Positions 1 to 64,000 of a stretch of DNA of 64,000 nt are shown in pieces. The DNA comes from Pseudochryseolinea flava. Its GTDB lineage: Bacteria; Bacteroidota; Bacteroidia; Cytophagales; Cyclobacteriaceae. The stretch is taken from contig NZ_QMFY01000011.1 in assembly GCF_003286915.1 (NCBI RefSeq), positions 124,001 to 188,000 of the forward strand, read 5' to 3'. A model generated the notes under the pieces. That model was not told where the DNA came from. It worked only from the letters and a program-made list of their open reading frames with translations, and did no database searches. Numbering within the stretch: the stretch's first letter is position 1; each line of letters begins with the position of its first letter. The translations under genes and the position numbers were made by a program.

Positions 1-770
1 TCGAGAATAGCTGATGTCAGCTGAGGTGTAACCAATTTTCCATTGATGACGAACATAACGTTCATCATCCCTACCTCATCGATATACTTGTGCTCCTTAT
101 GATCGGTCCATAGCACTTGATCAAATCCTTCCTCACGTGCAATTTGTGTGGGATAGAAAGCGCCACCGTAGTTACCGGCACATTTTGCAAAACCAGTTCC
201 ACCTTCTGCCGTGCGTGTAAATTTTGTCTCAACCTTCAAGCGGTAAGGTTTAGGTTGGTACGCTGCCACTGGGCTGTTCATGATAATGAACTTAAAGTGA
301 TCAGCAACTTTTACCCCGAGGCGCGCTTCAAAAGCAAACACCAACGGGCGGATATAAAGGGAAGATCCTTCTGACTTTGGTATCCATTCTTTATCAGTTT
401 CTACCAAAGCGTGAAGCGATTGGATAAACATCTCTTCAGTGATGATCGGCATACACATGCGATCAAGTGAACGATTCAAGCGCGCACTATGCTTGTGCGG
501 ACGGAAAATATTGATGTTGCCATCAGCCATCCAGAAAGCTTTCATGCCTTCAAAGATCGATTGTCCATAGTGCAGTGAAAGCATCGCAGGGCTCACAGAA
601 ATATCTGCAAACGGAACGATGGTAGGTTCATGCCACTTACCGTCTTTGAAATCAGAGACGAGCATATGATCGGCAATGTATTTACCGAATTCCAGGTTAT
701 TAAAATCTGTTTCTTGGATTCTGGATTTTGCAACCCGTTGTACGGGAATCGTGGTCGTGATGGTAGTCAT
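1..770 (-). CDS. ilvE: Branched-chain amino acid aminotransferase, 3' end outside window
   Basis: I translated this minus-strand frame by hand from the ATG at 770. It stays open to the window edge (256 codons), so the C-terminus is missing. The protein is a fold-type IV PLP aminotransferase of the BCAT family, which interconverts Leu/Ile/Val and their 2-oxo acids using 2-oxoglutarate/glutamate. Visible family signatures are HYGQSIFEGMKAF (68-80), FRPHKHSARLNRS (89-101), YIRP (139-142) and GFAKCAGNYGGAFYP (193-207), in which K196 should be the PLP lysine, followed by DEVGMMNVMFV (231-241). It lies 94 bp after a PLP decarboxylase gene on the same strand. The spacing allows a separate promoter, but I could not find a convincing one. 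The family assignment is firm; the substrate preference within it is by homology. Confidence 0.93.
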   Translation of the reverse strand, partial: MTTITTTIPVQRVAKSRIQETDFNNLEFGKYIADHMLVSDFKDGKWHEPTIVPFADISVSPAMLSLHYGQSIFEGMKAFWMADGNINIFRPHKHSARLNRSLDRMCMPIITEEMFIQSLHALVETDKEWIPKSEGSSLYIRPLVFAFEARLGVKVADHFKFIIMNSPVAAYQPKPYRLKVETKFTRTAEGGTGFAKCAGNYGGAFYPTQIAREEGFDQVLWTDHKEHKYIDEVGMMNVMFVINGKLVTPQLTSAIL

Positions 771-864
771 ATATCGTTAAATTATCGCGTCGACAATTTC
801 TTAATAATCTTCTATAATTCTCACAAATTTCTTCAAAAAAGCCCTCGAGTCGATTTAGACCCGC

Positions 865-2277
865 CTACGTAGTGTGCAAAATCGCCTGATGAACCTGGTT
901 TAGCGCCGTCACCGCGATGGCAATATCTTCGGGTTGTGTCTTCCAATTGGAGATTGCCGCCCGAATTCCTGGTTTCCCTTTGTACATTGTGGGCGTAAAG
1001 AACACTCTGCCGTCGTCGCGTATAGCGGCCAAAAATGTTTTGATCTCATCCATCGTAATGACACCTGTGAGGGTAAAGCAAACAACATTCATTCTCACCG
1101 GCGCCAAAAGTTGAAAACGATTGGAAGATGCCTCAAGCGCATCGGCCAATAACTTCGCTGCATCACAGTTGCGTTCAATCATCTCGCGATATCCCTCCCA
1201 TCCATAAGCGAGTAAAGTAAACCAAGCTGGTAACGCGCGAAAGCGCCGTGAGTTTTCAGGTGTGTAGTGAAAGTAATCGGGGCTTGCCAACGGATCGCCA
1301 AGGTAAGCCGCACTATTTTGAAATACCTTCAGTTGCAGTGCCTGGTGACGCGTGAATTGCATCGCCGCATCGTAAGGCACATTCAACCATTTATGCGCGT
1401 CAACGGTGATGCTATCTGCATGATTCACACCGTTCATCAAATGATCGTACTTATCAGAACATGCCGCGAAAGCACCAAAAGCTCCGTCAACATGTAGCCA
1501 AAAGTTGTACTTCTTCTTCAGCTTACCAATAGCGATCATGTTATCAAAATCAACCGTATTCACTGTTCCAGCATTGGCAACGACAATCACGGGATGATTG
1601 ATTTCTTTCAGCACATCTTCCAGCGCATTTACGTCAATCGCTTCCCTTCCGTCCATGGTTGGAACATGAATCATCGATTTTCTACCTATGCCGAGCATGG
1701 ACATCGCTTTGAATATACTGGAGTGAGGTGTCGCACTTACAACCTTAATTGGTGCTTTATCTGATATTCCATCTTGGCTAAAGTCTATACCAAATTGCTC
1801 GCCCACCCATTGCCGACCGATGGCGAGCCCCACGAAATTTGACATCGTAGCGCCCGTGACGAATGATCCAAAGTATTCCTCATCGATGCCCAAGAGTTGT
1901 TTTAGAAAATGAAGTGTTTGTCGTTCCATCTGTGGCGCAATGGAGTCATTACTTCCACAAGCATTTTGATCGTATGCACTCACAAGCCAATCACCTGCAA
2001 TGGATGCTGGCGTGGACCCACCGGTAACAAATCCGAAGTATCGTGGCCCGGCGCTATTCGCCATCTGTTCAGCGTAATAATTTGCAAAAAGGTCGAGCAC
2101 GGCAGACGCGCCGATACCAATCCGTGGCATATCATTCAACATCACATCTGGAATGTAGCGACCAGGAGCCATCTCCGTTTGATTGGAAAAATACTCATTC
2201 GCCAAGCGCAACGACTTTTGTAAAATGGTATCGAGTTGTTGAAAGTCGTGGTGAAGTGTGGTGTTAAGGTATGACAT
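865..2277 (-). CDS. Group II PLP-dependent amino acid decarboxylase
   Basis: A 470-residue cytoplasmic enzyme of the aromatic-L-amino-acid / glutamate decarboxylase family (Pyridoxal_deC). Motifs seen: FGFVTGGSTPAS (81-92), HVDGAFGAFA (262-271) with the cofactor-pairing Asp at 264, and SITVDAHKWLNVPYD (289-303) with PLP lysine K296. The length is normal for the family. Enzymes of this kind turn an amino acid into an amine plus CO2; the sequence does not tell which amino acid. It starts 31 bp after the PaiB gene and shares its strand, so it probably belongs to the same transcript as the PaiA/PaiB-like genes, which handle polyamines in other bacteria. A role in making or balancing biogenic amines is therefore an inference from context. 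Confidence 0.9.
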   Translation of the reverse strand: MSYLNTTLHHDFQQLDTILQKSLRLANEYFSNQTEMAPGRYIPDVMLNDMPRIGIGASAVLDLFANYYAEQMANSAGPRYFGFVTGGSTPASIAGDWLVSAYDQNACGSNDSIAPQMERQTLHFLKQLLGIDEEYFGSFVTGATMSNFVGLAIGRQWVGEQFGIDFSQDGISDKAPIKVVSATPHSSIFKAMSMLGIGRKSMIHVPTMDGREAIDVNALEDVLKEINHPVIVVANAGTVNTVDFDNMIAIGKLKKKYNFWLHVDGAFGAFAACSDKYDHLMNGVNHADSITVDAHKWLNVPYDAAMQFTRHQALQLKVFQNSAAYLGDPLASPDYFHYTPENSRRFRALPAWFTLLAYGWEGYREMIERNCDAAKLLADALEASSNRFQLLAPVRMNVVCFTLTGVITMDEIKTFLAAIRDDGRVFFTPTMYKGKPGIRAAISNWKTQPEDIAIAVTALNQVHQAILHTT

Positions 2278-2308
2278 AAGTGGCTATTCGATAGTGAGGT
2301 TTTTTCGT

Positions 2309-2923
2309 TCAATTTTTTGGATGATGCTTTTTCATTTCGTTCGCAATAGCATGCGCGTTTGCATCGTTACTTTGCTCGAGATGCTTAATGATCGATTGAT
2401 GATTTTTTGCATCACGATTTTGTGATAGCTTATAACTTGCTTCCATTCGCGAAATCTCAATTTGAAATCCTACCAACGCGCGGAGGTTTTGGTTAACGTA
2501 TTCATCAGAAAGTGATTCCATCGTTACAGGATGCTCGACGTGCGCTTCATAGGTATCCAACAGATCTTTCAACGACTGGTATAGTTCCTCACCTTCGATT
2601 GTTCGAATTGAACCATATACATGTACTGCGATGTAATTCCAAGTTGGTACATTTTGATGATCGTACCATGACGAGGATATATAGGTGTGCGGACCTTGAA
2701 AAATAGCCAGCACCTCGTTGGCATTTTCGAACGACTTCCAACTTTTGTTACCGCGCGAAACATGTCCCGACAATATGCTTCCGTCTGCGGACAGCTGCAT
2801 CGGAATGTGAGACGCCCATAAAGATCCTTCCACTTGTGATATCAATGTGCCAAATCCATTCTCTCGAATGAAACTTTTCGTCACTGCTTCATCAGGCTGC
2901 TTAAAATGATTGGGTGTGTACAT
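2309..2923 (-). CDS. paiB: PaiB-type FMN-binding negative transcriptional regulator
   Basis: A 204-residue protein of the PaiB family (FMN-binding split barrel). The start MYTPNHFKQPDEAV and the segment GTLISQVEGSLWASHIPM (25-42) match the family pattern. YISSSWYD followed by VPTWNYIAVHVYGSIR is the conserved core. In Bacillus subtilis, paiB is cotranscribed with paiA and lowers expression of degradative enzymes and sporulation genes; whether it acts as a regulator here is not shown by the sequence. It starts 6 bp after the DJ-1/PfpI gene, so it is almost certainly cotranscribed with it. A PaiA homologue lies three genes upstream in the same run (4098-4616). Confidence 0.9.
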   Translation of the reverse strand: MYTPNHFKQPDEAVTKSFIRENGFGTLISQVEGSLWASHIPMQLSADGSILSGHVSRGNKSWKSFENANEVLAIFQGPHTYISSSWYDHQNVPTWNYIAVHVYGSIRTIEGEELYQSLKDLLDTYEAHVEHPVTMESLSDEYVNQNLRALVGFQIEISRMEASYKLSQNRDAKNHQSIIKHLEQSNDANAHAIANEMKKHHPKN

Positions 2924-2929
2924 AATTTC

Positions 2930-3505
2930 TTAATAGATACATTCAAGGCCTTTTCCAACAGGCTGTACAGAAGCCATTACATCATCTTTAATATTGGCTC
3001 CAGCGGTCTTCTCTAACACCCAGCTGATCAGGTCGAGTGCTGCCAGACATCCTGCTGCTGTCGCAATGTTCCCGTGTGTAACAAGCGGTTTCTCTTCGAC
3101 TTCAACACCAAATGATTTCAATGCTTCTACCGCTGTTGGATACGTGGTCGCAGAAATGTCGTTGAGCAAACCCATGCCCGCAAGCAACAAAGATCCTGAG
3201 CACATCGAGCAAATCACTTGCTTTTCAGGATTCAGTTTGAATCGCGTCAGATAGGATTCGTCGCGCATTAGTTTGCGTGTACCCGCCCCACTTGTAAAGA
3301 AAACAACGTCAGCGGTGTTAGCTTCTTCAATGCTACCATGCGTATCGACAAACAATCCTGTCTGAGATTGATGGCGCGGTGCTGTTCCGAGAATCTTCAC
3401 CTCCCATTGCTTATCACGGAGGCGAACCCGGTTGAATAAATCCCAAGGAAGAAATAGATCGATGTCAGTAAAGTTATCGAACACTACGAGGGCAACTGTT
3501 TTCAT
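2930..3505 (-). CDS. DJ-1/PfpI family protein (class I glutamine amidotransferase-like)
   Basis: A 191-residue protein that starts MKTVALVVFDNFTDIDLF, typical of the DJ-1/PfpI superfamily. The nucleophile elbow is QVICSMCSGSLLLAG (96-110); C102 sits at the position of the reactive cysteine by comparison with isonitrile hydratase and related AraC-amidotransferase domains. There is no DNA-binding domain attached, so it is a stand-alone enzyme or stress protein. Members of this superfamily act as isonitrile hydratases, glyoxalases or proteases, and the sequence alone does not decide between them. It lies 6 bp upstream of paiB and 45 bp downstream of a GNAT gene on the same strand. Confidence 0.85.
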   Translation of the reverse strand: MKTVALVVFDNFTDIDLFLPWDLFNRVRLRDKQWEVKILGTAPRHQSQTGLFVDTHGSIEEANTADVVFFTSGAGTRKLMRDESYLTRFKLNPEKQVICSMCSGSLLLAGMGLLNDISATTYPTAVEALKSFGVEVEEKPLVTHGNIATAAGCLAALDLISWVLEKTAGANIKDDVMASVQPVGKGLECIY

Positions 3506-3550
3506 GAATTATTTTTTTTTAAAAGGGTAGTACACTTTTCGTTCGTTACG

Positions 3551-4045
3551 TCACGACGACAGCCTTTTTCCGAGAATGATGAGACTTCGTTCGACACCAT
3601 CAAGCTCTGCAACATTTGGAAAGTTTGCCCACTCCGTAAAACCAGCTTGCTTAAAAAGCTTAATACTTGGCTCGTTGTGCGCGAAGATGAATCCCAGCAA
3701 TGTTTTGATGCCGAGTGGCGAACAACGCTTCATCGCTTCGTTCAGAATTTCCTTTCCATATCCCTTCCCTCGCGCAGCGGTGTCGAGGTAAATACTAATC
3801 TCGACGGTAGCGTTATATGCAGGTCTACCGTAGAAAGACTGAAAACTCACCCATCCAATTTCGTGTTGCCCAACAGAAACCATCCACAGTGGTCGTTTCG
3901 TCGGAGAATGTTCATCAAACCATTTTCTACGGCTATCCACCGTTACTTCATCAGTATCGGCGGTGACCATGCGCGAGGCGATGGTGGAATTATAAATAGC
4001 CACGATTGTTGGGAGATCGTCGAGGGTGGCGTCGCGAAAGTGCAT
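3551..4045 (-). CDS. GNAT N-acetyltransferase, phosphinothricin-acetyltransferase-like
   Basis: A 164-residue GNAT protein. The N-terminus MHFRDATLDDLPTIVAIYN and the later VEISIYLDTAARGKGYGKEI carry the acetyl-CoA pyrophosphate loop (RGKGYG, R/Q-x-x-G-x-G/A). The segment LLGFIFAHNEPSIKLFKQAG resembles the Pat/Bar group, which acetylates the amino group of small amino acid analogues or methionine sulfoximine. The true substrate is unknown. It is the middle gene of a same-strand run and is separated by 52 bp from the PaiA-like gene upstream. Confidence 0.85.
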   Translation of the reverse strand: MHFRDATLDDLPTIVAIYNSTIASRMVTADTDEVTVDSRRKWFDEHSPTKRPLWMVSVGQHEIGWVSFQSFYGRPAYNATVEISIYLDTAARGKGYGKEILNEAMKRCSPLGIKTLLGFIFAHNEPSIKLFKQAGFTEWANFPNVAELDGVERSLIILGKRLSS

Positions 4046-4097
4046 GTTAGTATGTATATCGAAGTTTCATCTCAGCTTTTGCTAAGACCATTAATAG

Positions 4098-4616
4098 TCA
4101 GTTCAAATCTTTCCTCATGAGCCAATCGGTTTGCGCATCGTCGCCGAGCATAAACACGTGTTCACTAAATTTCTTAAATCCATTTTTCTCATAGAAGCGG
4201 ATAGCCCTGGGATTGTGTTCCCATACACCAAGCCATATCACCTCTACTCCATCTTCTTTAGCACGGCGGATACACTCCTGCATCAATGCATTGCCCACAC
4301 CACCACCGATATAATCTTTTTCCACGTAGATGCGCTCAATTTCTATTGCCTTACCCTGTATTTCAACTGGATTACCGCCTCGTCGAAGTCGGGCAAACCC
4401 AACGCATTCAGCGCCATCGTGTAATAAAATAGTTTGAGCGTTCGTATCAAGGAGTTCTTCCTTTACTTTATCTGAAGAGAAATTCTTCTCGATATAACGC
4501 TTCATATTTTCAGCGGTATTGAACGCACTGAAAGTATCAGAAAAAGTTTTACTACCCAATCGCTGCAGCAAAGGAGCATCGTCGATGGTTGCAATACGTA
4601 TTGAAAATACAGTCAT
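4098..4616 (-). CDS. paiA: PaiA-like polyamine N-acetyltransferase (GNAT)
   Basis: A 172-residue GNAT protein that resembles B. subtilis PaiA along its length: KTFSDTFSAFNTAENMKRYI (23-42), the segment IEIERIYVEKDY, and the C-terminal part with WLGVWEHNPRAIRFYEKNGF and GDDAQTDWLM. The acyl-CoA loop is atypical (GGGVGN instead of RGxG). PaiA acetylates spermidine and other polyamines to detoxify them. I compared it with PaiA from memory, so the symbol should be confirmed by alignment. It starts 3 bp after the stop of the next GNAT gene, which points to translational coupling. PaiB is encoded further down the same run, separated from it by two genes. Confidence 0.82.
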   Translation of the reverse strand: MTVFSIRIATIDDAPLLQRLGSKTFSDTFSAFNTAENMKRYIEKNFSSDKVKEELLDTNAQTILLHDGAECVGFARLRRGGNPVEIQGKAIEIERIYVEKDYIGGGVGNALMQECIRRAKEDGVEVIWLGVWEHNPRAIRFYEKNGFKKFSEHVFMLGDDAQTDWLMRKDLN

Positions 4617-4619
4617 GAC

Positions 4620-5111
4620 TTACAGTTCAAATAAAGATAACTCCATTTTAACGTCGCTTCTTTTATAGGGTCCGTCAACCGGTACATCAACGAATCCAAT
4701 TTTTCGATATAGTGCGAGCGCAGGTTTAAGTTTTGTGCTTGAATACAAAATGATTTTCCGTGCGCCTTTTGATTTAGCTTTTAAGATTGCAGCCTCAGCA
4801 AGTGCCTGTCCAACTTTCATCCCGCGAAACTTCTCATCGACCGCCATCTTCGTGAATTCGTACACACCTTCTTGTACATACTTGAGTGCCACTGTCCCCG
4901 CAATTTCTTTATCAACATATGCCATCAATATTGCACCACCGTGAGCAATGATGTATTCTTCAGGATGCTGCAGCACTTGAAAGTCAATCGGCTCCATCCA
5001 GAAATGTTCTTCGATCCAAGCGCGGTTTAGTTTTTCAAACCACGGTTGGTGAAACGAAATGTAATCTTCTACACGAATCGACACATGCGTCGTGGTAACA
5101 TGCTTTTCCAT
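4620..5111 (-). CDS. GNAT family N-acetyltransferase
   Basis: I chose the internal ATG at 5111 (163 residues, starting MEKHVTTTHVSIRVEDYISF). The frame also allows ATG at 5156, which would overlap the preceding exporter gene by 35 bp; a start at 5111 leaves 10 bp after that stop. Neither start has a clear Shine-Dalgarno. The acetyl-CoA loop is KFRGMKVGQALAEAAI, and the C-terminal YSSTKLKPALALYRKIGFVD is typical of the fold. It lies directly between the EamA exporter and the PaiA-like gene in a compact operon. The substrate is unknown; an amine or amino acid is plausible given the neighbours. Confidence 0.85.
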   Translation of the reverse strand: MEKHVTTTHVSIRVEDYISFHQPWFEKLNRAWIEEHFWMEPIDFQVLQHPEEYIIAHGGAILMAYVDKEIAGTVALKYVQEGVYEFTKMAVDEKFRGMKVGQALAEAAILKAKSKGARKIILYSSTKLKPALALYRKIGFVDVPVDGPYKRSDVKMELSLFEL

Positions 5112-5121
5112 AACAAGGTGT

Positions 5122-6042
5122 TTATCGATCTGACAGTTGGGCTCTCCATGCATCACGCAATTGATATCCTCGATTCACAACGTAGATACCGGCGACGGTA
5201 AGTGCGAAAGCAATCACCGTGTTGAGGTTTAATTGTTCATCAAGTATAAGCCATCCTAGAAACACAGCGACCAACGGGTTGACATAGGCGTACAAAGACA
5301 CGATTGTCATTGGGAGCTTTCGCAATACAAACGTATAACATGCATAGGCGACGACAGAGCCAAGAATAATGAGATACACCAACGCATAGGCAGCTTCTGG
5401 CGTCCACCGAACGGTTTCAAGATCGTCGAAAAATAACGAGAAAGGAATTAGCCACACGCCACCAAAAAACATCTGAATACCGGCATTCAAAAAAGGGTCC
5501 GATGTCGTTTTATCTTTCTTCAACCAAATGCTTCCACCTGCCCAACTGATCACGCCAACAAATACCATGATGATTGACAAGAGATATGTTGGATTGGCAA
5601 ACTCAGAAATATTTTCACCAAAGATCATCACAATACCTGCCAGTCCCATCGCTACACCGAGCAATATCGGTACCGTTGGTTTTTCGTCTTTATTAATGGT
5701 GAGGTTTATAAGGATTACCATTACCGGCATGAGCGAACAAATAATGGCAGCAATACCACTTGGAATCTCTACTTCAGCCCAGGCAACCAGCCCGTTTCCG
5801 AGAGAAATCATAAAGAATCCTGCAATCGCTTGACGTCTGATTTCGCGCCATGACGGTAAACTTGTTTTACGTACGAGCATAACTCCACCCCCGAGAATCA
5901 AACCAGCAATGATCTGTCGGATCACGACAAATAAGAATGGCGGAAAATGTGTTACGGCGATGCGCAAGGCCAAGTAGGTCGTGCCCCAGATCAAACAGAT
6001 GGAAACGAGCGCAATGTACGGAAGAAGTAAACCCTTTTTCAA
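5122..6042 (-). CDS. EamA/DMT-family transporter, likely metabolite exporter
   Basis: A 306-residue integral membrane protein with about ten hydrophobic segments and the two-fold EamA repeat. The first half begins IALVSICLIWGTTYLALRIA, and the second repeat begins near IIMVFVGVISWAGGSIWLKK. Proteins of this size in the drug/metabolite transporter superfamily commonly export amino acids, amines or their derivatives. It is the first gene of the minus-strand run that leads through three acetyltransferases to paiB, so it probably shares a promoter in the 329 bp region upstream and may export one of the modified products. The direction of transport and the substrate are inference. Confidence 0.88.
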   Translation of the reverse strand: MKKGLLLPYIALVSICLIWGTTYLALRIAVTHFPPFLFVVIRQIIAGLILGGGVMLVRKTSLPSWREIRRQAIAGFFMISLGNGLVAWAEVEIPSGIAAIICSLMPVMVILINLTINKDEKPTVPILLGVAMGLAGIVMIFGENISEFANPTYLLSIIMVFVGVISWAGGSIWLKKDKTTSDPFLNAGIQMFFGGVWLIPFSLFFDDLETVRWTPEAAYALVYLIILGSVVAYACYTFVLRKLPMTIVSLYAYVNPLVAVFLGWLILDEQLNLNTVIAFALTVAGIYVVNRGYQLRDAWRAQLSDR

Positions 6043-6181
6043 AGTATGAGCGGTTGTGGTGAAAACTTGCTGACACTAATCAGTTAACAAAACTTGTGAT
6101 TTATACGGCAAAAAAACAGTTTCAGTTTTTAGTATTTTGACCATATCAGTTTTAATGTGACAATCAACTCGCAAAAGTCAA

Positions 6182-6245
6182 CCGGATGTATATGAACATC
6201 TGTCACGGTTCATGCTTACGTCATCCGGATGCTGAACATCTCTGT
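6182..6245. repeat. Imperfect direct repeat, about 43 bp apart
   Basis: Two copies that both start CCGGATG and continue through TGAACATCT lie at 6182-6202 and 6225-6245; the first has three extra bases in the middle. The offset of 43 bp is close to four helical turns, which would place both copies on the same face of the DNA. It may be a regulator-binding pair for one of the divergent units. Confidence 0.45.
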
Positions 6246-6312
6246 TGTAAATAGAGAACTAATAGGTATTTTTGACGCGATTCTCTATTTCGAAGATGTG
6301 GGCGACGATCGT

Positions 6313-6320
6313 TATCTTTG
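6313..6320 (+). promoter_or_regulatory. Bacteroidota -7 promoter element TATCTTTG
   Basis: TATCTTTG fits the Bacteroidota -7 consensus TAnnTTTG. Transcription would begin about 6-8 bp downstream, leaving a leader of roughly 45 bases before the ATG at 6372. It contains the in-frame TTG at 6318, so that codon cannot be the translation start if this promoter is used. Confidence 0.5.
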
Positions 6321-6371
6321 ACTTATAAAATCGTAAGCCACCGCGTTAAGACGCCAAGCCCCTTGCTAGTT

Positions 6372-7787
6372 ATGGTATTCAGCTCCACTGTTTTCCTATT
6401 TTTATTCCTCCCTTTTGTACTTGTCCTGAATTTTATATTACCACCGCGTTTGCGGAATTTCTTTCTGCTCATTGTAAGTCTTGTCTTTTACGCATGGGGC
6501 GAGGGAGCGTTAGTGTTGGTGATGATTGCCTCGACCATGATCAACTACTTCGCCGGTCTTGGGATATCAGGTTTCGCACATCGTCCGAAAGTTTCGAAAG
6601 CAATTCTTGCAATCGGCATTTGCATCAATCTACTCCTACTTGTCTATTATAAGTATCTTGGATTTATCGTTTCAAATCTCCCGTTTGAAATTCCTGAGCT
6701 TGCATTCAGTAAGACCATGGCGCTCCCGATTGGAATTTCGTTCTACACTTTTCATGGACTTTCCTATCTCGTTGATATCTACAGAAAAGGATTACCGGGC
6801 CAGAAGAATCCTTTTGATCTAGGACTATATATTGCATTTTTTCCACAGCTTGTCGCCGGTCCTATTGTAAGATACTCCGACATCGAATCACAAATTCGAG
6901 CACGGCAAGAAACATCTCAAATGTTTTTTGAAGGGATCATTCGATTTATTCAGGGGTTCGCAAAAAAAATTCTCGTTGCCAACACAGCCGCGCTTATCGC
7001 AGACCGAGCTTTTCAACAATCGAGTGACGGCATTTCGATATCAGCAGCTTGGATTGGTGCCATCGCGTATATGCTGCAAATTTATTTTGACTTTTCGGGC
7101 TATTCAGATATGGCCATTGGATTAGCTAAAATGTTTGGCTTCACATTCAAAGAAAACTTCAACTACCCGTATACGGCTATTTCCACACAAGACTTTTGGA
7201 GACGATGGCATATCTCATTGTCGACATGGTTTCGAGACTATCTCTATATCCCGCTCGGCGGAAATCAGAAAGGTCCATTCCGCACCTATCTAAATCTGTT
7301 TATTGTATTCTTCGTCACCGGGCTTTGGCACGGCGCAAGTTGGAACTTTGTTGTGTGGGGACTTTTTCATGGTCTTTTCTTAATTCTTGAGAGAAGTGAA
7401 ATTATTCGAACAGAGAAATTTCCATCCGTGCTCAAACATGTGTACGTAATTCTGGTTGTGTTGGTAGGCTGGGTATTGTTTCGCGCGGATAACCTTAGTC
7501 ATGCTATCCAATATCTGGGCAACATGGTCGGAACCGGTTCTCGTAAAAATGATGTTGCTTTTGTTATGCTAAACAACTACAGCATTTTTCTTTTACTCGC
7601 CGGTGTTTTCTTCTCCATGCATGTAAAATTCCCGAAACGATTATCTTCTCACCGTGATGGTGGGCTCGTTCAGCAATCAAGTTTTCGACTGATCGGCATT
7701 GTCGTTATCCACATGCTACTTTTCATGTTTGCCATATTGGAGTTAGCACAAGCAAACTACAACCCATTCATTTATTTTAGATTTTAG
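6372..7787 (+). CDS. MBOAT-family membrane-bound O-acyltransferase (AlgI-like)
   Basis: I chose ATG 6372 (471 residues) because MVFSSTVFLFLFLPFV is the canonical AlgI/DltB-type N-terminus; an earlier in-frame TTG at 6318 lies inside a likely promoter. The protein has about a dozen membrane helices. Family motifs include GISFYTFHGLSYLVD, the segment AGPIVRYSDIESQI, QDFWRRWHISLSTWFRDYLY and TGLWHGASWNFVVWG with the conserved active-site His at 320. In alginate, cellulose and peptidoglycan systems such proteins pass acetyl groups across the inner membrane to a periplasmic SGNH acetyltransferase, and such a partner is encoded right after it (7799). The polysaccharide acceptor is unknown. No polymer synthase is adjacent. 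Confidence 0.93.
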   Translation: MVFSSTVFLFLFLPFVLVLNFILPPRLRNFFLLIVSLVFYAWGEGALVLVMIASTMINYFAGLGISGFAHRPKVSKAILAIGICINLLLLVYYKYLGFIVSNLPFEIPELAFSKTMALPIGISFYTFHGLSYLVDIYRKGLPGQKNPFDLGLYIAFFPQLVAGPIVRYSDIESQIRARQETSQMFFEGIIRFIQGFAKKILVANTAALIADRAFQQSSDGISISAAWIGAIAYMLQIYFDFSGYSDMAIGLAKMFGFTFKENFNYPYTAISTQDFWRRWHISLSTWFRDYLYIPLGGNQKGPFRTYLNLFIVFFVTGLWHGASWNFVVWGLFHGLFLILERSEIIRTEKFPSVLKHVYVILVVLVGWVLFRADNLSHAIQYLGNMVGTGSRKNDVAFVMLNNYSIFLLLAGVFFSMHVKFPKRLSSHRDGGLVQQSSFRLIGIVVIHMLLFMFAILELAQANYNPFIYFRF

Positions 7788-7798
7788 AAAATGTTGAA

Positions 7799-8923
7799 AT
7801 GATGAGCACGAAGAATCTACGTTTTGAATTTCCGATCATAATAGTACGATATGCGACGATCGCAATCTTTAGCGCAATTCTAATCACGCCAATGTTCATT
7901 CAAGTTTTTGATTTGGCACCTTCGCAAAATTTAGAAAAGCGAGAGCTCGCAAAAATGCCGTCAATGGAAATGACGAAGACCTTCGCCAAAAACTTCGAAA
8001 AATATTACAATGATAATTTTGGACTTCGAAGTCAACTCATCAATTGGGGAAGCTTGGTGAAATTAAAAGTTTTCAATTCGCCCATCAACAACGACAACGT
8101 AATTGTCGGTGACAACAATTGGATTTTTTACAATGGTGCTGACGGGAAAGACGCTATCTATGATAGCTATACACACCGCGATAAATTGAATGAGGAGGAC
8201 CTAGAAGAATATTGTCAAAAGCTAATTGATAAATTCGAGACCAATAAACGAGCAGGCATAGTTTATATTCCAGGTTTTTGGCCACAAACACACACCATTT
8301 ATCCCGAACTGCTTCCTCAAAAAATGAAGATGCAAATTCGAGGCTCAACGTCAAAAGCAGATCAAATAATAGAATACTTAAAACGTACAAATGCAGCTGT
8401 ACAATTTTTCGACGTACGGCAAGCCCTTCTCAGTAAAAAGAAGGAACGAAGGCTCTATCTTAAACTTGATTCGCACTGGAACGAGTTAGGCGCATTTTAT
8501 GCCTACGAGTCATTCTTGAATCAGCGATTTGAGCAACTACAAGTAGTGCCGAAAAAAATAACCGACTTTGAGATTACTTGGAATGAAACAACGAATGGAG
8601 ACCTCGTGAATTTATTGGGCGTAACCACCACAACGGCATTCAAAGATACAATCCCCACATTCACCTATCGCCATGATGACATTAAAGTGGAATACCTCTC
8701 CACTGATGGATATCCAGAAGAAACGATCATTACACGCTGCGAAACGTGTACGAATAAAAAAAGGGTACTTGTCTTCCGTGACTCGTATTCGTCTGCTGTT
8801 CAACGATTCCTTTCACTGCACTTTTATGACATTACTTTTTTGTGGAAAAAGTATAACCAGAAATATGTTGATGAGTACAAGCCGGACATCATCATTGATG
8901 TTCGAGTCGAAAGATATTTATAA
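7799..8923 (+). CDS. AlgJ/AlgX-like SGNH-hydrolase-fold O-acetyltransferase
   Basis: A 374-residue protein with one N-terminal membrane helix (about residues 14-36) and a periplasmic domain. The AlgX/AlgJ-type catalytic signature is present: KLDSHWNELG with D224 and H226, and VFRDSYSSA with the nucleophile S329. The segment VIVGDNNWIFYNGADGKD matches the ALGX family entry region. It begins 11 bp after the AlgI-like stop; ATG codons at 7799 and 7802 are equally possible. The pair probably forms a complete acetylation module: the membrane protein delivers the acetyl group and this one moves it onto a polysaccharide hydroxyl. Its stop is one base from the stop of a convergent gene. Confidence 0.88.
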   Translation: MMSTKNLRFEFPIIIVRYATIAIFSAILITPMFIQVFDLAPSQNLEKRELAKMPSMEMTKTFAKNFEKYYNDNFGLRSQLINWGSLVKLKVFNSPINNDNVIVGDNNWIFYNGADGKDAIYDSYTHRDKLNEEDLEEYCQKLIDKFETNKRAGIVYIPGFWPQTHTIYPELLPQKMKMQIRGSTSKADQIIEYLKRTNAAVQFFDVRQALLSKKKERRLYLKLDSHWNELGAFYAYESFLNQRFEQLQVVPKKITDFEITWNETTNGDLVNLLGVTTTTAFKDTIPTFTYRHDDIKVEYLSTDGYPEETIITRCETCTNKKRVLVFRDSYSSAVQRFLSLHFYDITFLWKKYNQKYVDEYKPDIIIDVRVERYL

Positions 8924-8924
8924 C

Positions 8925-9131
8925 CTACTTTGCAAGGCCTTTCACAATGCGGAAAGGAAGCATCAGAATTTCGCCGATCAATTTGAAGACCGCTTCAACT
9001 GTAAATCCTATAATCCGGAAGGGCAATAAGATCAGCCAAATAATAGGATAAAAAATGATGAGTAGTAAGGCTAATGGCCAACACATCATAAACAAAATAC
9101 ACCAAAGGATAACTATCAATAAAGTTCTCAT
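8925..9131 (-). CDS. Small hydrophobic membrane protein, unknown function
   Basis: I chose the ATG at 9131 (68 residues, MRTLLIVILWCILFMMCWPL). The frame is open upstream to 9257, but that extension has no protein-like character. The protein is almost wholly hydrophobic, with two likely membrane segments and a periodic pattern of PFRI/LPFR motifs (LLPFRIIGF and MLPFRIVKGLAK), suggesting a short helical hairpin with amphipathic ends. I do not recognise a family. It is convergent with the AlgJ-like gene and may be cotranscribed with the receiver-domain gene 129 bp upstream. Confidence 0.6.
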   Translation of the reverse strand: MRTLLIVILWCILFMMCWPLALLLIIFYPIIWLILLPFRIIGFTVEAVFKLIGEILMLPFRIVKGLAK

Positions 9132-9260
9132 AATGCGGTTTTGACGACGTCTTGCAAATTGAACGCCAGAGATAAATACCACTAGAAAGCTTATTTTGAT
9201 GTATTTCCTGTTACACGCTGTTACATATTGAACAGCATGATGAACGAAAGTGTACACTAT

Positions 9261-9659
9261 TTATTGAGGGCCGCCTACATCGATCAAAACACGCGATAGA
9301 ACTTTTTCCCAAGCATCATACTTCGATGGCTTCTGAAAAACATGGGAAGCCCCCGCGTTGCGAAGTGTATCTTGAACCGTTTGACTTATCGTTGTCGAAT
9401 AAATGATTATCGGTGTGTCATCAAATGTTTCTTGCGAACGCAATTCCCGCAGACATTCTAACCCGGTTTTGCGTGGCATATTCATATCGATGATAATCAT
9501 ATCAGGGGCAACAATAAACTCTGTTGTGATTACACGAACCGCCTCGTCGGGGTAAAGAAAGCTAATACATCGTGCCGATGGCGCTACTTTTTCCAAAGTT
9601 TCCTTCATGATGTCTAAATCATCCGGATCATCGTCGATCAATACTATTGTTTTAGACAT
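9261..9659 (-). CDS. Single-domain response regulator (receiver only)
   Basis: I chose the ATG at 9659 (132 residues, MSKTIVLIDDDPDDLDIM); ten additional codons upstream are not typical of the fold. It is a stand-alone CheY-like receiver with acidic pocket residues D9-D11, phosphoacceptor D58 in MIIIDMNMPRKTGLE, a switch Thr/Ser in IIIYSTTIS and K in VFQKPSKYD. The DDDxDD start and absence of an output domain match the two-component receivers common in Cytophagales, often paired with distant hybrid kinases. No histidine kinase is adjacent, so the partner is unknown. Confidence 0.88.
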   Translation of the reverse strand: MSKTIVLIDDDPDDLDIMKETLEKVAPSARCISFLYPDEAVRVITTEFIVAPDMIIIDMNMPRKTGLECLRELRSQETFDDTPIIIYSTTISQTVQDTLRNAGASHVFQKPSKYDAWEKVLSRVLIDVGGPQ

Positions 9660-9755
9660 TTTGAAACTGTTGATAATTTCCTCTAGCACTATCGAAGTCG
9701 AACTAAATCATTACACATAAATAATCATTTCCTGTGAAAGCAAAAGAGAATAGCG

Positions 9756-10406
9756 ATGGAATGTATAAGGTATTTTTCGAGTGTGATATCTACATGTATC
9801 TTTGTTCTTCAAAGTCAAACCTTGCCGATACTTGAACTCATTCTTACCAGCGCGCTAGCGTTCATCGCCACAAACATCGATGACCTATTTTTACTAACAC
9901 TTTTTTTTGGTGACAGACACTACAAATCCCCCAACATCTACATTGGACAAATTATGGGTATAGGTGTGCTGATTGGTATCAGCATCATCATCTCCTATGC
10001 GGGAAATTTCATTTCACCGGTTTTCATTGGTTTTCTGGGACTGTTTCCAATTTATCTTGGCGTCAAACAGTTATTTAATAATGAAGACGAGGAGAATGAA
10101 AATATTTCGATATCACCGAAGAACATGATTATTGGTGTTGCTTTGGTAACAATTGCTAACGGTGGTGATAATGTCGGCGTATATGTTCCGCTCTTTGCAG
10201 CGCTGTCATCTTTTGAAAAAATAGGAATGGTCGGCGTGTTCTTGCTAATGACTTTGTTGTGGTGTGTCATTGCAAATTACCTTTCCAACCATCCCCTGCT
10301 GAAACTCACGCTATCAAAATATGGGCATCGAATAACGCCATTTATCTTGATTCTGCTCGGTATTTATCTCTTGTACGAGAATAAAACACTGTCGCTCCTA
10401 TTCTAG
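9756..10406 (+). CDS. CadD-like cadmium resistance / LysE-superfamily transporter
   Basis: A membrane protein with about six helices. FIATNIDDLFLLTLFFGD and TIANGGDNVGVYVPLFA are the hallmark motifs of the cadmium-resistance (Cad) transporter family, with acidic residues in the membrane. From ATG 9756 it would be 216 residues with about 25 atypical N-terminal residues. A -7-like element (TATCTTTG, 9797-9804) lies inside that extension, so the real start may be the in-frame TTG at 9822, giving 194 residues. Staphylococcal CadD confers Cd resistance; the ion handled here is unproven. The last 4 bp overlap the convergent MuiA-like gene. Confidence 0.8.
   Translation: MECIRYFSSVISTCIFVLQSQTLPILELILTSALAFIATNIDDLFLLTLFFGDRHYKSPNIYIGQIMGIGVLIGISIIISYAGNFISPVFIGFLGLFPIYLGVKQLFNNEDEENENISISPKNMIIGVALVTIANGGDNVGVYVPLFAALSSFEKIGMVGVFLLMTLLWCVIANYLSNHPLLKLTLSKYGHRITPFILILLGIYLLYENKTLSLLF
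9797..9804 (+). promoter_or_regulatory. Possible -7 element inside the 5' end of the CadD-like frame
   Basis: TATCTTTG matches TAnnTTTG. At the expected -33 distance (9774-9777) there is TTTT rather than TTTG, so the promoter is incomplete. If used, it would favour the TTG start at 9822 over the ATG at 9756. Confidence 0.35.
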
Positions 10407-12004
10407 TGTCTATATCGCGGCGTTTTCACCAAGCGCTGTTTCCGGATGTTAACGTGTTTTCCTTTAGGATACCTGACGGTAAAAGCATTTGTCAACTCCA
10501 CGTTCTGGCCTGCAGGAATTGTTTTCAACCATTGCAATCTTCCGGACAAAGCATCCATTGAAGCATTGCTAACATCGTCCCGTTCGACGGTGATATCGCT
10601 TTCTTGCGACACCGGAATTTGATCTTGAATCTTGATCGTGATTGGAACGTTCCGATTATTCTTTATTAGGATTTCATATTTGAATGCTTCAGAACGTTTT
10701 GTGCCAATCAATTTTGTCTCACCCTTATCTTCCAACTTCGCGCGACTTACAATGATCTGATTGTCGCGCCCTAGCGAAAGTTCTAATGTATCTGACATTG
10801 AACGCGTGTTGATCCTGGATTGTCCAATGTATGCGTTTCCAAAATACACATTTGCATCGCCGTCAATCAAATTGAGTTTTTCCCATCCGGCAACTTTCGC
10901 GATGAGGAACGCGCTTAAATCGATTTTTGGAATCGTGAGATATTCAAACGTGGCATCAAGCGATGCTGTGCTCAAGTCGATCCAATAAGGTTGTATGCGC
11001 GAGGGGACAGAATGTTTTTTTTCAATGGGAAAGGTCGTACTCATTTCCGCAACGGCAATCTCCTCATCAGAAGATTCAGCATTTTGCACAGCCATCGCAT
11101 TCATGTTGTTATTATACTGCAGCTGACCTTCGTTTGCGGCCGAATTGTAATTGAGCGTCCATGCCGTAAGGTAAGGTCGCGAGGCGTTTAACGATGGATC
11201 TCCTGTTGATAGACTAATCTTCACATCCTTCCAATCTATGCCTGAGGCATTGTAAAGCCTTGCTTTGTATTTCAGTGTAACAGGTCTATTAACCTCCGTG
11301 GCAACAAGGTCATAAGCCGCGCTCCACCCAGCCTCGGTAATCAAGTAACGATACGTGAGCTCTATTTTTTGTGCAATCGGTGAAGACAAAACAACTTCAA
11401 CCTCTTTTCGCAGCGGCTTAATCTGCCCTAAACGCGTATCATATTGCAACCTCAGTGTGTCCGATTCTGATTGTAGTTTTTTTAGCTTACGGTTCAAAAG
11501 AGAAAGTGCATTGTTGATTTTTAAATTTCTCTCCCGAAAAAAATCCGCTGCTTTATTTAATTCCAGTAGCGACACCGTTGTTTGCGATCCGCCTAAATGC
11601 TGATTCTGTTTCAACATTTCTTTTTCGGCATGAAAGGCGTCGACTTGATTTTGAATAACTTCCAAGCGCTGTTGCAGCGACTCAAGCGAATCTCGCAACA
11701 TGCGCAAATTTTGATCTGCTTTTGTGGGGTCGACTGCGACTTCGTTAGTTGCTACCGAAAGTAGTTCAATGCCCTTGGGTAAGGAAACCTGGACGCTGTT
11801 TTCCACAGTCGAGATTGGCAAACCCGCAAATACTACCGTCGTAGTACCCTCTTTTAAGGAAATGGGCGCCACCGACTTAACCTCCGCCGCCGTGAGGTAC
11901 AGTGTAATTTCATCTGTCTTTGAAAGCAGATGCAACCGTTGCTGACCATATGCCGTCTTTACAAGACAAATTAACAGACCGATGATGATTAAGATTCTAT
12001 CCAT
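10403..12004 (-). CDS. MuiA-family protein with DUF4140/DUF4139 domains
   Basis: I chose ATG 12004 (533 residues) because MDRILIIIGLLICLVKTAYG is a clean signal peptide; an ATG at 12025 adds seven residues in front of it. An N-terminal beta domain (about 25-120, DUF4140) is followed by a coiled coil (about 100-185) rich in Leu, Gln and Lys, and a C-terminal DUF4139 domain whose ITEAGWSAAYDLVATEVNRP segment matches the conserved AGWxxxYDLR-type entry motif. The family is named after a mucoidy inhibitor but its biochemical role is not established. It is predicted to be exported. It is convergent with, and overlaps by 4 bp, the CadD-like gene. Confidence 0.82.
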   Translation of the reverse strand: MDRILIIIGLLICLVKTAYGQQRLHLLSKTDEITLYLTAAEVKSVAPISLKEGTTTVVFAGLPISTVENSVQVSLPKGIELLSVATNEVAVDPTKADQNLRMLRDSLESLQQRLEVIQNQVDAFHAEKEMLKQNQHLGGSQTTVSLLELNKAADFFRERNLKINNALSLLNRKLKKLQSESDTLRLQYDTRLGQIKPLRKEVEVVLSSPIAQKIELTYRYLITEAGWSAAYDLVATEVNRPVTLKYKARLYNASGIDWKDVKISLSTGDPSLNASRPYLTAWTLNYNSAANEGQLQYNNNMNAMAVQNAESSDEEIAVAEMSTTFPIEKKHSVPSRIQPYWIDLSTASLDATFEYLTIPKIDLSAFLIAKVAGWEKLNLIDGDANVYFGNAYIGQSRINTRSMSDTLELSLGRDNQIIVSRAKLEDKGETKLIGTKRSEAFKYEILIKNNRNVPITIKIQDQIPVSQESDITVERDDVSNASMDALSGRLQWLKTIPAGQNVELTNAFTVRYPKGKHVNIRKQRLVKTPRYRH

Positions 12005-12087
12005 AATATAATATTGATTTAACAAGTTAATCCATTCAAACTAGCGATGCTGAATTTTCTCCTTATCTTTTTATCCTGAATCCAACT

Positions 12088-13659
12088 ATGGAAACGACAC
12101 TTAAGTTACTCAAGCCCGCGCTCTCACAACGACTTTTTAAAGGTGACCTTGCGCCAATCTTCTACATTAGTGTTGCAAAGCTTGTTTTCCACTTTGTCAT
12201 AAACGCAACCGGTGGCTACGGAATTTTCCGAGACGAATTATATTATTTAGCGTGCGCTGATCACCTCGCAGCAGGCTACGTAGACCAGCCCCCGTTGTCG
12301 GTATTCATGCTAAAATTTTCAACCCTTGTCTTTGGCGATTCCCTTTTTGCCATTCGTGTTATTCCTGCGTTGTGCGGTGCTGCAACGATTTTCATCACAG
12401 GCCTCATAACCCTTCGCCTTGGCGGAAAATGGTTCGCTCAAATATTAGCCGGCCTATGCTCATTCACACTGATCAGCATCGGCATGAATTCACATTTCTC
12501 CATGAATAGTATTGACATTTTTATTTGGACCGCTGTTGGGTATATCGTGTTGCGCATCATTCAAACTGAAGACAAAAGATTGTGGCCTATACTCGGCCTT
12601 GTATTAGGCTTAGGCTTGCTCAATAAAATTGGTGTGCTTTTCCTCGGGTGTGGTCTTTTTATTGGTCTGGTGATTACACCACAACGCAAGTGGTTAACGA
12701 CAACATGGCCCTACGCTGCGGGTATTATTGCGCTCATCATTTTTTCACCATACATCATCTGGAATATGCAGCATGATTGGGCACATCTAGAATTTATTAA
12801 GCGCGCATCCGAGGGTAAATATTCTGGATTAAGTCCATTGAAATTTATTGGCGATCAATTTTTGATGAATAACCTATTGGCAAGTGTCGTGTGGATAGCC
12901 GGTTTGTTAACGCTTCTTTTCCACGCACAGCTTAGCCAATACAGGTGGCTCGCGTTTTTATTTTTAGGTCCACTCGCTATTTTCATTTTAAACGGCACAA
13001 GCAAGGGCGAGTATCTCGCGCCGGGATATGCAATCCTATGGGCAGCAGGTAGCGTGTGGTGGGAAAATCTCACGGCATCTAAAATGGGAACACTAATCGT
13101 AAGACCGCTTTTGATCATCCTGATCTTTTCTCTCACCGTGGTGGCCGCGCCATTGGCTGCGCCTATCCTCCCCGTTGACAAGTACATCGCTTACGCAAAA
13201 GCGCTTGGAGAAGAACCGTCATCATCAGAGTCGAAAGAACTTTCCGAACTACCGCAGCATTTTGCTGACATGTTCGGATGGGAAGAGAAGGCACGTGATG
13301 TAGCAATTGTTTTTAACAAGCTGTCTGCAGAGGAGAAAAAACGCTGCGCAATTTTTGGAACAAATTATGGTGATTGCGGCGCCATCGACTATTATGGTAA
13401 AGCTTACGGACTCCCGAAGGCCATCGGCAATCACAACAATTATTGGATCTGGGGGACACGCGAATACACCGGCGACCTAATCATTATTATGGGTGGATCA
13501 CTTGAAGACCATATCGAAAATTTTGAAAGCGTCACGCAAGAGATTGTGTCCGACTGCCAATATTGTATGCCTTACGAAGACAACATGAAAATTTTTCTCG
13601 GAAGAAAATTAAAAGTCAACATCAAACATGTTTGGCCGAATGAAAAACACTATGACTAG
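12088..13659 (+). CDS. GT39/ArnT-type membrane glycosyltransferase
   Basis: A 523-residue polytopic membrane protein with about ten helices in the first 380 residues and a soluble C-terminal part (about 385-523). The first loop has GGYGIFRDELYYLACADHLA, where D49-E50 sits where PMT/ArnT enzymes carry the catalytic acidic residue, followed by YVDQPPLS. This group (GT39/GT83, dolichyl-phosphate-mannose or ArnT-like) transfers a sugar from a polyprenyl phosphate donor to lipid or protein outside the inner membrane. Donor and acceptor are unknown. A GH5 lipoprotein gene follows after 106 bp on the same strand but with a possible promoter of its own. Confidence 0.85.
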   Translation: METTLKLLKPALSQRLFKGDLAPIFYISVAKLVFHFVINATGGYGIFRDELYYLACADHLAAGYVDQPPLSVFMLKFSTLVFGDSLFAIRVIPALCGAATIFITGLITLRLGGKWFAQILAGLCSFTLISIGMNSHFSMNSIDIFIWTAVGYIVLRIIQTEDKRLWPILGLVLGLGLLNKIGVLFLGCGLFIGLVITPQRKWLTTTWPYAAGIIALIIFSPYIIWNMQHDWAHLEFIKRASEGKYSGLSPLKFIGDQFLMNNLLASVVWIAGLLTLLFHAQLSQYRWLAFLFLGPLAIFILNGTSKGEYLAPGYAILWAAGSVWWENLTASKMGTLIVRPLLIILIFSLTVVAAPLAAPILPVDKYIAYAKALGEEPSSSESKELSELPQHFADMFGWEEKARDVAIVFNKLSAEEKKRCAIFGTNYGDCGAIDYYGKAYGLPKAIGNHNNYWIWGTREYTGDLIIIMGGSLEDHIENFESVTQEIVSDCQYCMPYEDNMKIFLGRKLKVNIKHVWPNEKHYD

Positions 13660-13765
13660 TCTACACTGAAGACAATTTTCTTTACTATAAGGTAGGCGTC
13701 TGCTACAAGTATTTCTTGTTTCTTCAGAAAAGGTTTTACATTCGAATAATGAATAAATTCCGTTT

Positions 13766-14743
13766 ATGAAAAAATCGCAGCACACTTCCCTTTTCATATT
13801 GATGATCATGACCATTTTGATGAGCTGTAAATCAACAGACCGTGCCACAATTGTTGACCGATCTGGACAATTGCAAGCGAAGGGTAATCGCATCGTCGAT
13901 CGCAACGGTACGCCTATACAACTCTACGGGATGTCATTCTTTTGGAGTCAATGGATGGGCAAATACTACAACGCCGAAACTGTGTCGTGGTTAAAGCAAG
14001 ATTGGAATTGCACTATTCTTCGTGCCGCCATGGGTATTGAAGGCGGCGGCTATTTACAAAATCCAGCGAGAGAAGAACAAAAAATTATAACCGTAGTAGA
14101 TGCGGCAATAGCAAACGGATTGTATGTCATTATCGATTGGCACGATCATCACGGAGAAAACCACCTTCAAGAGTCAAAAACATTCTTTGCATCCATGGCT
14201 AAACGGTATGGTGGATACCCTAATGTGATCTACGAATTGTATAATGAGCCGCTTCAAGTTTCTTGGTCGAAAGTTTTGAAGCCATATCATGAAGCAGTCA
14301 TTGATACGATCCGGAAGTACGATACAAAAAATCTAATCGTGTGTGGCACGCCCAACTGGTCACAATGGGTTGATTCAGCTGCGCTCGATCCGATCAAGGA
14401 TTCGAATGTGGCATATACGCTTCATTTTTATGCAGGCACACACAAGCAGGAGCTACGGGACCGCGCAAAGTTCGCACTCGACCGTGGTATTGCGCTCATG
14501 GTAACGGAGTATGGTACAACTGATGCCAACGGCAATGGCGCAGTAGACACCGAAGAGACAGAACGTTGGTTTGCGTTTATGGACGAGTATAAACTTAGTG
14601 GATGCAACTGGTCTGTGGCCGACAAAAATGAAAGCTCGGCAGCACTTAAGCCAGGCGCTGCTCCGAGCGGCGGTTGGTCGGAAGATATGATTAATCCATC
14701 AGGGCTTTTAGTTCGATCAAAACACAAGCGTCAAAAGCAGTAA
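13766..14743 (+). CDS. GH5 lipoprotein, endo-beta-1,4-glucanase-like
   Basis: A 325-residue lipoprotein: the lipobox ILMSC places the lipidated Cys at 21. The catalytic domain (about 35-310) has the GH5 pattern: RAAMG (86-90), IIDWHDHH (122-129), VIYELYNEPLQ with acid/base E161, TLHFYAG (218-224) and MVTEYGTTD with nucleophile E248. It resembles subfamily 2 cellulases, which cut beta-1,4-glucans internally. The lipid anchor implies attachment to an outer membrane. It has no binding module and lies far (about 12 kb) from both susCD loci, though it could supply an endoglucanase to either. A weak promoter (TTG at 13716, TACATTCG at 13737) lies upstream. Confidence 0.9.
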   Translation: MKKSQHTSLFILMIMTILMSCKSTDRATIVDRSGQLQAKGNRIVDRNGTPIQLYGMSFFWSQWMGKYYNAETVSWLKQDWNCTILRAAMGIEGGGYLQNPAREEQKIITVVDAAIANGLYVIIDWHDHHGENHLQESKTFFASMAKRYGGYPNVIYELYNEPLQVSWSKVLKPYHEAVIDTIRKYDTKNLIVCGTPNWSQWVDSAALDPIKDSNVAYTLHFYAGTHKQELRDRAKFALDRGIALMVTEYGTTDANGNGAVDTEETERWFAFMDEYKLSGCNWSVADKNESSAALKPGAAPSGGWSEDMINPSGLLVRSKHKRQKQ

Positions 14744-14744
14744 C

Positions 14745-14782
14745 AAAAAAAAACACTGCATTGGTTTTAACGCAATGCAGTG
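14745..14782 (-). terminator. Intrinsic terminator after the CsbD gene
   Basis: A perfect 10 bp stem, CACTGCATTG (14754-14763) with CAATGCAGTG (14773-14782) and a 9-base loop. On the minus strand it is followed by nine T residues (plus-strand A at 14745-14753). It suits minus-strand transcripts coming from the CsbD gene and may also stop the GH5 transcript. Confidence 0.8.
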
Positions 14783-14868
14783 CCGGCGGATACAATTGAA
14801 TTTTGAACAAACCTAAACCTACTACGTCCTACACGAATTCAACATTCAATCAGTCGCCTATTTAAGAA

Positions 14869-15054
14869 CTAGAATTCTTCGATTTCCTTGCGGATCTCTT
14901 CTTTGGTTTTACCGAGTCGCTTTTGCAGGCGTCCGTATAACTCTTCTTCTTTACCTTCTGCAAAAATTAAATCATCATCGGTAAGTTGACCGTATTTTTG
15001 CTTCAGTTTTCCCTTCATCTCATTCCAGGAACCTTTGATTGTTAGCTTTTCCAT
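14869..15054 (-). CDS. CsbD-like general stress protein
   Basis: A 61-residue charged, helical protein. The pattern [20 protein letters not shown] followed by [19 protein letters not shown] and KRLGKTKEE is diagnostic for the CsbD-like family (Pfam CsbD). Members are strongly induced by stress or sigma-B in several bacteria, but a molecular function is not known. A terminator follows about 90 bp downstream. It neighbours a second small gene at 15141 on the same strand, perhaps in one stress regulon. Confidence 0.9.
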
Positions 15055-15140
15055 AAAACAGAATTTTAGTTAAAAATGCTCGAAAGCATCCTGTATTATG
15101 GCTTAAAAAACTGATGCCAAATAAATGGACGTTGTGAAAA

Positions 15141-15347
15141 CTAAATCTTTTCGATTACCGCTGTAGAATAGCTTGCGGGATTTGAGGCATTCCGCTTGCG
15201 ACTAGCGGAACGTTTCTTAGGAGAAAATCTTCGTTTTAGGAAGCGAACAATACGTGAAGAACTGCGAAAGACTACAATGGTGATGAACACGAGTCCAGCA
15301 ATAATGACGATGCTCTTCCAAATAGTGAGTAGAATAAATTCCATCAA
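15141..15347 (-). CDS. Small one-helix membrane protein with basic tail, unknown
   Basis: A 68-residue protein with one membrane helix (about 5-27, ILLTIWKSIVIIAGLVFITI) followed by a highly basic, Ser/Arg-rich tail (RSSSRIVRFLKRRFSPKKRS). Starts at 15347 or 15344 are both possible. I do not recognise a family. The basic tail should stay in the cytoplasm. It lies between the FUSC transporter (122 bp upstream) and the CsbD gene on the same strand. Confidence 0.55.
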   Translation of the reverse strand: MMEFILLTIWKSIVIIAGLVFITIVVFRSSSRIVRFLKRRFSPKKRSASRKRNASNPASYSTAVIEKI

Positions 15348-15468
15348 TTCAAAAAAAGGAGTGAACCAATCTAGAAAAACCGCTTTTCCTAAGCGACAAT
15401 TCTCAATTAAATATCCTGATTTTTCAACAAATCATTGCAACATCTATTCATTTTCTTTTGTGCAAATC

Positions 15469-17592
15469 TTACGTCTGCATGCGCTGACAAATTCTACGGA
15501 GATCGTGTGCTAAAGCGTAAACGATACCCAGCGGATTTGCCGATTGCGTAATGGTATTCGAAACCTTGATGGGCATTTTATCGGAAGGTGTGCTTTTATG
15601 CAGCAGCTGATTTTCGGCATGAGTCAATTCTTGTTCAATCGCCAACGCGAGTTGATCGAGGTGATCATTTGCAAACGCCGACTTCGGAAGCCCGGTCGGA
15701 ATGGCCGCGATGTGCCCCGTGAGCATGTGGTTAGCAATAACTAACTGATGGATCGCTACCGAATTTCCATTTTGACCAGGCTCAACAAGCATCGCTTGAA
15801 ATTTATCGGAGAGGTTCGCCAATGCGACAATTGCTTTTGATCGCGACTGTGGTCGTCCTGTCAAATGGCCGTGCTCGTCTGACGTTGAAGCTGTCCAAAC
15901 ATCGTGAAAATATTGTCGGTTCGCAGCGATCATCTCGGCAAGTGAGGCCTCAATCTGCTCATGCTCCCACAGCGGTAAAATGAATCTTGCCGCGATGGCC
16001 GCGATCACTGATCCGATCAAGGTATCGATCACACGCTCTTTCACCAAATGTGAAATCTCTCCCGGATTTAAAAAGTGGAAAGTAATGATGATGAATAATG
16101 TCAAGAAAAAAACGAAAGTGAAGTAGTTCACCCGCAAGAAGCTGTATGCTAAGAGCATGCACAGTATCATCACCACCAATAGAATAGCCGTATTGGTCAC
16201 CACCGCGAGCATCCCCAGCGCAAGGAAAGCACCAAAAAAAGTACCGCTCAATCTTTCAATATTTCGTTTTCTGCTTTGCGTGTAGATCGGCTTAAGAATG
16301 GTAAGGATCGTTAACAAAACCCAGTAGGTGTGAGACAGCGACAACAATGACGAGAGTAGATAGCCAACAATTAATGCAAGCGTAAGCCGCAGTGCGTAGC
16401 GGAAATGATTCGACGAAAGTGTTAAGTTTTCACGAAGTGTGTCCCAGTCAATGGGCTGGGCAGAGACCTGCTTTGCAACTTCCTCAATACTCGAAGTTGC
16501 CTTTGAAATATCGACTTCATTTCGGCTATATAACACAAGGCGTTGTAAACCATTCGCCATAAAACGAATATTCTCAAGCGTACCTAACAGCGCGTGAACA
16601 TCCGCGGCTGATAAATCATATTGCGGACTTTTAATCAGCACCTCTATCGCAGAGAGGTTTGAAGAAAGATCAATATTCTTTTTTATCGCCACACCCGATT
16701 GGATCCGGAACCCGGCATGCTCAATCTCCGCGGCAAGTTGAAGAATCACACCGTGAATTTTCACCAAGATTTCAGAGTCCTTTAAATTCTTGTGAAGAGA
16801 TTCATATTGCTGATGCGACTTCAAGCTGCTTTCAAACAGGTCCATTGCATCAAGAAAAAGCATCATCATACTTCTGCTTTTCGGGCTGGCATCCGCTACA
16901 AACTGTCTTGTTTTGAAGAGCAGGTCGCGTGTTTGCTCTTCCGTACGGCGAACCTCAACCTGCGCAAGCATAATTCGGCGAAAGCAGTCATGAAGATTTG
17001 CATTTTGACCATAAAGTGAACCGCGCGCTTTTACGTAGTCCGCAATCGTTATTAAGTTCTCACCAATAGCCTGCTCTGCCAATCGATATGGTCGAAGTCG
17101 GTAGAGCATTAGACTCAGCATTGTATACCACAATCCACCTCCCGCCACCAAAGCAACCTCACGCAGAAGAAATTGTTCTTCGTCATAACGGGAGACGAAA
17201 TTCAGAAGCATGATTACCAACGCGAGCGTTCCAACGGCCCCCGCGCGAGCACCATAGATGCCCAACAACGCGAGCGAAAAACTAAACAGCGTAACGCCCA
17301 GCAAGAGCAGCGCTGGATAATCGCGAATCAAAATGGTAATGAACACAACGATGGTATTCAGTGCAATCGCCGCAAGCATTCCATTTCTACGTTGATGAAT
17401 GGGACCAGGCATGTCGGTGATACTGACGAAAAGCGCACCCCATAGAAATGGCATCCCCAACGTTAGCCAGTCCATCCTAGCCATGATGAACGTTGGTAAC
17501 ATCACGCCAGCCGTTATTCGCAGGCCCGTGCTCCAGTATTGACTTGTTGTAAATTTCTGAACCTCTCTTAAATAATCTCTACCACTAACCAT
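15469..17592 (-). CDS. FUSC/YccS-family inner membrane transporter
   Basis: A 707-residue protein with two membrane halves (about 20-165 and 395-540), each with several helices, separated by a soluble helical region and followed by a soluble C-terminal region. This is the layout of the YccS/YhfK and aromatic acid efflux (FUSC) group. Segments such as LRLTLALIVGYLLSSLLSLS and HTYWVLLTILTILKPIYTQS with RKRNIERLSGTFFGAFLALG match the conserved second half. Such proteins are thought to export aromatic or other small acids. No membrane fusion partner is adjacent. It is transcribed divergently from the CxxC protein gene at 17724. Confidence 0.85.
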   Translation of the reverse strand: MVSGRDYLREVQKFTTSQYWSTGLRITAGVMLPTFIMARMDWLTLGMPFLWGALFVSITDMPGPIHQRRNGMLAAIALNTIVVFITILIRDYPALLLLGVTLFSFSLALLGIYGARAGAVGTLALVIMLLNFVSRYDEEQFLLREVALVAGGGLWYTMLSLMLYRLRPYRLAEQAIGENLITIADYVKARGSLYGQNANLHDCFRRIMLAQVEVRRTEEQTRDLLFKTRQFVADASPKSRSMMMLFLDAMDLFESSLKSHQQYESLHKNLKDSEILVKIHGVILQLAAEIEHAGFRIQSGVAIKKNIDLSSNLSAIEVLIKSPQYDLSAADVHALLGTLENIRFMANGLQRLVLYSRNEVDISKATSSIEEVAKQVSAQPIDWDTLRENLTLSSNHFRYALRLTLALIVGYLLSSLLSLSHTYWVLLTILTILKPIYTQSRKRNIERLSGTFFGAFLALGMLAVVTNTAILLVVMILCMLLAYSFLRVNYFTFVFFLTLFIIITFHFLNPGEISHLVKERVIDTLIGSVIAAIAARFILPLWEHEQIEASLAEMIAANRQYFHDVWTASTSDEHGHLTGRPQSRSKAIVALANLSDKFQAMLVEPGQNGNSVAIHQLVIANHMLTGHIAAIPTGLPKSAFANDHLDQLALAIEQELTHAENQLLHKSTPSDKMPIKVSNTITQSANPLGIVYALAHDLRRICQRMQT

Positions 17593-17672
17593 TTCGGTAA
17601 AAGTAATGTATCATTCGAAAATTATCTCATCCTACACCATTTACTATTTTCAACATCGTTTGAAAAATGAAC

Positions 17673-17703
17673 TTTGTTCAGATGCATGGGACTACTACCT
17701 TTG
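17673..17703 (+). promoter_or_regulatory. Bacteroidota promoter TTTG-N19-TACCTTTG
   Basis: The -33 element TTTG is at 17673-17676 and the -7 element TACCTTTG at 17696-17703, separated by exactly 19 bp, a full match to the consensus TTTG-N19-TAnnTTTG. The ATG at 17724 lies 20 bp beyond the -7 box, giving a leader of about 13 bases. Confidence 0.75.
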
Positions 17704-17723
17704 TTTCTTTCCCATCACACATT

Positions 17724-18311
17724 ATGGCTGAAGAAAATCAAGATCCAAAACTCGTTCCAATACCGCCAACGTTTCATGCGTCAGATACGGGAAAACCATT
17801 TGATCATTGCCTCATGTGCAATCAATATCTACTCGACGAAGGTACGCCGTACATGATTGAAAAAGCGGTGAAGCAACATCCGGAGATGAATGTCGTTGAA
17901 ACTATCTTTGAATATGCGATGTGTATGTTTTGCGCTATTCGAATGCATGAATCGTTAAGCGTGGAATCGCGCGAAAGGATCAGTGCATATTTCCAGTCGA
18001 ATGTAAATTTTGAAAAGCGACACTTTGATCTTTTGGGTCAAACCGATGACATCGCCAACTGGATTGGTAAATGCGCCGTGAAGCGCACGCCGATTTCAGA
18101 AAGTAGCGAGTACCAACTCGTTGCTCAATGTGAAGGCAAGAACTTGGTGTTTTCCGCGATGCCGTTTGCGTTATCGCTTGCCGCAATGGAAGAAATGTCG
18201 TCGCTTTTGAGCGCACAAAGTCTTGGTGAAATTGATGACTTTATTGGTAAGTATTTTTCTGGACCACCCGAAGTAGCTGCATTGTTGAAGAAAAAATTCG
18301 TAATGGTATAG
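17724..18311 (+). CDS. Unknown protein with two CxxC pairs, possible zinc site
   Basis: I chose ATG 17724 (195 residues, MAEENQDPKLVPIPPTFHAS) because the earlier in-frame ATG at 17667 precedes the promoter at 17673-17703. Residues HCLMCNQYLL and YAMCMFCAIRMHESLS give two CxxC pairs about 40 residues apart, a spacing suited to one structural zinc site. A helical C-terminal region ends with a hydrophobic tail. No signal peptide or membrane helix. I do not recognise the family. It ends 42 bp before a MocR-type regulator on the same strand, so the two may be cotranscribed. Confidence 0.75.
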   Translation: MAEENQDPKLVPIPPTFHASDTGKPFDHCLMCNQYLLDEGTPYMIEKAVKQHPEMNVVETIFEYAMCMFCAIRMHESLSVESRERISAYFQSNVNFEKRHFDLLGQTDDIANWIGKCAVKRTPISESSEYQLVAQCEGKNLVFSAMPFALSLAAMEEMSSLLSAQSLGEIDDFIGKYFSGPPEVAALLKKKFVMV

Positions 18312-18353
18312 CGATCGGTACAGATCGACGACAAATGGATATTGATTATTGCT

Positions 18354-19790
18354 ATGATTGATTTAAAAACAGATCACAAGTATAGCGAAGTTGCCGATCG
18401 CATTCAGTCATTGATCGACAAACGCATTTTGAAAGTTGGTGACAAGCTTCTTTCGGTTAGAGCTTTGAGCAAAGAACAAGGAATCAGTTTGAGTACTGCA
18501 TTCCAAGCATATTACTATTTAGAAAGTAAAGGGTTGATCGAGGCGCGTCCTCAAAGTGGCTATTATGTAAAATATTCTCCCGAACATGTCTTAGATCTCC
18601 CGCGCGTGTCGGACCCTATTGATGATGCTTTGCCCGTTGGTGTTGATGACATGATCAACAGTGTATATCTCGATCTTCGTTCTGAAAAGCTCTTGAATTT
18701 TTCCATGGCAGCACCGTCATTCTCGTTGCTACCAATCGCAAAGCTGAACAAAGCAGTAATGCATACGTTGCGCGAAACGGACGCAAGTTGTACCAATTAT
18801 GAGCATGTGCAAGGAAGCCTGCCCCTCCGAAAGCAAATTGTGAGACAAGCTTTTAATTGGGGAGGTAGAATTAACGAAGACGATGTCATCATCACGGCGG
18901 GCTGTGTCGAAGCTCTCTCACTCTGCATTAAGGCGATAACCAAACCTGGCGATGCTGTCGCGATCGAAAGCCCGACATATTTTGCAATCTTCCAGGTGAT
19001 GGAAAGTCATGGACTAAAAGTCGTGGAGATTCCTTCAGACCCACAGACAGGAATAGACCTCGATTATCTAGAACAAGCTATCCCGAGATTTGATATCAAG
19101 GCTTGTCTATTTGTACCGAACTTCAATAACCCATTAGGCAGTTGTATGCCCGACGAAAATAAAAAGCGCCTCGTCGATATGTTGGCGAAGAAAGAAATTC
19201 CACTTGTCGAAGATGACATTTACGGCGAGCTGTATTTTGGAAAGACTCGCCCAAAGACATGCAAGAGCTTCGATAAAAAAGGATTGGTATTGCATTGCAG
19301 TTCATTCTCAAAATCATTGGCGCCGGGCTATCGCATTGGATGGACTATTCCCGGAAGATTCAAAGAGAAAGTAATTCGCCTGAAAAGAATGCACACCGTC
19401 TCAACCAATACGCTCGCACAATCGGCTATTGCTAATTTTTTAGAGAACGGCCGCTATGAGCTACACCTTCGACACCTTCGGAAAGCTTTGCACACACAAG
19501 CACTCCGATATATGCAAGCTGTCTGCAAATACTTCCCAGAAGACACGCGCGTGACTAGACCGACAGGAGGTTTTATTTTGTGGATCGAAATGAATGAGAA
19601 AGTCAATGGATTTAAACTGCATAAGAAAGCGCTGAAACACAACATCGGCATTGCCCCTGGACAGATCTTTTCCGCGCAAGGGCAATTCGAAAACTGCTTC
19701 CGAATTAGCTACGGAGACCCGTGGAGCGAAAAAATTGAAGAAGGCATTAAAACCTTGGGAAAATTAGTCCGGGATTTCGGAGGTCGTTGA
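18354..19790 (+). CDS. MocR-type GntR regulator fused to class I aminotransferase fold
   Basis: I chose ATG 18354 (478 residues) rather than an in-frame TTG at 18342. The N-terminus (about 5-75) is a winged-helix GntR domain: YSEVADRIQSLIDKRILKVG, then SVRALSKEQGISLSTAFQAY. The C-terminal part is an aminotransferase-like domain with SPTYFAIFQVMES, FVPNFNNPLGSCMPD and the PLP-lysine segment HCSSFSKSLAPGYRIGW (K320). Proteins of this layout (PdxR, GabR, MocR) usually respond to PLP or an amino compound and control vitamin B6 or amino acid genes. The target genes are not evident nearby, apart from the unknown gene just upstream. Confidence 0.9.
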   Translation: MIDLKTDHKYSEVADRIQSLIDKRILKVGDKLLSVRALSKEQGISLSTAFQAYYYLESKGLIEARPQSGYYVKYSPEHVLDLPRVSDPIDDALPVGVDDMINSVYLDLRSEKLLNFSMAAPSFSLLPIAKLNKAVMHTLRETDASCTNYEHVQGSLPLRKQIVRQAFNWGGRINEDDVIITAGCVEALSLCIKAITKPGDAVAIESPTYFAIFQVMESHGLKVVEIPSDPQTGIDLDYLEQAIPRFDIKACLFVPNFNNPLGSCMPDENKKRLVDMLAKKEIPLVEDDIYGELYFGKTRPKTCKSFDKKGLVLHCSSFSKSLAPGYRIGWTIPGRFKEKVIRLKRMHTVSTNTLAQSAIANFLENGRYELHLRHLRKALHTQALRYMQAVCKYFPEDTRVTRPTGGFILWIEMNEKVNGFKLHKKALKHNIGIAPGQIFSAQGQFENCFRISYGDPWSEKIEEGIKTLGKLVRDFGGR

Positions 19791-19801
19791 TGGTTATGTT
19801 T

Positions 19802-19864
19802 CGTTAATCGTTAATCGTTAATCGTTAATCGTTAATCGTTAATCGTTAATCGTTAATCGTTAAT
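19802..19864. repeat. Nine-copy tandem heptamer CGTTAAT
   Basis: Nine exact, uninterrupted copies of CGTTAAT fill 63 bp between two convergent genes. The array ends one base before the stop codon of the caspase gene (19866-19868). Because the unit length is not a multiple of three and contains TTAA, stop codons occur in all six frames. It looks like a simple-sequence (slippage-prone) array; no mobile element is attached. Confidence 0.95.
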
Positions 19865-19865
19865 C

Positions 19866-22800
19866 TTATTTCTTTTCCATCACTGAGATTGGGAAGTCGT
19901 TTCCAGTGATATAACCTGTTGGATACTGCGCTTGTCCACCATATTGTTTGGTAAGGTCGGGAACACGTTCTTCCATGTACAGCTTAATTTCATTCACCGT
20001 AATCTTTTTATCACCATTGTCTGCTTTGCCGTCGAGTGCCTCAAGTAATGCATACGTAAATACACCGTGTTTCAGTTGCTCAAATTCGGTTGCAAATTGT
20101 TTCGATCCACTCGATGCGATCATCACTACGCCAGAGCTTCTTGCCAACTGAACGATAGCCTTTTCATCAGCTGCCGCAGCACGAACGTTCAATGACTTCA
20201 GCGCTCCTCCCGAATGACAAGCATCCATCAAGATTATTTGCTTCTGAGATTTCAGTTGTGTTAAGTAGCCCTTCAATTCTGTGGCAGAAATTCCTTTCGC
20301 GGTCAATTGTGTGGGATCGCCGTAAAGTTTTGTGATGTCCGTCGGCACAAGGTAATACTCTTCGTTCTTCTCTTCGTCGAGCGTTCCGTGCCCCGCATAA
20401 TAGAAAACAAAAACATCTTCTGGTTTCGCGCGATTGATGATCGACTTAAAGCCTGTCACGATATGATCCTTTGTTGCATCCTCATCATACACGGGAACAA
20501 CATTCACGCTTTTAAAAATTGTTTTACCATGATTTTCCAACGCCTTCACAAAAGATTCCGCATCACCACGCGCGTAATTCAGGTTGTATGCGGCGTTCTG
20601 ATATTTGTTGATCCCCACAGCGAGAACATGCAACGACGAAGTAGCAATCGCTTCACCGGTATAGTCGATTGTCAAAATATCTGGCTTAGATTCAATGCGC
20701 TGAAAATTAACAACCTTCACGCGGAACTCATTGGTCTCGTTCACCATCTCCACAGCATAAGTCTTCGACATCTTTTGACCTTCGCCCTTGGTTTTAAATT
20801 CTGTATCGCTAATGATTAGCTTATCGTTTTGATAGATGTCGATTTCCTTAATGCCACCACCGCCGTCGTAAACATCGATCGTGATTGGTATCGTTCTGGC
20901 TTGCGTAAAGAATTTACCCTTATCGTAACGCAGCAGATCCGTTTGTCGCATCGTTACAGAAATATCAAAAAATCCAACGGAGGGTCTATGCAGTTTGCTA
21001 AGGTCAAAGATACGTTCGCCTGATTCCCGTAAGATATCTTCGACACGTTTACCTTGCACAATACTTTTCGCCATCTCCTTCGGGCGATACAGTATTTCGA
21101 AGTATTGTTCTGCAGCATAGAAATCCGCGAGGTGATTTATGCCACGGTTCACGTGCCAACCAAAATACTGGCTACCCGACGATGAACATGAAAAATAACC
21201 ACGAGGTGTCCAGCAAACCCACTCGTTATCTTCCGTGAGAAAGAGCGTAGCAAAGGGTATGACCATCTCTCCCATTGATTTGTATGCAATCTCCAAATCT
21301 TTATAGGCCTTATTGCCATGTGTCTTCAAGAAGTCCATGACATCGCGCCATGCTTTTTTTGTTGGTTCCTTCGTGAGTGAATCGATGGGAAGTGAAGAAA
21401 AGAAATTCGACCAATCTTCGTCGGCAAAAACTTTGCGAAGCGACGGCGCATAACCTGTCTCATCCAGTTTCCATAAAATGATCGATTGGTCTTCACCGCC
21501 CGACGCTAAATACTTTCCATCACCAGTCACAGCAACTGCTCTCACAGCGCCATAGTGACCAACAAATTCCTTGCTGAGGAATCCATTCTTATCAAAAAGT
21601 TTCAATGCAAAATCACTCGCAACAAGAATATTGCCGTCGGCCATTACTTGATAATCCAGGATGCGGTCACTCGGATCAATTTCTATAACCTTTCCCTTGG
21701 GAAGTTCAAGAACATTGACAGCCGTTTGAACAACATCTTTATTCAGTGTTTTCGCAGTGGATGTTAATGCACCAGGATTTCTATTGACAGTAAGTGATGC
21801 AAAATCAAAACTCGATTTAAACTGCGGCTTACCATTGGCCGTTTGTTCACGACATACATAAAGATTCAGGCCTTCTCCAAAGGCAAGATCTTGAATGGCA
21901 CTCCCCTTACCTTTGATGCGTCGTACAGTCAGTCCGTTGATTGGATTCCACAATAAAATTTCATTGTTCATACCGCCTGCAGACGCCACTACGTAGTTAC
22001 CACTGGTAGACGGTGAAAATGCTGCGCTGAAAACTGTGTTATCGTGCGCCGTATAATTTGTAAAGAGCGTTCCCTTGGGAAGAGACCAGCTGAAACCTTT
22101 TCCAGAAACATTTAATCCGATCAAAATTTTCGAGTCAAAAGAAAAAGCAAGTGCATTGATGGGACTCGTGATCATCTCACTATCGCGTTCATCGCGCTCA
22201 GTCGGCTGTGGCGTGCTTTTGAATTCTACCATCACATGCCATTCGCCTTTATCATTTCGCTGCCAGAGACACATTTCATTCATCAGCGTGCTTGTAGCGA
22301 GATAACTACCATCGGGAGAATAAAGTAGTTTATTCAAAACACCTTTGTGGTGCTTCAACACTTTAGGCATAAACTTCGCCACACCTTGGTCAAGACCGAT
22401 CAGTGGAAAAATGAGAATGTCTTTGGCTTCATGCGCGACCGCCAATTCTTGGTTGATACTGTTGAACGACACGCATGCAACAGGCGAAGGAATTGTAAGT
22501 GTAGCTACAGAAGTTAGGGCAGGCTTATTTTCAATCTTCCAAACCTTCACGGTACGGTCGGCGCTACCGCTGGCGAGGTAGCGACCATCTTTGTTAAACG
22601 CAAGCGTAGTGATGATCTCAGAATGTCCAACAGCTGTTGCCACTTGAACACCTTTTTCGATATCGATTAAGACAATATAATTTTCTTTTTCTGTGCTCAC
22701 AGGGTAACCTGCTACAGCAAGAAGTTTTCCGTCGGGTGATATGGCTGAGGCATACAATACACCTTCTGAGCCGTCACCAACTTGTGACTCAAATTTCTTA

Positions 22801-23006
22801 GTCATCTCGCCATTGTCAACGTTCCAGATGCGAATGGTTTTATCTTCCGACACGGAGATAATGCGCGTACCATCGGGCGTGAACAACAGGTTGTTAATTT
22901 TGGCAGAGTGACCTAAAGGATTGATCACGATACGAGGAGCTTGCGCGACGGCGGTCGACGAAATAGCTACCAATATCAAGAAGAAAAAAGTATTGAGGCG
23001 CGCCAT
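19866..23006 (-). CDS. WD40-repeat caspase-like (C14) protease
   Basis: A 1046-residue exported protein with signal peptide MARLNTFFFLILVAISSTAVA. The N-terminal two thirds hold at least eight recognisable WD40 repeats, for example DGRYLASGSADRTVKVWKIE and DGKYLASGGEDQSIILWKLD, forming one or two propellers. A linker carries WTPRGYFSCSSSGSQYFGWH, a motif common in such proteins. The C-terminal domain (about 795-1046) is caspase-like: VGINKYQNAAYNLNYARGDA, YYAGHG with catalytic H873 and MDACHSGG with catalytic C930, both present. Such proteins may be involved in regulated proteolysis or cell death, but no substrate is known. It lies divergently from a subtilisin gene. Confidence 0.9.
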   Translation of the reverse strand: MARLNTFFFLILVAISSTAVAQAPRIVINPLGHSAKINNLLFTPDGTRIISVSEDKTIRIWNVDNGEMTKKFESQVGDGSEGVLYASAISPDGKLLAVAGYPVSTEKENYIVLIDIEKGVQVATAVGHSEIITTLAFNKDGRYLASGSADRTVKVWKIENKPALTSVATLTIPSPVACVSFNSINQELAVAHEAKDILIFPLIGLDQGVAKFMPKVLKHHKGVLNKLLYSPDGSYLATSTLMNEMCLWQRNDKGEWHVMVEFKSTPQPTERDERDSEMITSPINALAFSFDSKILIGLNVSGKGFSWSLPKGTLFTNYTAHDNTVFSAAFSPSTSGNYVVASAGGMNNEILLWNPINGLTVRRIKGKGSAIQDLAFGEGLNLYVCREQTANGKPQFKSSFDFASLTVNRNPGALTSTAKTLNKDVVQTAVNVLELPKGKVIEIDPSDRILDYQVMADGNILVASDFALKLFDKNGFLSKEFVGHYGAVRAVAVTGDGKYLASGGEDQSIILWKLDETGYAPSLRKVFADEDWSNFFSSLPIDSLTKEPTKKAWRDVMDFLKTHGNKAYKDLEIAYKSMGEMVIPFATLFLTEDNEWVCWTPRGYFSCSSSGSQYFGWHVNRGINHLADFYAAEQYFEILYRPKEMAKSIVQGKRVEDILRESGERIFDLSKLHRPSVGFFDISVTMRQTDLLRYDKGKFFTQARTIPITIDVYDGGGGIKEIDIYQNDKLIISDTEFKTKGEGQKMSKTYAVEMVNETNEFRVKVVNFQRIESKPDILTIDYTGEAIATSSLHVLAVGINKYQNAAYNLNYARGDAESFVKALENHGKTIFKSVNVVPVYDEDATKDHIVTGFKSIINRAKPEDVFVFYYAGHGTLDEEKNEEYYLVPTDITKLYGDPTQLTAKGISATELKGYLTQLKSQKQIILMDACHSGGALKSLNVRAAAADEKAIVQLARSSGVVMIASSGSKQFATEFEQLKHGVFTYALLEALDGKADNGDKKITVNEIKLYMEERVPDLTKQYGGQAQYPTGYITGNDFPISVMEKK

Positions 23007-23076
23007 AAAATTTCCGGGATAACTGGGTAAAGTTATCTAAATTTTATGGGGATTGCGAATTACGTTTCGCAGGTAA

Positions 23077-23100
23077 AAAACCCTTATAAAGGAGGGTTTT
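23077..23100. terminator. Hairpin, weak bidirectional terminator candidate
   Basis: AAAACCCT (23077-23084) pairs with AGGGTTTT (23093-23100) around an 8-base loop. It could stop transcripts of the small frame at 23132-23278, which runs towards it on the minus strand, before they enter the caspase leader. The GC part is only three pairs, so it is weak. Confidence 0.35.
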
Positions 23101-23131
23101 ACGTGGCGGTAAAAAATAAGATTGGCTCGAA

Positions 23132-23278
23132 TTATGCGTGTTTAGTCACCTTGTGAGGCCAAAGGTAATTGTCATTACTCTTCGCTACATCCCGGCGCTC
23201 CACAGCATTGTTCAACCTATCCACCTGCCAGAAGAAGACACCAAAAAATCCAATTACTGAGATAAAGACTAAAATCAT
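23132..23278 (-). CDS. Possible small one-helix membrane protein (48 aa) or gene remnant
   Basis: A minus-strand frame from ATG 23278 gives 48 residues starting with a hydrophobic helix (MILVFISVIGFFGVFFW) and a charged tail (QVDRLNNAVERRDVAKSN). The same frame stays open upstream to 23443 without any ATG, GTG or TTG, and reads protein-like there (DDYNPFAARKQAIFVEPKPN). It may be a real tiny membrane protein, a gene with a rare start, or the 3' remnant of a longer gene. No family is recognised. Confidence 0.3.
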   Translation of the reverse strand: MILVFISVIGFFGVFFWQVDRLNNAVERRDVAKSNDNYLWPHKVTKHA

Positions 23279-23481
23279 ATTCGTAGTGTTTGGTTTTGGT
23301 TCTACAAAGATGGCCTGTTTCCGAGCGGCGAACGGGTTATAGTCGTCGCTTCCAGCACAGAAGTAAGATCGGTTGAGGATTTGTAAATTTTTGAGCAGAG
23401 GAGACCGCCAGTGTAAATGCGCATGATTTTGACTATACTCAAGCTATCTTGCATCCTAGTTGAATTGAAAACCAATGAATT

Positions 23482-25170
23482 ATGAGTATTAATAAAGGAA
23501 ACAGGGCAATGTTGTGGACCGCTGCCCTGATGTTGACGACGACGGTGACCGTTTCCGCACAGGACGCCATTTCCACCCCGAAAGACTGGTTTTTACGCGA
23601 TCCTGAAGCAGATTCGCTGTTGGGCGTGAGCGCCGAAAAAACATATCAGACGCTTTTAAAGGGCAAACCTTCACGTACTGTTTTGGTCGCCGTAATTGAT
23701 TCCGGAATTGATATTGAGCATGAAGACCTGAAAGATATTATCTGGATCAACGAAGACGAGATTCCCGGAAACAATATCGACGACGACAAAAACGGCTACG
23801 TTGACGATATCCACGGATGGAATTTTATTGGTGGAAAAAATGGCAACGTTGCAGAAGACACCTACGAAGTGACGCGAGAATACGCGCGCTTGAAACCCAA
23901 GTTTGAATCTATCGATTCAACGAAAGTTGGAAAGAAAGACAAAGCTGAATATGCGTACTGGAAAAAAGTAAAGAAGAAATACGACAACGACTTTAGCCAC
24001 AACAAAAAACAATACGACGAATACAAGAAGTATTATGAGCAATACACTGCGCTTCACCAGAACCTTAGCTACTTCGACAGTTTGTTGGAAGCACGCATGG
24101 GGAAACCAACAACGAAGCAGTCGTTAGAAGGATTTACAACAAGCAACGACACGTTAAATTACGCGAAGGAATCTTTGTTGCAGATCATGGACCGTGTGGG
24201 AAGTCAACTTCAAGTGGAGCTAACCGGTCAAGAACTGGTGGCTATGCTGAAAGAAAACATCGCTCAAATTCAAGAGGGTATTGATCATTTTCGTGTTGCT
24301 GTTGAATACGGCTACAACACAGAATTTAATCCACGTACAGTAGTGGGTGATGATCCAAAAAATCTTACACAGAAAGGTTATGGCAACAACGATGTAGAGG
24401 GGCCTGACGCAAAGCATGGAACACACGTTGCTGGAATTATCGGCGCCGATCGCAAAAATACATTGGGTATCCGCGGTATCGCCGACAATGTTCGCATCAT
24501 GTCTATACGTGCTGTGCCGAATGGTGATGAACGTGATAAGGATATTGCAAACGCAATCATTTACGCGGCGGATAACGGCGCGAAAATCATCAACATGAGT
24601 TTCGGTAAATCATTTTCGCCTAACAAAGAGTTAGTAGACAAAGCCGTAAAATATGCAGAATCGAAAGGTGTGTTATTGATTCACGCTGCTGGTAACGACG
24701 GCGACAACCTCGACGAAAAAGATAATTTTCCGAACCGTGATTTCAGCGCTGGTGGAAATGCAAAGAACTGGCTTGAAATTGGCGCATCGGCTTGGGGCAA
24801 AGACAAAGACTTCGTTGGCTCTTTCTCTAACTATGGAAAAAAATCAGTTGATCTTTTTGCACCAGGCGTACAAATTTATTCGACAACGCCAGGCAATCAA
24901 TATGAAGACCTCCAAGGAACAAGTATGGCATGTCCTGCAACGTCGGGCGTCGCAGCGATGTTGATGTCATATTTCCCAGACCTTACGGCTGCAGAAGTAA
25001 AAGACATCTTGCGTCAATCGACACGTAAATTCGATGGCTTGAAGGTGGTGGTACCAGGCGGTAAAGATGAAGTTTCCTTCAGTGAGTTAAGCAGCACAGG
25101 CGGATTGGTGAACGCGTACGACGCTGTGGCACTTGCGATGAAGTATAAAAAACAACCCGCTTCGAAATAG
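23482..25170 (+). CDS. Subtilisin-like serine protease (S8), secreted
   Basis: A 562-residue exported protease; the N-terminus has a signal peptide ending near VTVSAQD (about residue 26). The catalytic triad is intact: D73 in VLVAVIDSGIDIEH, H312 in HGTHVAGIIGA and S481 in GTSMACPATSGVAAML; the oxyanion Asn is N405 in HAAGNDGD. Between D and H is an insertion of about 190 residues, rich in Lys, Tyr and Glu, probably helical, that ordinary subtilisins lack; similar insertions are typical of Bacteroidota S8 proteins. No pro-domain or sorting domain is seen. It is divergent from the caspase gene and is followed by a strong terminator. Confidence 0.93.
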   Translation: MSINKGNRAMLWTAALMLTTTVTVSAQDAISTPKDWFLRDPEADSLLGVSAEKTYQTLLKGKPSRTVLVAVIDSGIDIEHEDLKDIIWINEDEIPGNNIDDDKNGYVDDIHGWNFIGGKNGNVAEDTYEVTREYARLKPKFESIDSTKVGKKDKAEYAYWKKVKKKYDNDFSHNKKQYDEYKKYYEQYTALHQNLSYFDSLLEARMGKPTTKQSLEGFTTSNDTLNYAKESLLQIMDRVGSQLQVELTGQELVAMLKENIAQIQEGIDHFRVAVEYGYNTEFNPRTVVGDDPKNLTQKGYGNNDVEGPDAKHGTHVAGIIGADRKNTLGIRGIADNVRIMSIRAVPNGDERDKDIANAIIYAADNGAKIINMSFGKSFSPNKELVDKAVKYAESKGVLLIHAAGNDGDNLDEKDNFPNRDFSAGGNAKNWLEIGASAWGKDKDFVGSFSNYGKKSVDLFAPGVQIYSTTPGNQYEDLQGTSMACPATSGVAAMLMSYFPDLTAAEVKDILRQSTRKFDGLKVVVPGGKDEVSFSELSSTGGLVNAYDAVALAMKYKKQPASK

Positions 25171-25208
25171 CGTACACAAAACGTCCGCTTACGATACAAA
25201 ACCAGTAT

Positions 25209-25244
25209 AAAAAAGGTGCAGCGAAAAATTTCTGCACCTTTTTT
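25209..25244 (+). terminator. Strong intrinsic terminator after the subtilisin gene
   Basis: A perfect 13 bp stem, AAAAAAGGTGCAG (25209-25221) with CTGCACCTTTTTT (25232-25244), around a 10-base loop and ending in a T run. It lies 38 bp after the protease stop. The A-tract on the other arm makes it potentially bidirectional. Confidence 0.9.
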
Positions 25245-25440
25245 CATTGGCAAAAATGAAAAAATACCTCGTCTAAAGGGATAAACAAATTTCATAATTA
25301 CCGATTCATCTACCGACATTGGCTGTAACCTTCTAACCCAACTGAAATAGTAGACTTTTTGAAGTGAAATAAAATCAGCCTTAACGCGTGTACTGCCGCT
25401 TTCAGTAGACATGTAGCTTTCTTCACAAATGCAGTAAGTG

Positions 25441-26352
25441 ATGAAGGCGTTCATAAAGTTTTTTTTCCTCCCCATAGTGTTGGTGATTTTGTTCACCTTC
25501 ACTTCGTTCTCAGCTCCACGGCCTGGTTTTTACATTCCGGAACCCATCGAAGAAGTATCATTTCGTTACAAGATGGCAAACAATCTTATTGTTCTCCCTG
25601 TCACCATCAATGATAGTATCAACATCAATTTGATTTTAGATACAGGGTGTCGAAACCTCGTACTCTTTGGAAAGCGCTTCCAAAAACTGTTAAATTTCGA
25701 CCCGAAAAAGGTTGTGCAATTTTCTGGTCTTGGATCTGGTAGCGCTGTTGTCGGAAAACTTTCGCTTCATAATAAGGTATCCATCGATCAAGTGATCGGC
25801 GAAGAAATTCCGATTGTTGTGATAGAAAAGAGAAACCTCTTTCAGACCTTCGACCAAGTTCATGGTGTTATCGGCTATGACATCTTCACAAAGTTCGAAG
25901 TAGAAATCAATCCGTCAACCCAGATGATCACGTTCCGACCAGCCGCTTCAGCGACACTTTCATCCGAATTTCAACAAGTTCCAATCCGAGTCGAAGACTC
26001 TAGGCCCTTGATTGATTGTCGTGTGGTGTTCACGAAAGACAAAACACATATCTGTGATTTGATGATCGACACCGGCTCTGCATTAGGATTGTTGCTAAAA
26101 ACTACGGACATCGACCAATACTCCTATAACGGAAGAAGAGCGCTACTTGGACGTGGCTTGAATGGCGAGATTCATGGCTTGGTAACAACTACAGAAAAGT
26201 TGATCGTGAGTAATTTCGAGATGAAAAATCTCTCCACCGGCATCATTCAATCGCCGTGGCATAATTACGCATCGATCGGAATGGATGTATTAAAAGATTA
26301 CAGCATCGTACTGAATTATTGCAAAGGCTACGCTGGCTTTAAAAAAGTGTAA
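25441..26352 (+). CDS. Retropepsin-like aspartyl protease with two DTG motifs
   Basis: I chose ATG 25441 (303 residues); a GTG directly before it (25438) would add one residue. An N-terminal signal peptide or membrane anchor (about 5-24) is followed by two aspartyl protease-like halves: NLILDTGCRNLVLFG with D67, then GVIGYDIF (142-149) as the end of lobe one, and LMIDTGSALGLLL with D210, then IGMDVLKDYSIVLNY as the end of lobe two. Retropepsins act as dimers of one-DTG chains; here both lobes are in one chain, as in pepsins, though the sequence type is retropepsin-like. Exported; the substrate is unknown. It is the third protease gene in a row. Confidence 0.82.
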   Translation: MKAFIKFFFLPIVLVILFTFTSFSAPRPGFYIPEPIEEVSFRYKMANNLIVLPVTINDSININLILDTGCRNLVLFGKRFQKLLNFDPKKVVQFSGLGSGSAVVGKLSLHNKVSIDQVIGEEIPIVVIEKRNLFQTFDQVHGVIGYDIFTKFEVEINPSTQMITFRPAASATLSSEFQQVPIRVEDSRPLIDCRVVFTKDKTHICDLMIDTGSALGLLLKTTDIDQYSYNGRRALLGRGLNGEIHGLVTTTEKLIVSNFEMKNLSTGIIQSPWHNYASIGMDVLKDYSIVLNYCKGYAGFKKV

Positions 26353-26477
26353 ACCATTTTCATTCTGCGACATCCCTCATTTTTAAATCATCCCCTTGGT
26401 ACATTAAGTGATAAAAGATCATTGCATTTTGCTGCGATGTCTCTAATATTAATGTGTTTTTCCAAGCGGATGATTTG

Positions 26478-29400
26478 ATGAAAAGGCACTTCACTTTGTT
26501 TCATGTTTTCGTGCTGTATTGGGCCACCAACGCGGTAGCACAATCTTACGACTATCGCTTTCAGCATCTGCAGGTAGACCAAGGGTTGACGCATAATGAG
26601 GTGACATGTTTTTTTAAAGATGAAACCGGGTTTCTTTGGATCGGTACAACCGCAGGCCTTAACCGCTTCGATGGATATACGGTACGCACCTTTGTGAACG
26701 ATCCTCGCGATTCAACTTCGATTAGCGACAGTTACATTAAACTGATTACGTCATTCCCGGGAGGAAAACTTGGCATCATTACACCGACGGGGTTCAATAT
26801 TTACGATCCAAAAACGGAGCGTTTCCAAAAATCCTCTTCTAAAATTTTAGGATCTTATGGCCTTCCCGACGAAACACTCAGCGATATCATTCGAGATCGA
26901 TCCCAAAATTTTTGGACAATCTATCGTGCGGGAGGTGTATATCGCTACAGCTTGAAGAATGGAAACGCACTGCAGATCAAACATCGTGATTCTGATCCGA
27001 AAACAATTGCCACCGATTCCGTAACAGGGTTTGCCGAAACGCAGAACAAATACTGGATCATCCATAGCAACGGGATCTTCGAACAGATATCGTTAGAGGG
27101 TCGAGTCCTTTATCGCAATGATTTTCTCCACCAACAAAATAAGGGCGTTAACCTCGATTACAGGATATACGGCGACAGTGAAGGTAACCTTTGGATGTAT
27201 GCTGCCAACGGCACGGCGGGTGTGTATTGCTATCATGTTTCTACCAACCGTTTTCGACATGGCTATCAAGGTTCACCGGATATCAAGCTGAACAATAACA
27301 TCGTCAGGAGTTTGCTGGAAGATAATCGCGGCCAGATTTGGATTGCTACTGACCACGGGGGAATTAATGTATTCAACAAAGAGAATAATACGGTTCGTTA
27401 TATCCTTCATCGTGATGACGACGACAAGAGTCTCGGACAAAACAGTATCAATGTATTATATAAAGATCGTGACGGTATCATTTGGGTGGGTACCTATAAA
27501 AAAGGACTAAGCTATTTTCATGAGAACCTGATTCGTTTTAAACTTTATAAAAATTCGCCTGCTGATCCCACCAGCATCCCCTTTTCGGATGTTAATCGAT
27601 TTGTTGAAGACGACGATGGAAATTTTTGGATTGGCACAAACGGCGGAGGACTCATATACTTCAATCGTAAGCACAACACGTTTACACAATACAAAAACAA
27701 TCCGAACGACCCGAATAGCTTAAGCAACAATGTGATTGTGAGCTTGCTTATCGACAGTGACAAAAAACTTTGGATCGGCACATACTATGGTGGTTTGAAC
27801 TGCTTTGACGGAAAAAAATTCAAACGCTATCAGCATAAAGTTGGTGATGAAAAGAGTTTACCCGACAACAACATTTGGGAACTTTTTGAAGATTCACGTG
27901 CTCAACTGTGGATTGGAACTTTAAGTGAAGGATTAGTTTTGTTTGACCGAAAGAAAGAAACCTTTACGCAATTCAAACCAGGAGATACAAACTCCATTCA
28001 TGACAACTACGTGTCTGCGCTTCATGAAGATAAAGCAGGGAATTTGTGGATCGGCACAGCGCGAGGCATCGATGTCTTGATGCGCCAAACCGGCCGATTC
28101 ATTCATTACAAAGCAAACCCAAAAGATTCGACCAGTTTAAGCGACAATGGTGTACTCGACATCTTTGAAGATTCACGTGAACAAATATGGATTGCAACAA
28201 AAAGCGGGTTGAACTATTTTGATAACGCTCGTAAGACGTTTACTGTCCTTACAACCGACGATGGACTTCCTAGTAATACAGTTTTAACCGTTCGTGAAGA
28301 CAACTATGGTGATTTATGGATGAGTACGCCCAGCGGAATTTCTCATCTTGTGATAGGAAAAAATAACGCAGAAAAACAATTCACTTTCTATAACTATGAT
28401 GAAGCAGATGGATTGCAAGGAAAGCAGTTCAATGAAAACGCTGCTTGTAAAACTGACTTAGGTGAACTGATATTCGGCGGTGCTAACGGCTTCAACATAT
28501 TCAAGCCTGAACAACTCGGTAAAAATTTACGCGAACCAGACGTTGTTATTTCTGAATTTCAACTCTTTCAACAGCGTGTTAGGCCGGGTGAACAGATTGA
28601 CGGTAAGCCCCTACTGCCTACATCCATTTCCGTAACAAAAGAAATAACGCTACCGTATGACAAAAACTTTTTCACCTTTGAAATCGCTGCACTAAACTTC
28701 TTTCATCCAGAGAAAAATCAATATTTATATACGCTCGAAGGACTCAATGGCGGTTGGTTAAAAGCCGACAACAAATCGCGTAAGCTCACCTTCACCAACC
28801 TTGACCCTGGTCACTACGTATTAAAAGTTAAAGCCGCGAACAATGACGGTGTTTGGTCGCATGAGAAAACAGTTTTAAATATTCACATTCTTCCGCCATT
28901 CTGGAAAACGAGGATGGCATTCCTTATCTACTTCATTTTACTACTGCTCGCATTGTTCATCACTCGAAAATTAATTCAGCAGCGGGAGCGCATGAAGTTC
29001 GCCATCAAACAAGAGCGGCAAGAAGCGATACGAATGCATGAACTTGATATGATGAAAATTAAATTTTTCACCAATGTGAGCCATGAATTTAGAACGCCGC
29101 TAACGCTGATATTAACGCCCATTGAAAAAATCCTCCGTCAAACTACCGACGTCGATCATCAAAATCAATTCCGATTAATTCAACGCAATGCCAAACGACT
29201 GTTGAATTTAGTGAATCAACTGCTAGACTTCCGAAAGATGGAAGTTCAAGAAATTCGTTTTAATCCTTCCGAAGGCGACATCATCCAATTTATTCGCGAG
29301 ACTGCAGGATCATTTTCAGATCTATCGGAGAAAAAAAATATCGCTTTCAATATCGATACAGATCTACCTTCTCTCGAAACGGTGTTTGATCAAGATAAAC

Positions 29401-30608
29401 TTGAGAAAATACTATTCAATCTTCTCTCAAACGCTTTCAAGTTCACGCGCGAAACGGGTAAAGTACAAGTTCATGTTTCATTAGATGACGCTGCTAAAGA
29501 AAAATGGTTGATCATCTCGGTAACAGATTCCGGCATCGGCATCCCAGCGGATAAACTTGACAAAATATTCGATCGGTTCTTTCAAAATGAGCTACCAAAA
29601 AGTATCGTAAACCAAGGTAGCGGTATTGGATTATCGATCACGAAAGAATTTGTTAGAATACATGGTGGTACAATCACTGTTGAAAGTGACGTTGATCGAG
29701 GCAGTACCTTCACGGTTCGTCTACCCATTACAGAAGTGTTCGAACAAACTAACATTTCTAAAGTCAACGAAGTTGAAATACAAGAAACACTCACGGCGCC
29801 GTTTGCCAATCAAGAATCGGATGTTGCAGCAACCCATAAACCCACGATATTATTGGTCGAAGACAATGAAGATTTCCGTTTCTACCTTAAAGACAACTTA
29901 AAATTTGAATTCAAAATTATTGATGCCGCCAATGGCTTAATAGGATGGCAACAAACATTACAACAGCTGCCGGACCTTATTGTGAGCGACGTAATGATGC
30001 CGGAGATGAACGGGATGGAGTTGTGCAAAAAAATCAAGCAAGACCAACGGGTATCACATATTCCGGTTATCCTTTTAACAGCACGAACAGAGGAGGAACA
30101 AAAGTTAGAAGGTCTTCAAACAGGTGCCGACGATTATATCACGAAGCCATTCAGCTTTGAGATACTTATCTCAAGGATAAGAAACCTGATTACACAGCGT
30201 GAAAATTTCCATAAAGCTTTTCCCTTACATCATGAAGTGAGAGCAAGCGAACTCAATATCACATCACTTGATTCAAAATTTATTGAGAACGCCATTAAAT
30301 ATGTAGAAGAAAATGTTGGTAATGCAGATTTTTCCGTTGAAGACCTCAGTCGTCAGATGGGCATAAGTCGCGCCAATTTCTACAAAAAAATATTGTCGCT
30401 CACTGGCAAGTCACCGCTGGAATTTATCCGAACAATTCGACTTCAACATGCAGCACAATTACTTGAAAAAAGTCAACTGACGGTGTCCGAGGTTGCATAT
30501 GCTGTGGGATTCAACAATCCAAAATACTTCGCTCGATATTTTAAAGAGGCATATCATGAACTGCCGTCTTCGTATGCAGCTCGAAAACGCAAGGCGTCAT
30601 CAAGCTGA
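26478..30608 (+). CDS. Hybrid two-component system regulator (HTCS) of locus 1
   Basis: I chose ATG 26478 (1376 residues) because MKRHFTLFHVFVLYWATNAV forms the signal peptide; an in-frame GTG at 26454 would put eight polar residues before it. Order of domains: periplasmic two-component propeller repeats (about 25-720, many FWIGT/LWIGT motifs), Y_Y_Y domain (about 725-805), one membrane helix (813-832), HisKA with H869 in NVSHEFRTPL, HATPase (motifs NLLSNAFKFT, DSGIGIP, GSGIGLSI), receiver with D1171 in VSDVMMPEMNG, and an AraC-type HTH at the C-terminus. It should sense an oligosaccharide in the periplasm and activate the GH31-susCD-GH95 operon facing it. Its stop is one base from that of GH95. 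Confidence 0.95.
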   Translation: MKRHFTLFHVFVLYWATNAVAQSYDYRFQHLQVDQGLTHNEVTCFFKDETGFLWIGTTAGLNRFDGYTVRTFVNDPRDSTSISDSYIKLITSFPGGKLGIITPTGFNIYDPKTERFQKSSSKILGSYGLPDETLSDIIRDRSQNFWTIYRAGGVYRYSLKNGNALQIKHRDSDPKTIATDSVTGFAETQNKYWIIHSNGIFEQISLEGRVLYRNDFLHQQNKGVNLDYRIYGDSEGNLWMYAANGTAGVYCYHVSTNRFRHGYQGSPDIKLNNNIVRSLLEDNRGQIWIATDHGGINVFNKENNTVRYILHRDDDDKSLGQNSINVLYKDRDGIIWVGTYKKGLSYFHENLIRFKLYKNSPADPTSIPFSDVNRFVEDDDGNFWIGTNGGGLIYFNRKHNTFTQYKNNPNDPNSLSNNVIVSLLIDSDKKLWIGTYYGGLNCFDGKKFKRYQHKVGDEKSLPDNNIWELFEDSRAQLWIGTLSEGLVLFDRKKETFTQFKPGDTNSIHDNYVSALHEDKAGNLWIGTARGIDVLMRQTGRFIHYKANPKDSTSLSDNGVLDIFEDSREQIWIATKSGLNYFDNARKTFTVLTTDDGLPSNTVLTVREDNYGDLWMSTPSGISHLVIGKNNAEKQFTFYNYDEADGLQGKQFNENAACKTDLGELIFGGANGFNIFKPEQLGKNLREPDVVISEFQLFQQRVRPGEQIDGKPLLPTSISVTKEITLPYDKNFFTFEIAALNFFHPEKNQYLYTLEGLNGGWLKADNKSRKLTFTNLDPGHYVLKVKAANNDGVWSHEKTVLNIHILPPFWKTRMAFLIYFILLLLALFITRKLIQQRERMKFAIKQERQEAIRMHELDMMKIKFFTNVSHEFRTPLTLILTPIEKILRQTTDVDHQNQFRLIQRNAKRLLNLVNQLLDFRKMEVQEIRFNPSEGDIIQFIRETAGSFSDLSEKKNIAFNIDTDLPSLETVFDQDKLEKILFNLLSNAFKFTRETGKVQVHVSLDDAAKEKWLIISVTDSGIGIPADKLDKIFDRFFQNELPKSIVNQGSGIGLSITKEFVRIHGGTITVESDVDRGSTFTVRLPITEVFEQTNISKVNEVEIQETLTAPFANQESDVAATHKPTILLVEDNEDFRFYLKDNLKFEFKIIDAANGLIGWQQTLQQLPDLIVSDVMMPEMNGMELCKKIKQDQRVSHIPVILLTARTEEEQKLEGLQTGADDYITKPFSFEILISRIRNLITQRENFHKAFPLHHEVRASELNITSLDSKFIENAIKYVEENVGNADFSVEDLSRQMGISRANFYKKILSLTGKSPLEFIRTIRLQHAAQLLEKSQLTVSEVAYAVGFNNPKYFARYFKEAYHELPSSYAARKRKASSS

Positions 30609-30609
30609 A

Positions 30610-32916
30610 TTATTTGTGCGATGGTTTCAACATCCCATCTAAATAAAGTTGTTGACCTGGAGTCGTTGCATCAAGCAGATATGTTGTTGAACCATAGCGA
30701 AGCGTGGCACGCTTGCCAAGTTTCGTAAGCACTTCGACGAAATCCAGCTTCCCATCCTTCCATGAAACATTCAACTCAAATCCACCTCGCGCACAAACGC
30801 CATTGATCGACCCAGTGGGCCATGCCGTTGGTAATGCTGGAAGAAGTACAATTTCATCTCCATGACTTTGTAAAAGCATTTCTGCGATACCTGCGGTCGC
30901 GCCGAAATTTCCATCAATTTGAAAAGGTGGATGATTGTCGAACAAATTCGGTAGTGTAGACTTCTCTAAAAGCGAAGTAAGATTTTGGTGCGCCGCATTT
31001 CCATCGAGCAGTCGCGCAAAAAAATTGATAATCCATGCTTTACTCCATCCTGTGTGACCGCCGCCATGTGCAAGACGATAATCTATTGTTGCGCGTGCAG
31101 CCTTCATGAGCGCAGTATCCTTCGACGTAATTTGATTTGCAGGATGCAAGCCATAAAGATGTGAGATGTGACGATGCCCAGGTTCCGGCTCTTCAAATAT
31201 TTTCGACCATTCCATAATGCGACCGTCGTCACCGATCGCTGTTGGTGTCAGCAAGGCCAGTTTCCCTTGAAGTTGCTTTCTGAAATTTTCGTCAGCCTTC
31301 AGCACCAACGATGCGGCAATCACATTTGAGAATAGATCACGAATAATCATATGGTCCATCGTCGGTCCCATAACCATTGTAGCCACTTCACCTTGTTTTG
31401 TTTTGATCGTATTCTCTGGTGAAATAGAAGGGCCACTGACTAATTTCTTTGACTCAGGATCCTTAACAAGCCACGAAGCACAAAATGTTGCCGCGTCTTT
31501 CATCACCGGGTACGCTTTTTCTCGAAGAAACTTCTCATCTCCTGCATATTGATAGTGCTCCCAAAAATGTCGCACACTCCACGCCAGTCCCATGGGCCAC
31601 ATTGCCCATTGCGGATGTCCATATGTTTCAGTGAAGTGCCACGCATCCGATGTAAAATGCGCGACGCTACCCGGCAGGCCGTACATACTCTTTGCTGTCT
31701 TTTTACCATCGGTGTTTAAGGCCGTGAGATAATTGAGGAACGGTTCATGCAGTGATGACAAGTTTGTTACTTCCGCGGGCCAGTAATTCATTTGAATGTT
31801 AATATTGATATGATAGTCGGCATCCCACGGCGGATTTAGACCATCAGCCCAAAGGCCTTGCAAGTTTGCGGGTAGTCCACCAGCACGTGAGCTACTAATG
31901 AGCAAGTACCGACCAAAGTTAAAATAGAGTTCAAAAAGTTTTTCATCCGAAAGACCATCCTTCAAGGCAAGCAATCTTGCATCTGTCGGATAACTGCTTC
32001 GACTCGGAACATCAAGAGAAAAACGACACGCATTGAAATATGTCTGATAGTCGCTGACATGTCGTGCTTTTAGTTCATCGAATGTTTTTGATTGTGCTAC
32101 ACTTTGTTGATTGCGTGTGACAATATTCGGATCAACACCAAAATAGTTTGTCGCTGCGGTAATGACGACGGTTACAGAGTTTGCATCGTTCACACGAAGC
32201 ACTGTCCCGACTTTCTCCACTGCACCACCCTCGACAACAAGTTTAATCTTTGCAGCGAACGTTACACCCTCGGGTTGAACCTTGTGATAAATTTCGATCT
32301 CCGAATCGGTGTATAAAACGTTTTGAAAATTCCCAGGCCGTGCAATAGAAAGATCAAAAGATATCGACGCTGGTTTTGACGCGGTTAATCTACAGACTAT
32401 CGCTTCATCCGGCGCTGAAGAGAACACTTCACGTCGATAGTAAATATCTTTCACGCCATAGCTAACAGATGCCACGGCGGTACCGAGGTCAAGGTCACGT
32501 CGATAGCTGTGAACATCATTTTGTTTTGGAAATTCAAGCACTAAATCGCCCAACATTTGATAGCTACTGTGAATTTTCTTGTCACCCATCATCGTTTGCT
32601 GAGCAAGCCGCTCCGCTTCCTTGTAGTGACCACTAAAAAGTAAAGCACGAATCTTCGCTAAAGATTTGGCAGCAGCCGGATTCACAAAATCATTTCTGTT
32701 CCCAGACCAGATCGATTGTTCATTCAATTGCAGGCGTTCTCTTTCGATGCCACCGAAAATCATGGCACCAATTCTTCCATTGCCGACAGGGAGCGCCTCA
32801 TTCCAGTTCAACGCAGGATGATTAAACCAAATTTTGGTATCGGCTGCAGTCTGCGAAAAACCGAGTAATGCAGTCACACAAAAAATGATTGTGAGAAATG
32901 ATTTTGTTATGCCCAT
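30610..32916 (-). CDS. GH95 alpha-L-fucosidase (or alpha-L-galactosidase)
   Basis: A 768-residue exported enzyme from ATG 32916, with signal peptide MGITKSFLTIIFCVTALLGF. The N-terminal motifs WNEALPVGNGRIGAMIFGG and LQLNEQSIWSG, the central NLQGLWADGLNPPWDADYHI, the segment HGGGHTGWSKAWIINFFARL and QIDGNFGATAGIAEMLLQSH are the GH95 signatures; the last contains the Asp at the catalytic-base position by family comparison. GH95 enzymes release alpha-1,2-linked L-fucose, and in some cases L-galactose, with inversion, including from xyloglucan side chains. It is the last gene of the locus 1 operon and lies beyond a hairpin-T-run signal (32941-32971). Not a lipoprotein, so probably periplasmic. 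Confidence 0.93.
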   Translation of the reverse strand: MGITKSFLTIIFCVTALLGFSQTAADTKIWFNHPALNWNEALPVGNGRIGAMIFGGIERERLQLNEQSIWSGNRNDFVNPAAAKSLAKIRALLFSGHYKEAERLAQQTMMGDKKIHSSYQMLGDLVLEFPKQNDVHSYRRDLDLGTAVASVSYGVKDIYYRREVFSSAPDEAIVCRLTASKPASISFDLSIARPGNFQNVLYTDSEIEIYHKVQPEGVTFAAKIKLVVEGGAVEKVGTVLRVNDANSVTVVITAATNYFGVDPNIVTRNQQSVAQSKTFDELKARHVSDYQTYFNACRFSLDVPSRSSYPTDARLLALKDGLSDEKLFELYFNFGRYLLISSSRAGGLPANLQGLWADGLNPPWDADYHININIQMNYWPAEVTNLSSLHEPFLNYLTALNTDGKKTAKSMYGLPGSVAHFTSDAWHFTETYGHPQWAMWPMGLAWSVRHFWEHYQYAGDEKFLREKAYPVMKDAATFCASWLVKDPESKKLVSGPSISPENTIKTKQGEVATMVMGPTMDHMIIRDLFSNVIAASLVLKADENFRKQLQGKLALLTPTAIGDDGRIMEWSKIFEEPEPGHRHISHLYGLHPANQITSKDTALMKAARATIDYRLAHGGGHTGWSKAWIINFFARLLDGNAAHQNLTSLLEKSTLPNLFDNHPPFQIDGNFGATAGIAEMLLQSHGDEIVLLPALPTAWPTGSINGVCARGGFELNVSWKDGKLDFVEVLTKLGKRATLRYGSTTYLLDATTPGQQLYLDGMLKPSHK

Positions 32917-32940
32917 CAAAGTTTGTTAATACTTAAAAAT

Positions 32941-32971
32941 AAAAAACGGAGCGTGCATATACACGCCCCGT
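32941..32971 (-). terminator. Terminator or attenuator inside locus 1, before GH95
   Basis: On the minus strand, ACGGGGCGTG pairs with CACGCTCCGT (plus strand 32946-32955 and 32962-32971, one G-T pair) around a 6-base loop, followed by six T residues and a further T-rich stretch. It lies between the lipoprotein gene and GH95. Confidence 0.75.
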
Positions 32972-32991
32972 ATTTAGGTTTATGAGAAATT

Positions 32992-34407
32992 TTATCGTAG
33001 CACAAAATGGAAAACCATGTATTCAGCTTTTTCAGGATCACGTTTTCCGAACCAGATACCTTCCACAGCATCGGTAAGTTCATCGCGTTCAACCTTTACA
33101 ATCTTCCACTTATTTCCGTCCCCAGTGGTAGCATTTACCCACGAAGCAATGTTAATAGAAGGCGTGATTCCAGAAAATGTGATCATGTTTGTTTCTTCGT
33201 CGACCGTGTAAGTACCCGATTGCGTTGCGCCATTGTCTTGCGTCACCACTACTTTTCCATCACTTGAAAAACTAATGGCTGCATTATCAATATTAGCAAC
33301 ATCACCATCGCCATAAGGCGCCCAACCTGATGCTACAATGTCAGCGCGGCTATTCCAGTTGTTAAGCATCTCACCTTGAAGGTTAGCCCAATTGTAAGGA
33401 ACGTTAAGATCAAGTTTCCAAGTCTTTGTCGGTGTTACAGACAAAATTTCTTCTTGATCGCCGTGGTCAAAATTGGGATCTGGTTGATTTGGTGGAACCC
33501 AGTTGTCACTGTATTCCTTCGTCACATAGTTGACGATGATGTACTCAGTCTTCGTTTTGTTTTTAAAAGCCAACTGCATTGTACTCTCTGTGAGCGAAAC
33601 AATTTTCGCAGAATTCATTGTTGTTACATCATTTGGCGCCCATGAATTTGCAAGCGGTGTAGCATTGGTTGTCGTTAACATCAGCGTCTTCGAATTCAAG
33701 AAATAAGTACCCGACTCTGTATTCTTTCCGCCGATGCCTTTATGGTCAGTTGTTAACGTTGCGCCGCCGTCCAAACTAAAGGTCATCTGTCCATAGTCTG
33801 CTGGATCTGCCACCCACGTATCACCTTTCCAATTTGGTTCATATACAAAACAAATCGCGTCGGCACCACCCGGCTCGCTACACACCTTTGTCCATTTAAG
33901 AACATCATCTTCGAACACACTATTCACATTCGATTCACCTGCGAAATAAATTGGGCTAGTGAAGTACTTCGAGATACGTGTTTCATAAGCATCCATGACC
34001 CAGGTTTTTTCATGACCAACCCCGCCTGTGAGCAACGTCCACAGTGGATCTGTCACTTTCGAAAGATCATCATCAGTTACGGTGATCGTTACAGGATCAA
34101 GTTCCACGAGACCGCCAGATGTAAGCACAGAAAGTTTGATAACATAATCACCTTTAAACGCAAAGTCGATCGTATCTGCCGCGCGTGTAGAGCGACCAGT
34201 TCCATAATCCCAAAGAGAAACTGTTCCAGGTGTGTTGTTAATCAGGTATACGGTGTTACCACCAGGTGTACCATCGAAGTCTTGAATCACTTGAAAATTA
34301 ACTTCAGACTTATCCAGCTTATCTCCCAGTTCGTGATCATCTTGACACGACGTCGCTATCACCACCAATCCAAGGATTGCAAAAAATATCTTATTAAGTT
34401 TTTTCAT
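32992..34407 (-). CDS. Surface lipoprotein in SusE/SusF position, PKD-like domain
   Basis: I chose ATG 34407 (471 residues): MKKLNKIFFAILGLVVIATSC has its lipobox Cys at 21. An earlier ATG at 34434 would overlap the susD stop and spoil the signal. An immunoglobulin/PKD-like domain (about 35-120) contains VSLWDYGTGRSTRAADTIDF, resembling the WDFGDG motif of PKD folds. The rest has two similar beta-rich modules that each begin with KTWVMDAY or KTWKLDLN and share TF/SFSSDGKV-like and SGTYFL/SGTYTV strands. Position after susD suggests a surface glycan-binding protein that captures the polysaccharide for SusCD. The family is not firmly recognised; the role is from position. Confidence 0.78.
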   Translation of the reverse strand: MKKLNKIFFAILGLVVIATSCQDDHELGDKLDKSEVNFQVIQDFDGTPGGNTVYLINNTPGTVSLWDYGTGRSTRAADTIDFAFKGDYVIKLSVLTSGGLVELDPVTITVTDDDLSKVTDPLWTLLTGGVGHEKTWVMDAYETRISKYFTSPIYFAGESNVNSVFEDDVLKWTKVCSEPGGADAICFVYEPNWKGDTWVADPADYGQMTFSLDGGATLTTDHKGIGGKNTESGTYFLNSKTLMLTTTNATPLANSWAPNDVTTMNSAKIVSLTESTMQLAFKNKTKTEYIIVNYVTKEYSDNWVPPNQPDPNFDHGDQEEILSVTPTKTWKLDLNVPYNWANLQGEMLNNWNSRADIVASGWAPYGDGDVANIDNAAISFSSDGKVVVTQDNGATQSGTYTVDEETNMITFSGITPSINIASWVNATTGDGNKWKIVKVERDELTDAVEGIWFGKRDPEKAEYMVFHFVLR

Positions 34408-34433
34408 ACTTGCTATTTTAAATTGATGACGCA

Positions 34434-36026
34434 TTACCAGCCTGCATTTTGCTTTAAGACATTACTGGAGAGGTTGATCTGATTGGTCGGAATTTGTTGC
34501 AACCCTTTTGTCAATTCAATCTTCGACGCCGTAATTGTCTTCGTTGTTGCAATACCGCCATTCTTTACCGTTGTTGTTTCGGCAATGATCGCTGCAGCCG
34601 TTGGCACCCCTTGACGGAGGAGATCCCAATAACGAATACCTTCAAGCGCAAACTCAAGCTGACGTTCTTTTAAAATATTTTCCTGAGATACGGCAACTTG
34701 TACAAAGTTTGTTTTAAAGGCACGTTGACGCACTTTGTCAAAATAGGCTTGCGCGTTTGCGCTTCCTAGTTCCGCAGCCATCAGCAGTACATCAGCATAA
34801 CGAATAGAAACGTAATCCTGGAATTGGCCAATCATAAAATTTACAGCACCATTTTCAACAGCAACGCTGTTACCTTCTTCGTCCACCATTGGGGCGTACT
34901 TCTTGTTATAGTAGCCGGTGTATTCACGTTGTTTCGCTTCGTGTTCATAGTCGATATCTTCGGCCGAAATGGAAATGATTGAAGCACCGCGACGTGTATC
35001 ATTGGCGTCATAGGCATTCCAAAGTTTCGGATTGACTGTCGCGCCGCCCCAACCGTTTCCATAAGGAAAACTAAACTGATCGCGCATACCGTACATCACC
35101 ATCCAATGATTACCGTCAGTGTTTCCATTATAGTCAGAAGTATAAGTATACTTCACCGCGAAAATCGTTTCCTTGTTATCTTCTCCAGCGTATTCTTCGA
35201 TAGATGCAGCAGGCCAGAGTTTGAAGAAATCGTCGACAAGATCATGACCGCTGTTTGCAATAACATCTTCTACATAGGCCAATGCCTGTGCTTTCGTTAT
35301 ACCAGCAAGCTCTGTCTTGCCATAATATCCCGTATAGTATAGATAAGCTCTGGCAAGAAGCGCCTCCGCGGCCCACTTCGTTACACGACCACGTTGCGAA
35401 ACAGGTTGAGAAGCATAGGTTGTTGCCGGGAGATTTGCAGCGGCGTAGGTTAGATCTTCCGCAATTACTGCATATACAGCATCAGGATCTGCTTGCGGAA
35501 TATTGTCTCTCGATGGTGCTGTGAGCAAAGGAATATTTCCCCACAAGCGCACCATGTCGAAATACATATAAGCGCGGAGGAACCGCGTCTCTGCTTCATA
35601 GATTGGACGAAGCTCTTCTTTAGTACCCCACTCTATTTGATCCATTTTCCCGATGAGTACGTTGCAACGGTAAAGCGCTGCATAGTAAGCGATCCAATTC
35701 GCTTGAAAAATATTCTGATCAGCTGTTGATCTTGATTTATCAAATTCATCGATCATTTGATATCCAAAACCATCTGCATTTCCAGTGCCACCAAAAGTAT
35801 TATCAGACATTACTTCCGTAGCAATCGGCAGTGCCATTCCGTTAGCCCACACACCTTGCAATCCATCGTATGCACCGACAAGTGCTTTGTAAGCATCTTC
35901 GGGTGTCTTGTAAAAATTCACGTCCGATGCAATCACAACAGGTTCTTTGTCCAAGAAGTCAGAACATGCGCTCATCGTCAAAAGCGCGAGTGCGTATAGA
36001 TATATCGTTAGTTTTTTCATGTTCAT
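34434..36026 (-). CDS. SusD/RagB-family outer membrane lipoprotein, locus 1
   Basis: A 530-residue SusD homologue. Signal peptide with lipobox LTMSAC (Cys 21), then SDFLDKEPVVIASDVNFYKT, the usual SusD opening. TPR-like helices follow, e.g. ETRFLRAYMYFDMVRLWGNI, and the C-terminal RQLEFALEGIRYWDLLRQG typical of SusD/RagB. It caps the SusC barrel and binds oligosaccharide at the cell surface. Starts at 36026 and 36020 are both possible; it lies 6 bp after susC, so translation is probably coupled. Confidence 0.96.
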   Translation of the reverse strand: MNMKKLTIYLYALALLTMSACSDFLDKEPVVIASDVNFYKTPEDAYKALVGAYDGLQGVWANGMALPIATEVMSDNTFGGTGNADGFGYQMIDEFDKSRSTADQNIFQANWIAYYAALYRCNVLIGKMDQIEWGTKEELRPIYEAETRFLRAYMYFDMVRLWGNIPLLTAPSRDNIPQADPDAVYAVIAEDLTYAAANLPATTYASQPVSQRGRVTKWAAEALLARAYLYYTGYYGKTELAGITKAQALAYVEDVIANSGHDLVDDFFKLWPAASIEEYAGEDNKETIFAVKYTYTSDYNGNTDGNHWMVMYGMRDQFSFPYGNGWGGATVNPKLWNAYDANDTRRGASIISISAEDIDYEHEAKQREYTGYYNKKYAPMVDEEGNSVAVENGAVNFMIGQFQDYVSIRYADVLLMAAELGSANAQAYFDKVRQRAFKTNFVQVAVSQENILKERQLEFALEGIRYWDLLRQGVPTAAAIIAETTTVKNGGIATTKTITASKIELTKGLQQIPTNQINLSSNVLKQNAGW

Positions 36027-36032
36027 CAGAAA

Positions 36033-39000
36033 TTAAAATTTAACATTCAAACCGATGAGGTAGGTACGTGTGCGAGGATAGAAACCTAAGTCTACACCTT
36101 GCGACATTGCATCAACCAGAACACCATTCTCTCTGGTGTCGATTCCGTAGCCGACTTCAGGATCCATTCCTTCATACTTGGTGAACGTGAAAGCATTTAA
36201 GACTGAAGCATATAAACGTGCTTGTCCTAGTAGTCCTTTCGGTGCAACTCTGGCGAGATCATAGCCCAGTGTGATATTGCTGATGCGCAAAAAGTCGCCG
36301 TCGTGGATATAGAGATCAGAGAATGTAGTCCAGTTTCTATTGTCTTCTGTAACACGTGGGATTTTGTTTGAAGATCCCGGGCCATGCCAACGGTCTAAAA
36401 TCGCACTGGTGTAATTACCCAATGGGTTTGCCATATTGCGATATGATTGCACGATTTGATTTCCGGCGACACCATTCGCTTGGATAGACAAATCGAAACC
36501 TTTATAGTTTGCAGAAATTGAGAACCCGTATGTCAAATCAGGATTTGGATTTCCGATAAGCGTTCTATCTTGATCGTTGATTTCTCCGTCATTGTTTCTG
36601 TCAACATAACGAACGTCGCCAGGTTGTGCGTCAGGTTGTATCTTCTTGCCTTCGCCCGACAAGTAATTGTTAACCTCTTCCTCTGTTTGAAACAAACCAT
36701 CAGTCTTCAGTCCCCAGAAATATCCGATCGGTCTTCCATTCTCCATGCGGTAGAATTCCCCAGAATTGTCGAATAACTGATTCGTTTGGCCATGAATGAT
36801 TCCATCTGCATTGGGGATCACACCCACCTTATTTTGATTGTACGCGCCGTTCACCGACACAGTGTAATTGAGTTCGCCAACGCTACTGGTATACGCCAAT
36901 GCAACCTCAATACCTTTGTTGGTGACATCGCCACCGTTAATAAATGGTTCATCAGCGCCTGCAGTAGCAAGAATTGGTGCCGCAATAATGAGGTCCTTCG
37001 TCTTCTTCATGTACCAATCGAAATTCACGTTAAGCTTTCCGGAAAGAAACTTTGCATCAAATCCGATATTGGTTTGTTCAGAGGTTTCCCAACCAAGCGC
37101 GGGGTTAGGCAAACGATTTGGATATCCACCACCGGTAAGCGTGCCCTCTTTATCGCCAAATGAATAGTTGACGTTGCTGAATTGAATTGGTGCAATATAC
37201 TGGAAGCTTCTTACGCGCTGATTACCGACTTGTCCCCAACTCGCACGAATCTTCAATGAGTTCATCCACGCTGAAGTTGCCGCAAGAAAATCTTCGTTGC
37301 TAATTACCCAACCTGCCGACACAGAAGGGAAGTAACCCCAACGCTGGTTCGAAGCAAACTTCGATGAACCATCTGCACGGAAGGTGGCGTTAAACAAATA
37401 CGTTTCACCCAAGTTATAGTTTAGACGACCAAAGAAAGAGAGTCGATTCTCAAGCACATCGTCGTCTGGTCCACCAGTGAGCGGCGTGATGCGCGTACCA
37501 TCTCTGTTCATTGCCGTTGAAATCCATGCTTGCTCAAGGTTATTAAAAATCAAACTTGCATTTGTCGCCGACAATCCCAGTGCTCTAATTTGAATCGCTG
37601 AACTACCCGCCATAACATCGAAATGGTGCTCTTTAACATCGAAGCCATACGTCAACAAGTTATCCCATTGCAGCGATGTGTACCTTCCCATGGATTGACT
37701 TGCTCTTGACACATCATTAAATGTGTAGATCGATAGCTTATATTCGGGTGTAAAGCTGTTGCTTTCATGTGTGTTATATTCTAGACCAAGTGTAGATCTG
37801 AATTTTACTGATTTCAAAGGAGAAATTTCTGCAAACAAATTCCCAAGCACTTTCTGACTTAAGTTGTTATTCTGATTCCCATATACCATCGTCGCATAAG
37901 GATTGGCTTCACCGTTGTTCCACTCCGAATTACTATTGTCGAAGTAGTTTCCTTCTGCATCGTACATGGGAACGAAAGGGCTTGTGTTGAAAGCGCCACG
38001 GAGTGAGTTGTTATATTGATTGCCAACCCCAACACCTTTGTTCTTAACATAAGAAAGAGTGAGATTCTGCCCCACTTTGACAATGTCTTTGTAAAGTTTG
38101 TGCTCCGAATTAATTCTAAAGTTATAACGCTCGTAGTTAGAAAGACTTCTTCCACCGACAACACCCTCTTGTAACGTATAGCCGATAGACGTTGAGTACC
38201 AAGAATTCTCCGAGTTGCCAGATGCACTTAACGAATAATTTTGTGTGCTCGCATTATCGACAAACATTTCATCCATCCAATCGGTGCCTTTTCCTAATGC
38301 GGCGATTTCATCATTGGTGAAATATGGCAGTTTATTAGAATTAACCGCAGCTTCGTTCATGATGGTTGCATACTCTTGAGCATCGAGCATGTCTACTTTG
38401 CGGGCAACGTTTTGCACGCCGATAAATGAATCGAAGGTGATGTGAGACTTTCCTTTACTAGCACCTTTTGTAGTCACGAGAATAACACCGTTCGCCGATT
38501 GTGATCCGTAGATCGCGGCAGACGCTGCATCTTTCAAAACAGTAATTGACTCAATGTCGTTAGGATTGAGATAATTAATATCGCCAGTCAATACACCGTC
38601 AACAACGTAGAGTGGTCCTGATCCATTGTTGGTACCCATACCGCGAATTACCACGCGCATTCCAGATCCTGGTTGTCCCGACAAAGACGAAATCTGTACA
38701 CCTGGAGTTTGTCCTTGTAATGCTTGCAATGCGTTTGTTGTACTGAGCTTCGAAATATCTTCGCCCTTTACTTGAAGATTAGCGCCTGTATTTAGCACTT
38801 TCTTTTGCGTACCGTATCCAACGACGACGACTTCACCGAGTGTTGTCAGATCTTCTTCGAGAGACACGTCGATAGTGGTTTGTTGTCCAACCGTAATTTC
38901 ACGCGTTTGGTATCCGATAAAAGAGATTACCAAAACATCATCCGGTTGAGCTTGAACGGAAAATTTTCCTTCAACATCTGTCGAAGTACCGCTAGCGGTG

Positions 39001-39149
39001 CCTTTGATCAGGACGTTGACGCCAGGCATGGAAGCACCGGTTACATCTCTGATCGTTCCAGTGATCACCTGTTGTGCTTGTAGTGTGGTACCTACAAGCA
39101 ATAGGAGAACAACAGAAACAATTAAGTTTCTGGAGATTTGTCTCATCAT
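36033..39149 (-). CDS. SusC-family TonB-dependent outer membrane transporter, locus 1
   Basis: A 1038-residue SusC homologue. After the signal peptide (ending at TLQAQ) comes a carboxypeptidase D-like domain (ITGTIRDVTGASMPGVNVLI), then the TonB box region and plug with LGEVVVVGYGTQKK and the SusC signature LYVVDGVLTGDINYLNPNDI followed by SITVLKDAASAAIYGSQSAN. The remainder is a 22-strand type barrel ending FYPRTRTYLIGLNVKF, with the C-terminal aromatic residue of outer membrane barrels. It imports oligosaccharides with SusD and TonB energy. Second gene of the locus 1 operon, after GH31. Confidence 0.97.
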   Translation of the reverse strand: MMRQISRNLIVSVVLLLLVGTTLQAQQVITGTIRDVTGASMPGVNVLIKGTASGTSTDVEGKFSVQAQPDDVLVISFIGYQTREITVGQQTTIDVSLEEDLTTLGEVVVVGYGTQKKVLNTGANLQVKGEDISKLSTTNALQALQGQTPGVQISSLSGQPGSGMRVVIRGMGTNNGSGPLYVVDGVLTGDINYLNPNDIESITVLKDAASAAIYGSQSANGVILVTTKGASKGKSHITFDSFIGVQNVARKVDMLDAQEYATIMNEAAVNSNKLPYFTNDEIAALGKGTDWMDEMFVDNASTQNYSLSASGNSENSWYSTSIGYTLQEGVVGGRSLSNYERYNFRINSEHKLYKDIVKVGQNLTLSYVKNKGVGVGNQYNNSLRGAFNTSPFVPMYDAEGNYFDNSNSEWNNGEANPYATMVYGNQNNNLSQKVLGNLFAEISPLKSVKFRSTLGLEYNTHESNSFTPEYKLSIYTFNDVSRASQSMGRYTSLQWDNLLTYGFDVKEHHFDVMAGSSAIQIRALGLSATNASLIFNNLEQAWISTAMNRDGTRITPLTGGPDDDVLENRLSFFGRLNYNLGETYLFNATFRADGSSKFASNQRWGYFPSVSAGWVISNEDFLAATSAWMNSLKIRASWGQVGNQRVRSFQYIAPIQFSNVNYSFGDKEGTLTGGGYPNRLPNPALGWETSEQTNIGFDAKFLSGKLNVNFDWYMKKTKDLIIAAPILATAGADEPFINGGDVTNKGIEVALAYTSSVGELNYTVSVNGAYNQNKVGVIPNADGIIHGQTNQLFDNSGEFYRMENGRPIGYFWGLKTDGLFQTEEEVNNYLSGEGKKIQPDAQPGDVRYVDRNNDGEINDQDRTLIGNPNPDLTYGFSISANYKGFDLSIQANGVAGNQIVQSYRNMANPLGNYTSAILDRWHGPGSSNKIPRVTEDNRNWTTFSDLYIHDGDFLRISNITLGYDLARVAPKGLLGQARLYASVLNAFTFTKYEGMDPEVGYGIDTRENGVLVDAMSQGVDLGFYPRTRTYLIGLNVKF

Positions 39150-39204
39150 ACAAAAATTTGGTTTAGTTTGTTATTATGGGTTTATCGTGAGCATGTATCA
39201 TGCT

Positions 39205-42036
39205 TTAGTTCATTTTGATTTCAACGGCTTTACCTTCATACCCGACAACCTGTTGAGGTTGAGCATTTGCGCCTAACCCCACAGGATGATCGGTCTTAAC
39301 CCAAACTATATTGAATGTTCTTTTTTGGAGCATACCATCAAATGAACCTTTTCTTTCGCCAATCGTGAGCGTCTTTGTTACCTCATTGTATTTGATAGGC
39401 ACCACTGCATAGCTCCCCTTCTCATAATTGTAATTTGTGCCTTCATCTTCGTAGAGATCAAAACTTCCATCCGCACCAGCATAAACAAACAATGTGATTT
39501 TGTCAGCAAGTTTTTCGGAAGTGTATTGCAACTCAGGACCAACAGGTAGGATCGCACCATTCTTTACAAAAACAGGAATTCTTTCAAGTGGCGCTTCGGC
39601 AGTAATAGTTTGTCCTCCTTCGAAATATTTTCCAGAATACAAGTCATACCATCCCGTTTGTGCAGGTAGATACACTTTCCTATTTCTGCTCTCGTGTGTG
39701 TAAACAGGATTGATAAGAAGTGATGAACCACACATAAATTGATCATCAATATTTCGAACTGTTGCGTCATGATTAAAATCCATGACTAGGCCGCGCATGA
39801 TGGTATAATCATCGAAGTAAGACTTGCCCGCCAGTGAATAGTAGTATGGCATGAGTAAGTAACGAAGCTTCGTGTAGTACACCATACTATTGTAAGCGGC
39901 GTGTCCTTCTGGTGAGATGTTGTAAATTTCACGTAGCGGAAATTGTCCATGCGAACGAAAGATTGGAGCAAAAGAACCGAATTGAAACCAACGCGTATTC
40001 AATTCACGCCATTCGTCCAATGTAGCGCCTGTCGCATTTTCGTATCGACGTTCAACAGAAAATCCGCCGATGTCCATGGTCCAATAAGGTATACCGGACA
40101 GTGAAAAATTTACACCGGTTGAAATTTGATCTTTAAGATCGCTCCACCGCGATACAATATCGCCACTCCAAGTTACTGCACCATAACGCTGCTGTCCTGC
40201 ATATGCTGAGCGTGTCAAGATAAACACGCGCTTGTCTGGACTTGAACGACGTTGTCCCTCATAAACACTTTTAGAGTTCATCAATGAATACGCATTGAAG
40301 TAGCGCGTGCCTGTTCCAATGGCCGTTGGACTCATGTTCAATTTTCTTTCTTCAATAGAAATATTTGAGTGCATATCAGGTTCAGTAGCATCCAACCACC
40401 AACCATCTATACCTTTGCTATTCAGTTTTGCATCAATTTGTTTCCAGAACAATTTTCCAGCTTCGTCATTAAATGGATCGTAAAAAGTAGATTCGAATCC
40501 TTCACCCACCCAATCTTTTCTTTTCTTCTCGATGTTACGCATGAACAGGAATCCGTTCTTGCGCATCTCTTCATAGTGTTCCGTTCCTTTGTTGAATTTT
40601 GGCCAAACGGAAATCATAAGTTGCGTATGCAGATTATCGTGCAGTTCCTTCATCATGCCGTCAGGGTTCGGAAAGCGTGCCGGATCAAAATCGTGTGTTC
40701 CCCATTTTGGATCTTCCCAATAACGCCAATCGAGTACGATGTTGTCGAGCGGAATTTTTCGCTTGCGATATTCTTTTACAGTGCTGATGATTTCATCTTG
40801 CGAACGATAACGCTCGCGACTTTGCCAAAAACCCATCGCCCACTTCGGTACAATCGGCGCTTTACCCGTGAGCACTCTGTACCCATGAATTACATCATCT
40901 GCATTGTCACCTTTTACAAAATAATAATTGATTGCATCGCCCACCTCGGAGTAAAGCGACAATCTAGATTGTTCTTCTGTGGTAACAGGATCAAGGTGTC
41001 TAACACCGAGATAGGCGCCGCCATCGGGAGTCCATTCTATCTTGATCTTGTGTTGTTGATCTTTCTTAACATTGACGGTGAACTTATTTGTCCATGGATT
41101 CCAACCTTGTCTCCATTTATCAAGAATCAATTCATCGTCGATCCAGACTTTAGAGTATCCTGATGCATACACTAAGAACTTGTGATCACCTTCTTTATCG
41201 GAAGTGAATTTCCCTTCCCACACTACTTTTCCACCGCGTGCAACATCTGTTGGAAAGCTATCGACTTGTGGTGTTTCCAAAAATTCATATTCGATCTTAT
41301 CCTCGGTAGCACTCGATTTGATCGCGTTACCGACGTAGTAATCTGCCGTCAAACCACCAGCCTTACCGTTGCGGTCAAAAAGTTGAAGTGAATTTAAAGA
41401 CTGGTAATCGCGAGGATCGCCGAATTTGGTAATCGAATAGTTATCCCAAAGGATACCGTAGTTTTTGCTTGAATACAGAAAAGGAACAACGTCAACGATA
41501 TTCTGTTGCGCGAGTTCAACGTCTTCTCCTTTGTAATTCATCTGTCCATTTTGATGTCCTCCAAGTCCATAGAATGCTTCATCATCGGGAGATTCAAACT
41601 GCTGGCGAATGTGATAAGTATTTTCGTTCTCGATTTTTGCGGCAGTGAACGCTTTTCCGCCCCCGTTCATTTCTGATAACAACACGTTACCAGTTTTGTC
41701 CAAGAAAGTAACGACGCCATTGGATAAAGAAACTTGCGCTTGAAGTTCTGCGGTTGCGACCGTCACGAAATCTGGGCTTTCTTTTACGCTCCATGCCGTC
41801 TTCGTCGTCGATTCCGGCAAAACGATCAAACTTTTTTGTTGTTTGACGGAATCAACTGGAGAGGCTAGCACCTGAATGATCTTATCAGAGATCACTTTTA
41901 GCTGGACAACTTTAGCATCGCCCGTGCTGAGATGCACAATAACACCGTCGTCAGTTTTATTGAATTTCGGTCCAGGAGTACACGCCTTTAAAAGCAGTAC
42001 ACATAAAATAATCTTTGCCAGTAGCCTTCTTTTCAT
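39205..42036 (-). CDS. GH31 alpha-glycosidase with PA14 insert, likely alpha-xylosidase
   Basis: I chose ATG 42036 (943 residues): MKRRLLAKIILCVLLLKAC is a lipoprotein signal with Cys 19; an upstream ATG at 42168 adds 44 residues that hide it. The N-terminal GH31 domain is interrupted by a PA14 domain (about 229-350, LTADYYVGNAIKS to GAYLGVRHLDPV). The TIM barrel holds the nucleophile D549 in WWLDATEPDMHSN and the acid/base D626 in VTWSGDIVSRW. PA14-containing GH31 enzymes include xyloglucan alpha-xylosidases such as the Cellvibrio Xyl31A type. With GH95 in the same operon, a xyloglucan side-chain role is likely but not proven; alpha-glucosidase remains possible. First gene of the operon. Confidence 0.9.
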   Translation of the reverse strand: MKRRLLAKIILCVLLLKACTPGPKFNKTDDGVIVHLSTGDAKVVQLKVISDKIIQVLASPVDSVKQQKSLIVLPESTTKTAWSVKESPDFVTVATAELQAQVSLSNGVVTFLDKTGNVLLSEMNGGGKAFTAAKIENENTYHIRQQFESPDDEAFYGLGGHQNGQMNYKGEDVELAQQNIVDVVPFLYSSKNYGILWDNYSITKFGDPRDYQSLNSLQLFDRNGKAGGLTADYYVGNAIKSSATEDKIEYEFLETPQVDSFPTDVARGGKVVWEGKFTSDKEGDHKFLVYASGYSKVWIDDELILDKWRQGWNPWTNKFTVNVKKDQQHKIKIEWTPDGGAYLGVRHLDPVTTEEQSRLSLYSEVGDAINYYFVKGDNADDVIHGYRVLTGKAPIVPKWAMGFWQSRERYRSQDEIISTVKEYRKRKIPLDNIVLDWRYWEDPKWGTHDFDPARFPNPDGMMKELHDNLHTQLMISVWPKFNKGTEHYEEMRKNGFLFMRNIEKKRKDWVGEGFESTFYDPFNDEAGKLFWKQIDAKLNSKGIDGWWLDATEPDMHSNISIEERKLNMSPTAIGTGTRYFNAYSLMNSKSVYEGQRRSSPDKRVFILTRSAYAGQQRYGAVTWSGDIVSRWSDLKDQISTGVNFSLSGIPYWTMDIGGFSVERRYENATGATLDEWRELNTRWFQFGSFAPIFRSHGQFPLREIYNISPEGHAAYNSMVYYTKLRYLLMPYYYSLAGKSYFDDYTIMRGLVMDFNHDATVRNIDDQFMCGSSLLINPVYTHESRNRKVYLPAQTGWYDLYSGKYFEGGQTITAEAPLERIPVFVKNGAILPVGPELQYTSEKLADKITLFVYAGADGSFDLYEDEGTNYNYEKGSYAVVPIKYNEVTKTLTIGERKGSFDGMLQKRTFNIVWVKTDHPVGLGANAQPQQVVGYEGKAVEIKMN

Positions 42037-42308
42037 CGACTTAATTTTTTTAACACTCGTTTGTGGGTTTCGATTATTCGCGCAAACGGTTGCATAAAAG
42101 TAGGGATCTATCGCGACTTTCGAGGGTATGGTTTTGTCTGTAAAAGGGGGCGAAATGGTTGTAATCACGGTATAATTTGTCTCGGATAAGGGTATTTTTT
42201 TGATTTTGATTGGGTTTGTGCGATTGCAAACATGCGATTGAGTATTGACTTCAATCCACAGGCGGCATCAGGCACTTGCTTTTAGGTGGTTAGCGAAAAA
42301 GATCAAAC
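42037..42308. promoter_or_regulatory. Divergent promoter region upstream of locus 1 operon
   Basis: The 272 bp between the GH31 start and a small plus-strand gene must hold the promoter of the locus 1 operon and probably the binding site of its HTCS. Two exact copies of TGCGATTG at 42219-42226 and 42233-42240, 14 bp apart, are the only repeat I noticed. No full consensus promoter was found. Confidence 0.45.
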
Positions 42309-42557
42309 ATGGCGGTTATTGCACGAAAAGTAGACGCATTATTGGAGCGATATCGGAACGACCATCCCGGGAAACCACTCTATATTATCATGTCGACAGA
42401 TGATGCCGATCATTTGCTGGCCGAAGCGAAAGAACTCGCCGGCCTCTCTGATGGACACATTACCACGAGCTATAAAGACATTAAAGTAGTGAGTAGCCTC
42501 AATGTGAAGGATGGCGAATTTTACTTCACAAATGATTTGCCCGAAACCGGGAGCTAA
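42309..42557 (+). CDS. Small soluble protein, unknown
   Basis: An 82-residue protein with mixed helix and strand, for example KVDALLERYRNDHPGKPLYI and VVSSLNVKDGEFYFTNDLPE. No signal peptide, membrane helix or recognised motif. The start has GATCAAAC before ATG, no clear Shine-Dalgarno. It is divergent from locus 1 and convergent (14 bp) with the FAD oxidoreductase gene. Codon use looks like its neighbours, so it is probably real. Confidence 0.65.
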   Translation: MAVIARKVDALLERYRNDHPGKPLYIIMSTDDADHLLAEAKELAGLSDGHITTSYKDIKVVSSLNVKDGEFYFTNDLPETGS

Positions 42558-42571
42558 GTGATTACGCGCAT

Positions 42572-43777
42572 TTAAACGCGGTCGAAGGAAAAAATCTTTG
42601 CATCGGGGTTTCGTTTTCCTAACAACAGGTCGCGAATGATGTCTGCAGCGATCACGCTGAAGGTAATTCCATTGCCGCCGAATCCCAACGCATAGTATGT
42701 TCTAGGGGTACCGTTGTAACTTCCGATAAATGGTAAACCATCGATGGTAGATCCGAATGTGCCTGCCCAACTAAATTCATCTTTAAACGCAACGCCAGGG
42801 AAAATTTTATTAAAATCCTTAATCAGTTGCTTCGCTTTCCGACGCACAAGCTTATCGCGCTTTGTTGGATTATAGAATTTCTCGTCACGACCACCAATGA
42901 GGACTCTGTTGTCTTTGGTAGAGCGCATGTAAAAATATGGATTGCGTGTATTCCAATATACGGCATCGTGTCTCCACGGTTGGACCGGCTTTGCTTGCGA
43001 TTCGCTAATGGTAGCGAATGTCGCGAGCAGTTTCACAATTTTCTTCCTAATGAAATTTGTTACCTCGTAGCCCGTTGCATTGATAAGATATCGAGCTCGT
43101 ATCGAATGTTTTTCTGACGTCTTCAGAACAACTTGATTTTTTTCATGTGATATGCCTGCGACGAATGTTCGATCAAAAACTTGAAGACCTTTTTTGATTC
43201 CGTATTGATGCAGATAATTCGTTAAACAATAAGCATCGGTATGCGCAGCAACGTCTGACAGAATCGCGGCGGGCGCTTTAAAGTAGAATAGCTTCTCAAC
43301 GTCTTTAGTTTCCAGAAAAGAAACTGGGAATCCAAAACGTTTTCTCGCGGCGTATTCTTCTTTTAAAAACGGAATGTCTTTAGCGTTGTTGGCGAAGTAG
43401 AGACTTTCACGAAAGTCAAAGTCAGGGAAAGCAACTTCATTTGACAATTGCTCTAATTTATAAATTGATTCAAGACAAAGTTGATAAGCACGAACAGCGT
43501 GGCGTGCACCGACTTTATCGATCAATTGAAATAAAGGAACATCGATTTCATATTGCAAGATTGACGTGCTTGCACATGTACTTCCCAGACCAATCGTCCT
43601 TCCATCAACCACAACACAATCGAAACCAGCCTTAACAAGTTCGTGTGCAGTAATGGCACCTGAAATCCCGCCGCCGATTATAGCAACATCGGTTTTGATC
43701 GATGATTCTAGTTTAGGATATTCAAATGGAAGACCATGCTTGATAAGCGAGAAGGGTAAACCAGATTTGAGATCCAT
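42572..43777 (-). CDS. FAD-dependent oxidoreductase, DAO (D-amino acid oxidase) family
   Basis: A 401-residue soluble flavoprotein. The dinucleotide-binding motif is VAIIGGGISGAITAHELVKA (31-50) with the acidic end CVVVDGRTIGLGSTCAST. The C-terminal part has DGLPFIGSYNGTPRTYYALG and GFGGNGITFSVIAADIIRDL, typical of the DAO family's FAD contacts. The family oxidises amino acids, sarcosine, glycerol-3-phosphate or related substrates; which one applies here cannot be said. No electron-acceptor partner is adjacent. A DUF1328 peptide gene lies 60 bp upstream on the same strand. Confidence 0.88.
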   Translation of the reverse strand: MDLKSGLPFSLIKHGLPFEYPKLESSIKTDVAIIGGGISGAITAHELVKAGFDCVVVDGRTIGLGSTCASTSILQYEIDVPLFQLIDKVGARHAVRAYQLCLESIYKLEQLSNEVAFPDFDFRESLYFANNAKDIPFLKEEYAARKRFGFPVSFLETKDVEKLFYFKAPAAILSDVAAHTDAYCLTNYLHQYGIKKGLQVFDRTFVAGISHEKNQVVLKTSEKHSIRARYLINATGYEVTNFIRKKIVKLLATFATISESQAKPVQPWRHDAVYWNTRNPYFYMRSTKDNRVLIGGRDEKFYNPTKRDKLVRRKAKQLIKDFNKIFPGVAFKDEFSWAGTFGSTIDGLPFIGSYNGTPRTYYALGFGGNGITFSVIAADIIRDLLLGKRNPDAKIFSFDRV

Positions 43778-43837
43778 TTGAATAAATAAAAACAGAGATC
43801 GCGGTCGATGAAAGACGCGCGATCTCTATGAATTACT

Positions 43838-44005
43838 TTACCTTTTAAAGATTGAAGCTCCAAAAGCAATTGCCAGTACAAAAAGTACGACAAAGACGAA
43901 GAACAGGATTTTAGCAATGGAAGCAGCACCCTCTGCTATCCCGCCAAATCCAAATATCGCCGCGACAATCGCGATGATGAAGAAAATAGCTGCCCAGCGT
44001 AACAT
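43838..44005 (-). CDS. DUF1328 (YtjA-like) small membrane protein
   Basis: I translated this 55-residue frame by hand. It begins [20 protein letters not shown] and continues [20 protein letters not shown], with two membrane helices joined by the [10 protein letters not shown] turn that defines the DUF1328/YtjA family. Its function is not known; such genes often respond to stress. Located between the FAD oxidoreductase gene and an unknown gene, all on the minus strand. A small hairpin (44036-44053) lies in its leader. Confidence 0.88.
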
Positions 44006-44035
44006 AGTAGTTAATGTTTAAGATCAACAATGAAA

Positions 44036-44053
44036 GCAGCAGTTTGCTGCTGC
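44036..44053. other. Perfect short hairpin in the DUF1328 leader
   Basis: GCAGCAG (44036-44042) and CTGCTGC (44047-44053) enclose a 4-base loop. It lies about 30 bases upstream of the DUF1328 start, in what should be its 5' untranslated region. No T-run follows on either strand, so it is not an evident terminator; a role in mRNA stability is possible. Confidence 0.4.
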
Positions 44054-44224
44054 CTCTACTACTTCGATTTTAATACCCAGTGAATTTTCAAAAAAACGAA
44101 GGAAAACGGACGGGTGAATGAGGAATTATTTGGACAAAGTCAGGTGCAACAACGTCGGGACATTAAGAATAGACGATCTATGCGCCCTACGTGCGGCGAC
44201 ATTGAAATGCAATTGAGAGGCCGA

Positions 44225-44650
44225 TTATCCGACGATTCGCTGAAATAAATTCTGATCTACGGCGATCGTTCTCTCGTTGATACGATTGAAAATACCATCT
44301 GAATCAAAGAGTGCTTTGGTCAGTTGCTTACGAAGATCTATCTGCATTTTCGTAAGGGCTTCTTGTTGCGCAGCATCATGCTGAATCGCCGATGTTTTTT
44401 TTCGGAAAGAAAGTTCTTTCAACTCAGTCATCATCTGCATCACGGTGAAGTTAGCTTTTAACCCAGCTTGCTTAAAGAGATAATCGTCATCCATCATGTC
44501 GATGGTGAAGTCTTTTTTCAATTTAGCGATGGCTTCTTTGAGTTGATTTCTAAATGTTACCTTCTGTCCCGGCTTTAGTTTTTCGAATGTTGCAATCGAA
44601 AACTTGTTATTGACATCCGAAAGATCGATGTCCTTCACATTGCTATCCAT
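44225..44650 (-). CDS. Unknown soluble helical protein, 141 aa
   Basis: A 141-residue protein without signal peptide or membrane helix, rich in Lys, Asp and Gln and predicted helical, e.g. VTFRNQLKEAIAKLKKDFTI and EALTKMQIDLRKQLTKALFD. I recognise no domain or motif. It stands alone, with 219 bp to the DUF1328 gene and a terminator-containing gap upstream. The sequence has coding character and no overlapping candidate. Confidence 0.65.
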   Translation of the reverse strand: MDSNVKDIDLSDVNNKFSIATFEKLKPGQKVTFRNQLKEAIAKLKKDFTIDMMDDDYLFKQAGLKANFTVMQMMTELKELSFRKKTSAIQHDAAQQEALTKMQIDLRKQLTKALFDSDGIFNRINERTIAVDQNLFQRIVG

Positions 44651-44987
44651 AGTCTAAAAAAATATGCTTCGCGAATAGAAGCGCTTAATATTGGTGCCAA
44701 AATAGTGTTTCTTGGCCATTCACCATACAAAATGTACAGTTCTTACTACACTTCTAAGTAAAGAAACGTTCCCGAGCACTAATTCGGACAGGATTTTATG
44801 ACAAAAGGTAAAAAAAATACCGGTGATAGGCCCCCCTACCACCGGCAAAACCAAGCAATCTATGACTTTAACCCAAGTTGTCAGTAGATCGCTGCATAGT
44901 GAAACCACTATACATACCCTGATGAGTATTTTGTTGATCTGCTACGAAGATGAATGCACCGACGTATTGCGATTCATTCATTTGCAG
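44651..44987. other. Intergenic gap after locus 2 operon
   Basis: No gene is seen in these 337 bp. The stretch holds the terminator of the susCD operon of locus 2 (44810-44845). The rest should hold the promoter of the 44225-44650 gene; I found no consensus element there. Confidence 0.55.
44810..44845 (-). terminator. Intrinsic terminator of locus 2 susCD operon
   Basis: A GC-rich stem of ten pairs with one mismatch: 44820-44830 (CCGGTGATAGG) pairs with 44835-44845 (CCTACCACCGG) around a 4-base loop, followed on the minus strand by eight T residues (A at 44810-44817). It lies 140 bp after the lipoprotein stop. Confidence 0.85.
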
Positions 44988-45872
44988 TTATTCGGATTTT
45001 GATAACGTGTACCAGAATTTTGTCGAGTAACGAATCTCTTCGCTATCCCAATCTTGATCACCCGTCGGATCAATTGTACCTGGGTGAAACGGTATGACAA
45101 GCGTTTGCTTTCCATCAAGCCATTCCAACGGTAACGATACTGCCGATGTAGCTTGTCCCTTGTTAAACGTAATCGTGTTGGTTGCAAAGTTTAACTCCCA
45201 CGTCCCATTTGTTGCTGGTAGTTTTTTGAACTTGTATCCAAAGTCAACTGAACTTTTGCTGTAGATGTACGTGGCTGTTTTCCCATCATCACCTGCATGA
45301 TGAACAAACGTTCCATAAACGTTTCCTTCCGGTGTTGCGCCGGTGAGTTCAAACTGAAACGTGTCGTCGTCAGCCGCGGATGCCGTTGGAAGTTTATCTT
45401 TCATGTTCTTCGTGCCGGTCCATCCCCATGTTTCGGTGGGCGCGACATGATAATAGTATTGATGATTAACCACACGCCAAGTACCACCGAGATCGAAAGA
45501 GAACTCTCTTATTTCTACATCCCATTCGCGCGTCTCGCCCGATTCGGCAGTAACGGTATATTTCACATGATTACCACCCGAGGTAAAATTCACTACATCT
45601 CCCGACGCCGGGGTGACTTTCGCTTTATACGAAACCTGGATATCCGGCTTCACTGCCGTGAGATCAGAACCCGCAAATACAAAAACCACAACTTTCGATT
45701 CGGTCGCAGTCTTGGTAAATAGCGGCACACCAATTTGACCGGGAACTGAGTACGATAGAATTGATCGCTCATGCGTGTCTAAATCTTTCAGGTAATAATC
45801 TTCGTCGCCGGCGCAGGCCATCATGAGTAAACTCACAACGGCACTGAAATAAATGCTACAATATTTTTTCAT
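44988..45872 (-). CDS. Surface lipoprotein in SusE/SusF position, locus 2
   Basis: I chose ATG 45872 (294 residues): MKKYCSIYFSAVVSLLMMAC has its lipobox Cys at 20; a start four codons earlier is possible. An N-terminal Ig-like segment (about 40-120) with IQVSYKAKVTPASGDVVNFT and VKYTVTAESGETREWDVEIR resembles the DUF5018/PCMD-type entry domain of Bacteroidota surface proteins. The C-terminal part (about 125-290) is a beta-rich module rich in Trp and Tyr (GGTWRVVNHQYYYHVAP), suited to carbohydrate stacking. Third gene of the susCD operon; probable glycan-binding protein by position. Confidence 0.78.
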   Translation of the reverse strand: MKKYCSIYFSAVVSLLMMACAGDEDYYLKDLDTHERSILSYSVPGQIGVPLFTKTATESKVVVFVFAGSDLTAVKPDIQVSYKAKVTPASGDVVNFTSGGNHVKYTVTAESGETREWDVEIREFSFDLGGTWRVVNHQYYYHVAPTETWGWTGTKNMKDKLPTASAADDDTFQFELTGATPEGNVYGTFVHHAGDDGKTATYIYSKSSVDFGYKFKKLPATNGTWELNFATNTITFNKGQATSAVSLPLEWLDGKQTLVIPFHPGTIDPTGDQDWDSEEIRYSTKFWYTLSKSE

Positions 45873-45890
45873 ACATGCTGTCATTTAGGA

Positions 45891-47381
45891 TTAATCAATG
45901 AGCGGATTGTTGTCAAGTTCCGCTTGTGGAATCGGATAGAAGTATGCGTTAGCAGGATTCACTTCCTTACCATACTCACCTTCAAGTACCGACTCCACTG
46001 TTTTAGTTCTTCGAAGATCAAACAGTCTATTACCTTCGAAAGCAAGTTCGAAGCTACGTTCCTTCACGACAGCCGCGCGAAAATCGGCATCGCTTAGTCC
46101 TTCTTCAAGATCGTCCAACCCTGCACGCGTTCTAATCATATTCACCCAACCATATGCTTCTGGTTTTGCCCCCAATGCTTCTGCATACACAAGCATGATG
46201 TCGGAATAGCGGATTACAGAAACGTAGTGTGATGTTTGATCTCCTGCTTGATTCTTATCAATATATTTTCTCGTGAAAGGATATTGTAAACCACCGCCAG
46301 GAAAAGTATAATCTGTGGTGCCAATTTTCACGTGACTAACAATAAGGTCATTCTTGCGATTGTCAGCTGGGTCGAATGAATTAAAGAAAGGAGTTTCCGT
46401 TTGTAAATGATTCCAACCATCGGGAATCTCAACTGTAAAATCTGGACCGAGTTTAATCTTCGTTCCGTTTACATAGGGAACTTGCAGCATGGAGAACTTC
46501 GAGAAATCTCCTTCTGAAATACCGCCGACACGATTAAATGCGACGCTAAAAATGAACTCGTTTCCAACTTGATTGTCTACATCCCAGAGCGCTTTGATGT
46601 CATCGGTCCAGAAACGAAAACCAGCATCGTTTGTAAGAACCTTTTCTGCATAGAGCGCTGCCTTTGCGTAATAATCTGTTGATCCTACAAAGTCATATTG
46701 TGCAACGCCACTTGCACTAGCTGACGCGAGCTGTAGATAAACTTTTGCTAGTAGTGCTTGGGCAGCAACTTTATTGGCGCGTCCGTTTTGAATATTCGCG
46801 GCCATCTTCTCTTCTGCAGCCAACAAATCTTCCTCAATGAAAGCGTAGATATCGGCGAGCGATGCACGTGCCGCTGGAATAGCATCGGCACTTACAACAG
46901 CTTCTTTGCGTAGTGGAACCGAGCCAAACAATCTCACCAAATTGAAATTGTGAAGTGCACGAAGGAACATTGCTTCGCCTAGAATTTGATTCTTCTTCGT
47001 TTCGTCCATCGCAATATTCGGAACATGTTTGATCAACATATTCGTTCTGTTAATACCCATATATGCGTTGAAGAATACACCTTCCAAATTTTCATTTGTC
47101 GTCAACACATTCCACTTGTCCAATTCATGATCGGCAGGTTGCGCATCGGGCTTCAATGAAAATTCCTCCGTTCCAAGCGATGCCAGGTAATACAAGTATC
47201 GACCGTAGTATTCATTTGTTGGCAGTGCATCATAACAATTCGCGAGTGCAGACATTGCATCCGATTCAGACTTATAAAAGTTTGATGTGCTCAAGAAACC
47301 GTAAGGTTCTTCATCGAGAGAACAGGCATTGAGAACAATCATCAATCCCGTCAGCATAAATATTTTATTGATCAATTTCAT
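45891..47381 (-). CDS. SusD/RagB-family outer membrane lipoprotein, locus 2
   Basis: A 496-residue SusD homologue with lipobox VLNAC (Cys 20), then SLDEEPYGFLSTSNFYKSES. The helical TPR-like core includes LGEAMFLRALHNFNLVRLFG, and the C-terminal KERSFELAFEGNRLFDLRRT is the RagB/SusD signature. It lies 10 bp after susC and 18 bp before the lipoprotein gene. Binds oligosaccharide at the mouth of the SusC barrel. Confidence 0.96.
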   Translation of the reverse strand: MKLINKIFMLTGLMIVLNACSLDEEPYGFLSTSNFYKSESDAMSALANCYDALPTNEYYGRYLYYLASLGTEEFSLKPDAQPADHELDKWNVLTTNENLEGVFFNAYMGINRTNMLIKHVPNIAMDETKKNQILGEAMFLRALHNFNLVRLFGSVPLRKEAVVSADAIPAARASLADIYAFIEEDLLAAEEKMAANIQNGRANKVAAQALLAKVYLQLASASASGVAQYDFVGSTDYYAKAALYAEKVLTNDAGFRFWTDDIKALWDVDNQVGNEFIFSVAFNRVGGISEGDFSKFSMLQVPYVNGTKIKLGPDFTVEIPDGWNHLQTETPFFNSFDPADNRKNDLIVSHVKIGTTDYTFPGGGLQYPFTRKYIDKNQAGDQTSHYVSVIRYSDIMLVYAEALGAKPEAYGWVNMIRTRAGLDDLEEGLSDADFRAAVVKERSFELAFEGNRLFDLRRTKTVESVLEGEYGKEVNPANAYFYPIPQAELDNNPLID

Positions 47382-47391
47382 AAATCAAATT

Positions 47392-50300
47392 TTAGAAGGT
47401 CAAGTTTGCGCCAATGGTAAACACACGTGGTCGTGGATAGCCAATACCACCATAAACGCCGTATCCGCTGGTGTTCAATGAGGCTTCAGGATCATAGCCA
47501 GAGAATTTCGAAAACGTCCATAAGTTTTCGCAGTTTGCATTTAGTCTGAGACTTTTCACACGAAGTTTTTCCGGCAGACTCACATTATAGCTCAACGATA
47601 CATTTTGTATTCTCACATGAGAACCGTCTTCAATGAAGAAATCAGAAAAACGATTTAGGCGAATACCATTCAAGCGCGGAAAATCATTTGTAGGGTTATC
47701 GAGTGTCCACCGCTGATATTGACTGCTACCTTGATTGAGGCGTTGCATGTTTACAACGTCGTTACCAACAGTTCCTGTAAGGAAAACACCTAACTCAAAT
47801 CCTTTGTAGCGAAGGTTAGAATTGAAACCAAAAAACATTTTCGGATTTGGATCGCCAATAAAAGTACGGTCGAACTCATCAACAACGCCATCGCCGTTTC
47901 TGTCAACATATTTAATTTCACCGGGCTGCGCTTCAGCGCCTGTCAAACCAGCGTCAAGTCCTTCTTCCACCGTTTGAATGATACCATCGGTTTGATATCC
48001 GAAAAACACAAACATCGGTTGACCAATGGCAAGATTGTTGGGTACCGCCCGGAAGTATTCTTGCGTGGCACCGAAAGTTCTTGGCCTTACAAACTCTTCG
48101 CCTTGATACATCACCACATCTTGATCTACTTTTCGAACTTCACTCTTGTTGTGTGAAATATTAAATCCTACAGTCCAACCGAATTCTTCGCCGTCGATAA
48201 CATCAGCATTGATGGAGAGTTCCACACCTTTGTTCGACACATCGCCGTCATTCTGCCATTGCAAATGATATCCGGAAGAAATTGCAATTCGCGCTAAACG
48301 CAGGAGGTCATAAGTATACTTGTCGTAGTAGTCGGCGGTAACGCGAATTCTATTTTGCAAGAAGTTTACATCAATACCCGCATTCATTTGTCGGGTTGTT
48401 TCCCACTTGAGTCCGCTGTTGGCAATGCCTTCATACAATGAACGTCCCTGTTGATCGACACTAGAAACAAATCCAGGTCCATAACCTGTTGCCCATGCGC
48501 CATCCATCCAATACAATGTATTGCTGAAACGATCTAGCGTGCGATATGGTGAAAGTGCTGATTGATTTCCAGTCACGCCCCAACCAACACGCGCTTTGAG
48601 TGTAGACACTACGTTGCTCGCCCAAAAAGATTCATTGTGAACATTCCACGCAGCAGCCATCGTCGGGAAGTATCCATACTTGTTGTCGTCACCGAACTTA
48701 GATGAACCATCGGCACGAACAGTAGCGGTCAATAGGTAACGATCGTTGTACGAATAATTGGCGCGACCAAAGTAGGACATCAACAATGTTTTTGAATAAC
48801 CGTTACTAATCACGCGTTCTGTAGCCGAACCGAGATTTTCATTTCTCAAAAAGTCATTTACAAAATTCCTTCCCGTTAAATTCGACGTTCGGTTATAGGC
48901 ATTTTCGTATGAAGTACCTAACATGACACTCATGCGATGAACGCTGTTGATCGTTTTGTTATACGTAAGGTAATTATCGAATACCCATTTCAATCCTTTA
49001 TAGTTATTGATGCTGCCTTGTCCATGGTATTGATTTCCGCCACCACCGAAACCGATTGGCTCGTAATAATCGCTGATCGCCTCACCATACGTTGTACGAA
49101 GATTTGTACGAAATGAAAGATCCTTTACGATTTCCCAATCGATGTATGCCGTCCCAAAAAGATCAAAAGTTTTCGATTGATCGTGTACAAGTTTTCGCAC
49201 AGCAACTGGATTACCAAAATCATTGATTGCAAGTTTGAAAAACTGTCCATTGTCGTCATAAATTGGAAATATCGGATTGCGCGCGAGTCCACCGGCCATC
49301 CATCCAGCGGATGAAGGTTTGTCTTCGTCTATGAACGCCAGGTTAACGATAAACCCACCTTTGATATTTTTCCGAATACGCTGATCAATGCTAACATTCG
49401 TAGTATACTTTCTGTAGTCGTTTCCAATCACAAGACCTTCTTGATCAAAATAACCAAGTGAAAGTCCATATTGCGTTGCATCTGTTCCACCACGCGCTGC
49501 CACATTTATATTCTGCGTAACACCGCGCTGAAAGACTTGATCGGTCCAATTTACTTTCTTTCCCCAGGCACCCGAACTGATTTCACTCAACGACGGATAA
49601 TAAACACCATTCTCTGGATTTACTTGACCAATGTAACGTTGAGGTTGTGAAACATTCGCAGCACCTTCATTACTTAATTGAGCAAAGAGATACGGATCCG
49701 TGATAATATCAAAAGCTTTCGGCAATGAAGCGACGCCGACTTGATAGTTTGCTTCGATCGAACTTTGATTTGCTTTTCCTTTTTTAGTCGTGACGATGAT
49801 TACACCATTCGATCCACGAGATCCATAAATCGCCGCAGCGGATGCATCTTTTAATACATCGATAGTCTCGATATCAAGTGGGTTAATCTGTTTGAGATTT
49901 CCTGCGTCACCAACGGGAATGCCGTCGACAACAAGTAGCGGATTACTTGCACCGATATCAAAAGAATTTGATCCACGAATACGGATCGTGGCACCGGCGC
50001 CAGGTTGTCCTGAATTACTAATTACTTGTAAACCTGCAGCGCGACCTTTCAATAAATTATCAACTGATGCCGCAGGACTTTGACTAAGATTAGATGCTTT
50101 CACTTGCGCCACTGCCCCAGTCAGATCGCTTTTCTTCATTTCTCCATATCCGACGACGACAACTTCTTCAAGTGTACTGATATCTTCATCAAGAATGATA
50201 TCAATTGTAGTCTGCGATCCGACGAGCAATTCTTGATTTTTGTAACCGATGAATGAGAAAGTAAGAATCGCGTCGGGATTTTCAACGACGATGTTGTACT

Positions 50301-50484
50301 TCCCTTCGCCGTCGGAAGTTGTGCCTGTGGTCGTTCCTTTAATCAGGATTGAAACCCCAGGCAGCGTATTTCCGGTGGCATCTTTTATAGTTCCGGAAAC
50401 CGTCGTACTGCGTTGCGCAACGGCACTCCAAGGAATGCTTGCAAGCAAGACAAGAAAGACTAATAGGTAATTGTGTCTGTGCAT
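47392..50484 (-). CDS. SusC-family TonB-dependent outer membrane transporter, locus 2
   Basis: A 1030-residue SusC homologue. Signal peptide ends near WSAVAQR; the carboxypeptidase D-like domain has SGTIKDATGNTLPGVSILIK. The plug has LEEVVVVGYGEMKKSDLTGA and LLVVDGIPVGDAGNLKQINP, then DVLKDASAAAIYGSRGSNGV. The barrel ends RPRVFTIGANLTF with a C-terminal Phe. First gene of the locus 2 operon, transcribed divergently from HTCS 2 across 182 bp. It probably imports oligosaccharides of a beta-glucan, judging from nearby GH5 and GH81. Confidence 0.97.
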   Translation of the reverse strand: MHRHNYLLVFLVLLASIPWSAVAQRSTTVSGTIKDATGNTLPGVSILIKGTTTGTTSDGEGKYNIVVENPDAILTFSFIGYKNQELLVGSQTTIDIILDEDISTLEEVVVVGYGEMKKSDLTGAVAQVKASNLSQSPAASVDNLLKGRAAGLQVISNSGQPGAGATIRIRGSNSFDIGASNPLLVVDGIPVGDAGNLKQINPLDIETIDVLKDASAAAIYGSRGSNGVIIVTTKKGKANQSSIEANYQVGVASLPKAFDIITDPYLFAQLSNEGAANVSQPQRYIGQVNPENGVYYPSLSEISSGAWGKKVNWTDQVFQRGVTQNINVAARGGTDATQYGLSLGYFDQEGLVIGNDYRKYTTNVSIDQRIRKNIKGGFIVNLAFIDEDKPSSAGWMAGGLARNPIFPIYDDNGQFFKLAINDFGNPVAVRKLVHDQSKTFDLFGTAYIDWEIVKDLSFRTNLRTTYGEAISDYYEPIGFGGGGNQYHGQGSINNYKGLKWVFDNYLTYNKTINSVHRMSVMLGTSYENAYNRTSNLTGRNFVNDFLRNENLGSATERVISNGYSKTLLMSYFGRANYSYNDRYLLTATVRADGSSKFGDDNKYGYFPTMAAAWNVHNESFWASNVVSTLKARVGWGVTGNQSALSPYRTLDRFSNTLYWMDGAWATGYGPGFVSSVDQQGRSLYEGIANSGLKWETTRQMNAGIDVNFLQNRIRVTADYYDKYTYDLLRLARIAISSGYHLQWQNDGDVSNKGVELSINADVIDGEEFGWTVGFNISHNKSEVRKVDQDVVMYQGEEFVRPRTFGATQEYFRAVPNNLAIGQPMFVFFGYQTDGIIQTVEEGLDAGLTGAEAQPGEIKYVDRNGDGVVDEFDRTFIGDPNPKMFFGFNSNLRYKGFELGVFLTGTVGNDVVNMQRLNQGSSQYQRWTLDNPTNDFPRLNGIRLNRFSDFFIEDGSHVRIQNVSLSYNVSLPEKLRVKSLRLNANCENLWTFSKFSGYDPEASLNTSGYGVYGGIGYPRPRVFTIGANLTF

Positions 50485-50666
50485 AAATTTGGATTAGATG
50501 GTTAGTGGGATAAAATTAGATTTAGGCGTTCCCTGCCGTTTGAGAAATAGTCCGGATTGCTTGCTAACCCGTCCCAATTTCAACCGCAACCGCAACCGAT
50601 TGATCTCTTTTCCATAAATTTGATTCACCCTCCTAGTCCAAGTATCCTTTTTAACTCGCGGAAGAA
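50485..50666. promoter_or_regulatory. Divergent promoter region of susC2 and HTCS 2
   Basis: This 182 bp gap must hold promoters for both the susCD operon and the HTCS. TAAATTTG at 50615-50622 fits the -7 consensus TAnnTTTG reading towards the HTCS, 45 bp before its ATG. Just upstream is a three-copy direct repeat of CAACCG (50581-50598). No TTTG lies at the usual -33 distance, which suits a promoter that needs an activator. Confidence 0.5.
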
Positions 50667-53600
50667 ATGATGAGACGGCTGATAATTACCCTAAGCCTGA
50701 TTGCGGCACAAATCACCGCAACGGCTCAATCCATCGACTATAATTTTTACAACATTGCCGCTGTCGCTGGATTACCAACAAATGAAATTCGTTATGTGTA
50801 TCAAGACTCATACGGTTTCTTGTGGATGGGATCATATGAGGGACTCCTTCGCTGGGATGGGTATACATTCAAGAAATACACGCATCGTGACGACAATCAA
50901 AATAGTCTGTCACATAATATAGTGTACTGCATTTTCGAAGACAGCAACCGAAGACTTTGGATCGGTACAATAGAAGGGCTTGATTATTACGATCGCAAAA
51001 CAGACCAATTTATTAAATGTGATCTACAACATGCAGAAGAAAAAATTCCCGTGAATGCAATCAAAGAAGATTCAAAACATCAGCTATGGTTAGGAACATC
51101 ACTCGGCATTTGCAGTTATGATCGCGACAGCCAAAAAGCGAATTGGTATTTTAATGAGCAAGTCGCGGGTAAATCAAGCAGTGCTGATGTCGTATTTTGT
51201 TTGGCGATTGATCGGAATGACAATTTGTGGGCAGGTACTTTTAAAGGAGGTGTCAATCGCTTCAACATCAAAACAAAAAAATTCACGAACTACATTCATC
51301 GCGAGAACGATGCAAAGAGTATATGTAGTAACGATATCAGTAGCATTTTTGTAGATCGCACCAATCGCGTCTGGATTGGATCTCGACATGAAGGTGTTAC
51401 GGTAATAAACACGGATGGCGTTGTCATCAAACAATTCGATCAGTTATCGGCTAACAATAAACAAACGCAAAATATTGTTTTTAGCATTTTTCAAGACAAG
51501 CACGATGTGATCTGGCTGGGGATCGATCGAGACGCTATTTATAAGATCAATCCGCAAACCCTCGCCGCTCAGAAAATTATTGAAAGCGCCTTAAATAATA
51601 GAGTATCCGAAATTCCACACTCCATATCGTCCATCACAGAAGATAGTTTCGGAAATGTTTGGTTTGCCTCTACCAATCAAGGACTCTATTATATGAATAC
51701 AAACAAGAACGTCTTTGGAAACTACCTCGGAGAGTCACGTGAGAAGAAGCATTCGAATAGCAACGTCGTAACAAGTTTGTATCACGACAGTCAAGGATTA
51801 ATTTGGATTGGCACCGAGGACGGTGGACTCATCCAATTCAATCATAAAACGAAAAAGTTTAATCTCAATCCTGCCGACAAGGAACTCACGAGTCAAGGCA
51901 TTACAGAAATCAAAAAAGATAAATCGGGCAATCTTTGGTTAGCGACATGGAGCGGCGGTATTATCAAGTTTAATCCCTCAACAAAAGCCATAAAACATTT
52001 CATTCACAATCCAACAAATCATAATTCAATCATTCACAACGATGTCAAATCACTTCTGCCAGACGACACGCTTCTATGGATTGGTACTCACGGTAATGGA
52101 TTGGCTGTTTATGATCTCAAACATGATCGCTTCATCCACTTTAAGAATAACAAAATTTTTCCATTCGAGATGGATGCACCCGGCTGGGTAAATCACCTTT
52201 ACAAAGACAAACGCGGTAGACTTTGGGTAAGCAGTTATTCCGGTCTATTTATGTACGATGGCTTAAAGATGCATCGTTATCAACACGCTAACGATACGTC
52301 TACTGTCAGTAGCAATTCGGTGAACATGGTAGCGGAAGATCCTTTCGGCAGAATCTGGGTAATCAGTAGCCCGGGGGGCTTGGACGAATACATTGAGGGC
52401 GGAAAATTTAAGCGGCACCAGCATGAAGATACATGGCCAGAAAGCATGAAGGGAATCGCATGCGATAATAAAGGTGTGCTGTGGATCAGCTCGAACAATG
52501 GCGTATATGCGTTCAATCCCAAAGAGAACACACGAAAGAAGTACGATGCCGCTGACGGTTTACAACGCGATGCTTTCGTCGAGAAGAGTATTGTGATGGC
52601 TAATACGGGTGACCTTTTTATCGGCGGGCAACACGGCTTCAGCACTTTTCATCCCGACAGTATACGTGCCATTCACACAAAGCAGAATTTTTATTTTAGT
52701 GATGTATACATTTTTAATAAAGTACAGAAGCCTGGATCTGGAGAGGAATCGCCGATCGATCAAGTACTAAACTTTTCAAAACAGCTATCACTTACGCATG
52801 AACAATCATTTTTCTCAATCGAATTCTCTGCACTCGATCTCTATTCGCCTTCTAAAACACAGTACGCATACAAGTTAGAAAGTCTCCATAATGAATGGAT
52901 ACCTTTAAACAAGGAGCGAAAAGTTTCTTTCACCAATCTTGACCCGGGCTATTATCGTCTGAAAGTTCGTTACACCGGCTTAGATGGAAAGTGGATTACG
53001 GCGTCTCAAGATCTAAAGATAGAAATTCAGCCGCCATGGTGGAAAACGATTTGGGCACGTGTCACCGCGCTTTTATTGATCGGAGCGATCATTACCGTTA
53101 TATTCTATTTACGGGTATCGTCGATAAAAGCTCGAAACAAAATTCTAAAACAGGAAGTATCAAAACGAACACAAGAGCTGAGTGAAGCAAACGCCTTCTT
53201 GATGGAACGTAATGATGAGATCAAACATCAGAACGAAAGGCTCGAACATTACAATGAAGAGATCTTGAGTAAGTCGGACAAAATTTTAGCGCAGCAACAA
53301 CACATCACCGCACAAAACTACGAATTAGAACATACGGTAGATGAACTTAAAAAGCTTAATCACACGAAAGATTACTTCTTCTCGATTCTTGCACATGATC
53401 TCAAAAATCCCATCCTTGGCCTCACAGGAATTTCGGAATACTTGAAAAAGAATTTCGGAAAAATGGAAAAGCGAGATGCATACGAGCATCTCAACAGTAT
53501 TCACAAAAGTTCAAACGCCGTGTATGACCTGTTGATAAACCTCCTAAACTGGGCAAGAACACAATCGAAAAATATTGAATACTCTCCTACTGATTTGAAT

Positions 53601-54941
53601 GTATATGAGCTGATCCAAAAAAATGCTGCATTACTCGAGCAACAATTCAGCAATAAGAATATTGAACTCATTATCAGTGTAGACTTGAGTGCCTCTGTTT
53701 TTGCAGACTACAATATGATCGACGCTGTCGTGAGAAACCTCTTGGCGAATAGTGTTAAGTTTACCGAATACAATGGCAAAGTCACTGTATCAACTCAGCA
53801 AATGGGTGATACCGTTACGCTCTGCATCGCGGACAACGGCGTGGGTATGTCAAAGACCCAGCAAGAAAGATTATTTAGAATAGATAAGAACAATGTATCG
53901 AAGGGTACAGCAGGTGAGTACGGGACAGGACTTGGTCTTATTATTGCGAATGAATTCGTAAAATCGAACAACGGTTCTATCCGGATCGACAGCGAAGTTG
54001 GAAAGGGAACAACATTCTTTATTTCATTGCCACAATCGCACCAAGCTACAACGCCTTCGCCATTGGTAAAACATGGAAAGTCCAGCAGCGTCGAAACCAA
54101 GCCAGTGTTGGATTTCTGGGAGAAATTCCCGACAGAAAAGCTACTCAAAATTAAAGGCAAAAAAATACTTATAGTCGATGACAACAAAGAACTTCGAACC
54201 TACTTACGTTTTCTTCTCGCACCTACATTTGAAATATTCGAAGCCGAAGATGGAGAAGTAGGTTTAAAAGTTGCATTGGACATTCAACCAACGGCGATCA
54301 TATCTGATCTCATCATGCCCGTAATGAATGGGCTTGATTTCTGTAAGCGCATTAAAACGTCAACCGCTACCAGCCATATACCGGTCGTTCTTCTCACCAG
54401 TCAATGGAATTCCGAAAGTCAGCTTTCTGGATATGAAGCTGGCGCTGACGTATATCTCACGAAACCCATTAAGAAGGAGCTCCTCATTCAAGTTATTCTG
54501 AACTTCATTCAGCAGCAGGAAAAAATGTGGACAAAGGTTCATGACAACATTCTGGATGTGGCTGCTACATACCAACACGAACCATCGATGAGCAAACTGG
54601 ATGAAGCGTTCATCAACAAGCTGGTTGAATACATCGAAACGAACATCGCAGATCCGAATATCGATTCAAAGAGTATTGGCGACCATTTAGCCGTAAGCCG
54701 TACGGTGCTGTACTCCAAAATAAAAGCACTTACCGGCCAAGGTGTTCATGAGTTTATTAAATCAATACGACTGAAGAAAAGTCTAAAACTGTTACTAGAT
54801 GGTACGTACACCATTAGCCAAGTAACGATCGAAGTTGGATTTAGTAGTCACTCTTATTTTAACAAATGCTTTATCAAGCAATATGGTATGCCACCAAAGG
54901 AATACATCGCCAAGAAGAAAGGAATTAGAAACGCAGGATAA
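50667..54941 (+). CDS. Hybrid two-component system regulator (HTCS) of locus 2
   Basis: A 1424-residue one-protein sensor-regulator. Signal peptide MMRRLIITLSLIAAQITATA; periplasmic propeller repeats (about 25-690, LWIGT/VWIGS motifs); Y_Y_Y domain (about 705-785); membrane helix (about 797-817); a coiled coil of about 85 residues; HisKA with H910 in ILAHDLKNPILGL; HATPase (NLLANSVKFT, DNGVGMS, GTGLGLIIANEF); receiver with D1214 in ISDLIMPVMNG; AraC HTH at the C-terminus (about 1320-1420). It should control the divergently read susCD operon and perhaps the GH5 and GH81 genes. The HDLKNP kinase type differs from HTCS 1 (HEFRTP). Confidence 0.95.
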   Translation: MMRRLIITLSLIAAQITATAQSIDYNFYNIAAVAGLPTNEIRYVYQDSYGFLWMGSYEGLLRWDGYTFKKYTHRDDNQNSLSHNIVYCIFEDSNRRLWIGTIEGLDYYDRKTDQFIKCDLQHAEEKIPVNAIKEDSKHQLWLGTSLGICSYDRDSQKANWYFNEQVAGKSSSADVVFCLAIDRNDNLWAGTFKGGVNRFNIKTKKFTNYIHRENDAKSICSNDISSIFVDRTNRVWIGSRHEGVTVINTDGVVIKQFDQLSANNKQTQNIVFSIFQDKHDVIWLGIDRDAIYKINPQTLAAQKIIESALNNRVSEIPHSISSITEDSFGNVWFASTNQGLYYMNTNKNVFGNYLGESREKKHSNSNVVTSLYHDSQGLIWIGTEDGGLIQFNHKTKKFNLNPADKELTSQGITEIKKDKSGNLWLATWSGGIIKFNPSTKAIKHFIHNPTNHNSIIHNDVKSLLPDDTLLWIGTHGNGLAVYDLKHDRFIHFKNNKIFPFEMDAPGWVNHLYKDKRGRLWVSSYSGLFMYDGLKMHRYQHANDTSTVSSNSVNMVAEDPFGRIWVISSPGGLDEYIEGGKFKRHQHEDTWPESMKGIACDNKGVLWISSNNGVYAFNPKENTRKKYDAADGLQRDAFVEKSIVMANTGDLFIGGQHGFSTFHPDSIRAIHTKQNFYFSDVYIFNKVQKPGSGEESPIDQVLNFSKQLSLTHEQSFFSIEFSALDLYSPSKTQYAYKLESLHNEWIPLNKERKVSFTNLDPGYYRLKVRYTGLDGKWITASQDLKIEIQPPWWKTIWARVTALLLIGAIITVIFYLRVSSIKARNKILKQEVSKRTQELSEANAFLMERNDEIKHQNERLEHYNEEILSKSDKILAQQQHITAQNYELEHTVDELKKLNHTKDYFFSILAHDLKNPILGLTGISEYLKKNFGKMEKRDAYEHLNSIHKSSNAVYDLLINLLNWARTQSKNIEYSPTDLNVYELIQKNAALLEQQFSNKNIELIISVDLSASVFADYNMIDAVVRNLLANSVKFTEYNGKVTVSTQQMGDTVTLCIADNGVGMSKTQQERLFRIDKNNVSKGTAGEYGTGLGLIIANEFVKSNNGSIRIDSEVGKGTTFFISLPQSHQATTPSPLVKHGKSSSVETKPVLDFWEKFPTEKLLKIKGKKILIVDDNKELRTYLRFLLAPTFEIFEAEDGEVGLKVALDIQPTAIISDLIMPVMNGLDFCKRIKTSTATSHIPVVLLTSQWNSESQLSGYEAGADVYLTKPIKKELLIQVILNFIQQQEKMWTKVHDNILDVAATYQHEPSMSKLDEAFINKLVEYIETNIADPNIDSKSIGDHLAVSRTVLYSKIKALTGQGVHEFIKSIRLKKSLKLLLDGTYTISQVTIEVGFSSHSYFNKCFIKQYGMPPKEYIAKKKGIRNAG

Positions 54942-54988
54942 CGTTAAATATATCGGCGCTGACTTGGACCTACATCTCGAAAAACAAA

Positions 54989-55021
54989 TGCGCCACGCTA
55001 AAACATTAGTTAGGTGGCGCA
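54989..55021. terminator. Hairpin between convergent HTCS 2 and GH5 genes
   Basis: A perfect 8 bp stem, TGCGCCAC (54989-54996) with GTGGCGCA (55014-55021), around a 17-base loop that can fold further. No long T run follows on either strand (the minus strand continues TTTGTTTTT), so it is a moderate terminator candidate for both genes. Confidence 0.5.
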
Positions 55022-55028
55022 AATCGTA

Positions 55029-56741
55029 TTAGCGGTCTAGCTTTGCTTTCTGCTCTTCACCGGTAATGATGAGCACAACTTCTTGATGTTTGTCTAACAA
55101 TATTTCAGGAATTGTGATCCCGTCCTTGTCACCTTTCAAGCGCGACAATAATGTATTTTCTGTCGTCAATGGATCAAAACGCTTCACGGAAAAATTTCCC
55201 TGACCTTCCACCAGTAGCCCAGCCGTTGCGTTGATCGTTTCTCCGGTAGAATTCAAAAGGTATACAAAAAATGTATTTCCGCACTTTACAGCAAAAGTTT
55301 CAACATTGGTATTTTTAGTTTCGATGGATTCAAACTTACCGTTCCCCGCCGCCAACATGGCGTTGTTTATTTCGCTTACCCCCTTGAAATATGGCGTCAT
55401 GTTTCTTTCGTCGAAGAACTCCCACCACCACGTCATTGGCAAAATGGGCGTGGGAGTCATCAAGCCATACCACAGGCCACGTTTATAATCATAGTCAAAT
55501 CCTTCACCTCGCTCGTGTGTTACATTATCCCAATTCCAATCGTAGCCGAATTCACCAATCACATAGGGCTTTTCATGTCGCTTTGTATACGCTAGAATTG
55601 TAGGCGCTAACAAATGCGTTTTATTGTAAATGTGCTTTTGGTTTAGATCGATGTTTTTTAAATCATTCATGCCATCGATATCGCGGTGAGAGATACTCGT
55701 TGTTACGATATGTTGGTAGGGGTCGATCGATTTGAGGTACGTGCTCATTTCATCGTGCCACTGGGTGATGGCTTGCAACGGTATGCGTATGCTATCTTGC
55801 GGCGTTGCAGTGAAAGCGGCGTTGTCGACCTCATTAAAAAATTCCCACGCTGCAATATTTTTACTATACCCCCAACGCGCTACAATGTAACGGAGTTTAT
55901 TTTTATACATGGCCTTACATTCTGCATGCGTGAAAAATTCAGTGGGATTTTTCGCGGGCCCGCCATTGACAATATTGTACGGATGGTCTTTCCACTCTCC
56001 ATCGGCAATCAGCGCGCCATGCCAATCAAAAGCAAGCATCATATAAAGATCTAAAGAGTCGCATAAAGCAACGAGCTCATCCATTCGCTTAACGCCGCCT
56101 TGATGGAAGTATTCATTTGAATGCTGATAGCGATTTGTATTTACCACTTTCTTCCAAATGAGCGGCATATTCCAAACACACATCCACGTACGAAAGAAAT
56201 TTGCGCCGTTGCTTGATAGCGTCGGAAGTAAATAGTCGTATGTCCATTTTTTATCTTCAAAAGTGCGAGATTCCCAACCAACATTTTCCCCGATACCACG
56301 GAAAGGTTTTCCGGAATCAAATTTTAATGTCCAATAGTCCCCGATATGCAAGAAGCCGTTTCCCTTCGAAGCTACTGCCGTGAATTTTAGAATTTTACTT
56401 TTCGAATCTTTTTTGACGCCACTACGAACGACGAAATGACATTGATAATTTCCGCTTTCTTGAGGAGAAAAATTTGCTTTAAACAATGATTGTCCGTTAC
56501 GTTCGGAATCGAAGTACGTTGGTAGCACAAGTGTTTTGCCGCTCGGCGTGGAAATTTCCATATCAATGACAATTTCTCGTAAGTCAAAAGGATTTTTAAA
56601 AAGTCCGTCTACAATCACCTCAAACTCCCCCTTCTCATACTGTGTAATATTTTTTGATTTCTGTGATACCTTACTAATCCCTTGGCCAAACGCCGCAGAC
56701 GTCATCACCAGAAGAAATGCAGAGACAATAATGTTTTTCAT
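55029..56741 (-). CDS. GH5-like glycosidase with N-terminal DUF5060
   Basis: A 570-residue exported enzyme (signal peptide MKNIIVSAFLLVMTSAAFGQ). An Ig-like DUF5060 domain (about 30-125) precedes a TIM-barrel cellulase/GH5-type domain (about 130-480), followed by a small beta domain. Candidate catalytic residues are acid/base E304 in AAWEFFNEVDN and nucleophile E397 in PYVIGEFGYDW. FFRTWMCVWN and FDWHGAL match the barrel's substrate strands. Members of this DUF5060 group include mannanase- and glucanase-like enzymes, so the exact beta-glycan is uncertain. It is convergent with HTCS 2 and belongs with locus 2 by position. Confidence 0.85.
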   Translation of the reverse strand: MKNIIVSAFLLVMTSAAFGQGISKVSQKSKNITQYEKGEFEVIVDGLFKNPFDLREIVIDMEISTPSGKTLVLPTYFDSERNGQSLFKANFSPQESGNYQCHFVVRSGVKKDSKSKILKFTAVASKGNGFLHIGDYWTLKFDSGKPFRGIGENVGWESRTFEDKKWTYDYLLPTLSSNGANFFRTWMCVWNMPLIWKKVVNTNRYQHSNEYFHQGGVKRMDELVALCDSLDLYMMLAFDWHGALIADGEWKDHPYNIVNGGPAKNPTEFFTHAECKAMYKNKLRYIVARWGYSKNIAAWEFFNEVDNAAFTATPQDSIRIPLQAITQWHDEMSTYLKSIDPYQHIVTTSISHRDIDGMNDLKNIDLNQKHIYNKTHLLAPTILAYTKRHEKPYVIGEFGYDWNWDNVTHERGEGFDYDYKRGLWYGLMTPTPILPMTWWWEFFDERNMTPYFKGVSEINNAMLAAGNGKFESIETKNTNVETFAVKCGNTFFVYLLNSTGETINATAGLLVEGQGNFSVKRFDPLTTENTLLSRLKGDKDGITIPEILLDKHQEVVLIITGEEQKAKLDR

Positions 56742-56919
56742 GATTTGTTAATTTTTTAACCCAACTGCAGATGCTTTGTTGTGCTCCGAAATTAGGCCGT
56801 TTCGCTCCGTACCCGTAACACTATAGTCCCGAATAGTAGTCGTAGCGTCCTTCCGCCAACCGGTATTGCCATGGCTTTGTGCTTTTTTGCGATTACCTTT
56901 AGCTAAAATCACCAATGAC

Positions 56920-57357
56920 ATGGTACTGCTTCCGATAAAAGAGAATTTGGAAGACAACATTGATTTTATTGATCATCCAGATTGTCAGGATACGTTGGAG
57001 ATGTCGGTCAAATTTTTCAAGAATATTGGCTACCATTTTCCTTGGGTAGGATACTATGCGCAAAAGGATCGGGTTCTAATCGGTACGGGCGCATTCAAGG
57101 GACGTCCCCTCTTTGGAAAAATCGAAATTGCTTATGGCATTTTTCCGCAATATCGAAGAATGGGTTACGGCACTGAAATCTGTGGCCGTCTACTCGAGAT
57201 CGCAACACGAACAGATCCTTCAGTTCTGATCACTGCACGGACACTGCCGGCGGAGAACTTTTCAACAAAGATTTTACGTAAAAACAATTTTCATTTTTCA
57301 GGAACAGTTATTGATCCTGATGATGGCGAAGTATGGGAGTGGGAGTATCGGAAGTAA
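56920..57357 (+). CDS. GNAT family N-acetyltransferase
   Basis: I chose ATG 56920 (145 residues, MVLLPIKENLEDNIDFIDHP); an ATG at 56866 would add 18 hydrophobic, atypical residues. The acetyl-CoA loop is YRRMGYGTEICGRLLEIA, preceded by IEIAYGIFPQ. It resembles the RimJ/RimL-type small acetyltransferases but no substrate can be named. It is followed 48 bp later by the TonB-C-like gene on the same strand; the pair interrupts the two minus-strand glycosidase genes of locus 2. Confidence 0.82.
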   Translation: MVLLPIKENLEDNIDFIDHPDCQDTLEMSVKFFKNIGYHFPWVGYYAQKDRVLIGTGAFKGRPLFGKIEIAYGIFPQYRRMGYGTEICGRLLEIATRTDPSVLITARTLPAENFSTKILRKNNFHFSGTVIDPDDGEVWEWEYRK

Positions 57358-57405
57358 TTTACTGCACATCATAAAATTATTTTCAATAGCATTTAAGAAT
57401 TAAAA

Positions 57406-57846
57406 ATGAACAACCTGTATATCGTAATCTTTTCCTTTCTTCTTTTAACTACGCCGCTTTTCGCGCAACAACCACCTACCTACAAACAGTGTAAAGCAAG
57501 TCACGATAGTATTGACGGCATGAAGGTGATGATGGTCACAGAAGAAATGGCTAAATACAGAAGTGGAGAACGTGAGATGGTTCGTATGGTTGCCGATAGT
57601 ATCAAATACCCTAAGGGCCAAAAGCCACCACTTGAAAAAATATTGGTGGAGTGGGTTGTTGACACGTTGGGACAAGTTCGTAATCCATGCATCTTGAAAC
57701 GCAACGGTGAGGCTAAGCTCAATCACTACGAACTAGAAATATTACGTGTGGTCGCGCTGTTAAAGGATTGGACACCGGGTAAACACAAAGGAAAAAAAGT
57801 TCCTACTTTGATCTCCATGCCGATCATCATCGACGCGCGAGAATGA
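57406..57846 (+). CDS. Exported TonB C-terminal-domain-like protein
   Basis: A 146-residue protein with signal peptide MNNLYIVIFSFLLLTTPLFA. The mature part (about 60-145) matches the TonB C-terminal pattern common in Bacteroidota: a strand with ILVEWVVDTLGQVRNPCILK, then EILRVVALLKDWTPGKHKGK and KVPTLISMPIII. It lacks the N-terminal membrane anchor and Pro-rich spacer of true TonB, so it is a stand-alone periplasmic domain whose role is not known. It might interact with transporters of the TonB system, which is inference only. Confidence 0.8.
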   Translation: MNNLYIVIFSFLLLTTPLFAQQPPTYKQCKASHDSIDGMKVMMVTEEMAKYRSGEREMVRMVADSIKYPKGQKPPLEKILVEWVVDTLGQVRNPCILKRNGEAKLNHYELEILRVVALLKDWTPGKHKGKKVPTLISMPIIIDARE

Positions 57847-57862
57847 TATTTAGATCGATCCT

Positions 57863-57889
57863 AAAAAAAAGAGACTGCACCTCGTGCAG
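57863..57889 (-). terminator. Second hairpin with T run after the GH81 gene
   Basis: CTGCAC (57875-57880) pairs with GTGCAG (57884-57889) around 3 bases; the minus strand then reads TCTC and eight T residues. It lies 47 bp beyond a stronger terminator and may be a back-up for GH81. Confidence 0.55.
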
Positions 57890-57935
57890 CCCCTTCCTAC
57901 TCAAACTACCAAATTAATGATCAACGCTTTGTTTT

Positions 57936-57970
57936 AAAAACCGCCTGACCACCTTGCGGTGACCAGACGG
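57936..57970 (-). terminator. Strong terminator of the GH81 gene
   Basis: On the minus strand a 13-pair stem with three G-U pairs (plus positions 57958-57970 and 57941-57953) closes a GCAA tetraloop and is followed by TTTTT. It lies 23 bp after the GH81 stop. Confidence 0.85.
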
Positions 57971-57993
57971 AGTCTTGGGTTTATGGTTATTGG

Positions 57994-60900
57994 TTATTTT
58001 TTCACAAAGCGTTGAACAAAACGTTGGTTGTTTTTCGTAATGACTAACATATAAATTCCAGCATTGTAAGACGAAACGTTCACAATATCTGATGTTGCTA
58101 TTTCCTCACGCATCTTACTTCCATTCGCATTGATGATGCTAAATTGATTTCCCGAAAGCCCCGACACATACAGTTCGTGCGACACAGGATTGGGATACAT
58201 GTCAAAGGTTTCTGATTCAACGGTTGTTGCTACTCTCGCCGAACATGTCGATCCTACCGTGTAGCCATGTGGCGTCGCAGCCGAGTTACTTTCCATACCA
58301 CCGGCACTTCTGCGGTAGGTGAAATAGAATTGAATATTCGATCCACTTGGAATGGATACCGATGTTGTAAAGTTTCCAGCTGATGCAGTCATCATATATC
58401 CCGCATAACCACCGGTTCCAATTCGGTAATAGAAAATAGCGAGGTCACATCCGTTGATCGGGCTCTTCGGTATAAATTTCACGTTTACATTTCCGCTCGT
58501 TGAAATCTCGTAGCTGTAGTCGGCGACAGATTGACCGCTTTGCGTCGGTCCATTACCAGTACAAACGCTTACACCGTTCACCGTTACACTCACGGCCGTC
58601 GATGTTCTTGTAGCGCCAAGGTTGTCAGTTGATCGCGCTGTGAGCGAATATGTTCCTGCAGCAACGTTAGTCCATGTGTAGCTATAAGGACTCGAAGTAT
58701 CTTCACCGAGTTTAGTTGATCCGTTGTAGAATTCAACTTTAGAAACAGTACCATCTGAATCAGTCGCCGTAGCGTTGATCGTTATGCTCGCCGGAGCAGA
58801 AAACGTTGCGCCATTGGTCGGCGATGTGATAGCCGCAGTTGGCAACACATTGCTTGAAGTGACCGTGACACTCACACTTGACGACGTTGTAGTCGCGCTG
58901 GCATTATCTACAGCACGTGCAGTTAACGAATAAGAGCCTGCGGCTACGCTTGTCCACGTATAGCTGTAAGGACTCGATGTATCTTCGCCAAGTTTCGTTG
59001 TTCCATTATAGAACTCTACTTTGGACACAGTGCCATCTGAATCGGCTGCTGTTGCATTGATGGTGATACTCGCGGGTGCAGTGAAAGAAGCCCCGTTTGT
59101 GGGTGATGTGAGGTTTACTGTCGGAGAAATATTGCCACCACTACATTGCCCAACGGTGAAGCTATGCGGCGTAGCACTTGAATTTCTTTCCGCCATGGTT
59201 GCACCGACACGATACGTAAAGTACATCGCGATGGCTGACCCTGATGGAGCCGTAAAGGACTTCGTATAATTTGATCCAGATGGATCCATGTTCACACCGA
59301 TGTACCCACCTGTTCCTATTTTATAATAAAGAATAACCATTGTTGTTCCCGAGATTGGAGATCCTGGCACAAACGTGATTGTTGGATTAGCGCTGTTAGA
59401 CGCCTGCCAAGTATAATCAGGTGTACTTGTGCTTGGCGCATTCGGACCATTGCCTGAACAACCCGTACCGCCACCATTCACGGTAACATTGACAACGGAT
59501 GATGTGCTGTTTGCATTACCATTATCAATTGCTCTCGCTGCGAGTGAGTATGTACCAGCTGCAACACCTGTCCATGCAAAACTGTAGGGACTAGTGGTAT
59601 CTTCACCCAGCTTGGTTGCACCGTTATAGAACTCAACTTTTGATATCGTTCCGTCTGTATCAGATGCATTCGCATTGATTGTAATGCTTGCTGGTGCGTT
59701 AAATGTGGCGCCGTTTGATGGCGATGAAATGCTCACAGATGGAACAGCGTTGTTACTTACCGTTACGTTTACGGTCGATGATGTTGCTGTTAAGCTGCCA
59801 TTGTCCGTTGCTCTTGCTGAAAGTGCATACGTTCCTGATGAAACGTTTGTCCACGCAAAGCTGTATGGACTTGAAGTGTCTTCACCAAGTTTAGTAGACC
59901 CATTAAAGAACTCAACTTTCGATACAGAGCCATCGGAGTCAGATGCTGTGGCATTGATCGTAATGTTTCCGGGCGCCGTGAATGATGTGTTGTTTGCAGG
60001 CGACGTAATGCTCACCGTTGGTGGTGTACCTCCTGCAAAAGCAAATGTCATTCTGCCGAGATTGAATCCACCATTGCCAACTTTTACTCTGATCACTTGC
60101 TGACCTGCTGCAAGCGACACATTATTGACAACTTTATTTACATACGTCGACCAATTTGTGTCGTTAAAAGCAACTGTTATATCAGGAGTGATTTTAGTAC
60201 CCGCCGCATTCTCAAACCAGAATGGTCCACCACCTGCCGTGTTACCTGAAGTATAACGAAGCGTGACGTTATAATTTCCAGCTGTTGCAACATTGACAGT
60301 GTACTCTAACCATTCGCCGGCATCAATCCAACCAACGGTAACACCTTCACTCGTTGTTGTACCTGCATCAACCGCTTCACTCGTTCTGTAATTTCCTTCA
60401 TTCCATGATGTAGCGTCGGAGTATGAAACACCTTGCCCGCTGCCACCTTCGAAGGCGTCGTAGTTACCTGCTTCGATTGTGCCAGGGATTGCCGTTGCTG
60501 TTCCACCATACGGAACTTGTGAGCCTGCCTGAACTGCTACCACATTCGAAACGTTGTGGTTCGTTCCCACATAAGCACGCGCATGGAAATTTGGAAGACC
60601 TGCAGCCAATGGCTGTGTTGTTAAAGTATAGGGTGAACTTGTATCCGTTCCGATGAGCGTACCATCACGATAGAATTCAACTTTTGTAATACCAGATCCT
60701 GTTGTGGATGCCGTCAAATTAATGGTACCATTGGTAGGCACTTGCGTTGTATTACTACTGAGCGATACAGTAACTGCAATATCTCGATTGGTTACCATTG
60801 TCTTGGAAGGTACGGACATAGAATATCCGTCAGAGAAGTTTACGGTAATCGTTGACGCACCGTAGTTGTACGCAACATATGTTTTTACACCTGCTTTGTT

Positions 60901-63135
60901 AAAGACAGCTGCTATCGGATAGTTTGCAGTAACCTCTTCCGCTACTTGCCCCATGGCATTCATGGTGTGAAGCCAATGATACGTTTGTCCATCGGAGATA
61001 CCAAACTTGATACTCCTGTTAGGGTATGCGTTGTAAAGATTGATGGCTTGTTGTGGATCAAGGAAGGACAAGAAGCTCCAATAAGTATCGTACCACAAAT
61101 TGTCGTTTGGTGTATTGTTAAGCACTTGTGTTTTTGCTTTCATGCCATCCCAAACTTTTTGTACGTAAGCCGTATTCTGTCCCATGTAAAGCGCGCCACC
61201 ATGAATAGGATAAAGCTGAATACCATAGGAAGCAGCGATGTCGGAAGTCCACCAAGTGCCGTTGTCGTAGCCGGCGCCCCAAATACGCGCTACCATCTCA
61301 TGTGCATAAGCAGGCTGAAATGTTCTATCATTTTGATCGAACCAATATTCTTCCACAGCAGATTGCTCTGTTGTATAGAGATAAATTCCTAAATCACGAA
61401 TAGCATTATTTCCCGTTACCGTTCCCCAGTGAATTAGTGACGAGTTGAATTGCATCGACTCGGATGTAGATTCTTGATCATTTCCAAAAGGTTCTGTTGC
61501 AAAACCATTTGCCCAGCAGTGTCCGGCATAGGGACTGAAGTTCCTTAAAAAAGGAAACATTGAATCGGTGCGTGATGGATTCGATGCATCGCGAATGAGA
61601 AGGTCGACCATGCCACCCCACTGTGAAGCCCATCCCGGTTGATACTGTTCAATGGCTGCAGCAGCATGAATAAAATATCCCCAATGAAAATGGTGATCGT
61701 TTAAATTTTCATCTTGACGGTGACCTGCAGGATAACCAATCAAAGACTTCCAAGTATTGTTGTAATAGAATAGGAAAGCAACCTCGCCACCTTCGGCTTT
61801 GAACCAATCTTCAAGACGCGCTTTTACTGTATTGATAAGTTTATCGCGCGCTTCAATGTGACCGATTTGATGCGCGAGATGTGCAGCTTGAATCAAACGG
61901 TTCATACCTTGTCCTTCATTATAAGAGTCGGTCCATTCAGCTAAACCATCATTCTTCATGATGTCAATTTTTTTGTAAAGTGCGCCTGGATCAAAACCAC
62001 CGCTATACTTTGCCAAGTTTGGCAACGTCGGCAAAATTCCACTGAATTTGTTTTCAACAATAAATGAATTTGATGCAAGCATCTTCAATTGACCACGTAC
62101 AGTATTGTAAGTATATCCTGCAGGTGTAGGTGAGCCCGCGGCGAGACGCGACCATTGATGAGGGAGTAGTCCTTGTAACACTACATTGGCAGATCCTTCC
62201 TTTACATCCGGCGTTACAGTAAATGTTGTACGAAGCGCACCAGTCGACGCTGTATAATTCCAAGCAACTGCTGTGTTGGATGGAAACACATATGCATATG
62301 CTGCGAGATTATTGATCGCCGTATTAACATCAACACCCGTCGGCAACATGGCCATCGACCAATAGTTCTTGCCATTTAAGTTCGATGTATACACACCGTT
62401 GCTACCGCTCCAAACGGTTCCCGCCGGACCGAAAACAACAAAGTTTGCTCCGTTATAGGTATTGGTGATGATGATTTTGTTTCCACTGATAGACGCGCCA
62501 GATGGATTGTGGTTAACGACAACTTTTGCAAGATCACTGCTGCCCTTCGTGAAATACGTAAACGGCATACCGATACCCATTAATGCGTTGAAGTTTTTTC
62601 CTCCTGCATTCCAGTTCATCGTAACGGTCCAGTCGGTGTGATCAGCTGCCGTTGATTGTGTTGCGTTCAATCCATCGACTCCAACAACAATAGCATTCAC
62701 ATCACCCATCGGTTGACGGTATTCTGATGGACCGGCTCCCGGAGGCACGGTGAGGTTAACAACAATTCCGGATGGAACTGATTTATAAGATAGCGGATAG
62801 TTAAACGCTTGTCCGCCGTGACTATTTTTTACAAAGTTTGACCACCAGTCGTTGGTAGGGACTGGTTTGGATGCGGCAGCACCGGAAAGGCCGGGCGAGC
62901 CTGTCGGATAAGTATTTCTCCCCGCTGCATCCGTGCCGGGAAACGTAGAAGTGTAGCTTCCACTACCAACAGAAGTGACCTGAGCCACTACGTCGAACAT
63001 CAAAGAAAGACTCAACAACACAAAAACAACTGCACTAATAATCAACTGCGGGTTAAGCAACTCCACAGAAAGCGGCGAAACGAAGTAATTTCGTCCTTTC
63101 CGGGCTGAAATGAGTGATAATAATTCGGTTTTCAT
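57994..63135 (-). CDS. Multimodular GH81 endo-beta-1,3-glucanase with CBM6, CBM56-like and T9SS domains
   Basis: A 1713-residue secreted enzyme. Signal anchor at about 28-51; GH81 catalytic domain (about 55-780) with PTNDWWSNFV, DHHFHWGYFIHAAAA (D480) and FGNDQESTSESMQF with acidic E555 and E559, the family's conserved catalytic region. Then an Ig-like domain (about 785-872), a CBM6 (873-1034), two Ig-like repeats (1035-1220), a CBM56-like module (1221-1331), two more Ig repeats (1332-1520), a second CBM56-like module (1521-1631) and a T9SS type A sorting domain (1640-1713, MYPNPVSHELYVSG). It cuts beta-1,3-glucans internally and is exported by the type IX system. CBM56 is named from recalled family features. 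Confidence 0.9.
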   Translation of the reverse strand: MKTELLSLISARKGRNYFVSPLSVELLNPQLIISAVVFVLLSLSLMFDVVAQVTSVGSGSYTSTFPGTDAAGRNTYPTGSPGLSGAAASKPVPTNDWWSNFVKNSHGGQAFNYPLSYKSVPSGIVVNLTVPPGAGPSEYRQPMGDVNAIVVGVDGLNATQSTAADHTDWTVTMNWNAGGKNFNALMGIGMPFTYFTKGSSDLAKVVVNHNPSGASISGNKIIITNTYNGANFVVFGPAGTVWSGSNGVYTSNLNGKNYWSMAMLPTGVDVNTAINNLAAYAYVFPSNTAVAWNYTASTGALRTTFTVTPDVKEGSANVVLQGLLPHQWSRLAAGSPTPAGYTYNTVRGQLKMLASNSFIVENKFSGILPTLPNLAKYSGGFDPGALYKKIDIMKNDGLAEWTDSYNEGQGMNRLIQAAHLAHQIGHIEARDKLINTVKARLEDWFKAEGGEVAFLFYYNNTWKSLIGYPAGHRQDENLNDHHFHWGYFIHAAAAIEQYQPGWASQWGGMVDLLIRDASNPSRTDSMFPFLRNFSPYAGHCWANGFATEPFGNDQESTSESMQFNSSLIHWGTVTGNNAIRDLGIYLYTTEQSAVEEYWFDQNDRTFQPAYAHEMVARIWGAGYDNGTWWTSDIAASYGIQLYPIHGGALYMGQNTAYVQKVWDGMKAKTQVLNNTPNDNLWYDTYWSFLSFLDPQQAINLYNAYPNRSIKFGISDGQTYHWLHTMNAMGQVAEEVTANYPIAAVFNKAGVKTYVAYNYGASTITVNFSDGYSMSVPSKTMVTNRDIAVTVSLSSNTTQVPTNGTINLTASTTGSGITKVEFYRDGTLIGTDTSSPYTLTTQPLAAGLPNFHARAYVGTNHNVSNVVAVQAGSQVPYGGTATAIPGTIEAGNYDAFEGGSGQGVSYSDATSWNEGNYRTSEAVDAGTTTSEGVTVGWIDAGEWLEYTVNVATAGNYNVTLRYTSGNTAGGGPFWFENAAGTKITPDITVAFNDTNWSTYVNKVVNNVSLAAGQQVIRVKVGNGGFNLGRMTFAFAGGTPPTVSITSPANNTSFTAPGNITINATASDSDGSVSKVEFFNGSTKLGEDTSSPYSFAWTNVSSGTYALSARATDNGSLTATSSTVNVTVSNNAVPSVSISSPSNGATFNAPASITINANASDTDGTISKVEFYNGATKLGEDTTSPYSFAWTGVAAGTYSLAARAIDNGNANSTSSVVNVTVNGGGTGCSGNGPNAPSTSTPDYTWQASNSANPTITFVPGSPISGTTMVILYYKIGTGGYIGVNMDPSGSNYTKSFTAPSGSAIAMYFTYRVGATMAERNSSATPHSFTVGQCSGGNISPTVNLTSPTNGASFTAPASITINATAADSDGTVSKVEFYNGTTKLGEDTSSPYSYTWTSVAAGSYSLTARAVDNASATTTSSSVSVTVTSSNVLPTAAITSPTNGATFSAPASITINATATDSDGTVSKVEFYNGSTKLGEDTSSPYSYTWTNVAAGTYSLTARSTDNLGATRTSTAVSVTVNGVSVCTGNGPTQSGQSVADYSYEISTSGNVNVKFIPKSPINGCDLAIFYYRIGTGGYAGYMMTASAGNFTTSVSIPSGSNIQFYFTYRRSAGGMESNSAATPHGYTVGSTCSARVATTVESETFDMYPNPVSHELYVSGLSGNQFSIINANGSKMREEIATSDIVNVSSYNAGIYMLVITKNNQRFVQRFVKK
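58576..60033 (-). repeat. Duplicated Ig-Ig-CBM56 block inside the GH81 gene
   Basis: Four Ig-like units of 92-95 residues lie at 60033-59752, 59751-59476, 59142-58858 and 58857-58576, each carrying SKVEFYNGSTKLGEDTSSPY-type sequence. The first two are followed by one CBM56-like module (59475-59143) and the last two by another (58575-58243). DNA of the units differs mainly at silent positions. Confidence 0.85.
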
Positions 63136-63410
63136 GGTTTGGCTGGGTTATTTCAAACGGTTGTGCACGCGTTTGCAACTCGAAAGTCGATTCTTTTCCC
63201 CATCTCATTGCAAGAATTGATTACATCAAAAATGCTTTTCACTATACATCTTGACTACATCACAGAACGAATTATTGAAAATTTGTGCATTTAAAGCGAA
63301 AATAGGAGCGCAACTCAGCCGCGTTTTTTAGAATGACAACAATCAGTTAAGATCCAACAAAATGGCGTGACACTATATTTATATATTCACATACGTCATA
63401 ACGTAACTTT
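63136..63410. promoter_or_regulatory. Divergent intergenic region upstream of GH81 and DinB genes
   Basis: A 275 bp AT-rich gap between two divergent starts. It should hold both promoters, but I found no element that fits the Bacteroidota consensus well. Confidence 0.4.
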
Positions 63411-63947
63411 ATGAACCTTTGGCATCCGACCATCGACAAGACAACAAAAGACTTCGTTTCAACTTTTGGGGACCTAAACGAACGCCAACTGAATTGGAAA
63501 CCTGCGCCTCAAACCTGGAGCATCGCCCAAAATATTGATCATCTGATTGTAATCAACAACAGCTACTTCGACTGGATCGCTGACATCCGAAACGGGAAGC
63601 ATCAAGTGCATTGGCTCAGCAAGTTCAATTTCATGGTAAACTTTTTCGGCAAGTCTATCCTAAAATCAGTTCAACCCGATCGAAAAAATAGGATGAAGAC
63701 ATTTCCGCGGTGGGAACCGTCCGCGTCCACCATTCCTGGAGATATCCTTGAAAAATTCCAACACCATCAAGATGATTTGAAAACATTGATTGCAAATTCT
63801 CAAGACCTTCTTGAAAAGGGAACGGTCATTTCTTCGCCAGCAAGTCAGGTTATTGTCTACAAATTGGAAACGGCATTTGATATCATCGTCGCGCATGAGC
63901 AACGACACCTTGAGCAAGCGAAAGAAGTTTTATCGCACATGCAATAG
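63411..63947 (+). CDS. DinB-family (DinB_2) four-helix metal-binding protein
   Basis: A 178-residue soluble protein of the DinB/YfiT-like superfamily. Metal-ligand histidines are visible: H43 in NIDHLIVINNSY and the pair in IVAHEQRHLEQAKEVL near the C-terminus. LNERQLNWKPAPQTWSIAQN is the typical start of DinB_2 proteins. They bind a divalent metal (often Zn or Ni) and some are thiol transferases or resistance proteins; the function here is unknown. It lies divergent from GH81 and ends 53 bp before the window edge. Confidence 0.85.
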   Translation: MNLWHPTIDKTTKDFVSTFGDLNERQLNWKPAPQTWSIAQNIDHLIVINNSYFDWIADIRNGKHQVHWLSKFNFMVNFFGKSILKSVQPDRKNRMKTFPRWEPSASTIPGDILEKFQHHQDDLKTLIANSQDLLEKGTVISSPASQVIVYKLETAFDIIVAHEQRHLEQAKEVLSHMQ

Positions 63948-64000
63948 TAAGTTTAGCGGGCTAAGTCTTGAGTGGCTACGTAATAATTCCGCGTAAGTAG

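Follow-up and report, generated by a model that had tools for sequence, protein, structure and literature searches.

Do three exported proteases of three catalytic classes that are encoded side by side also act together? The question is raised by a locus in the window, by which we mean the whole 64,000-nucleotide stretch of the Pseudochryseolinea flava genome analysed here. At 19866-26352, a caspase homologue (family C14) with WD40 repeats, a subtilase (family S8) and an aspartyl protease follow one another, and Pfam bears out the class that a first-pass annotation had given to each. The same annotation read the trio as a possible proteolytic cascade and as a candidate for an undescribed system. 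Our impression is that caspase homologues of bacteria have been treated mainly as proteases of cell death or defence in the cytoplasm; a conserved WD40-caspase that is exported and keeps a protease gene beside its own offers a concrete pair with which to probe a periplasmic role. We find that the caspase and the subtilase form such a pair, while the trio does not hold together as a unit. It is the caspase with its subtilase, and not the aspartyl protease, that appears worth testing first.

The locus and its proteins

The caspase gene occupies 19866-23006 on the reverse strand (1046 residues; open reading frame call and Pfam), and the subtilase gene 23482-25170 on the forward strand (562 residues; Pfam Peptidase_S8). 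As the annotation had stated, the two diverge from a single gap, and the start codons of the reading frames confirm its 475 bp (23007-23481). Downstream of the subtilase, at 25438-26352 on the forward strand, lies the aspartyl protease gene (Pfam Asp_protease_2; 304 residues from a GTG start). On its other side, the caspase converges with a MocR-type regulator of the GntR-aminotransferase kind (Pfam; 18342-19790, forward strand), whose counterpart stands directly upstream of the subtilase in six congeners without the caspase. The claim that all catalytic residues are present holds across homologs, for the caspase in 41 of 41 proteins, for the subtilase in 51 of 51 and for the two DTG motifs of the aspartyl protease in 11 of 11. 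Starts resembling signal peptides were seen in 40 of 41, 51 of 51 and 11 of 11 of these proteins, respectively, as judged by a rough heuristic of our own rather than a trained predictor; the one exception, from G482, is a caspase truncated at a contig edge. Pfam lists no type IX secretion (T9SS) sorting domain for the subtilase or the aspartyl protease, and neither such a domain nor a NACHT domain is among the best 25 of 34 Pfam families on the caspase.

The genome of the window (6.54 Mb, completeness 99.27) encodes eight S8, three C14 and two Asp_protease_2 proteins, and no second C14 match was found within 100 kb of any S8 match. Assuming about 5,500 genes, a C14 gene immediately beside an S8 gene would be expected by chance 0.009 times, a figure computed post hoc; the conservation of the pair across genera, described below, is stronger evidence.

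The caspase consists of a signal peptide, a WD40 propeller (about residues 31-515), a conserved middle region, a β-rich region (about 700-770) and the caspase domain (794-1030), the conserved regions being read from an alignment of 12 orthologs. Pfam places Peptidase_C14 (PF00656, E 1.8e-20) at residues 794-1030 and WD40 repeats (PF00400, E 3.9e-39) in the same chain. Its catalytic His873, in YAGHG (codon at 20388-20390, reverse strand), and Cys930, in DACHSG (20217-20219, reverse strand), are each kept in all 41 proteins. The AlphaFold model has a mean pLDDT of 64.6 and is better in the propeller than in the remainder; WD40-like strands extend as far as roughly residue 513, the middle is of low confidence and the caspase domain is partly modelled. 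The best Foldseek match is the WD40 propeller 2ymu; the top solved matches are likewise WD40 propellers, with Apaf-1 at ranks 36 and 42. In its His/Cys dyad and WD40 repeats the protein resembles the known WD40-type prokaryotic caspase homologs (metacaspases or orthocaspases), from which it differs in its pairing, seen in five genera, with an S8 gene in divergent orientation. A 2012 survey names WD40 among the four commonest partner domains (73 sequences, 10.9%) and counts 46 sequences whose N-terminal helix could be a signal peptide (PMC3501461), a study of cyanobacterial WD40 caspase homologs gives 7-15 WD40 copies (PMC2853523), and cleavage after Arg or Lys is described for the caspase-homolog family (PMC5756287). 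The genome also holds a paralog with 39% identity over the C-terminal part, in a different context. An origin as phage cargo found no support: six of 49 pattern-matching stretches of viral contigs encode C14 relatives, at 23-31% identity and each over the caspase domain only.

The subtilase carries the Asp/His/Ser triad of family S8 (D73, H312 and S481; PF00082) and the oxyanion Asn (N405), which are retained in all 51 homologs aligned, and one of its solved relatives is deseasin MCP-01 (3vv3, E 4.8e-37). Unlike a typical subtilase, it has a predicted helical insert between the catalytic Asp and His, which lie 214-239 residues apart in the 51 proteins. In the AlphaFold model the helices fall within residues 127-287, those at 131-260 being predicted with block pLDDT values of 76-89; the fold is poorly modelled outside the insert (whole-model pLDDT 58.3). 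No propeptide family matches in Pfam at E ≤ 0.001.

The aspartyl protease scores 48.3 bits against an Asp_protease_2 cut-off of 24.3 and has two DTG motifs in one chain (residues 68 and 211; 25639-25647 and 26068-26076, forward strand), as do bacterial retropepsin-like proteases of this family. It has no PDZ match, unlike its paralog in the same genome (L224, 9393-10622). All three proteins are thus of known kinds, and to call the locus an undescribed system was to overstate the case, although the linkage in itself may be new: our literature search, outside which most subscription journals lay, found no description of an exported C14-S8 pair.

Conservation of the neighbourhood

A caspase scan of named genomes returned 14 loci, 11 of which have a divergent subtilase ortholog (58-62% identity). 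The others are a caspase without the subtilase (L064), a locus cut by a contig end (L072) and a distant relative from Verrucomicrobiales (L074). In a Chryseolinea metagenome-assembled genome (L062), the aspartyl protease gene also stands beside the pair. Several of these loci share contigs with the larger genome set described next, and the two sets of counts are not additive.

At the level of the order, the caspase was found in 8 of 390 genomes (E ≤ 1e-110) and the subtilase in 200 of 390 (E ≤ 1e-90), with seven of the eight caspase genomes also among the 200; G156, of genus g16, has neither at these cut-offs. At the level of the family, 46 of 390 genomes encode the caspase, and 35 of the 40 caspase genomes searched for the subtilase have it at E ≤ 1e-60. 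The neighbours of 45 orthologous caspase genes were examined (G401 was left out). On the 5' side there is a divergent subtilase gene in 26, an Nramp-type gene in ten (PF01566 on one), a gene resembling an ECF sigma factor by eye in two, another gene in five and a contig edge in two. Across the 26 linked loci the divergent gap measures 202-486 bp, based on unrefined starts of the reading frames.

The full trio occurs in just three of these 26 loci (G000, the genome of the window, G407 and G464), with two more unreadable on the aspartyl protease side. The neighbourhood is therefore conserved for the caspase and the subtilase (26 of 45), but not for all three genes, and the reading of the trio as one unit is rejected, since the aspartyl protease gene is rarely beside the linked pair and often occurs without the caspase. 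It follows the subtilase in 11 genomes of two genera, eight of which lack a linked caspase, and its presence requires a single change on the subtilase tree. The aspartyl protease gene, in other words, travels with the subtilase gene and not with the caspase gene. In the six congeners G001-G006, the order is mocR, subtilase, aspartyl protease, with no caspase between the first two; these genomes lack a caspase ortholog at E ≤ 1e-110, their best match being a paralog elsewhere with 38-42% identity.

The surroundings of the pair vary considerably, by a measure that is conditioned on linked loci. Between genera, the gene outside the subtilase belongs to the same family in two of 160 locus pairs (the aspartyl protease gene), and on the caspase side the nearest and the next gene each match in 24 of 151 pairs (PorP/SprF and its neighbour); the five remaining flank positions match in none of 63-142 pairs. 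The caspase and the subtilase are an island amid changing surroundings, and a real neighbourhood in five genera.

Origin of the linkage

We computed trees for 41 caspases of at least 850 residues, by a quick method, and for 51 subtilases, with SH-aLRT support only and with some long branches. In the caspase tree, the subtilase-linked genes fall into one well-supported group of 27, which includes four without visible linkage (G497, G541, G612 and, at a contig edge, G679); the deeper branches are mostly Nramp-linked. In the subtilase tree, all 25 linked proteins, 16 of them from genus g16, belong to one clade of 38, together with nine from caspase-less genomes and four from genomes with the caspase elsewhere. 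The 14 caspase-less entries were picked from the best subtilase hits among many such genomes; being chosen for a close subtilase, they are no measure of how frequently it is lost. The linkage changes three times on the caspase tree and six times on the subtilase tree; because the starred branches force at least two and at least four changes, respectively, a single origin is the simplest reading, though not a proven one. Most simply, the linkage would have arisen once and then been lost in several lineages.

The genome of the window groups in the subtilase tree with its six congeners and with genomes of genus g142, two of which have a linked caspase. Given this placement, it is simpler to suppose that the congeners lost the caspase, although support is weak at some of the forks involved. 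The caspase of G541 (g142) groups with those of G612 and G679 (g16), which suggests horizontal movement.

Upstream elements

Upstream of the subtilase, 98 nt before its ATG, lies the element ACNGAAGTAA-N13-TTTG (23357-23383, forward strand). No other exact match occurs in the 6.54 Mb genome, where the reversed control pattern has two, and no wide regulon was seen; over 19 genomes there are 20 matches, five of them at the subtilase gene, and ten of the control. The GAAGTAA part, which was chosen by eye from the same sequences, precedes 18 of 25 linked subtilases, eight of nine from caspase-less genomes (six at the same place) and one of six whose caspase lies elsewhere, after omission of 11 subtilase records lacking a start anchor. 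On the other side, TAnnTTTR-like sequences recur, by eye, before both subtilase-linked and Nramp-linked caspases. Inverted repeats were found before 25 of 37 caspases, against 8.8 in plain shuffles (eight of the 45 genes had no usable upstream stretch); they coincide in part with AT-rich stretches that resemble promoters, and they vary from genus to genus. A two-part Bacteroidetes promoter pattern has no match in the 26 intergenic regions.

Coupling between the caspase and the subtilase

Overall, our tests of coupling are negative or weak. No alignment column separates linked from unlinked subtilases, and the five columns that pass a loose filter are conservative or common to many unlinked subtilases; a specialised linked form was rejected. 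The distance between the catalytic Asp and His shows no difference, with means of 224 residues in linked, 223 in unlinked and 227 in caspase-less cases. Caspase and subtilase distances do not covary beyond those of rpoB (partial r 0.11 with a permutation p of 0.25; rpoB was sought in 22 genomes, of which 19 entered the test). The proteolytic cascade that had been proposed for the trio thus goes unsupported: six of six caspase-less congeners keep the subtilase, there are no marker residues and rates do not covary, the latter two bearing on mutual processing indirectly.

What keeps the pair together

We give an even chance to the reading that the two genes are a divergent exported pair serving one compartment, in which the caspase is an often-lost accessory and the aspartyl protease a third member at the genus level. 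The caspase would have landed opposite the subtilase once, with several losses thereafter. Both proteins would be exported by Sec and retained in the periplasm, where the subtilase would be an envelope protease able to act on its own and the caspase an accessory protease that probably cuts after Arg or Lys, as its family does, restrained and aimed by its WD40 propellers. Each gene would have its own promoter, and the pair would be kept for joint supply under some condition, with no need for mutual processing. Neutral hitch-hiking, in which the caspase came to face the subtilase once and adjacency lasts only because any break in the short promoter region between them would damage both genes, which otherwise share no function, is a possible but less probable account. 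The trees fit its single origin, and the retention of the subtilase in all six congeners, the missing covariation, the lack of diagnostic residues and the separate upstream elements all agree with it; it sits less well with an adjacency kept in five genera while the outer genes were exchanged at nearly all other positions.

That serving-one-compartment reading is also to be weighed against accounts in which the proteases act on each other or on a common effector. A cascade in which the WD40-triggered caspase cleaves the subtilase, perhaps in its insert, to activate or restrain it, with the aspartyl protease downstream, would make sense of the conserved divergent pairing, the long helical insert with its conserved Lys/Arg positions and the joint absence of both genes from G156. 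We nevertheless consider it improbable: most of these Lys/Arg positions recur, as does the insert length, in caspase-less subtilases, seven of the order's 200 subtilase genomes carry the caspase, five of the 40 caspase genomes searched lack the subtilase at E ≤ 1e-60, rates do not covary, and the aspartyl protease gene is linked to the subtilase independently of the caspase. More speculative still, and quite unlikely in our view, is an extracytoplasmic WD40-caspase that senses faults in the envelope or in secreted proteins and activates a subtilase autoinhibited by its insert; if true, this would place a sensor and executioner logic, akin to that of APAF-1 and caspases, outside the cytoplasm in one bacteroidete clade. 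An anti-phage or programmed-death module, in which caspase and subtilase activate an effector in a gasdermin-like manner, we judge very improbable. PADLOC models do match the caspase (caspase 4.2e-20; HEAT-ARM_XIII 1.4e-13), the subtilase (subtilase 1.6e-30; IetS 1.2e-9) and the aspartyl protease (candidate model PDC-M08B, 1.3e-8), the caspase and subtilase models presumably being parts of gasdermin systems, and an NCBIfam anti-phage S8 model matches far under its cut-off (22 versus 900 bits). Yet all three proteins have signal peptides, the orthologs' flanks are mostly unshared, and the five genes scanned with PADLOC (17667-26352) include no pore-former or NTPase, nor is there a gasdermin gene among their matches.

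A PorP/SprF neighbour of the caspase

A further gene recurs on the far side of the caspase. In 14 of 39 readable loci, its convergent 3' neighbour is a PorP/SprF gene (PF11751 on one); nine of these caspases are subtilase-linked, three Nramp-linked and two neither. The window itself has no PorP/SprF gene beside the caspase. We found no description of a caspase beside PorP/SprF in a literature search outside which most subscription journals lay. In all five loci viewed, PorP/SprF is followed by a gene for a large exported protein, in four of them with a smaller protein encoded between; in L110, the smaller protein carries a CHU_C domain and its large companion an S74 domain. Placed on the caspase tree, the PorP/SprF neighbour changes nine times, which points either to an old neighbour with frequent losses or to repeated gains.

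Genomic context of the caspase and subtilase genes

The divergent subtilase gene S8 (23482-25170, plus strand) is preceded, about 100 nt upstream, by a conserved element, ACNGAAGTAA-N13-TTTG (23357-23383), which is also present at S8 genes from several genera and is possibly a promoter of an unusual type. In a survey of 45 genes for the exported WD40-caspase, the 3' neighbour was readable for 39 and encodes PorP/SprF in 14 of these. The PorP/SprF gene is convergent to the caspase gene and mostly accompanied by genes for another exported protein and a large protein (loci L110, 634-7205; L063, L069, L125 and L127). In other genera, a gene for an Nramp-type metal transporter lies divergent from 10 caspase orthologues (L124, L125, L183, L184, L186-L188 and L214-L216), with gaps of -10 to 140 bp as measured from the ORF starts. 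For a 214-aa protein encoded at 17667-18311, searches of Pfam, NCBIfam and PADLOC returned no match.

Further caspase homologs

The source genome encodes a second WD40-caspase (G000 C48; L222, 9244-12489), which carries the motif DACQSG rather than DACHSG. Its gene lies directly 3' of cdaA, which encodes a diadenylate cyclase (PF02457), and of a gene that resembles folP as judged by eye; the congener G005 (L223, 8709-11927) has these genes in the same order.

In the caspase tree, the proteins of genomes G541 (genus g142), G612 and G679 (both g16) form a cross-genus group (L192, L193 and L135), and those of G541 and G612 are encoded away from the S8 locus; horizontal movement is possible. The caspase gene of genome G698 (L212, which shares its contig with L073) is broken into several short ORFs, through either frameshifts or assembly errors, and the adjoining S8 gene is open.
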